Origin: an uncultured Bacilli bacterium
GTDB lineage: Bacteria; Bacillota_I; Bacilli_A; RF39; UBA660
Assembly (NCBI GenBank): GCA_947598325.1
Contig: CANQFD010000009.1
Span: 1-32,368, forward strand
Direction of reading: 5' to 3'
DNA length: 32,368 nt
The notes under the pieces were generated by a model that did not search any database, was not told where the DNA came from, and saw only the letters and a list, made by a program, of their open reading frames with translations. Of the stretch, positions 1 to 32,368 are shown piece after piece (within the stretch, counting starts at the first letter, position 1; every line of letters begins with the position of its first letter). Both the position numbers and the translations under genes were made by a program.

Positions 1-3
1 AAA

Positions 4-77
4 ATATTAATTTTGAATTTTAAAAATTTCATAAGAAAACCTCTAGTTTAAAAACTAGGGGTTTGTCAACACTCTGA
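4..77. repeat. Left copy of 74-bp terminal inverted repeat
   Basis: This stretch is identical, base for base by eye, to the reverse complement of 32295-32368 at the other end of the window. It contains an imperfect palindrome around positions 40-61 (CCTCTAGTTT, two bases, AAACTAGGGG; one G-T mismatch) and ends in GTCAACACTCTGA. The identity stops exactly at 77, one base before the inserted IS element. A dispersed repeat, for example an IS end or a MITE-like element, is the likely explanation; no open reading frame is visible in it. Confidence 0.9.
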
Positions 78-78
78 T
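72..78. repeat. Left target-site duplication of the IS element
   Basis: CTCTGAT here is repeated directly at 1486-1492, immediately outside the two ends of the IS256-like element. Seven bases match exactly. The IS256 family usually makes 8-9 bp duplications, so one end base may have diverged (A at 71 against C at 1485). The left copy overlaps the last six bases of the 74-bp repeat, so the IS went in at the very edge of that repeat. Confidence 0.75.
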
Positions 79-134
79 GGGAGTGTAAAAATTTCTGTGT
101 AAAATCTATCTATCCATGATAGTTTAAGTTTTAT

Positions 135-158
135 AGGAATCTTAGAGGATTCCTTTTT
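135..158 (+). terminator. Inward-facing hairpin with T-run inside the IS
   Basis: AGGAATC (135-141) and GATTCCT (148-154) form a 7-bp stem with a six-base loop, followed on the plus strand by TTTTCT. Read on the plus strand this is an intrinsic terminator just inside the left IS end. It would stop outside transcription from running antisense into the transposase gene. A second weak inverted repeat (CTATGAT/ATCATAG, 159-165 and 176-182) follows it. Confidence 0.55.
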
Positions 159-203
159 CTATGATTTAATCATATATCATAGAATATTAAATTGTCAATT
201 GAA

Positions 204-1412
204 TTAAATCCTCCCTTCAAACATAATGGATAATTCTCCAAGGATTAAATCCCAATTTCTATATCTTCCATTCCATTTTTTGGTAATGTTTAATGTGGCT
301 AAATACAAACATTTCATTAGTGCTTCATCTGATGGAAATACTGATTTTGTCTTTGTATATTTGCGATAAGAACGATTTAAACTTTCAATTGTATTGGTTG
401 TATACATTATCTTTCTCACTGGTTCAGAATAGTTAAAAAACGAACATATGGCATCCCAATTTTCTTCCCAGGATTTTAAAGCAGTTGGATATTTAGTCTT
501 CCATTTTTCTTTTATTTTTTGTAATTGTTCATATCCTGCCTTTTCATTTTTGGCTGTATAAATCGTTTTTAAATCTGCACAGAATGGTTTTAATTCTTTA
601 TAAGAAACAAATCTTACTGAATTTCTTATCATGTGAACAATACACCTTTGTTGTACAGTTTTTGGAAATGCCGTCCCAATTGCTTCTTTCATTCCCGTAA
701 GTCCATCAGAACATATAATCAAAATATCTTTTACTCCTCTTTGTTTTAAATCATTTAATACACTTAACCAAAACTTTGCTGATTCATTTTCTCCTATCCA
801 AATTCCTAATACATCTTTTTCCCCATATTCATTTATCCCTAATACAATATAGGCTGCTTTTTTTACTACACTTGTTTCATCTCTTACACTAAAATGTACG
901 GCATCTATAAATACGATTGGATAGATACTTTCTAATGGTCTATCTTGCCATTCTTTAATTCTAGGTAATATCTGATCTGTTATATTACTGACCATCGTAC
1001 TTGATACTTCTATTCCATATAAATCTTGTATTTGTTCATTAATTTCTCTTGTTGATAATCCTCTTCCATACAAGGATATTATTTTATCTTCTATTCCTGA
1101 TACATCTCGTTTATTTTTAGGTACTATTTTCGGTTCAAATTCCCCATTTCTATCCCGTGGTGTTTCAAACTCAAATTCTCCAAACTCACTTTTTAATGTT
1201 TTTTTAGTTGTTCCATTTCGGTAGTTGCTTTTTTCACTCTTATTATCATATTTCTTATATCCCATACTACTTTCAAATTCTGCATTCATCATTTCCTGTA
1301 GAGAATCCTTAAATAAATCTTTTATGGCACTTGATAAGTCCTGCGCACTTTCTATTTGATAATTCTCTTGTATTATTTCTAATATCTTTTTTCCTTTACT
1401 TTTTTCTTCCAT
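204..1412 (-). CDS. IS256-family (mutator-type) transposase
   Basis: The 402-residue protein is full length for the family. It carries a DDE catalytic triad in the expected spacing: D170 in IVFIDAVHFSV, D236 in IICSDGLTGM and E343 in TTNTIESLNR. The C/H motif QQRCIVHMIRNS (residues 255-264) between the second D and the E is typical of mutator-type transposases. The N-terminal part (about 1-100) is charged and would bind the terminal repeats. The start at 1412 has a GGAGAG ribosome binding site about 9 bases upstream. The frame is unbroken, so the enzyme is probably active. It would cut and paste the element with 8-9 bp target duplications. Family assignment is confident; the exact IS name cannot be given without a database search. 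Confidence 0.95.
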   Translation of the reverse strand: MEEKSKGKKILEIIQENYQIESAQDLSSAIKDLFKDSLQEMMNAEFESSMGYKKYDNKSEKSNYRNGTTKKTLKSEFGEFEFETPRDRNGEFEPKIVPKNKRDVSGIEDKIISLYGRGLSTREINEQIQDLYGIEVSSTMVSNITDQILPRIKEWQDRPLESIYPIVFIDAVHFSVRDETSVVKKAAYIVLGINEYGEKDVLGIWIGENESAKFWLSVLNDLKQRGVKDILIICSDGLTGMKEAIGTAFPKTVQQRCIVHMIRNSVRFVSYKELKPFCADLKTIYTAKNEKAGYEQLQKIKEKWKTKYPTALKSWEENWDAICSFFNYSEPVRKIMYTTNTIESLNRSYRKYTKTKSVFPSDEALMKCLYLATLNITKKWNGRYRNWDLILGELSIMFEGRI

Positions 1413-1485
1413 TTTAAAATCTCTCCATTTCTTTTATTTTATCATGGAAAGATTTTTTATTTTACACAGATTTTTTTACAGACTC

Positions 1486-1492
1486 CTCTGAT
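1486..1492. repeat. Right target-site duplication of the IS element
   Basis: CTCTGAT is the direct repeat of 72-78 and lies between the IS right end and the smpB terminator hairpin. Removing the IS and one copy restores a continuous junction in which the 74-bp repeat starts two bases after the terminator stem. Confidence 0.75.
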
Positions 1493-1518
1493 AAAATGAA
1501 CTTATTGAAGTTCATTTT
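1493..1518. terminator. Intrinsic terminator of smpB
   Basis: AAAATGAACT (1493-1502) and AGTTCATTTT (1509-1518) form a perfect 10-bp stem with loop TATTGA, directly after the smpB stop. The 3' arm ends in TTTT on either strand, so it can work both ways. It ends the eno-secG-rnr-smpB gene series. Confidence 0.8.
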
Positions 1519-1959
1519 TTAATATTTATTTTTTAACATTTTATCTGTTTCTCTTTTAATATCTCTTTGTTTAATAGTTTCTTTTTTATCATATGTATGT
1601 TTACCTTTAGCTACTGCAAGCTGTATTTTTGCCTTACCACGTATAAAATATAATTTAACTGGAACTAATGTTAATCCTTTTATAGATATTTTAGCATTAA
1701 TTTTATTTATTTCGTTCTTATGAAGTAATAACTTTCTAGTTCTTGTTTCATCATGATTAAATATATTTCCTTCTTTATATTCTGAAATATACATATTAAG
1801 AAGATATACTTCACCATTTTTTACAATTGCATAGCTATCTTTTAGATTGGCATTACCTTTTCTAATAGATTTTATTTCTGTTCCTGTTAGAACTATTCCT
1901 GCTTCATATTTATCTAATATTTCATAATCATATCTTGCTTTTCTGTTTAATATTTCCAT
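1519..1959 (-). CDS. smpB: SsrA-binding protein SmpB
   Basis: SmpB binds the tRNA-like part of tmRNA and brings it to stalled ribosomes for trans-translation. The 146-residue protein matches the family length (about 150). It starts NRKARYDYEILDKYEAGIVL and has the typical TGTEIKSIRKG and NHDETRTRKLLLHKNEI segments, with a lysine-rich C-terminal tail (TIKQRDIKRETDKMLKN) that sits in the mRNA channel. I place the start at 1959 because AAGGTGA lies 5 bases upstream; an eight-residue N-terminal extension from a TTG at 1983 is unlikely. The gene overlaps the end of rnr by 32 bases, and the rnr-smpB pair is conserved across Bacillota. RNase R degrades the mRNA freed by tmRNA, so the pair is one functional unit. 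Confidence 0.96.
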   Translation of the reverse strand: MEILNRKARYDYEILDKYEAGIVLTGTEIKSIRKGNANLKDSYAIVKNGEVYLLNMYISEYKEGNIFNHDETRTRKLLLHKNEINKINAKISIKGLTLVPVKLYFIRGKAKIQLAVAKGKHTYDKKETIKQRDIKRETDKMLKNKY

Positions 1960-4075
1960 TTTTATCACCTTGTTTTTTTTCAACTAAATTAAAATCAATT
2001 GTGCTATTTTCTTTTGATGCATTAGTTACAACAACTCTTACCTTTTGTCCAAGTTTATACATTTTGCCTTTTTTCTCACCTTTTAAAGTTTTTGTTACAT
2101 CATCAAAATTATAATAATCACCCTTCATTTCGGAAATGTGTACCAAGCCTTCAATCATATTATCTAACTGAATAAACATACCAAAATTCATAATAGACGA
2201 TATAATTCCATCATATTCTTCACCTATATGATTTTCCATATATTCTGCCATTTTCATAGATTCTACATCTCGTTCACAGTCTATTGATTCTCTTTCTTTT
2301 TCTGATGCATGTTCACAAAGTGCTGGTAAATTTTCATTCCAATAAGATATTAATCTTGATAATTCTTTTTCATTAGGTCTATTAAATATATATTTTCTAA
2401 GTAAGTTATGAACTGTTGTATCTGGGAATCTTCTAATAGGTGAAGTAAAATGTGTATAACATTTAGAAGCAAGTCCATAATGCCCTACATTTTCTGGTTT
2501 ATATTCAGCTTTTTTCATACATCTAAGAAGTAGTGTTGAAAGTATTTCAAATTCATCCTTATCTCTAAGCTGATCAAGTATTTTTTTCATGGATTTAGGA
2601 TATATAAAATTTCTATCTCCTTTAATTTGGTAACCAAGTAAACTTATTGAATTTAAAAATTCTTTTACTTTTTCTTCATCTGGTACTTCATGAATACGAT
2701 ATACAAAAGGGAATTCTAAATAGAAAATATGCTGTGCAACTGTTTCATTTGCCGCAATCATAAAATCCTCAATTAAATTTTCTCCCTTTCCTCTTTCTCT
2801 TACAACTACATCATATGGTTTACAATTTTCATCAACTAATATTTTTGCTTCATCTACATCAAAGTCCAAGTAACCCCTTGATAGTTTTTCCTTTCTCAAT
2901 ATTTCAGCAAGTTCTTCCATCAATTTTAAATCAGAAACATATTCTTCATAACCTACTGGGATTTCTTCATTATTAAGAATTTTATTAACTTTTTTGTATG
3001 TCATTTGGATTCTTGATTTTATTACACTCTCAAATATATCGTGTGAAATAATTTTACCATCTTTTGTTATTTCCATTACACATGATATAGCAAGTCTATC
3101 TTCATTTGGATTTAATGAACATATCCCATTAGAGAGTTTATGGGGAAGCATGGGAATAACTCTATCAACTAAATATACGCTAGTTCCTCTATCATATGCT
3201 TCTTTATAAAGTTCTGTACCTTCTTTTACATAATATGATACATCTGCTATATGAACACCAAGAATATAGTTTTCTCCATTTTTCTTAATTGAAATAGCAT
3301 CGTCTATATCCTTTGTATCATCACCATCTATTGTAAATATAGTTTCTCCTCTTAAATCTCTCCTACCTACTATTTCGTTTTCTGATACTTCATTTGGAAG
3401 CGCATCTACTTCTTTCATAACAGCTTCACTAAATACATCATTGATATTATGATCATAAACTATAGATAATATATCAACTCCAGGATCGTTTTTGTGTCCA
3501 ATTATTTTTACTACTTCTGCTAAATATTTATATTTACCAAGTTCTTTTATTATGCTAACTTGAATTTTATGACCAGGAACCAAATCATCAAGATTTTTAT
3601 TATCTAGTATAATTTCCATATTTAATTTTTTATCGTCAGGTATAAAATGTGGATTCCCATCAAATATATCATATAATCCTACAATTAAATTATTTTCTTT
3701 TTTTAGTATTTTTACAATTCTACCTTCTGTTTTCTTGCCACTACCTTTTATTTCTTCTGCAACAACAATGTCATTATTAAGAGCTCCATTCATATTTCTT
3801 TTATCAATATAAATATCATCTTCACCATCTAAAATCACAAATCCAAAGCCACCTTTACTAACAGAAAGTCTTCCTTTCTTTAAATGACTTTTCTCAAACA
3901 TAATATATTTACCTTTATTAGATTTATATACTATAAAATCATTTTCAAGTTCACTCAATGCTTGTAATATATTTTTTAGATCATCTACTGATTTTTTTCC
4001 TAATTTTTCGCTTATTTCAATAGGGGATAATGCATTATCTTCTATTTTTAATATATCAATTATTTCTTCTTTCAT
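1928..4075 (-). CDS. rnr: Ribonuclease R
   Basis: RNase R is a processive 3'-5' exoribonuclease that degrades structured RNA and, with tmRNA, non-stop mRNAs. The 715-residue protein has the full domain order: N-terminal winged helix (about 1-60), cold-shock domains (about 65-200, GRLSVSKGGFGFV), RNB catalytic domain (about 235-570) and a C-terminal S1 domain (about 625-700, YDGIISSIMNFGMFIQL). The catalytic aspartates lie in the FTIDGDDTKDIDDAIS motif at residues 247-262. The start at 4075 follows AAGGAGG at good spacing. A short lysine-rich tail follows S1, and its last codons overlap smpB by 32 bases. secG lies upstream, separated by an intrinsic terminator. Confidence 0.97.
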   Translation of the reverse strand: MKEEIIDILKIEDNALSPIEISEKLGKKSVDDLKNILQALSELENDFIVYKSNKGKYIMFEKSHLKKGRLSVSKGGFGFVILDGEDDIYIDKRNMNGALNNDIVVAEEIKGSGKKTEGRIVKILKKENNLIVGLYDIFDGNPHFIPDDKKLNMEIILDNKNLDDLVPGHKIQVSIIKELGKYKYLAEVVKIIGHKNDPGVDILSIVYDHNINDVFSEAVMKEVDALPNEVSENEIVGRRDLRGETIFTIDGDDTKDIDDAISIKKNGENYILGVHIADVSYYVKEGTELYKEAYDRGTSVYLVDRVIPMLPHKLSNGICSLNPNEDRLAISCVMEITKDGKIISHDIFESVIKSRIQMTYKKVNKILNNEEIPVGYEEYVSDLKLMEELAEILRKEKLSRGYLDFDVDEAKILVDENCKPYDVVVRERGKGENLIEDFMIAANETVAQHIFYLEFPFVYRIHEVPDEEKVKEFLNSISLLGYQIKGDRNFIYPKSMKKILDQLRDKDEFEILSTLLLRCMKKAEYKPENVGHYGLASKCYTHFTSPIRRFPDTTVHNLLRKYIFNRPNEKELSRLISYWNENLPALCEHASEKERESIDCERDVESMKMAEYMENHIGEEYDGIISSIMNFGMFIQLDNMIEGLVHISEMKGDYYNFDDVTKTLKGEKKGKMYKLGQKVRVVVTNASKENSTIDFNLVEKKQGDKNGNIKQKSKI

Positions 4076-4094
4076 TTTTTTCCTCCTTATAAAA

Positions 4095-4119
4095 TAAAAA
4101 GGCCTATTAAAGTAAGCCT
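4095..4119 (-). terminator. Terminator between secG and rnr
   Basis: On the minus strand AGGCTTA and TAGGCCT pair in a 7-bp stem (one G-U) with a six-base loop, followed by TTTTTATTTT. It lies between the secG stop and the rnr ribosome binding site, so it probably attenuates read-through into rnr. Confidence 0.75.
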
Positions 4120-4123
4120 AATA

Positions 4124-4339
4124 CTACATAAATGATGAAACCAAACAAATCACAAAAAATATTACGCCCAATAATAAAGTCATCCTACTCAAAAATAATT
4201 CCATACCACGTTCTTTTCTATTAGCAAATAGTTCTGAATTACCACCCATTACTATGTTACCAGCTCCTTCTGCTTTACCACTTTGAAGTAAAACTACAGT
4301 TATTAATAAAATTGATATTACAATTAAAAATACTTCCAT
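4124..4339 (-). CDS. secG: Protein translocase subunit SecG
   Basis: SecG is the small accessory subunit of the SecYEG membrane channel. The 71-residue product has two membrane segments (about residues 2-20 and 50-70) joined by a cytoplasmic loop with the family signature LLQSGKAEGAGNIVMGG. I place the start at 4339 because AGGAGG lies about 6 bases upstream; an in-frame upstream start at 4399 would add 20 charged residues across the ribosome binding site and is rejected. The eno-secG-rnr-smpB order is the common Bacillota arrangement, here with an antiporter gene inserted between eno and secG. Confidence 0.95.
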   Translation of the reverse strand: MEVFLIVISILLITVVLLQSGKAEGAGNIVMGGNSELFANRKERGMELFLSRMTLLLGVIFFVICLVSSFM

Positions 4340-4377
4340 GATATACCTCCTAATCGACATATATATTTTATCATATT

Positions 4378-5313
4378 TTATATGAATTGCAAATACCAAA
4401 CCCTAAAAAATATAGCAATCATAATAAAAGATATAATAATATAGAATAACTTATTTTTAACTTTAAAAATTAATGTCATAAGTAGTAAAGATGTAATCAT
4501 TATGCCGCCATACAAATAATATAAACTATATTGATCTGCATAGTTAAAAATATGATTATTTTTAACAAATATATCTGAACATGCCAGTACTAAAAAATTA
4601 AATATATTGCTTCCAAGCATATTGGATATAGCCATATTTATATTGTTTAATTTTAAAAGTGCAAATGTAGTTACAACTTCTGGAAGACTTGTTGTTATAC
4701 CAAGAAGAATTGCACCTATAGAACTAGAAGAAAACCTAGGATACATATTTGCAATCTTATCTGCTTGATGAGTAAGTAGGACACTTAGCAAAATCATAGT
4801 TATACCTGTTAATATAAATTTTATTATAATAAATCTATCTTTTTCAAAAGCAACTTTCTCTTCTTCTTCAGGTTCTGTTTTTATAACTGAAAACATATAA
4901 ACAAGGTACGCAAAAAATAAAACAAGAGTAGTTATCTTAATAAATACATTATGTACTCCCAATACTATAAATATATAATCAAAAATGAGTATTATACATT
5001 CTAATATATATTTCTTTGAAGTGTTCTTAAATACATTATTTCTAAAAAAATATATATTATAAACTGCAAGTACAAAAATATTAAACATATTACTACCTAT
5101 TATATCTCCAAATGATAAAGTAGGATTATCAATAATAACAGCAGAAATACATGTTATAAATTCTGGGAGACTGGTTATTGATGCAATTAATAACCCTCCA
5201 ATAAAGGCAGCACCTATTTTTGTCTGTTTTGACAATATATCTCCATAACATGAAAGTTTAATACTCATAAAAATAGTAAAAAAAGCAAGAATTAAAAAAA
5301 ATATCCCATCCAT
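4378..5313 (-). CDS. CaCA-family Na+/Ca2+ (cation) antiporter, YrbG type
   Basis: This integral membrane protein exchanges a divalent cation, usually calcium, for sodium or protons. The 311 residues hold about ten membrane segments in two inverted halves. The two alpha repeats are clear: the first at about 37-80 (IASITSLPEF, then GDIIGSNMFNIF), the second at about 200-243 (LLGITTSLPEV, then NMLGSNIFNFL). The ion-binding glutamates are E51 and E212. A short acidic loop (EPEEEEK, about 147-153) separates the halves. The start at 5313 has AAGGAG upstream. It lies 52 bases after eno and 38 before secG, in the same orientation. The substrate cannot be read from sequence; calcium is inferred from the family. 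Confidence 0.9.
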   Translation of the reverse strand: MDGIFFLILAFFTIFMSIKLSCYGDILSKQTKIGAAFIGGLLIASITSLPEFITCISAVIIDNPTLSFGDIIGSNMFNIFVLAVYNIYFFRNNVFKNTSKKYILECIILIFDYIFIVLGVHNVFIKITTLVLFFAYLVYMFSVIKTEPEEEEKVAFEKDRFIIIKFILTGITMILLSVLLTHQADKIANMYPRFSSSSIGAILLGITTSLPEVVTTFALLKLNNINMAISNMLGSNIFNFLVLACSDIFVKNNHIFNYADQYSLYYLYGGIMITSLLLMTLIFKVKNKLFYIIISFIMIAIFFRVWYLQFI

Positions 5314-5365
5314 AAGTTATCTCCTTATACTAAAGTATATTAAACTTTTGGATAAAATATTTATA

Positions 5366-6595
5366 CTATTTATTTATTTCTTCGTTAATTCTAATTAATC
5401 TATTATATTTACATATTCTATCAATTCTTGATAAAGATCCAGTTTTAATTTGACCTAAATCTAAGCCTACAGCAAAATCGCAAATAAATGTATCTTCTGT
5501 TTCCCCACTTCTATGAGATATAATTGTCTTATAATTATTTTTTTTAGCTAAATTAATTGTTTTTAATGCCTCCGTTACTGTACCTATTTGATTAAATTTA
5601 ATAATAATTGCATTGCCTGCTTTTTTCTTGATACCTTTTTCTAAAAATTCTATATTTGTACAAAAGAAATCATCTCCAACCAGCTGCACTTTATCTCCTA
5701 TTTTTTTTGTTAATTTAGAAAAGCTTTCAAAATCATTTTCTTCAAATGGATCCTCTATCGATACAATAGGATATTTATCTATTAATTTTATATAATAATC
5801 TATTAATTCATTGCTATTCATTTTTGTGTTATTAAAATAATATAAATCGTCATCTTCGTTATAAAATTCTGATGCTGCAACATCTATTGCAAGATCAACG
5901 TCTTTATGTAATTTATAACCTGCTGTTTCTATAGCTTTTATTATATAATCTAATGATTCTTCGTTTGACTTAAAATTTGGTGCAAAACCGCCTTCGTCGC
6001 CAACAGAAGTAGTATGTCCGTTTTCCTTTAATATTTTTTTTAAACAATGAAATATTTCAGATCCAATTCTTATGCGATCATTAATATTATCTGATTTTGG
6101 TATAATCATAAATTCTTGAAAATCAAGATTATTTTCAGCATGTTTTCCACCATTTATTATATTCATCATTGCATATGGTAATTTTTTTCCATTTCCTATA
6201 TATTCATATAATTCCATATTATTTTCGTTAGCTGCAGCTTTAATGCACGCTAATGATACTGCTAAAATTGCATTAGCGCCCAAATTACTTTTTGTTTTAG
6301 TACCATCAAACATTATCATTTTATTATCTATGTTTTCTTGATTTTCTATATTTTCGCCTTTTAATAAATCAAATATTTTAGTATTTATATTATTAACTGC
6401 TGTTAACACTCCTTTTCCTAAATATCTATTATCATTATCTCTAAGTTCTAATGCTTCATTACTACCAGTTGAGGCACCAGATGGAACGCTTGCTCTTCCA
6501 AAAGCACCCGTATCAGTTAATACATCTACCTCAACAGTAGGATATCCTCTTGAATCTAGTATTTCTCTTGCTTTTATTTCTATTATTTTACCCAT
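5366..6595 (-). CDS. eno: Enolase (phosphopyruvate hydratase)
   Basis: Enolase converts 2-phosphoglycerate to phosphoenolpyruvate in glycolysis. The protein has 409 residues, slightly shorter than the usual 420-435. All key residues are present: the loop SVPSGASTG (37-44), H152, the acid E201 in GDEGGFAPN, magnesium ligands D238 (AIDVAASEFY), E281 (SIEDP) and D308 (GDD), the base K333 (KFNQIGT) and SHRSGETED (360-368). Some surrounding positions depart from the common bacterial form, such as SIEDPFEENDFESF and GDDFFCTN. The start at 6595 has GGAGGG upstream. It heads the minus-strand series eno-antiporter-secG-rnr-smpB and is divergent from the femX-like gene. Confidence 0.96.
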   Translation of the reverse strand: MGKIIEIKAREILDSRGYPTVEVDVLTDTGAFGRASVPSGASTGSNEALELRDNDNRYLGKGVLTAVNNINTKIFDLLKGENIENQENIDNKMIMFDGTKTKSNLGANAILAVSLACIKAAANENNMELYEYIGNGKKLPYAMMNIINGGKHAENNLDFQEFMIIPKSDNINDRIRIGSEIFHCLKKILKENGHTTSVGDEGGFAPNFKSNEESLDYIIKAIETAGYKLHKDVDLAIDVAASEFYNEDDDLYYFNNTKMNSNELIDYYIKLIDKYPIVSIEDPFEENDFESFSKLTKKIGDKVQLVGDDFFCTNIEFLEKGIKKKAGNAIIIKFNQIGTVTEALKTINLAKKNNYKTIISHRSGETEDTFICDFAVGLDLGQIKTGSLSRIDRICKYNRLIRINEEINK

Positions 6596-6614
6596 ATTAT
6601 ACCCTCCATAATAT

Positions 6615-6620
6615 ATTATA
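6615..6620 (-). promoter_or_regulatory. -10 element upstream of eno
   Basis: TATAAT on the minus strand lies 20 bases before the eno start, giving a short leader that carries the GGAGGG site. No good -35 box stands at 16-18 bases; a TTACAA is 19 bases upstream. The 138-bp region between eno and the femX-like gene is almost pure A+T and must hold both divergent promoters. Confidence 0.45.
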
Positions 6621-6700
6621 CATTATTTAATTTTTTTAATTGTAATAAAATGATTAAAAGTGTAAAATAAAAGTATAAAATTTATAATATTAATATATTA

Positions 6701-6709
6701 TGTTATAAT
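6701..6709 (+). promoter_or_regulatory. Extended -10 upstream of the femX-like gene
   Basis: TGTTATAAT (6701-6709) is a perfect extended -10 box on the plus strand, 24 bases before the start codon. The -35 region is not recognisable. AAGGAG follows at 6720-6725. Confidence 0.5.
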
Positions 6710-6733
6710 ATATTAAAGTAAGGAGTTATACAT

Positions 6734-7978
6734 ATGGAAATAATTCAAATAACAAAAGAAGAATTTGATAAATATGCTGAAGAGCAATCAAACAAAAATT
6801 TTTATCAAACATCTGCATATGGTATGCTGATGGACAGACATTCATTTGATGATTACTATTTAGCTATGAAAGATGATTTTGGAAATATCAAGGCAGCTAC
6901 CCTCATACTTATTACTAAAGTATTTATAGGATATAAATGGGGTTATTGTCCTAGAGGATACTTAATCGATTTTAATGATAAGGAACTACTTAAAACTTTT
7001 ACAATGTTACTAAAAGAATTTTTAAATAAAAGAAATTTTATGTTTGTAAAAATTGATCCATATATTATATATAAATCACATGATAATAGTGGAATAGATA
7101 ATTCAGATATTGTATCATATTTACTTGAAATAGGATATGAACATAATGGATTCAATCTAAACTTTGAAAATTTAAAACCAAGGTGGAATGCTGTCACTAC
7201 TGTAAGTACAAATGAGGAAATATTTCCTAAATTTAGTAAAGAGATTAGAAATAAAGTTAGAAAAGCACATAAAATGGGATTAGATATGATAAAAGGTGGT
7301 CCTGAAAATATAAAAGAATTTTATTCATTGATTGATAAGAAGCATTCTAGAAAATTGAATTATTATTTGGATATGTATGAAATACTTGGAAAAAAAGATA
7401 TGTTTGAAATATACTTTGCAGTGATAAATACACCTAAATATATTGAAAATAGTAAAAAATTATATGAAGAAGAGGAAAAAAGAAATAATTTAATAAATGA
7501 GGAATTAGAAGAAAATATAAATAGTAATACTGAAAAAATAATAAAAAGAAAAATGGCATCAGATATGCTTTTAAATAATTTTAAACAAGATATAATAAAC
7601 GCAACTAACCTTTATAAAGAATATCCAACAGGAGTTGTTATTGGTGCTAATGCAATAATAAAATATAATAATGAAATATTCTTTCTAATAGATGGCTATA
7701 AGGAGGAATATAAAAATTATTGTCCAAATCATTTTTTAAAATACCAAATTATAGAAAAATTTAGAGAGTCAGGATATACAAGAATGCATTTAAATGGAAT
7801 ATCTGGAGATACTGATACTAGCAATGAATATTATGGTTTAACAAGATTTAAATTAGGATTTGGAGCGCATATAGAAGAATATATTGGTGAATTCACATTA
7901 GTTATTAATAAAGGTAAATATAATAGATTTAAGAAAATTAATCCTATTAGAAATTGGCTAAATCAACCTATTGCTTAA
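6734..7978 (+). CDS. FemAB/FemX-like peptidoglycan bridge aminoacyltransferase
   Basis: The 414-residue protein looks like the Fem family (FemX/FemA/FemB/MurM). These enzymes use aminoacyl-tRNA to add amino acids to the lysine side chain of the peptidoglycan precursor at the inner face of the membrane. Visible features are an N-terminal acetyltransferase-like fold with FYQTSAYGMLM (about 23-33), KWGYCPRGYLID (about 68-79), a basic stretch EIRNKVRKAHKMGLDM (about 169-184), a charged helical insert (about 225-280) that matches the tRNA-binding coiled coil of Fem proteins, and a C-terminal FLIDGYKEEYKNYCPNHFL and GLTRFKLGFGAHIEEYIGEF. It is the only plus-strand gene in the window outside the minus-strand core and has its own promoter and terminator. 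The amino acid added cannot be deduced. Confidence 0.87.
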   Translation: MEIIQITKEEFDKYAEEQSNKNFYQTSAYGMLMDRHSFDDYYLAMKDDFGNIKAATLILITKVFIGYKWGYCPRGYLIDFNDKELLKTFTMLLKEFLNKRNFMFVKIDPYIIYKSHDNSGIDNSDIVSYLLEIGYEHNGFNLNFENLKPRWNAVTTVSTNEEIFPKFSKEIRNKVRKAHKMGLDMIKGGPENIKEFYSLIDKKHSRKLNYYLDMYEILGKKDMFEIYFAVINTPKYIENSKKLYEEEEKRNNLINEELEENINSNTEKIIKRKMASDMLLNNFKQDIINATNLYKEYPTGVVIGANAIIKYNNEIFFLIDGYKEEYKNYCPNHFLKYQIIEKFRESGYTRMHLNGISGDTDTSNEYYGLTRFKLGFGAHIEEYIGEFTLVINKGKYNRFKKINPIRNWLNQPIA

Positions 7979-8004
7979 TAGATGTAATATTATATTAAAA
8001 AAAA

Positions 8005-8025
8005 TCTTACCATCATTTGGTAAGA
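8005..8025. terminator. Bidirectional terminator between femX-like gene and tuf
   Basis: TCTTACCA (8005-8012) and TGGTAAGA (8018-8025) form a perfect 8-bp stem with a five-base loop. It is flanked by eight A on the left and CTTTTTT on the right, so it serves the converging femX-like and tuf transcripts. Confidence 0.9.
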
Positions 8026-8033
8026 CTTTTTTA

Positions 8034-9218
8034 TTATTTATCAATTTTAGTAACTATACCAGCACCAACTGTTCTACCACCTTCACGAATTGAGAACTTA
8101 GTTCCTTCTTCTAGAGCGATAGGAGCAATTAATTCAACATGCATATTTACATTATCACCTGGCATAACCATTTCAGTTCCTTCTGGTAATGTTACAACAC
8201 CTGTAACGTCAGTAGTTCTGAAATAGAATTGTGGACGATAATTTGTAAAGAATGGAGTGTGTCTTCCACCTTCTTCTTTGCTAAGTACATAAACTTCAGC
8301 CTCGAATGTAGTATGAGGTGTAACACTTCCTGGTTTAGCTAATACTTGACCTCTTTGTACTTCTTCTCTTGAAATACCACGAAGTAATACTCCAGCGTTA
8401 TCTCCTGCTTCTGCATAATCTAATTGCTTACGGAACATTTCGATTCCAGTTGCAACTGTCTTTTTAGTTTCATGAAGACCAACAATTTCAACTTCATCAT
8501 TAAGTTGTAATTTACCTCTTTCAACACGTCCTGTAACAACTGTTCCACGACCTGTGATTGTAAATACATCTTCAATACTCATTAAGAATGGTTTATCAGT
8601 ATCTCTCTCTGGAGTTGGTATCCATTCGTCAACTGCTTTTAATAATTCGTCGATTTTTTCTTCATATGAAGCATCACCTTCAAGTGCTTTTAATGCTGAT
8701 CCAAATATGAATGGTGTATTATCTCCATCAAATCCATATTGAGTTAATAAATCTCTAACATCCATTTCTACTAAATCAAGCATTTCTTGATCATCAACCA
8801 TATCGCATTTGTTAATGAATACTACCATTTTTGGTACACCAACTTGACGAGCAAGTAAGATATGTTCTCTTGTTTGAGCCATAGCTCCATCTGTTGCTGC
8901 AATAACTAGTATTGCACCATCCATTTGAGCAGCACCTGTAATCATGTTTTTAACATAATCAGCGTGTCCTGGACAGTCAACGTGAGCATAATGACGAGCA
9001 TCTGTTTCATACTCAACGTGTGCTGTATTAATTGTTATACCACGTTCTCTTTCTTCTGGTGCTTTATCAATATCTGCATAATCTTCAAATTGTGCCATAC
9101 CTTTAGACGCTTGTCTTTTTGTAATAGCAGCTGTTAATGTTGTTTTACCATGGTCAACGTGTCCAATTGTACCAATGTTAACATGTGGTTTCCCACGATT
9201 AAATTTTTCGTTTGCCAT
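8034..9218 (-). CDS. tuf: Elongation factor Tu
   Basis: EF-Tu is the GTPase that carries aminoacyl-tRNA to the ribosome. The 394 residues match the family length. GTP-binding motifs are present: GHVDHGKTT (19-27), DCPGHADY (about 80-87) and NKCDM (about 135-139). The C-terminal [10 protein letters not shown] is intact. The start at 9218 has AAGGAGG upstream. The gene is the last of the rpsL-rpsG-fusA-tuf operon, and a separate promoter just upstream probably gives extra expression. Two antisense reading frames over this gene are shadows. Confidence 0.98.
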
Positions 9219-9251
9219 TTTCTTTTCCTCCTTTTATTAATGTACAAAACT

Positions 9252-9280
9252 ATTTTATCTAATTCTTGAAAAAATATCAA
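9252..9280 (-). promoter_or_regulatory. Possible sigma-A promoter for tuf
   Basis: On the minus strand TTGATA (9275-9280) and TAAAAT (9252-9257) are separated by 17 bases, in the gap between fusA and tuf. The boxes match the consensus at 5 of 6 positions each. An internal tuf promoter is common in bacteria. Confidence 0.55.
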
Positions 9281-9300
9281 GCATTATTCGAATTTATATA

Positions 9301-11373
9301 CTAATTTTTACCAGATTTTTTTATAATTTCCTCAGTAATATTTTTAGGAACCTCTTCATAATGATCTGGTAACATTTGGAATGTTGCTCTTCCTTGGGAA
9401 TTACTTCTAAGGGATGTTGCATAACCAAACATCTCAGAAAGTGGTACCATTGCAGTTAATACTACTGCATTTCCTCTATTTTCTTGTCCTAATGGACGTC
9501 CTCTTCTTGAAGTTATATCTCCCATTATATTACCAAAATATTCTTCTGGTGTAGTTACATCTACTTTCATAACTGGTTCTAAAAGAACTGGTTTACATTT
9601 GTTTTTAGCTTCTTTAAGTGCTAGAGAAGCTGCAATTTTAAATGCCATTTCTGATGAATCAACATCATGATATGATCCATCATAAAGTGTTGCTTTTATA
9701 TCAACCATTGGATATCCAGCAAGTATACCAGATTCCATAGCTTCTTGAAGTCCTTTATCAGTTACTGGTATATATTCTCTTGGTACAACACCACCAACGA
9801 TTGCATCAACAAATTCATAACCTTTTTCAGGGTTTGGTTCAAATTTAATCCATACATGACCATATTGTCCACGTCCACCTGATTGTTTAATATATTTACC
9901 TTCACATTCACCCATTTGAGTAATTGTTTCACGATATGCAACCTGTGGTTTACCAACAGTAGCCTCTACATTAAATTCTCTCTTCATTCTATCAACTATT
10001 ATTTCCAAATGAAGTTCTCCCATACCAGCAATTTCAACTTGACCAGTTTCTTGGTTAGTTGTTTGACGGAATGTTGGATCTTCTTCTGCAAGTTTTTGAA
10101 GAGCTATACCCATTTTTTCTTGATCTGATTTTGACTTTGGTTCAATTGCAACAGATATAACTGGTTCTGGGAATTCCATAGGATCTAGAATAACAGGTTT
10201 CTTTTCATCACATAATGTTTCACCTGTAGTAGTGTTCTTAAGACCTACAGCAGCAGCTATATCTCCAGTATATACATCTGATATTTCTGTTCTATCATTA
10301 GCTTGCATCTGCAAAATACGTCCTATTCTTTCTTTAACATTTTTACTAGAATTTAGAACATATGAACCACTTGATAAGTGTCCTGAATATACTCTAAAGA
10401 ATGAAAGTCTTCCAACAAATGGATCTGTAGCTATTTTAAATGCTAAAGCTGCAAATGGTTCACTATCACTTGGGTGTCTCTCTGCTGGATTACCATCTAA
10501 ATCAGTACACTTAAATGCTTCTATATCAGTTGGTGCTGGTAAGTAATCATTAATAGCATCAAGAGCAAGCTTAATACCTATATTACCTAAAGCAGTACCA
10601 CACATAACTGGGAAGAAGTCAACAGCAAGAACACCTTTTCTGATAGCTGCTTTAAGCATATCAATAGGTATTTCTTCTCCTTCTAAATATTTTTCCATCA
10701 TGTTTTCATCATACATAGATGCAGCCTCAATTAATTCAGCTCTCATTGATTCTGCTTTATCTTTCATGTCAGCTGGTATTTCTATTTCAACTGGTTCTTC
10801 TGCTTGTTCACCATCATATTTCCAAGCCTTCATTGTAACTAAATCAATAATAGAGTTAAATTCATTTTCTGCACCAATTGGACATTCAATTGGATATGCT
10901 TTTACTCCTAAACGTTCTGATATACTATCAACACTTTTGAAGAAGTCAGCACCAAGTTTATCCATTTTATTAACAAATACCATTCTAGGTACTTTCATTT
11001 CAGTTGCTTGTCTCCAAACGTTTTCTGTTTGTGGCTCAACACCAGCATTAGCATCTAATAGTGCTATAGCACCATCAAGTACACGAAGTGATCTAGTAAC
11101 TTCTATTGTAAAATCTACGTGTCCTGGGGTATCTATAACATTAAATCTATGCCCTTTCCAAAATGCTGTTACTGCAGCTGACGTAATTGTTATACCACGT
11201 TCCTTTTCTTGTTCCATCCAGTCAGTAGTTGATTCACCATCATGTGTTTCACCTATTTTATGAATTTTACCAGTATGGAATAATAAACGTTCTGTAAATG
11301 TTGTTTTACCCGCATCTATATGAGCCATTATTCCAATATTTCTTGTTTTTTCTAATGAATATTCACGAGCCAT
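9301..11373 (-). CDS. fusA: Elongation factor G
   Basis: EF-G is the GTPase that drives ribosomal translocation and, with ribosome recycling factor, subunit splitting. The 690-residue protein has the full set of five domains. GTPase motifs are [10 protein letters not shown] (17-26), DTPGHVDF (about 82-89) and NKMDK (about 136-140); domain IV carries [17 protein letters not shown]. The start at 11373 has GAAAGGA about 11 bases upstream. It lies 17 bases after rpsG and 82 bases before tuf in the str operon. Length and motifs leave no doubt over the family. Confidence 0.98.
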
Positions 11374-11390
11374 ATTTTATTATTCCTTTC

Positions 11391-12289
<899 letters not shown>

Positions 12290-12385
12290 TCTTCCAGCTC
12301 CTTTCTTTACACACAACCTGGTGTTTCTTATTTGATATAAATTAAAGTTTTGCAAAAATACAAAACCTAATTAATCAGCAATAAT
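12290..12385 (-). other. str operon leader, two small hairpins
   Basis: The untranslated leader of rpsL is about 90 bases. It contains the 6-bp inverted repeat GTTTTG/CAAAAC (12347-12352 and 12361-12366) and a shorter ACAC/GTGT pair just before the ribosome binding site. No known leader family is recognised; the structures may be incidental. Confidence 0.35.
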
Positions 12386-12414
12386 AATATAACACTTTTA
12401 ACTTTTAGAGTCAA
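12386..12414 (-). promoter_or_regulatory. Sigma-A promoter of the str operon
   Basis: On the minus strand TTGACT (12409-12414), a 17-base spacer and TATATT (12386-12391) make a strong sigma-A type promoter. It lies in the gap after the ftsH hairpin and before rpsL. Confidence 0.75.
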
Positions 12415-12446
12415 TGGTTTTTATATTATTTCCTTTAATTATATTA

Positions 12447-12479
12447 TAAAAGAAGAAAATTATTCATTTTCTTCTTTTA
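12447..12479 (-). terminator. Hairpin at the 3' end of ftsH
   Basis: A perfect 14-bp A/T-rich stem (12447-12460 paired with 12466-12479, loop of five) spans the last codons and stop of ftsH. The 3' arm on the minus strand contains ATTTTCTTCTTTTA. It lacks a pure T-run afterwards and is G+C poor, so it may be a weak terminator or a 3'-end RNA stabiliser. The str promoter starts just beyond it. Confidence 0.55.
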
Positions 12480-14418
12480 CTTTTTTTATTTCTTTTTCTA
12501 ATTCTTCTTTATTCATTTTAGAATAACCTTTAATCTCTAATTCTTTTGCTTCTTCTTTTAATTCTTTAAATGTCTCATTTTTTTCTTCATTCATCATATG
12601 ACCATTCTCTACTAAATAATCTATTTGTTCTTTAGTAAGAGTTTCATGTTCTATTAAAGCATTTGCGATTAAATCTAATAGATCTCTATTTTCACTAAGT
12701 ATTTTTTTTGTAACTTCATATTGTTCATTTATTATTTTTCTAACTTCTTCATCTATTTGTAATGCTATAGCATCTGAAAAATTTCTACTTTTATTATAAT
12801 CTCTTCCAAGAAATACACTAGATTCTTGATGTTCTAATTGAACTGGTCCTAATGAACTCATACCATATTCAGTTACCATTGATCTTGCTATCTTTGTAGC
12901 TTTTTCAAAATCATTATGAGCACCCGTTGTCATCTCATTAAATACTAATTCTTCTGATACTCTTCCTCCTAAAAGACCACTTATAGTCTCTAATAATTCT
13001 TTTTTTGTAGACATATATGTTTCTTCCTTTGGGAGCATTAGGTTATATCCTCCAGCAACACCTCTTGGAACTATAGTTATTTTTTGAACATCATTTGCGC
13101 CATCTAATTTAATTCCAACAACTGCATGACCTGCTTCGTGATATGCAACTACCTTCTTTTCGTGTTCTGTATATTTATGTGATTTTTTAGCAGGACCTGC
13201 AATTACTCTATCGTATGCTTCATCAAGTTCTGACATTGTTATTTCATTTTTATTTCTTCTTACTGCAAGTAGTGCTGCTTCATTAAGTAAATTCTCTAAA
13301 TCTGCTCCACTAAAACCTACTGTTCTTTTTGCTATATATTTAAAACTTATATCAGGTGCAAATATTTTATCTCTAGAATGAACTTCAAGTATCTCTTCTC
13401 TTCCTTTTGCATCTGGTAATGACACAGTTATTTGTCTATCAAATCTTCCTGGTCTTAGAAGTGCAGGATCTAGTACATCAGGTCTATTTGTTGCTGCTAT
13501 AATTATTATTCCTTCATTTCTTCCAAATCCATCCATTTCAGTAAGTAATTGGTTTAAAGTTTGCTCTCTTTCATCATGACCACCACCAAGACCTGTTCCT
13601 CTTTGTCTTCCAACTGCATCTATTTCATCAATAAATATTAAGCATGGAGCTGTTTGTTTAGCTTGTCTAAACATATCTCTTACTCTTGATGCACCTATAC
13701 CTACATAAAGTTCAACAAAGTCTGAACCGCTTATAAAATAAAATGGTGCATTAGCTTCACCTGCAACTGCTTTTGCAAGTAAAGTTTTACCTGTTCCTGG
13801 AGAACCAACCAATAATACACCTTTTGGAATTCTGGCACCCATCTTTGTATATTTTTTAGGGTCTTTTAAAAATCCTATTAATTCTTCTAATTCTTCTTTT
13901 TCTTCTGATAAACCTGCTACATCTTTAAATGTTACTTTGTTTTTATCATCTTGGAGTTTAGCCTTACTTTTACCAAATTCTAAAGATTTATTATTACTAG
14001 TTATTTGCTTATTAAAAAACCAAATAAGAACTCCACCAATAATTATATATGGTAATACATTAACAATAAATTCAACAAATACATTTGATGCAGGATCAGC
14101 TGAAACAGTTAGCTTAAATTTATTCTTATCATTCATTTTTGTTATATAAGATAGTGTTTCATCACTTAAAGGTGCAACTACATAATAACTTTCGTTCTTT
14201 TTATAGTCTTTCATTTTACCAGTTATTTCATATGTTGAGCCTTTTTGATTTGGTGAAACTACAACTGTCTTTACTTCATCATTTTTTAATGACTTTTGAA
14301 AATCAGAATAAGATAATTTATTTATATTACTATTTCCACCAGTTAATAAATACATTACAATTATTATAAATAATAATGCTATATATGGACTAATATTTCT
14401 TTTGACTTTATTATTCAT
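12460..14418 (-). CDS. ftsH: ATP-dependent zinc metalloprotease FtsH
   Basis: FtsH is a membrane-anchored AAA+ protease that removes damaged or unassembled membrane proteins. With the chosen start the protein has 652 residues. It has two N-terminal membrane segments (about 9-28 and 115-134) around an extracellular domain, Walker A GSPGTGKT (205-212), Walker B LIFIDEID (about 260-267), the [23 protein letters not shown] and the zinc site HEAGH (427-431). The C-terminal tail is rich in E and K. The start at 14418 is supported by AAGGAGG 6 bases upstream; a start at 14436 would overlap that site. It overlaps the end of tilS by 8 bases, so the two are translationally coupled, as in many Bacillota. 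Unlike in B. subtilis, no hprT lies between them. Confidence 0.97.
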
Positions 14419-15751
14419 TTTTTTCCTCCTTGTCAATATACCATAATATTATATCATACTTTTTTAATTTTAAAGAATCATATTTAGATTTTTTTAATCC
14501 AGGCACCCATAAAATATTATCATTACTATCAACTATAACAGGATAGTTCTTTCTTTTTTCTGCACTTATCTTACAATCTATAAAAATATCTTTTAATTTC
14601 TTTTTACCATTTAGTCCCAAAATTTCTATATAATCTCCTGCTCTTTTATTTCTAACATACAGTGGAAGACTAATTTTTGTGCTATCTAGATGACAAACAG
14701 TATTATCTGTTTTATCAGTCTCTTTTATTTTTTTTATTATTCCATTATTTAATATTATATCTTTATTAGTTATCTCTATTTTATATTCATTATATTCATC
14801 TGATTTCTTTATACTAAAATATTTATAGTCTTTTATTGCAACCACATTTAATGGCAAATTAATATAAACATTTGGTTTATTACTAAAAATGATTTTTAAA
14901 ATTTGATCTATATGTTTATCGTTTATTCTACTAATATCACTTTTATATATTTCTCCTAGTATCTTATACAATAATTGTTTTATAATAAAACAGTCAATAT
15001 TTTTTAAATCATCTATTTTTATTTTTCCATTTTTATATTTATTTATATATATATCATTAGTATAAGCATTTATAAATTTTGATGATTCATAAATTATATT
15101 ACTGAATTTAAGAAATTTTGAATGAACATTATTTTGTTCCTTTTTAAATAATGGAACAATTTCCTTTCTATATCTATTTCTAGTATATTTAGTATCATAA
15201 TTAGTTTTATCATCTCTATATTCTATGTTATTTTCCTTAGCAAACTTTTTAATATCTTCTTTTGTATAATATATAAGAGGTCTTAAAATACTATAATTAT
15301 TTTTTTTCGTTATTATACTAAAACCCATATAGCCATTTAATGTTGAACCTCGTGTAAGTCTCATAAGTATAGTCTCTATTAAATCATCTCCATGGTGTGC
15401 AGTAAGAAGATATTGTCCTTGATATTTATTTAGTATTTTAGAGAAAAAATTATATCTTTTGGTTCTAGCTTCGCTTTCAAAATTTCCTTTAGTATGTTTT
15501 TCAAATATTGTACCTTCAAATACTATATTATTATCTTCTGCATATTTTTTAACAAAATCATATTCTTCAAAACTTTCACTCCTAAAATTATGATTTACAT
15601 GTGCACAAATTATATTTATATTTCTATTATTATTTCTATAATCTATTAATAATTTGAGTAAAGTCATTGAATCTACTCCTCCAGAAGTAGCACAAACTAT
15701 AGTATCATTTTCTTTAAAAGTATTATTAAATAATTCTAATACTTCTTTCAT
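14411..15751 (-). CDS. tilS: tRNA(Ile)-lysidine synthetase TilS
   Basis: TilS uses ATP and lysine to change C34 of the CAU-anticodon tRNA-Ile to lysidine, so that it reads AUA. That codon is very frequent in this AT-rich genome. The protein has about 446 residues, with the PP-loop ATP motif SGGVDS at about 23-28, HVNHNFR, and [18 protein letters not shown] in the N-terminal domain, then the TilS-specific C-terminal domains including [11 protein letters not shown] place the start at 15751 because AAAGGA is 9 bases upstream; the ATG at 15760 lies directly against that site. The gene overlaps ftsH by 8 bases. Confidence 0.95.
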
Positions 15752-15773
15752 ATAGATCATTCCTTTGGTTGTT

Positions 15774-15782
15774 ATTATAACA
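15774..15782 (-). promoter_or_regulatory. Extended -10 promoter of tilS-ftsH
   Basis: TGTTATAAT on the minus strand is a perfect extended -10 box 23 bases before the tilS start. No clear -35 box stands 17 bases further upstream. It would give a very short leader. Confidence 0.55.
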
Positions 15783-15986
15783 TGGATAGTACTTAAAATA
15801 AAGATAAAGTTTAAAGAACAAAAAAATCGAATAAGATCATATAATTTATTAATAAGGAATTAGTTATTTTTTCAACATCAAAAATAAAATCACCATGTAC
15901 AGGGATAAAGATACCTAAAACTCAACATATTATTTATAATAAACTCGTTTTTTAGAAAAATTTACATTGTTTTTATACCTCAATAA
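15783..15986. other. Intergenic region between rpoC and tilS with no recognised content
   Basis: About 200 bases separate the rpoC terminator from the tilS promoter, the largest gene-free gap among the core genes here. No frame with a ribosome binding site and no known RNA fold is recognised on either strand. In B. subtilis the L7Ae-type protein gene (rplGB) follows rpoC, but no trace of it is visible. Confidence 0.5.
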
Positions 15987-16015
15987 TAAAAGAAAAGACG
16001 ATTTTTAAATCGTCT
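15987..16015 (-). terminator. Terminator of rpoB-rpoC
   Basis: On the minus strand AGACGATTT and AAATCGTCT pair in a perfect stem (15996-16015), followed by TTTTCTTTT. The rpoC stop codon TAG lies inside the 5' arm. Confidence 0.9.
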
Positions 16016-19000
16016 ATAATAATTCTTCTTCTAAAACATCTAATGGTTCCTCATCAAAGAAATCTCTTTCCAAAGTAAACTCTGTTTTAGCATATCTTTT
16101 AACTCCTGTACCAGCAGGAATTAATTTACCAATAATAACATTTTCCTTTAATCCTTCTAACTTATCAACCTTACCTTTTATTGCAGCGTCAGTTAATATT
16201 CTAGTAGTTTCTTGGAATGATGCTGCTGATAAGAATGAATCAGTTTCAAGAGATGCCTTTGTAATACCAAGCATAAGTGGTCTAGCAGTAGCTGGTTTCT
16301 TACCCTGTAATATAACTTTTTTGTTTTCATCTGTAAATCTATGTAATGAAACTATTTTACCAACTAATAAATCAGTATCTCCTGCATCAACTATTCTCAT
16401 TCTAGCAATCATTTTTCTAACAATTATCTCAATATGTTTATCAGCAATATCAACACCTTGAGAACGATATACTTTTTGAACTTCTTCAACTATATAATTT
16501 TGAACTGTTATTGGATCAGTTACAGCAAGTAATTCTTTTGGATTAATAGATCCTTCATTTAATTTTTCTCCTGCTTTAACCATATTTCCAACTTCAACTC
16601 TTAATTTTACTCCATAGTTTGTAGTTTGTTCTCTTGTTTCTTTATCATTAGTTATGCTTATTTTATATTTACCATTTTGATTTTCAATATTAGTTATTTT
16701 ACCATTTATTTCAGCAACACTCGCTTTTACTTTTGGATTTCTTGCTTCAAATAATTCTTCAACACGAGGAAGACCTTGTGTTATATCATCTCCACCAGCA
16801 ACACCACCTGTATGGAAAGTACGCATTGTTAATTGTGTACCTGGTTCACCTATCGATTGGGCAGCCATAATACCAACTGCTTCTCCAATTTCTGCTGGAT
16901 TTGATGTTGCAAGGTTACGACCATAACATCTTTGACAAACACCATTTTCAGTTCTACATGTAAGTGTTGTTCTTATTTCTACAGATGTTATACCTGCTTT
17001 TTCTATTTTATCCGCAATTTGTTCTGTAATTAATTCATTTTTTTCTATAATTACATCTTTTGTTTTTGGATTAATAATCTTTTTATTTGTATATCTACCA
17101 ATAATTCTTTCAGATAATGATTCAATTATGCTTCCATCTTTTTCATTTACAAAAGCTTCTACAACAACACCTTGAATAGTTCCACAATCTTCTTCTTTAA
17201 CTATTACATCTTGAACTACATCAACTAAACGTCTTGTTAAATATCCTGAGTTAGCTGTCTTAAGTGCAGTATCAGCACTACCTTTACGAGCACTATGTGT
17301 AGATAAGAAATATTCAGATACTGAAAGTCCTTCTTTAAAGTTTGAGAATATTGGAATTTCAATTGCTTGACCATTTGGTCTTGCCATAAGTCCACGCATA
17401 CCAGCAAGTTGTCTAAACTGTTCAATACTACCACGTGCACCTGAATTCATCATGATAAAGATTGGATTTTCTTTATTTGTTTTAGAAATTTCATTTAATT
17501 CTTTCTTTATATCTTCTGTTGCATTATTCCATACATCTAAAACTTTTTCATATCTTTCTTCTTCTGTTATTAAACCTCTATTATATTGTTTTCTTATCTT
17601 TTCTATTTTTTCTCTTCCATCTGCAATTATACTTTCTTTATTGTTACTAGTAACAACATCAAATGCAGACATTGTTATACCTGATTGAGTTGAATATTTA
17701 AATCCTAAGTCTTTTAGTTTATCAAGCATTATTGAAGTTTCTGTAGTTTTATATCTTTTAAATACTTGTGCTATTATATTTTGAAGACCTTTTTTTCCAA
17801 TAGGATCATTTATAGGTAATTTCTTTATAAATTCAGGTATATTTTCTCCCATTGGTATAAAGAACTTATTTGGTGTTATTCTATCTATATTTTCAGAACT
17901 ACCTTCATTAATATATTGATATGCATCTGGTAATATTTCATTAAATTTTAATTTACCAACAGTAGTTACTAAATATTTATCTTTTTGAGTATCCATAAAT
18001 ACTTTATGAGTGAATGAATTAACAGGTATTGCAATTCTAGTATGCAAATCTATCTCACGTCTCTCATAAGCCATTAAAGCCTCATTAGAACTTTTAAATA
18101 CTCTTCCTTCTTGATCAGTAACCTTCTCCATTGTTAAGTAATAATTTCCTAAAACCATATCTTGAGATGGTGTAACAATTGGTTTACCATCTGATGGTTT
18201 TAAAATATTATTAGCTCCTAACATTAGGATTTTTGCTTCTGCTTGTGCCTCTTGTGAAAGTGGAACATGAACGGCCATTTGATCTCCATCAAAGTCGGCA
18301 TTAAATGCTGGACAAACAAGTGGATGAAGTCTAATTGCCTTACCATCTATTAATTTTGGTTCAAAAGCTTGGATACCAAGTCTATGAAGTGTTGGAGCAC
18401 GGTTTAAAAGTACTGGATGTTCTTTTATTACTTCTTCAACTATATCCCATACTCTATCATCTTGATTTTCAATCATTTTTTTAGCTGATTTAATATTATG
18501 AACTATTTCTTTTTCAACAAGACCACGAATTACATGTGGTTTAAATAATTCAAGTGCCATCTCTTTTGGTATACCACACTGATACATCTTAAGTGATGGT
18601 CCTACAACTATAACTGAACGTCCTGAATAGTCAACACGCTTACCAAGTAAATTTTGTCTAAATCTTCCTTGTTTTCCTTTAAGCATACTGCTCAATGATT
18701 TTAACGCTCTATTAGATGGTCCTGTAACGTTTCTACCACGACGACCATTATCAAATAGTGCATCTACTGCTTCTTGAAGCATACGTTTTTCATTTTGCAC
18801 TATTATTGATGGTGCACCAAGTTCTAATAATTTTTTTAAACGATTATTACGGTTAATAACACGTCTATATAAATCATTTAAATCTGATGTTGCAAATCTA
18901 CCACCATCCAATTGAATCATTGGTCTTAAATCAGGTGGAATTACTGGAATACAATCAAGTATCATCCATTCTGGCTTATTTCCTGACTCTCTAAATGAGT

Positions 19001-19637
19001 CTAATATTTCAAGTCTCTTTAGAAGTCTTACTCTCTTTTGTTCTTGAGCACCATCTAATTCCTTTTGTATTTCATCTATTTCTTTATCAACATCAACTTC
19101 TTGAAGTAATTTTTTAATTGCTTCTGCACCCATTCCAACTTCAAAGCCATCACCATATTTTTCATAATATATTCTATATTCTTTATCTGAAAGTGTTTGC
19201 TTTTTCTCTAAAGGTGCATTACCAGGATTTATTACTACATAACTTACAAAATATAATACCTCTTCTAAATCTCTAGGAGACATATCAAGTGTAAGTCCAA
19301 TTCTTGATGGAACTCCTTTAAAAAACCATATATGAGATACTGGAGTAGCAAGTTCTATATGACCCATACGTTCACGACGTACTTTTGATTTAGTTACTTC
19401 TACACCACATCTATCACATATTATATCTTTATATCTTAATCTTTTATATTTACCACATGCACACTCATAATCCTTTGATGGTCCGAAAATCTTTTCGCAA
19501 AATAATCCATCTCTTTCTGGTTTAAGAGTACGATAGTTTATTGTTTCTGGTTTTTTAACTTCACCATGTGACCACTCACGAATCTTTTCAGGAGAAGCTA
19601 TAGATATTTTTAATCCTTCAAATTTACTTGCATCCAT
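16014..19637 (-). CDS. rpoC: RNA polymerase beta' subunit
   Basis: RpoC forms the catalytic centre of RNA polymerase with RpoB. The 1207-residue protein has the N-terminal zinc ribbon (C59, C61, C74, C77), the rudder/lid region with [20 protein letters not shown], the magnesium-binding NADFDGDQM at 446-454, and the second zinc cluster with [13 protein letters not shown]. The bridge helix/trigger loop segment ends in the MRTFHTGG motif. The start overlaps the rpoB stop by one base (TAATG), so translation is coupled. It ends in an intrinsic terminator. Length and architecture are those of Bacillota RpoC. Confidence 0.98.
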
Positions 19638-22600
19638 TATTCTTCATCTCCCTCTTCTAAAGATTCTTCTTGATCTTTATATTCCTCAAATACTTCTTCT
19701 TCTTTTTCTTCTGTTAAGACATCATTTAAATTATTTTTCTTAATATCTTTTATTTCTATTTCATCTATAGACAAAGCATTATTTTCTTTATTTTCTTCCA
19801 TTTCTAATTGTGTTATACCAATTTCTTGACCTTCTTCATTTATCATAGCAACATCTAAACCTAATGCTTGGAATTCTTTAACAAGTACTCTGAAGCTTTC
19901 TGGAACTCCAATAGAATCTATTCTATTTCCTTTTACTATTGCTTCGTATACTTTTACCCTTCCAACTACATCGTCTGATTTAACTGTTAATATTTCTTGT
20001 AATATATTAGCAGCACCATAAGCTTCTAGAGCCCAAACTTCCATTTCACCAAATCTCTGTCCACCAAATTGTGCTTTTCCTCCAAGAGGTTGTTGAGTAA
20101 CAAGTGAATATGGTCCAGTAGAACGAGCATGAAGTTTATCATCAACCATGTGATCAAGTTTAATCATATACATTACACCAACACTGACCCTATTATCAAA
20201 TGGTTCACCTGTTCTACCATCATATAATACAGTTTTTCCGTCTGGTTCCATTTTAGCTTCTTTCATCATTTCTTCAATATCGCTCATTTTAGCGCCATCA
20301 AATACAGGCGTTGCACAGTATACTCCTAATTTCTTTGCTGCCATACCTAAGTGAAGTTCAAGTACCTGTCCTAAATTCATACGAGATGGAACTCCAAGTG
20401 GGTTAAGCATTATATCAACCGGTCTACCATCAGGTAAGAATGGCATATCTTCTTGAGGTAATACTAATGAAACTACACCTTTATTTCCATGACGTCCTGC
20501 CATCTTGTCTCCTACTTGTATTTTTCTCTTTTGAACAATATAAACTCTTATTTCTTTAGAAACACCACTAGCAAGTTCATCATTATCCTTTTTAGTATAA
20601 ACTTTTATATCATGAACAATACCATCTCCACCATGTGGAACACGAAGAGATGTGTCACGAACTTCTCTTGTTTTTTCTCCAAATATTGCATGTAATAATT
20701 TTTCTTCTGAAGTAAGTTCAACCATTCCTTTAGGTGTTACTTTACCAACTAAGATATCATTTTCGTGAACCTCAGTTCCTATTCTAACAATACCATCTGC
20801 ATCAAGATTTTTTCTTGCTTCCTCTGATACATTTGGAATATCACGAGTTATTTCCTCTGGACCAAGTTTTGTATCTCTACATTGGATTGAATAACTTTCT
20901 ATATGAACAGATGTATAAACATCTTCTTTAACTAATCTTTCATTTAATATAACAGCATCCTCATAGTTGTATCCATTATAAGTCATAAATGCTACTACTA
21001 AATTTTTTCCAAGTGCAAGTTCACCTTTATCTGTACTTGGACCATCAGCAATAATCATATTTCTTTTTACTTTATCACCAATTTTAACAATTGGTCTTTG
21101 ATGATAACATGTTGCACCATTACTTCCTTCAAAGTTCATTAGTGTATAAACATCTTTACCACCTTTTGTTTTTACAATTATCTTTTTTCCATCAGCATAT
21201 TCAACTACACCATCTGCTTTAGCAACAACAGTTGCACCACTATCCCTTGCAGCCATATATTCAACACCTGTTCCAACAAATGGAGCTTCAGTTTTAAGAA
21301 GTGGTAATGCCTGACGTTGCATATTAGCACCCATAAGTGCACGAGTTGCATCATCATGATCAAGGAAAGGTATACAAGATGCTGTTACAGAAATTATTTG
21401 TTGTGGTGATACATCAACATAATTTACTTCGCTTGTTTTAGCAATTATATTTTCACCCCTGAATCTTGCTGGTATCTCTTCTTCTATTATTTTGTTATTA
21501 TCTACCTTAACTGTTGCTTGTGCTATTACATAATCTAATTCTTCATCTGCTGTCAAATAATCTATCTCATCTAATAGTTTTCCATCTTTAACTTGTCTAT
21601 ATGGAGTCATTATAAATCCATACTCATTTACTTTTGCATAACTTGCAAGTGATGTTATAAGTCCTATATTAGCACCTTCTGGTGATTCAATTGGACAAAT
21701 TCTACCATAATGTGATTCGTTAACGTCACGAACTTCCATTGCTGCTCTATCACGAGAAAGTCCACCAGGACCAAGAGCAGATAAACGTCTTTTGTTAGTA
21801 AGCTCTGAAATTGGATTTATTTGATCCATAAATTGTGATAACTGACTACTACCAAAGAATTCTTTTATAACAGCAGTTATTGGTCTTATGTTTATAAGAG
21901 CTTTAGGAGTTGCTTCTGCTTCTTCTAATGTTGTCATTCTTTCTCTTATTACTCTTTCCATTCTAGTAACACCAATTCTGAATTGGTTTTGAATAAGTTC
22001 ACCAACTTGTCTTACACGACGATTAGATAAATGATCTATTTCATCAATATTACCTATTCCTGATAAAAGATTTAAATAATATGAAACAGATGCATATATA
22101 TCAGATATTGTAAGTCTCTTTTCTTCTATACTTGGATCATTACCTATTATATTAATAACTTTATCACTATTATTAGGTGCATATACTTTTACAATTTGTA
22201 CAGTATCATATGTGTCAAGTTCATCATTTATTAGAACTTTTTTTATGTTCAAACCGTTTTTTAATAAAGGTTTTAATTCATTTAATACTTCTCTATTTAT
22301 TAAAGTTCCTTTTTTAAATTTGATTTTGTTTCCTTCTTTAATATCCTCTGCTAACGTTTGTCCAAATAAACGATCACATACATCTAATTTTTTATTGAAT
22401 TTATATCTACCAACTTTAGATAAATCATATCTGAACACATCAAAAAATCTTGTGATAAGTTGATTTTTAGCACTATCACGTGTTGCTGGTTCACCTGGTT
22501 TTAATTTTTCATATATCTCAATTAATGCTTCATCAGTATTTGAAGTAGAATCTTTTTCTATAGTGTTTAATAAATATTCATCTTCACCAAATAAGTTTAT

Positions 22601-23221
22601 CATATCTTCATTTGAAGACAAACCAAAAGCACGTAAGAATGTTGCCATAGTTACTTTCCTATTTCTATCTATTCTTACATCTACACAGTCTTTACTATTT
22701 AATTTATACTCAAGCCATGTACCTCTATTTGGAATTATTTGAGAAGTATATATGTTTCTACCATTTTTGTCCATTTCCATACCATAATAAACACTTGGAG
22801 AACGAACTAACTGTGATACAATAACCCTCTCTGCACCATTTATAATAAATGTCCCGCTATCAGTCATTACTGGCATATCACCAAAAAATAATTCTTGTTC
22901 TTTTACTTCACCAGTCGCATTATTAAATAAACGAGCTTGTACTTTTAAAGGAGCAGCATAAGTCGTCTTTCTTTCCTTACATTCTTTAATAGTTAATCTT
23001 GGTTTATCAAACGAATAATCCCCAATTTCAAGTGACATAGTTCCAGATATATTGTCAACTGGAAATAATTCGTCTAAAACTTCTCTTATTCCTACAGTAA
23101 TAAAATTTTGATATGAACTCTTTTGGATTTCTAACAAGTCTTTTAATTCTAAAGAATTCTCTACTCTAGAAAAGTCCCTTCTTTCACGATCTTTACATAT
23201 TTTTTTGATCTTATAAGCCAC
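19637..23221 (-). CDS. rpoB: RNA polymerase beta subunit
   Basis: RpoB carries most of the RNA polymerase active-site wall and the rifamycin pocket. With the GTG start at 23221 (GGGGTGA upstream) it has 1194 residues; a GTG three codons earlier would overlap that site. The rifampicin region, from [11 protein letters not shown] to [13 protein letters not shown] (about 457-487), is well conserved but has asparagine at residue 476 (codon AAC at 21794-21796). This is the position of E. coli His526. The conserved HRQALPLL-type region reads [13 protein letters not shown], and [19 protein letters not shown] is present near the C terminus. After about residue 1130 comes a long, highly acidic tail. 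It has its own promoter, distinct from rplJL. Confidence 0.98.
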
Positions 23222-23254
23222 GTGCTTCACCCCTAACGATAATATTCAAAGAAC

Positions 23255-23280
23255 ATGTTTCTATTTCAAAAAAGAAACAT
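23255..23280 (-). other. Leader hairpin upstream of rpoB
   Basis: ATGTTTC and GAAACAT (23274-23280 and 23255-23261 on the minus strand) can form a 7-bp stem in the rpoB leader, shortly after the predicted transcription start. No T-run follows, so it is not a terminator. Possible role in mRNA stability; function unknown. Confidence 0.4.
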
Positions 23281-23294
23281 AGTACCAATTTAAG

Positions 23295-23323
23295 ATGTTA
23301 TCAGAAAAAATATTAATTGTCAA
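23295..23323 (-). promoter_or_regulatory. Sigma-A promoter of rpoB-rpoC
   Basis: On the minus strand a perfect TTGACA (23318-23323), a 17-base spacer and TAACAT (23295-23300). It lies between the rplL terminator and rpoB, so rpoBC can be made independently of rplJL. Confidence 0.7.
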
Positions 23324-23334
23324 TGAGTTTTCAT

Positions 23335-23361
23335 AAAAAAAATACAGATTTTTCTGTATTT
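23335..23361 (-). terminator. Terminator after rplL
   Basis: On the minus strand AAATACAGA and TCTGTATTT form a perfect 9-bp stem with a four-base loop, followed by a run of T. It begins right after the rplL stop and would end or attenuate rplJL transcripts before rpoB. Confidence 0.85.
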
Positions 23362-23362
23362 C

Positions 23363-23728
23363 TTATGCTATCTCTACAGAAGCTCCAGCTTCTTCTAATT
23401 TTGATTTTATTTCTTCTGCTTCTTCTTTTGAAATGTCTTCTTTTATTGCACCACCATTATCAGCAATATCTTTTGCTTCTTTTAATCCTAAACCAGTTAT
23501 TTCTTTTATTAATTTTATAACTGGAACTTTAGATCCACCAGCACTTGTTAATGTTACAGTTACTGTTGATGGTCCTTCCTCTACTGCTGCAGCTGGTGCT
23601 GCTGCTACTGCTACTGCACTTGGATCAATACCAAGTTCATCTTTCATTGCATCTACTAATTCTTTAATTTCTAATACAGTCATTTCTTTTAATGAAGCTA
23701 TAAAATCATCTTTATTTAATTTAGCCAT
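23363..23728 (-). CDS. rplL: 50S ribosomal protein L7/L12
   Basis: L7/L12 forms the mobile stalk that recruits translation GTPases. The 121-residue acidic protein has an N-terminal dimerisation domain (about 1-33), an alanine-rich hinge (VAVAAAPAAA, about 38-47) and a C-terminal factor-binding domain with KVPVIKLIKEITGLGLKEAK. The start at 23728 has AAGGAGG upstream. It lies 25 bases after rplJ. A leucine-rich plus-strand frame over it is only its antisense shadow. Confidence 0.98.
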   Translation of the reverse strand: MAKLNKDDFIASLKEMTVLEIKELVDAMKDELGIDPSAVAVAAAPAAAVEEGPSTVTVTLTSAGGSKVPVIKLIKEITGLGLKEAKDIADNGGAIKEDISKEEAEEIKSKLEEAGASVEIA

Positions 23729-23753
23729 TTTCTTTAATCCTCCTTAATTATTT

Positions 23754-24245
23754 TTATTCACTTTTTTGTTCGCAAAGTAAATTTAAAGCGATTGATAAAT
23801 CTCTGACAGGTCCCATTAAGCCACCTGCAAGCATTGTAAGTAATCCTTCTCTTGATGGTATTGTTGATAACGCTTTTATTTCATCTAATGATGCTACGTT
23901 TCCATCAATTATTCCACCTTTGATTTCTAAAGCTGGATGCTCTTTTGCAAAATTACTTAATGCTTTAATTGGTGCTATTGCATCTTTTGAATATGCTATA
24001 GCACTTGGTCCTGCTAGGCAATCATCTAGATTGTAATTCAAACTATCTAGGGCTCTTTTAGTTAATCTGTTTTTCCATACTTTATAACTTGATTCGTTTT
24101 CACGAAGAAGTTTTCGTAAACTTGTTGTTTCTTCTGCTGTTAACCCACGATAATCAAATAATATAAATGAAGCATTATCACTAGCAACATTTTTTATTTC
24201 ATCTACGATTTTAGCCTTAGCTTCCAATATTTTTTGATTAGCCAT
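23754..24245 (-). CDS. rplJ: 50S ribosomal protein L10
   Basis: L10 anchors L7/L12 dimers to the 50S stalk base, and the L10-L12 complex represses its own mRNA. The product has 163 residues and starts MANQKILEAKAKIVDEI at 24245, where AGGAGG lies just upstream. An upstream in-frame start at 24287 would run through the leader terminator and is rejected. The segment FILFDYRGLTAEETTSLRKL and the C-terminal helix that binds L12 are present. An L10 leader RNA and a consensus promoter lie directly upstream. Confidence 0.97.
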   Translation of the reverse strand: MANQKILEAKAKIVDEIKNVASDNASFILFDYRGLTAEETTSLRKLLRENESSYKVWKNRLTKRALDSLNYNLDDCLAGPSAIAYSKDAIAPIKALSNFAKEHPALEIKGGIIDGNVASLDEIKALSTIPSREGLLTMLAGGLMGPVRDLSIALNLLCEQKSE

Positions 24246-24261
24246 TTGCATCCTCCTAACA

Positions 24262-24372
24262 TTTATATCAAAAAAGTCCTTGTACAAAAGACAAAGACTT
24301 AAAGTGTTTAAGTTTTGCCCTCGGTAAGAAATATTAAGCTTTCGCTCTTACTATCTATGGTACATAAAACTT
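24262..24372 (-). ncRNA. Ribosomal protein L10 leader RNA
   Basis: The rplJ leader has the layout of the L10 leader family in Bacillota. On the minus strand GTAAG and CTTAC enclose a small AGC-GAAA-GCT hairpin and an A-rich internal loop. CCGAGGGCAAAACTTAAACAC follows, and then a terminator-like hairpin: AAGTCTTTGT pairs with ACAAGGACTT (24274-24300) before TTTTTT. Binding of the L10-L12 complex would favour the terminator and lower rplJ-rplL expression. The identification rests on position and recognisable elements, not on a covariance search. Confidence 0.85.
24269..24300 (-). terminator. Attenuator hairpin of the L10 leader
   Basis: A 10-bp stem with one G-U pair (24274-24283 with 24291-24300) and a seven-base loop, followed on the minus strand by a run of six T. 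It stands just upstream of the rplJ ribosome binding site, as expected for a regulated terminator. Confidence 0.85.
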
Positions 24373-24384
24373 TTTGATAGACTT

Positions 24385-24413
24385 ATTATATATTATAATT
24401 TTTTATTTGTCAA
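24385..24413 (-). promoter_or_regulatory. Perfect-consensus sigma-A promoter of rplJ-rplL
   Basis: On the minus strand TTGACA (24408-24413), a 17-base spacer and TATAAT (24385-24390) match the sigma-A consensus at all twelve positions. The -35 box overlaps the end of the rplA coding region. Transcription would start about 15 bases before the L10 leader stem. Confidence 0.9.
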
Positions 24414-25101
24414 AACTACTTATATCAATTTTAATTCCAGGTCCCATTGTTGATGATACTGAAATATTTTTGATATATTGACCTTTTACAGTAGCTGGTT
24501 TTGACTTTACTATAACATCTATAACTGAATTTAAGTTTTCAAGTAATTTATTTGCATCGAATGATACTTTACCGATAATTGTATGAACATTACCATAACT
24601 ATCAGTTCTATATTCAACACGACCTTTTTTAATATCTTCGATTGCTTTCATTACATCTGTTGTAACAGTTCCTGTTTTTGGATTTGGCATTAAACCTCTT
24701 GGTCCTAAGATCTTTCCTAGTTTACCAAGCATTGGCATCATTTCAGGTGTTGCTATTATAACATCGAAATCTAACCAATTTTCCTTTTCAATTTTTTCAA
24801 TCATATCAACATCACCTACAAAATCAGCACCTGCTTCTTTTGCGATTTTTGCTTGATTTGTTTTAGATAAAACCAATACTTTTTTAGTTTTTCCTGTTCC
24901 ATTAGGTAAAACTATTGCTCCTCTTAATTGTTGATCAGACTTTCTAGTATCTAGATTTAGTTTTATCGCTAATTCAACAGAACTATCAAATTTTGTTATA
25001 CCTGTCTTTTTAACCAAATTTATTGCCTCTTCTTTGGTATAAGCTTTACCTTTTTCAATTAATTTTTGAGACTCTAAATACTTTTTGCTTTTACTTTTCA
25101 T
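24403..25101 (-). CDS. rplA: 50S ribosomal protein L1
   Basis: L1 forms the mobile stalk near the E site of the 50S subunit and, in many bacteria, represses its own operon by binding mRNA. The 232-residue protein has the normal length, with the N-terminal [20 protein letters not shown], the central domain with [15 protein letters not shown] and the C-terminal [13 protein letters not shown]. The start at 25101 has a CTCC/GGAG site about 6 bases upstream. It follows rplK by 65 bases, and that gap contains a structure like an L1 binding site. Confidence 0.98.
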
Positions 25102-25114
25102 ATATACCTCCTTT

Positions 25115-25141
25115 GTGGTTTTAACGGATTATCCTCCCATC
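25115..25141 (-). promoter_or_regulatory. Possible L1-binding operator in the rplK-rplA spacer
   Basis: On the minus strand GATGGGAGGAT, a short loop, and ATCCGTTAAAACCAC form two short stems (TGG/CCA and GGAT/ATCC) around an asymmetric internal loop containing GAG and GTTAAAA. This resembles the L1 site of 23S rRNA and of known L1 mRNA operators. It lies 14 bases before the L1 start codon, where bound L1 would block initiation. Assignment is by pattern only. Confidence 0.5.
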
Positions 25142-25166
25142 TTAGATATAATCTATATGTAAACTT

Positions 25167-25592
25167 CTAATCCTTAATTTCAACACCCATGTTACGTGCT
25201 GTTCCTTCAATACTTTTCTCTGCTGCTTCTATTGTATTTGCATTCAAATCAGGTAATTTTGTTTCTGCTATTTCATGTAATTGTGCTTTTGTAATTGAAC
25301 CAACGATTTCTGTTGATCCTTTGCTTGAAGCAGATTTTAACCCAGCTGCCTTCTTAATTAAGAATGCTGCAGGTGGAGTTTTTACCTTAAAATCAAATGA
25401 TCTGTCATCATACACATACACTTCAACTGGTAATATATCACCCATTTTATCTTTTGTAGCATCATTAAATCTGTTACAAAAATCTGGTAGTGGTATTCCA
25501 GCAGGTCCCAAAGCAGTACCAACTGGTGGTGCAGCAGTTGCTTTCCCAGCGGGAATTTGAAGTTTTATCTTATTAACTATTTCTTTTGCCAC
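25167..25592 (-). CDS. rplK: 50S ribosomal protein L11
   Basis: L11 binds the GTPase-associated region of 23S rRNA. The 141-residue protein has the family length when started at the GTG at 25592, which has AGGAGG 8 bases upstream. The GTG at 25601 overlaps that site and is rejected. The conserved KLQIPAGKATAAPPVG is present. The following GTALGPAGIPLPDFCNRFN is more divergent than usual (commonly GPALGQAGVNIMGFC). KTPPAAFLIKKAAG and the C-terminal GTARNMGVEI are typical. First gene of the rplK-rplA unit. Confidence 0.98.
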   Translation of the reverse strand: MAKEIVNKIKLQIPAGKATAAPPVGTALGPAGIPLPDFCNRFNDATKDKMGDILPVEVYVYDDRSFDFKVKTPPAAFLIKKAAGLKSASSKGSTEIVGSITKAQLHEIAETKLPDLNANTIEAAEKSIEGTARNMGVEIKD

Positions 25593-25624
25593 GAAAAACA
25601 CCTCCTATTAAAATTTTTTCGTGA

Positions 25625-25655
25625 GTGGTCAAATATGGCTAGTATTGCCTCCCAC
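25625..25655 (-). promoter_or_regulatory. Possible L1-binding operator upstream of rplK
   Basis: On the minus strand GTGGGAGGC, a loop of seven, then GCC and TTTGACCAC can form GTGG/CCAC and GGC/GCC stems with an asymmetric internal loop. The GGGAGG core is shared with the spacer element at 25115-25141. The shared layout suggests that L1 controls both genes. It lies in the leader 33 bases before the rplK start. Confidence 0.5.
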
Positions 25656-25690
25656 TTTCATCTATATATAAATATATAGTTGCGTTAGTA

Positions 25691-25719
25691 ATATTAACAT
25701 TTTTTTTATAAAAAATCAA
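25691..25719 (-). promoter_or_regulatory. Sigma-A promoter of rplK-rplA
   Basis: On the minus strand TTGATT (25714-25719), a 17-base spacer and TAATAT (25691-25696) in the 131-bp gap after nusG. Confidence 0.65.
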
Positions 25720-25723
25720 GATG

Positions 25724-26263
25724 TTAATTATCTAATTCTATTTGAATCATATCAACTTCTACAGTTGTTTCTTGTCCAAATAAATCTATATTTACTTTTA
25801 CCTTACTATTTTTTAAATCTATATCTATTATTTTTCCTGTCATTAATTTAAATGGTCCATCTATTATTTTAACTCTATCACCATTTTTTATATTAGTAGA
25901 AATTTCTTTTCTTGACATACCCATGCTTGCTAATATTTTATCAATTTCATGTGGAAACAATGGGAATGGTTTAGTACCTTTACCTGATGATCCTAAAAAT
26001 CCTGTTACACCTGGAGTATTTCTAACAACAAACCATGCTTCGTCTGTCATTATCATCTCTACTAGAACATAACCTGGGAACATCTTTTTAATTTTTTCTT
26101 TTTCTTTTCCGTCTTTTATTTCTATTTCTTTTGTTTCGGGAACTATTACTCTAAATATATTATTCTGCATATCCATTGATTGTCTACGCATTTCTAATTT
26201 TTCTTTTACTTTACTTTCATGACCTGAATAAGTATTAACTACATACCATTGCTTTTCTTCCAT
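25724..26263 (-). CDS. nusG: Transcription termination/antitermination factor NusG
   Basis: NusG binds RNA polymerase and affects pausing, elongation and coupling to translation. The 179-residue protein has the NGN domain (about 1-115, with WYVVNTYSGHESKVKEKLE and KKMFPGYVLVEM) and a C-terminal KOW domain (about 125-175, GDRVKIIDGPFKLMTGKI). Family length is about 175-180. The start at 26263 has a weak GGGGTG site. It follows secE by 12 bases; secE-nusG-rplK-rplA is a nearly universal bacterial order. Confidence 0.98.
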   Translation of the reverse strand: MEEKQWYVVNTYSGHESKVKEKLEMRRQSMDMQNNIFRVIVPETKEIEIKDGKEKEKIKKMFPGYVLVEMIMTDEAWFVVRNTPGVTGFLGSSGKGTKPFPLFPHEIDKILASMGMSRKEISTNIKNGDRVKIIDGPFKLMTGKIIDIDLKNSKVKVNIDLFGQETTVEVDMIQIELDN

Positions 26264-26275
26264 AATTACACCCCA

Positions 26276-26488
26276 TTAAATTAAATCCATAATTTTTTCT
26301 ATTATTTCTTTAAAATCAATTAATTTTATTAATGATATAATATATTCTATTGCAACAAAAAATATAGCAAAAAACAATATAAATATTAATGTTACAATAA
26401 CATTTTTCAATAGTTCTTTTCCTTTACACCATCTTATTCTATTAAGTTCTTTTTTCATATCAGAAATAAATTCTTTTATCTTTTCCAT
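26276..26488 (-). CDS. secE: Preprotein translocase subunit SecE
   Basis: SecE clamps and stabilises SecY in the Sec channel. The 70-residue protein has an amphipathic N-terminal helix with the family motif FISDMKKELNRIRWCKGKE (about 7-25) and one membrane segment (about 30-55). I place the start at 26488 because GAGG lies 9 bases upstream; an ATG five codons earlier would cover that site. rpmG, often found between sigH and secE, is absent here. Confidence 0.94.
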   Translation of the reverse strand: MEKIKEFISDMKKELNRIRWCKGKELLKNVIVTLIFILFFAIFFVAIEYIISLIKLIDFKEIIEKIMDLI

Positions 26489-26539
26489 TATGATCATCCT
26501 CATTACATAATAAAAAACACTTTTGTGCTTTATAACAAA

Positions 26540-26568
26540 ATATTAACATAAAAATAATGTATAGTCAA
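26540..26568 (-). promoter_or_regulatory. Sigma-A promoter of secE-nusG
   Basis: On the minus strand TTGACT (26563-26568), a 17-base spacer and TAATAT (26540-26545), directly after the sigH stop. A small hairpin (AAAGCAC/GTGTTTT, 26517-26534) with T-rich 3' side follows near the transcript start and may end read-through from sigH. Confidence 0.7.
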
Positions 26569-26570
26569 TA

Positions 26571-27173
26571 TTATTTTATGTTATTTATTTTATTTCTTAA
26601 TCTTCTCATTGTCCCATCTATTGATTTAGTAGTTGTATTTAATAAACATGCCATCTCCTGATATGAAAATCCTTGAAGTCTTAATTCAAAAACCTCATAT
26701 TCTTTTTCAGTCAAATGACCTTTTATTTTGTTTAATAATTCTTCTTCTGATTCTAAATCTATAAAGTTATCTTCTGGATTACGATTTTTATCATCGAATA
26801 TTATTTCAATTAAAGGTCTACCTTTTTTATCAATACTACTATCTATAGAAAGAGAGTCGTTTAATATTTTATGTTTTTGTCTATTTATGTTTCTAACAAA
26901 AGTAAGTATTTGTCTTTCAATACAAACATTTGCAAAAGTAATAAATTTAACATTCTTTTGTTCTTTAAAATCATTTAAGGCTTTGTTTAAACCTATCATT
27001 CCTTCTTGAATTAAATCATTTAATTCATATCCTTTATTTTTTATATATGGATATGCTTTTTTGGCCTTATATTCCACTGTTGGTCTATATTTTTCAAAAA
27101 ATATTTCCTTTGCATCTTCATTATTTTCCGAAATCAAATACAATAATTCATAATCATCTTGATCTTTATACAT
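26571..27173 (-). CDS. sigH: RNA polymerase sigma factor SigH (sporulation/transition type)
   Basis: The 200-residue sigma-70 family protein matches SigH (sigma-30), which switches on early sporulation and transition-state genes. Region 2 is clear (ELNDLIQEGMIGLNKALNDF, about 47-66; ITFANVCIERQILTFVRNIN for promoter melting). Region 4 has the helix-turn-helix SYQEMACLLNTTTKSIDGTM (about 170-189). Identity as SigH rather than another sigma factor is backed by its place between rlmB/mrnC and secE-nusG, as in B. subtilis. The start at 27173 uses AGGTGA that overlaps the rlmB stop; the two genes are 4 bases apart. A SigH-like site near spoVG in this window is a candidate target. Confidence 0.92.
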   Translation of the reverse strand: MYKDQDDYELLYLISENNEDAKEIFFEKYRPTVEYKAKKAYPYIKNKGYELNDLIQEGMIGLNKALNDFKEQKNVKFITFANVCIERQILTFVRNINRQKHKILNDSLSIDSSIDKKGRPLIEIIFDDKNRNPEDNFIDLESEEELLNKIKGHLTEKEYEVFELRLQGFSYQEMACLLNTTTKSIDGTMRRLRNKINNIK

Positions 27174-27177
27174 AGTT

Positions 27178-27873
27178 TCACCTGCTTCTTTGTCTTACTA
27201 CTTCATAAATAATTATACCTGCTGCAACTGATGCATTCAAACTATTAATTTTTCCTACCATAGGGATGTTTACAATAAAATCACAATTTTCTCTAATTAA
27301 TCTTCCTATGCCATTTCCCTCTGCTCCTATTACTAATCCTACTTTTGAGGAATAGTCAACTTGTGTATATATTTCACTATCTTCCATATCAGTTCCGTAA
27401 ATCCAAAAACCTTTTGCTTTCATTTTTTCAATTGCATTAATTATATTATTAACTTCTACAATTTTTACATTAGTAAGTGCTCCTGCACTAACTTTCATAA
27501 CGGTTGCATTAACTTTAACGCTTCTATTTTTAGGAATTATTATAGCATCTACACCAGCAGCTTCACAGGTTCTAATTATAGCCCCAAAATTATGTGGATC
27601 TTCTAAATGATCTAAAATAACTATAAAATCGCTATCCAAAACATCTTCCAAATTATAATATTTATATTCTTCGATATCAAGTACAATTCCTTGGTGATTT
27701 CCTTTATATTTTAAATCCATATCCTTTTTATCCATAATAATGGTTTCAATATTATTATTATCCAAAAAATTTAGAATTCCACTATCATTAAAGTTTTTTT
27801 GTATATAAACTTTATATATTTTAATATCACTTTCAATTACTTCCTTTGCAACATTTCTACCAAATACTATCAT
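27178..27873 (-). CDS. rlmB: 23S rRNA (guanosine-2'-O-)-methyltransferase, RlmB/TrmH family
   Basis: This SPOUT-class enzyme methylates a ribose in 23S rRNA using S-adenosylmethionine. The 231-residue protein has an N-terminal substrate-binding domain (about 1-75) and the knotted SpoU domain with LDHLEDPHNFGAIIRTCEAA (about 85-104), GLVIGAEGNGIGRL and the closing IPMVGKINSLNASVAAGI. The start at 27873 has AGGAG upstream and overlaps the mrnC stop by four bases (ATGA). The mrnC-rlmB-sigH order is conserved in Bacillota. RlmB against a TrmH paralogue is decided mainly by context. Confidence 0.92.
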   Translation of the reverse strand: MIVFGRNVAKEVIESDIKIYKVYIQKNFNDSGILNFLDNNNIETIIMDKKDMDLKYKGNHQGIVLDIEEYKYYNLEDVLDSDFIVILDHLEDPHNFGAIIRTCEAAGVDAIIIPKNRSVKVNATVMKVSAGALTNVKIVEVNNIINAIEKMKAKGFWIYGTDMEDSEIYTQVDYSSKVGLVIGAEGNGIGRLIRENCDFIVNIPMVGKINSLNASVAAGIIIYEVVRQRSR

Positions 27874-28250
27874 AATTTATCTCCTACTATAATATTAATT
27901 AATTCCTTAATTCTAGAAATATCATTTTTAATATATAAATATCCAAAAATACATTCGAATGCAGTTGCCCATTTATATGTAATTATATCTACGTTTTTTG
28001 GATGAGAATACACTTTTGAATTTCTACCTTTTTTTACAATATTTAATTCTTCATCAGTTAAGTAATTATTATCAATTAAATAATGGACATATTTACTCTG
28101 ACTTTTAGCAGATACATATTTTATTGCATTTTTTTGTAAAGTATTAACTTTGTATATTCCTAAATTAATAAAATAATTTCTTATTTCAAGTTCATACACT
28201 GCATCTCCTAGATAAGCAAGTGTCAAACTATTAATTTGATTTTGAATCAT
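27870..28250 (-). CDS. mrnC: Mini-ribonuclease III
   Basis: Mini-III is an RNase III-like enzyme without the double-stranded RNA binding domain; it matures the ends of 23S rRNA. The 126-residue protein has the RNase III core motif LAYLGDAVYELEIRNYF near the N terminus (about 12-28), with the conserved aspartate and glutamate. A second helix pair, NVDIITYKWATAFECIFGYL, carries the second acidic cluster. I place the start at 28250 because GGTGG is about 6 bases upstream; a GTG at 28259 overlaps that site. It overlaps rlmB by four bases. Confidence 0.94.
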   Translation of the reverse strand: MIQNQINSLTLAYLGDAVYELEIRNYFINLGIYKVNTLQKNAIKYVSAKSQSKYVHYLIDNNYLTDEELNIVKKGRNSKVYSHPKNVDIITYKWATAFECIFGYLYIKNDISRIKELINIIVGDKL

Positions 28251-28264
28251 AAATTCCACCGCTT

Positions 28265-28294
28265 ATATAATAACATATTTTTTTAAATATACAA
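28265..28294 (-). promoter_or_regulatory. Possible promoter of mrnC-rlmB-sigH
   Basis: On the minus strand TTGTAT (28289-28294), an 18-base spacer and TTATAT (28265-28270) follow the divIC terminator and precede mrnC by 15 bases. The match is only moderate in very AT-rich DNA. Confidence 0.4.
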
Positions 28295-28320
28295 AAAAAA
28301 GAATACTAATCTGGTATTCT
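28291..28320 (-). terminator. Terminator of divIC
   Basis: On the minus strand AGAATAC and GTATTCT form a perfect 7-bp stem with a seven-base loop (28300-28320), followed by nine T. The divIC stop codon lies in the loop. Confidence 0.88.
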
Positions 28321-28602
28321 AATAATTATTTCTCCATCTTTTGAAAATAAATACTTTTCTCTAGCATATCTAGCAACATAATCTGGATTTTGAAGCTTTT
28401 CAACCGTTCCCTTTAATTCTTCTTCTTTTTCTTTTAACGAATTTATTTTATTTGTGAATTCTCTTTTTTCTTTCATCTTTAAAAATATTTGATAAGATGT
28501 AGACCCTATATTTTGGATTAAAATTCCACCTATAATTAAATAAATAATAAAAACAATAATTATTTTTCTCTTTATTTGTTTCCTTTTCAGATCTACCACC
28601 AC
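28306..28602 (-). CDS. divIC: Cell division protein DivIC (FtsB-like septum initiator)
   Basis: DivIC is a bitopic membrane protein that forms a complex with FtsL and DivIB in the division machinery. The product has 98 residues: a basic N-terminal tail (VDLKRKQIKRK), one membrane segment (about 14-33), a coiled coil (about 42-72, with NKINSLKEKEEELKGTVEKL) and the typical C-terminal NPDYVARYAREKYLFSKDGE. Start is GTG at 28602 or the next GTG at 28599; AAGGA lies 4-7 bases upstream. The yabP-yabQ-divIC order matches B. subtilis. It has its own promoter and terminator, fitting a need during vegetative growth while its neighbours act in sporulation. Confidence 0.93.
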   Translation of the reverse strand: MVVDLKRKQIKRKIIIVFIIYLIIGGILIQNIGSTSYQIFLKMKEKREFTNKINSLKEKEEELKGTVEKLQNPDYVARYAREKYLFSKDGEIIIRIPD

Positions 28603-28615
28603 CTATTCCTTTTTG

Positions 28616-28644
28616 AGTATAGCACTTACTAATTCATTAGTCAA
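28616..28644 (-). promoter_or_regulatory. Sigma-A promoter of divIC
   Basis: On the minus strand TTGACT (28639-28644), a 17-base spacer and TATACT (28616-28621) occupy nearly the whole gap between yabQ and divIC. Confidence 0.8.
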
Positions 28645-28646
28645 TT

Positions 28647-28910
28647 TTATGATGCAAAGAAATATTTAAAAAATATAATTCCTAAAATAAAAGATATAAA
28701 AAAATATATATGTAGTATTGCATTATTTATTATACTCATTAATATAAAATATATTAAAACATGATTTAAAATAAACAAAATGCTTATAGTTATTTTTATA
28801 AAAGAAGAATTTGATATGAAATACTTATAATTAATTTTATATGTGTATGCAAAGAATATTCCATATAAGAATGAAAGGGATAAAGATTTTATTTGTAATA
28901 TTAAACTCAT
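28647..28910 (-). CDS. yabQ: Short YabQ-like spore cortex membrane protein
   Basis: YabQ is a membrane protein of the forespore region needed for spore cortex formation in B. subtilis. The product here has 87 residues and three to four hydrophobic segments, with almost no soluble part. The match is by position between yabP and divIC, by the N-terminal pattern MSLILQIKSLSLSFLYGIFF, and by IYFFISFILGIIFFKYF, which fits the conserved YIF-fLG region. Usual YabQ proteins are longer, with an extra C-terminal part. The start at 28910 overlaps the yabP stop by four bases (ATGA), so the two are translationally coupled. Sequence conservation is weak; the context carries much of this call. Confidence 0.75.
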   Translation of the reverse strand: MSLILQIKSLSLSFLYGIFFAYTYKINYKYFISNSSFIKITISILFILNHVLIYFILMSIINNAILHIYFFISFILGIIFFKYFFAS

Positions 28911-29194
28911 CTAAATAATTTTGTAAATACTGAGGATTCTTTTTTCGTATCTTCATCTATATACGCTAATGAATCTATCTTACCCTTTATAGTTATATTG
29001 CCTTGATATGTATCTAATTTAACAACCTCCAAATTTTCTCCCTTTATATTCATATATCCTTGAACTGTTTCAATTAGAAACTCTTCATTATCAAAACTAT
29101 CAATTTTTACAACACCTGATATTATTATATTTTTTCTTTCTGATACTGAAAGTGAATGTGTTAGATTTGTACTTATTTCTTTTATTTTTTCCAT
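28907..29194 (-). CDS. yabP: Sporulation protein YabP
   Basis: YabP belongs to the YabP/YqfC family and is needed for spore cortex formation. The 95-residue product carries the family core KIDSFDNEEFLIETVQGYM (about 31-49), NIKGENLEVVKLDTYQGNIT and a C-terminal YIDEDTKKESSVFTKLFR. This closely follows B. subtilis YabP, of about 100 residues. The start at 29194 has AGGAGG upstream. It overlaps yabQ by four bases. Confidence 0.94.
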   Translation of the reverse strand: MEKIKEISTNLTHSLSVSERKNIIISGVVKIDSFDNEEFLIETVQGYMNIKGENLEVVKLDTYQGNITIKGKIDSLAYIDEDTKKESSVFTKLFR

Positions 29195-29214
29195 ATTATC
29201 CTCCTATTGTTTTA

Positions 29215-29222
29215 ATAATATG
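29215..29222 (-). promoter_or_regulatory. Possible SigE-like -10 element of yabP-yabQ
   Basis: CATATTAT on the minus strand matches the SigE -10 consensus CATAYAHT at seven of eight positions and lies about 20 bases before the yabP start. In B. subtilis this operon is under SigE. The -35 region is not convincing, and AT-rich DNA makes chance matches easy. Confidence 0.25.
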
Positions 29223-29243
29223 AATAAAAATAAAATATAGAAC

Positions 29244-29266
29244 AAAAAAAACTCAAATAATTGAGT
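29244..29266 (-). terminator. Terminator of spoVG
   Basis: On the minus strand ACTCAA and TTGAGT form a 6-bp stem with a four-base loop (29251-29266), then seven or more T. It begins two bases after the spoVG stop codon. Confidence 0.85.
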
Positions 29267-29268
29267 AT

Positions 29269-29523
29269 TTATTCTTTATTATATTCATCTAATATTGCTT
29301 TTTCTATCATTTCTCTTCCTTCTTGTGATATTGGATGAACTATATCTCTATAATCTCCTGTTGCTGTTTTTCTACTTGGCATAGCTACAAATAAACCATT
29401 ATCACCTGATATTATTCTAATATCATGAATTGCGATTATATCATCTAATAATATAGAAGCAATACCTTTCATTCTAGAATTTTCTTTTTCTATTTTTTTA
29501 ACATTTACTGATGTAACTTTCAT
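29269..29523 (-). CDS. spoVG: SpoVG family regulator
   Basis: SpoVG is a small nucleic-acid binding regulator that affects septation, sporulation and capsule or virulence genes in different Bacillota. The 84-residue protein covers the whole conserved domain: VTSVNVKKI at the N terminus, IASILLDDIIAIHDIRII, NGLFVAMPSRKTATGDYRDI and VHPISQEGREMIEKAI. It is slightly shorter than B. subtilis SpoVG (97), lacking the acidic tail. The start at 29523 has AAGGAG upstream. With its own promoter and terminator it is a single-gene unit between veg and yabP. Confidence 0.96.
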   Translation of the reverse strand: MKVTSVNVKKIEKENSRMKGIASILLDDIIAIHDIRIISGDNGLFVAMPSRKTATGDYRDIVHPISQEGREMIEKAILDEYNKE

Positions 29524-29556
29524 ACTATCATCTCCTTCTTAGCATATGTTACCAAT

Positions 29557-29585
29557 ATTATATAATAGATTATTTCTTTTATCAA
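29557..29585 (-). promoter_or_regulatory. Sigma-A promoter of spoVG
   Basis: On the minus strand TTGATA (29580-29585), a 17-base spacer and a perfect TATAAT (29557-29562) lie 34 bases before the spoVG start. Confidence 0.8.
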
Positions 29586-29611
29586 TATATTTTTATTTTG
29601 TTTTACACAAA

Positions 29612-29635
29612 ATTCACATTTTTTCTACAATTACT
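29612..29635 (-). promoter_or_regulatory. Possible SigH promoter of spoVG
   Basis: On the minus strand AGTAATT, 13 bases, then GAAT resembles the SigH pattern (AGGAWWW ... GAAT). It overlaps the last codons of veg, about 90 bases before spoVG. In B. subtilis spoVG is a classic SigH target. One key G is replaced by T in the -35 element, so this is tentative. Confidence 0.3.
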
Positions 29636-29823
29636 GATTTAGAAATGATATCTGAGTATGAAAAAGACATATTTATATTATTAATTTCAACAATAAAAAT
29701 ATTATTATATAATTCTTTTATTATACCAATTTCTTTTCTTTTTTTACTTCTTCCTTCATTGATTATTATTTTTACTTTTGTATCTTTATATTTTTGTAAT
29801 TCATCTCTAATAGTATTTATCAT
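29614..29823 (-). CDS. veg: Veg protein
   Basis: Veg is a small protein linked to biofilm gene expression in B. subtilis. The 69-residue product shares the family layout: IRDELQKYKDTKVKIIINEG, GRSKKRKEIGIIKELYNNIF and a closing SFSYSDIISKSVIV, which corresponds to the conserved SYSYADILTETV. It is shorter than the B. subtilis protein (86) at the C terminus. The start at 29823 has AGGTGA 3 bases upstream. It lies 8 bases after yabG, as in B. subtilis. Confidence 0.92.
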   Translation of the reverse strand: MINTIRDELQKYKDTKVKIIINEGRSKKRKEIGIIKELYNNIFIVEINNINMSFSYSDIISKSVIVEKM

Positions 29824-29831
29824 ATATCACC

Positions 29832-30617
29832 TTATTTTGGATAACCTACATACATACTACCATAAGATTTTATTCCACCTATTCCATCTTTTCCACATTT
29901 TGTTTTATTTAATAAATTTATAATATTTAATTCTTTTGTATTTTCAGTTTTTGATATAGAAATAGCAATAATTGCAGGATCTAATGCATGAATATTTACT
30001 CTTTTAGGACTTGATGCAAAATTTGCTCCAGCCCTTATAAGTTCTTCATAATTTGATTGACATGCTCCCGCAATTATTTTTAATTTATCATACGATTTTT
30101 CATAATTTCTTGCTACTCTAATAGCCTTGGCAAAATTATCACTATTTTTGTAGGTTTTATTATTTTCCATTTTCCCCTTCTCTTTATAATATGCATCATG
30201 TCCTGTTATTATAACTATATCTGGTTTTATATCTTCAAGATACTTTAGTATATTTAAATACAATGTTTCTTCACTTTCATATACACCATAAGCAGTTATT
30301 CCTGCACTTTTATAAAATTTTAAACATCTTTGTAAATATTCATTATCACCGTCTATATGTAATATTCTGCCTGGTATATAAAAATAATCACTTCTATATT
30401 CTGTGGAATCTTCATTGAGTTTATTTAAAAATTCCTCTTCTGTACTTCTATCCTCATTTCTATCTTCCTCTTTTCTTAAATCATCAAGAGTACTGTCTGC
30501 ATATAGTCTTATATTCAATCCTGATAAATAATATATGTCATTTTCTATTTTATCTACTTTAAATATCATATCGTTGTTATATTTATTTCTTGATACAAAA
30601 TCCCCTACATTAATCAT
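29832..30617 (-). CDS. yabG: Sporulation-specific protease YabG
   Basis: YabG is a cysteine protease made in the mother cell late in sporulation; it cleaves spore coat and related proteins. The product has 261 residues with the start at 30617, which has GGTGA upstream (a GTG at 30629 overlaps that site). Likely catalytic residues are H140 in IITGHDAYY and C186 in IAGACQSNY. The segments RILHIDGDNEYLQRCL and FASSPKRVNIHALDPA are typical. An internal KEEDRNEDRSTEEE stretch (about 49-62) is a charged linker. The rsmA-yabG-veg order is as in B. subtilis. Its presence is strong evidence for spore formation in this lineage. Confidence 0.94.
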   Translation of the reverse strand: MINVGDFVSRNKYNNDMIFKVDKIENDIYYLSGLNIRLYADSTLDDLRKEEDRNEDRSTEEEFLNKLNEDSTEYRSDYFYIPGRILHIDGDNEYLQRCLKFYKSAGITAYGVYESEETLYLNILKYLEDIKPDIVIITGHDAYYKEKGKMENNKTYKNSDNFAKAIRVARNYEKSYDKLKIIAGACQSNYEELIRAGANFASSPKRVNIHALDPAIIAISISKTENTKELNIINLLNKTKCGKDGIGGIKSYGSMYVGYPK

Positions 30618-30670
30618 ATTAATCACCACACTATATAATATGATAAAAACAAATTTTTGTTAAATGATAA

Positions 30671-31480
30671 TTATAGGGAATTACTTATATCAATAAATTG
30701 CTCAATTGTAATTGATTCTGCTCTTGAATTTAAATCCATATTATACTTTGAAAGTACATTGTTTATTTTTTCTAAATCGTATTTTTTTAAATTATTTTTT
30801 AAATTTTTTCTTTTATAGGTAAAAGAATCTCTAACAAGTTTAAAAAATAATTTTTCATTATTTACTTTAAATTTATCTTTTCTCCTAGTCATTTCTATTA
30901 TTACACTATCAACATTTGGTTTTGGAATAAAGCAATTTCTTGATACATCCATTAGTTTTTTTATTTCAAAATAATAATTTAAATAGATTGTTAGAGAGCC
31001 ATAAGCTTTTGTATTAATAGTAGCATTAAATCTGTTTCCTACTTCTTTTTGAACCATAATAACAATTTTTTCAATATTTAATTCTTCATCTATTAATTTT
31101 TTTATAATAGGTGTTGTTATATAATATGGCAAATTAGCCACAACATATAATTTCTTATATTTATATTTTTTTATATCCTCTTTAATATTTCTATTTAAAA
31201 AGTCATCATATATTATATCTATATTTTTAATATTTATAAAATTTTCTTCTAATATAGGTTTTAGTGTTTGGTCTATTTCATAACCTAATATTTGTTTTGC
31301 TTTATCCTTCATAGCTAAAGTTAATGCTCCTGCGCCTACTCCTATTTCTATTACCAAAGTATCTTTATCTATTTTACTTTCTAAAACTATATTATTAAGT
31401 ATATTTTTATCTTTCAAAAAATTTTGTCCAAACTTTTTTTTAAAATTAAAGTCATATTTTTTTAACGTTTCTTTCTGCAT
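30671..31480 (-). CDS. rsmA: 16S rRNA dimethyladenosine transferase RsmA (KsgA)
   Basis: RsmA dimethylates two adjacent adenosines near the 3' end of 16S rRNA (A1518 and A1519 in E. coli) during 30S maturation. The 269-residue protein has FGQNFLKDKNIL at about 16-27, the SAM-binding motif VIEIGVGAGALTLAM (about 43-57), the catalytic ANLPYYIT motif (about 114-121) and a C-terminal helical domain. Length is as expected. The start at 31480 has GGGAGG upstream. It lies 13 bases after tatD; rnmV, which precedes rsmA in many Bacillota, is absent here. Confidence 0.97.
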   Translation of the reverse strand: MQKETLKKYDFNFKKKFGQNFLKDKNILNNIVLESKIDKDTLVIEIGVGAGALTLAMKDKAKQILGYEIDQTLKPILEENFINIKNIDIIYDDFLNRNIKEDIKKYKYKKLYVVANLPYYITTPIIKKLIDEELNIEKIVIMVQKEVGNRFNATINTKAYGSLTIYLNYYFEIKKLMDVSRNCFIPKPNVDSVIIEMTRRKDKFKVNNEKLFFKLVRDSFTYKRKNLKNNLKKYDLEKINNVLSKYNMDLNSRAESITIEQFIDISNSL

Positions 31481-31493
31481 ATAAACCTCCCTT

Positions 31494-32249
31494 TTATAAT
31501 TTTAAGTTAAATAGTCTTATTGCATTATTTGTAGTTAAATTTTCAATTTCTTCATATGTCAATCCAAGTTCATTGGAAATAGTTTCAACTATGTATTTTA
31601 AATTCATTGGATTATTTTGTTTCCCTCTATTTGGTTCTGGGGATAAATATGGGGAGTCTGTTTCAATTAATATATAATTCTTGTCTATATTTTTTATCAT
31701 ATTTCTTTGCTTGACATTATTTTTAAAAGTTATAGGGCCATCTATTCCTATATAAAAGCCTAGTTTTATAAACTCTTTTGCCATTTCTAAACTACCTGAA
31801 TAACAATGTATACTACCTTTCAAATTATATTGTTTCAAAATATCATATGTATCTTTAATAGAATCCCTACTATGTACTATTACTGGCAAATTATATTTTT
31901 CAGCTAAATCTAGTTGTTTTCTAAATAACTCTTTTTGTTTTTCTTTGTTATTTTTTACCCAATGATAATCTAAACCAATTTCCCCAATTGCAATTATATT
32001 TTCTTTTACTATTTGTTCTTCTAATAACTTTATATCTTCATCAGTAACTTTATCTACGACTGAATGATCATATCCTATTGATGCATATACATGATCATAT
32101 TTTTTGGACAATTGTATTATTTCTAAATTGCTTTTTTTATCTATACCATTTAATATTAATTTAATATTGTTATCTTTACATTTTTTTATTATTTGCTCTG
32201 CATTTGGTACTTCAGATTTGTATAAATGTGAATGTGTATCTATAAGCAT
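31494..32249 (-). CDS. tatD: TatD-family metal-dependent DNase/hydrolase
   Basis: TatD enzymes are TIM-barrel hydrolases with 3'-5' nuclease activity. The 251-residue protein has all metal ligands: DTHSHLY (4-10), E in IGEIGLDYHW (about 92-101), VIVHSRDS (about 125-132), SIHCYSG (about 149-155) and IETDSPYLSP (about 197-206). The start at 32249 has GGTGAT upstream. It heads the tatD-rsmA-yabG-veg series. In B. subtilis metS lies just upstream; here a palindrome and the terminal repeat follow, and the window then ends. Confidence 0.95.
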   Translation of the reverse strand: MLIDTHSHLYKSEVPNAEQIIKKCKDNNIKLILNGIDKKSNLEIIQLSKKYDHVYASIGYDHSVVDKVTDEDIKLLEEQIVKENIIAIGEIGLDYHWVKNNKEKQKELFRKQLDLAEKYNLPVIVHSRDSIKDTYDILKQYNLKGSIHCYSGSLEMAKEFIKLGFYIGIDGPITFKNNVKQRNMIKNIDKNYILIETDSPYLSPEPNRGKQNNPMNLKYIVETISNELGLTYEEIENLTTNNAIRLFNLKL

Positions 32250-32266
32250 ATATTATCACCAAAAAA

Positions 32267-32291
32267 GATTATATCATAAATTGATATAATC
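32267..32291 (-). promoter_or_regulatory. Palindrome upstream of tatD: extended -10 and/or terminator
   Basis: GATTATATCA and TGATATAATC form a perfect 10-bp inverted repeat with a five-base loop. On the minus strand the 3' arm contains the extended -10 TGATATAAT, 19 bases before the tatD start, and it is followed by TTTTTT. It can be read as the tatD promoter or as the intrinsic terminator of a gene lying outside the window. No -35 box is clear. Confidence 0.5.
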
Positions 32292-32294
32292 TTC

Positions 32295-32368
32295 TCAGAG
32301 TGTTGACAAACCCCTAGTTTTTAAACTAGAGGTTTTCTTATGAAATTTTTAAAATTCAAAATTAATAT
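32295..32368. repeat. Right copy of 74-bp terminal inverted repeat
   Basis: This is the exact reverse complement of 4-77. On the plus strand it reads TCAGAGTGTTGACAAACC, then the hairpin arms CCCCTAGTTT and AAACTAGAGG followed by TTTTCT, then AT-rich sequence to the window end. It starts four bases after the tatD-upstream palindrome. Confidence 0.9.

Follow-up and report, generated by a model that had tools for sequence, protein, structure and literature searches.

An IS1182-family insertion sequence that probably selects hairpins by shape and duplicates them whole

The stretch of DNA analysed here (the window) is the entire contig C9, of 32,368 nt, from a draft genome of 13 contigs and 942,887 nt, and both of its ends break off within copies of the same multi-copy element. 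Contig ends lying inside one multi-copy sequence are the usual mark of an unresolved mobile element. What makes the locus of interest is that each copy lies beside a hairpin, and a preliminary description had left two readings side by side, namely an element that targets terminator-like hairpins, or a repeat kept beside them as a terminator module. The question is, therefore, what the element is and how the hairpins came to adjoin it.

The element end is recognized by the pattern TCAGAGTGTTGACAAA, which is found with 0-1 mismatch at six sites of the genome, every one at a contig end. Three of them are of the left-end type (the start of C5 and the start and end of C9) and three of the right-end type, TCAGACTGTTGACAAAG (the ends of C3, C4 and C7). 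Allowing up to 3 mismatches, 0.5 matches are expected in the window and two are found, both perfect; the six further matches in the genome have 3 mismatches each and look like chance, a control with the pattern read backwards giving 3+3. The repeat itself starts with CAGAGTG, not with TCAGAGTG as first described.

At the right-hand end of the window, the element begins at 32296 (CAGAGTGTTGACAAACC...) and is present as the left end of an IS1182-family insertion sequence with the terminal repeat CAGAGTGTTGACAAA (32296-32368, minus strand), truncated by the contig end and 96% identical to an intact copy in genome G004. By analogy with that intact relative, the transposase of the right-hand copy would read toward this end, and the element's own subterminal hairpin (CCCCTAGTTTTTAAACTAGAGG, 32311-32332) is probably, as judged from its sequence, the transposase terminator. 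The 33 nt that precede the element (32263-32295, AAAAGATTATATCATAAATTGATATAATCTTCT) are a single inverted repeat with a DNA fold z-score of -6.2. The copy had been placed four bases past this palindrome; however, the bases in question, TTCT, are the outer stem arm, lying opposite AAAA with one mismatch, and the element is flush with the hairpin from 32296 onwards. Thus, that both copies adjoin a hairpin holds, whereas the gap of 2-4 nt does not, since it is the foot of the stem.

The whole 33-nt hairpin is one copy of a target-site duplication. An identical copy (33/33), oriented as expected, adjoins the right end of the element on contig C3, and joining C3 and C9 restores the order metG-hairpin-tatD, with metG across the insertion on C3 and tatD (31494-32249, minus strand; Pfam TatD_DNase, E 3.9e-75) as the host gene adjoining it on C9. 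A second contig pair, C5 and C7, has a 30-nt hairpin common to both and arranged as in C9 and C3. The duplication is invisible within the window, since the matching element ends are located on other contigs. In same-genus relatives, metG is found upstream of tatD in 6/7, the stretch examined in the seventh being without it, and a single matching hairpin was read by eye in the metG/tatD stretch of 7/7, directly before tatD in six and after metG but before an extra gene in one. Since relatives have one hairpin where two copies surround the element here, the hairpin is, on this comparison of sequences, a pre-existing host target that was duplicated on insertion and not a part of the repeat. This metG-tatD hairpin is AT-rich, includes a T-tract and is conserved in the genus; it could act as a terminator, a promoter or both. 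Its arms are TATAAT-like in the seven same-genus relatives (L208-L214).

These data bear directly on the reading of hairpin and repeat as a unit kept as a terminator module, which had been suggested by the like layout at two sites of the window. It retains next to no probability: the hairpin lies outside the repeat, hairpin sequences differ between sites, the hairpins of related copies are duplicated around a transposase-coding element, and the uninterrupted metG-tatD sites of relatives carry a single hairpin without the element.

The left-hand end of the window is complicated by a second mobile element. The copy of the IS1182-family left end found there (1-76, plus strand) is truncated by the contig start, with position 76 as its outermost base, and is followed by an IS256-family (Mutator) insertion sequence (79-1485, minus strand; transposase 204-1412, Pfam Transposase_mut, E 1.2e-116), the bounds of which are accompanied by 7-bp repeats. 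The two copies of this IS256-type target duplication, CTCTGAT, are found at 72-78, overlapping the IS1182 end, and at 1486-1492. Beyond it lies the hairpin ATAAAATGAACTTATTGAAGTTCATTTTTT (1491-1520; 30 nt with a flush score of 11), which is carried by the 3' end of the host gene smpB (1519-1983, minus strand; Pfam SmpB, E 7.8e-60). The IS256-family element thus sits exactly at the junction of the IS1182 end and its hairpin, and without it the hairpin would be flush with position 76, so that the position beside the smpB hairpin, as originally proposed after removal of the insertion sequence, stands, and the two-base gap does not. The hairpin is the target of the left-hand copy and, by prediction, the sequence duplicated by it; its core, with up to 2 mismatches allowed, occurs once in the genome. 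An IS256 transposase gene likewise lies beside an IS1182 (ISEfa7) gene on an Enterococcus faecium plasmid (L218).

Across the genome, a flush hairpin is found at all six sites with 0-1 mismatch, the left site of C9 being counted as flush only once the IS256-type insertion is discounted, and also at a degraded copy on C2. Five of the hairpins of this genome, folded as DNA strands, gave z-scores from -3.9 to -7.1, and the fold of the C4 hairpin was matched by 2/200 shuffles. A search of the assembly with the hairpin patterns of the C4 and C9-left copies, made to locate their partners, found each pattern at a single place, and the partner ends are therefore taken to lie outside the assembly. The degraded copy (C2, ~54075; L206) is a solo left end of the element adjoining a perfect 33-nt palindrome, close to a tRNA-Gly gene (anticodon TCC, L206:2097-2170).

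The nature of the element was established through its ends and its relatives, because its interior is absent from its own assembly, where a search for an IS1182 transposase gave 0 matches. In its own genome, the terminal inverted repeats are CAGAGTGTTGACAAA at one end and CAGACTGTTGACAAA at the other. Over 77 nt, the left end matches that of the intact copy of G004, a genome of the same genus, at 96% identity; this copy encodes a 475-aa protein (L021:124-1551). This transposase scores 345.5 bits against the NCBIfam IS1182 model (NF033551), above the cut-off of 270, and has Pfam matches, at the domain level, to DUF772, DDE_Tnp_1_6 and DDE_Tnp_1. On these grounds, the element is assigned to the IS1182 family of insertion sequences, with the repeat as its left end. 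The subterminal hairpin and a TTGAC motif had also suggested the IS200/IS605 family, whose members have a HUH transposase and neither terminal inverted repeats nor target duplication; the terminal inverted repeats, the duplications and the IS1182 transposase of the relative rule it out.

Whether flush hairpins are a general property of such elements was addressed in 114 loci, of which 54 came from public genome contigs and 60 were regions chosen from two genome-search listings; the latter are mostly full-length, were hand-chosen among the matches listed, and derive for the most part from an IS1182 family search of 392 genomes. A flush inverted repeat with a score of at least 6 is found at 111 of 120 distinct ends (one-ended copies included), as opposed to 2.4% of 41,616 positions taken as controls from these loci, the other nine ends falling below this score; at a score of at least 7 the figures are 96/120 and 0.95%. 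When the start is moved outward by 1, 2, 3, 5 and 8 nt, the count of 96 falls to 85, 74, 60, 38 and 1, respectively, a gradual drop that is expected because the inner portion of a stem is still a stem. These values replace those of a first, less strict version of the test, in which ends were called more loosely and stems were scored differently (96/145 versus 8.7%). The hairpin enrichment that the preliminary description had proposed to look for at the flanks of other copies is thus borne out in relatives and, with IS1182-family ends and differing hairpins at nearly every insertion examined, its suggestion that terminator-like hairpins are targeted is supported.

Both sides of the element could be compared in 54 two-ended copies, reduced to 51 distinct ones (L199, L200 and L201 were dropped as duplicates) and to 47 after removal of four false end calls (L151, L169, L170 and L171); L100 was excluded as a partial copy. 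Some of these copies are not independent, L154-L156, L184 with L186, and L080 with L081 coming each from one genome, and L191 and L192 sharing one target. A duplication of at least 12 nt flanks 37 of the 47, with a length of 16-33 nt (median 26) and without mismatch in 35. The duplicated sequences are themselves symmetric: end-to-end symmetry is at least 75% in 34/37, as compared with 0.38% of 39,900 control windows, the three below this cut being L149, L155 and L186. Furthermore, when each empty site was rebuilt and scanned blindly for its best inverted repeat, the centre of this repeat fell within 1 nt of that of the duplication in 35/37; in the two off-centre cases, L075 and L198, the duplication, too, is an inverted repeat, but one nearby scores higher. 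The true centre outscores all 24 shifted centres at 33/37 sites. The L191 (G298) and L192 (G177) elements occupy one hairpin target in opposite orientations, as the result of two insertions, an inversion or an assembly flip.

The constancy of the centre is to be contrasted with the variability of the length. That the length is set by the total length of the palindrome was considered and is not supported, no tracking being found at 35 sites (Spearman 0.15, p 0.38), and the cut is, therefore, not simply placed at the foot of the longest stem; several duplications end inside a longer palindrome. A preference for A is also apparent, the first base within the duplication being A in 92% of 74 half-sites and the sequence outside being A-rich. 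This composition is what would be expected if the transposase recognized a linear target sequence and made an ordinary staggered cut, the hairpins being incidental through the A-tract and T-tract of terminators. Ordinary staggered cuts, however, produce one fixed duplication length, whereas the duplications here span 16-33 nt with their centre fixed on the dyad, and a GC-rich hairpin is duplicated in Aminobacter, so that a linear target is improbable. Whole-hairpin duplications are found in a Bacillus pumilus plasmid as well as in Aminobacter.

The gene context of the insertions could be assessed, with simple reading-frame calls, at the 18 of the 37 sites that have at least 700 nt on both sides. 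Convergent genes flank ten of them and tandem genes the other eight; no site falls between divergent genes or interrupts a reading frame. These counts are to be compared with 5 convergent, 18 tandem and 13 divergent among 36 other gaps of the same loci (Fisher p 0.0024 for divergent and 0.0028 for convergent). This distribution fits terminators as the targets. The absence of insertions from reading frames and from between divergent genes at the 18 testable sites would also follow from random insertion, with selection sparing only the copies in terminators since no gene is broken there, but this explanation is highly improbable, selection being unable to set the junction at dyad-symmetric points or to make hairpin-shaped duplications.

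Ten of the 47 two-ended copies, classified by eye, are without a duplication of at least 12 nt. The hairpins differ between the two ends in six of them (L064, L070, L077, L094, L185 and L194), as would result from recombination between copies; L066 looks eroded, L078 retains part of the hairpin on one side, and the 5' end of L059 and L099 is without a good hairpin. Among the other elements examined, ISCfr1 and a Dinoroseobacter element have repeats of 4-6 bp only, and clear ends were not found for ISEfa7 in the two loci where they were sought (L218 and L219). Two IS1182 relatives with GTCACTGAAAAAG ends, L159 (G603) and L161 (G661), have duplications of 8-9 bp beside or inside hairpins; that of L159, the 8 bp GAATAATC, is symmetric across the hairpin loop, whereas that of L161 is not symmetric.

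How these outcomes are distributed was surveyed in a quick tree of 83 transposases, which has several long branches, possibly misplaced, so that its details are unsure. All 33 hairpin-duplication elements in it (31 of the 37 together with two plasmid elements, the other six copies being missing since they encode a short protein or one with an identical counterpart) fall inside one clade of 51 rows with a support of 98, which also holds 15 rows with the same kind of ends but no found duplication and three unresolved rows. Separate from it stands a clade of 28 rows with a support of 100, which takes in, besides 16 unresolved rows, all 12 elements that were labelled, by eye, as carrying GGGGCTGT-type ends without a clear duplication; for some of the 12, the best-ranked candidate duplications are matches of 3-6 bp or have edges that lie within the terminal repeat. 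Two elements with 8-9 bp duplications branch apart, as do two with 4-6 bp repeats. The label 'hairpin duplication' changes 15 times over the tree, since copies for which no duplication was found are scattered among the others.

The element's identity through its relatives, the flush junctions, the axis-centred duplications and the one-hairpin sites of relatives are documented at the sequence level. Very probably, the repeat forms the left terminus of an IS1182-family element whose shape-guided transposase targets hairpins, joins the element at dyad-symmetric points and causes the whole hairpin to be duplicated. The transposase would select inverted-repeat DNA by its shape, not its sequence, largely at gene ends and so mostly at terminators; it would join the two 3' ends of the element at points placed symmetrically about the dyad, one on each strand, at the 5' sides of the hairpin, and gap repair would then copy the intervening DNA, leaving the hairpin as a target-site duplication of 16-33 bp that flanks the element. 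The target may be a cruciform that has been extruded, perhaps in part, and is attacked at the four-way junction. Partial extrusion, along with the local preference for A inside the cut, would explain the duplications that end within longer palindromes.

Some of this has precedents in the family. ISCbo5, an ISBma2-like IS1182 element of clostridia, was reported to have hairpins at all insertion sites but one, which lie at gene ends and were interpreted as signals that stop transcription (Skarin et al. 2011, PMC3098183). Family and gene-end hairpin targets are thus shared with the present element; unlike it, ISCbo5 is described, in the part of the report that concerns its insertion sites, with hairpins surrounding the element and not with a dyad-centred duplication of variable length. 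In staphylococci, IS1272/TnSha1, likewise an IS1182-family element that targets inverted repeats, is inserted in hairpins, several of them confirmed terminators, the hairpin being partly lost (Furi et al. 2016, PMC4923244). IS1272 has 16-bp terminal repeats and targets inverted repeats without sequence specificity (PMC4923244, PMC5678879), although three copies have non-palindromic targets (Wan et al. 2017, PMC5678879). As described there, IS1272 deletes or replaces the stem-loop without duplication, which defines the IS1272-like subgroup, whereas the present element retains the hairpin and doubles it (33 nt and 30 nt in its own genome); IS1272 itself is absent from the transposase tree. ISCaa15 of Amoebophilus asiaticus, also of the IS1182 family, has 18-bp inverted repeats and, unlike the present element, 4-bp direct repeats, in 2/3 full-length copies, a hairpin target being unmentioned in the passages that describe it (PMC3196728).

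The closest counterpart is the model of Wan et al. (2017, PMC5678879), in which IS1272 attacks a cruciform, with loss of the stem-loop when the attack is at the 3' feet, duplication of the stem-loop when it is at the 5' feet, and duplication of the loop alone when it is at the loops. The present clade fits the second branch (pathway b), which is theoretical in the account given there and for which 37 natural copies with such an outcome are now described; unlike in pathway b, some duplications are shorter than the full palindrome, which suggests partial extrusion. The 8-bp loop duplication of L159 resembles the third of these outcomes. A fixed stagger in duplex DNA would hardly yield duplications that vary in length about a constant centre, whereas an enzyme seated on a four-way junction would yield them easily. 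A more speculative extension, the chances of which are put at somewhat under even, is that the transposase docks on the four-way junction of the extruded or partly extruded palindrome, that the duplication reports the momentary length of the arm, and that IS1182 clades differ in their exit, by duplicating the stem-loop, by deleting it (IS1272-like) or by duplicating the loop region only (L159).

Thus, hairpin targeting by IS1182 elements is already in print (ISCbo5 and IS1272) and duplication of the stem-loop was previously proposed as a pathway; what is added here is that the duplication is centred on the symmetry axis while its length varies. Within the texts on IS1182 elements examined, a dyad-centred whole-hairpin duplication of variable length was not found, although one may already have been published elsewhere. 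Earlier reports only hinted at a liking for palindromes; the coincidence of the centre of the duplication with that of the dyad, over lengths of 16-33 nt, turns this into a measurable rule, which makes a structure-guided transposition reaction of a DDE enzyme testable in vitro. From a practical point of view, hairpin duplications can be used to pair contig ends across an IS1182 element in short-read assemblies, as for C9/C3 and C5/C7. For the biology of the family, duplication of a terminator would leave both neighbouring genes with one each, and the mechanism may, therefore, offer an insertion sequence a route of low harm to its host, in which the terminator that is struck would be doubled and not broken.
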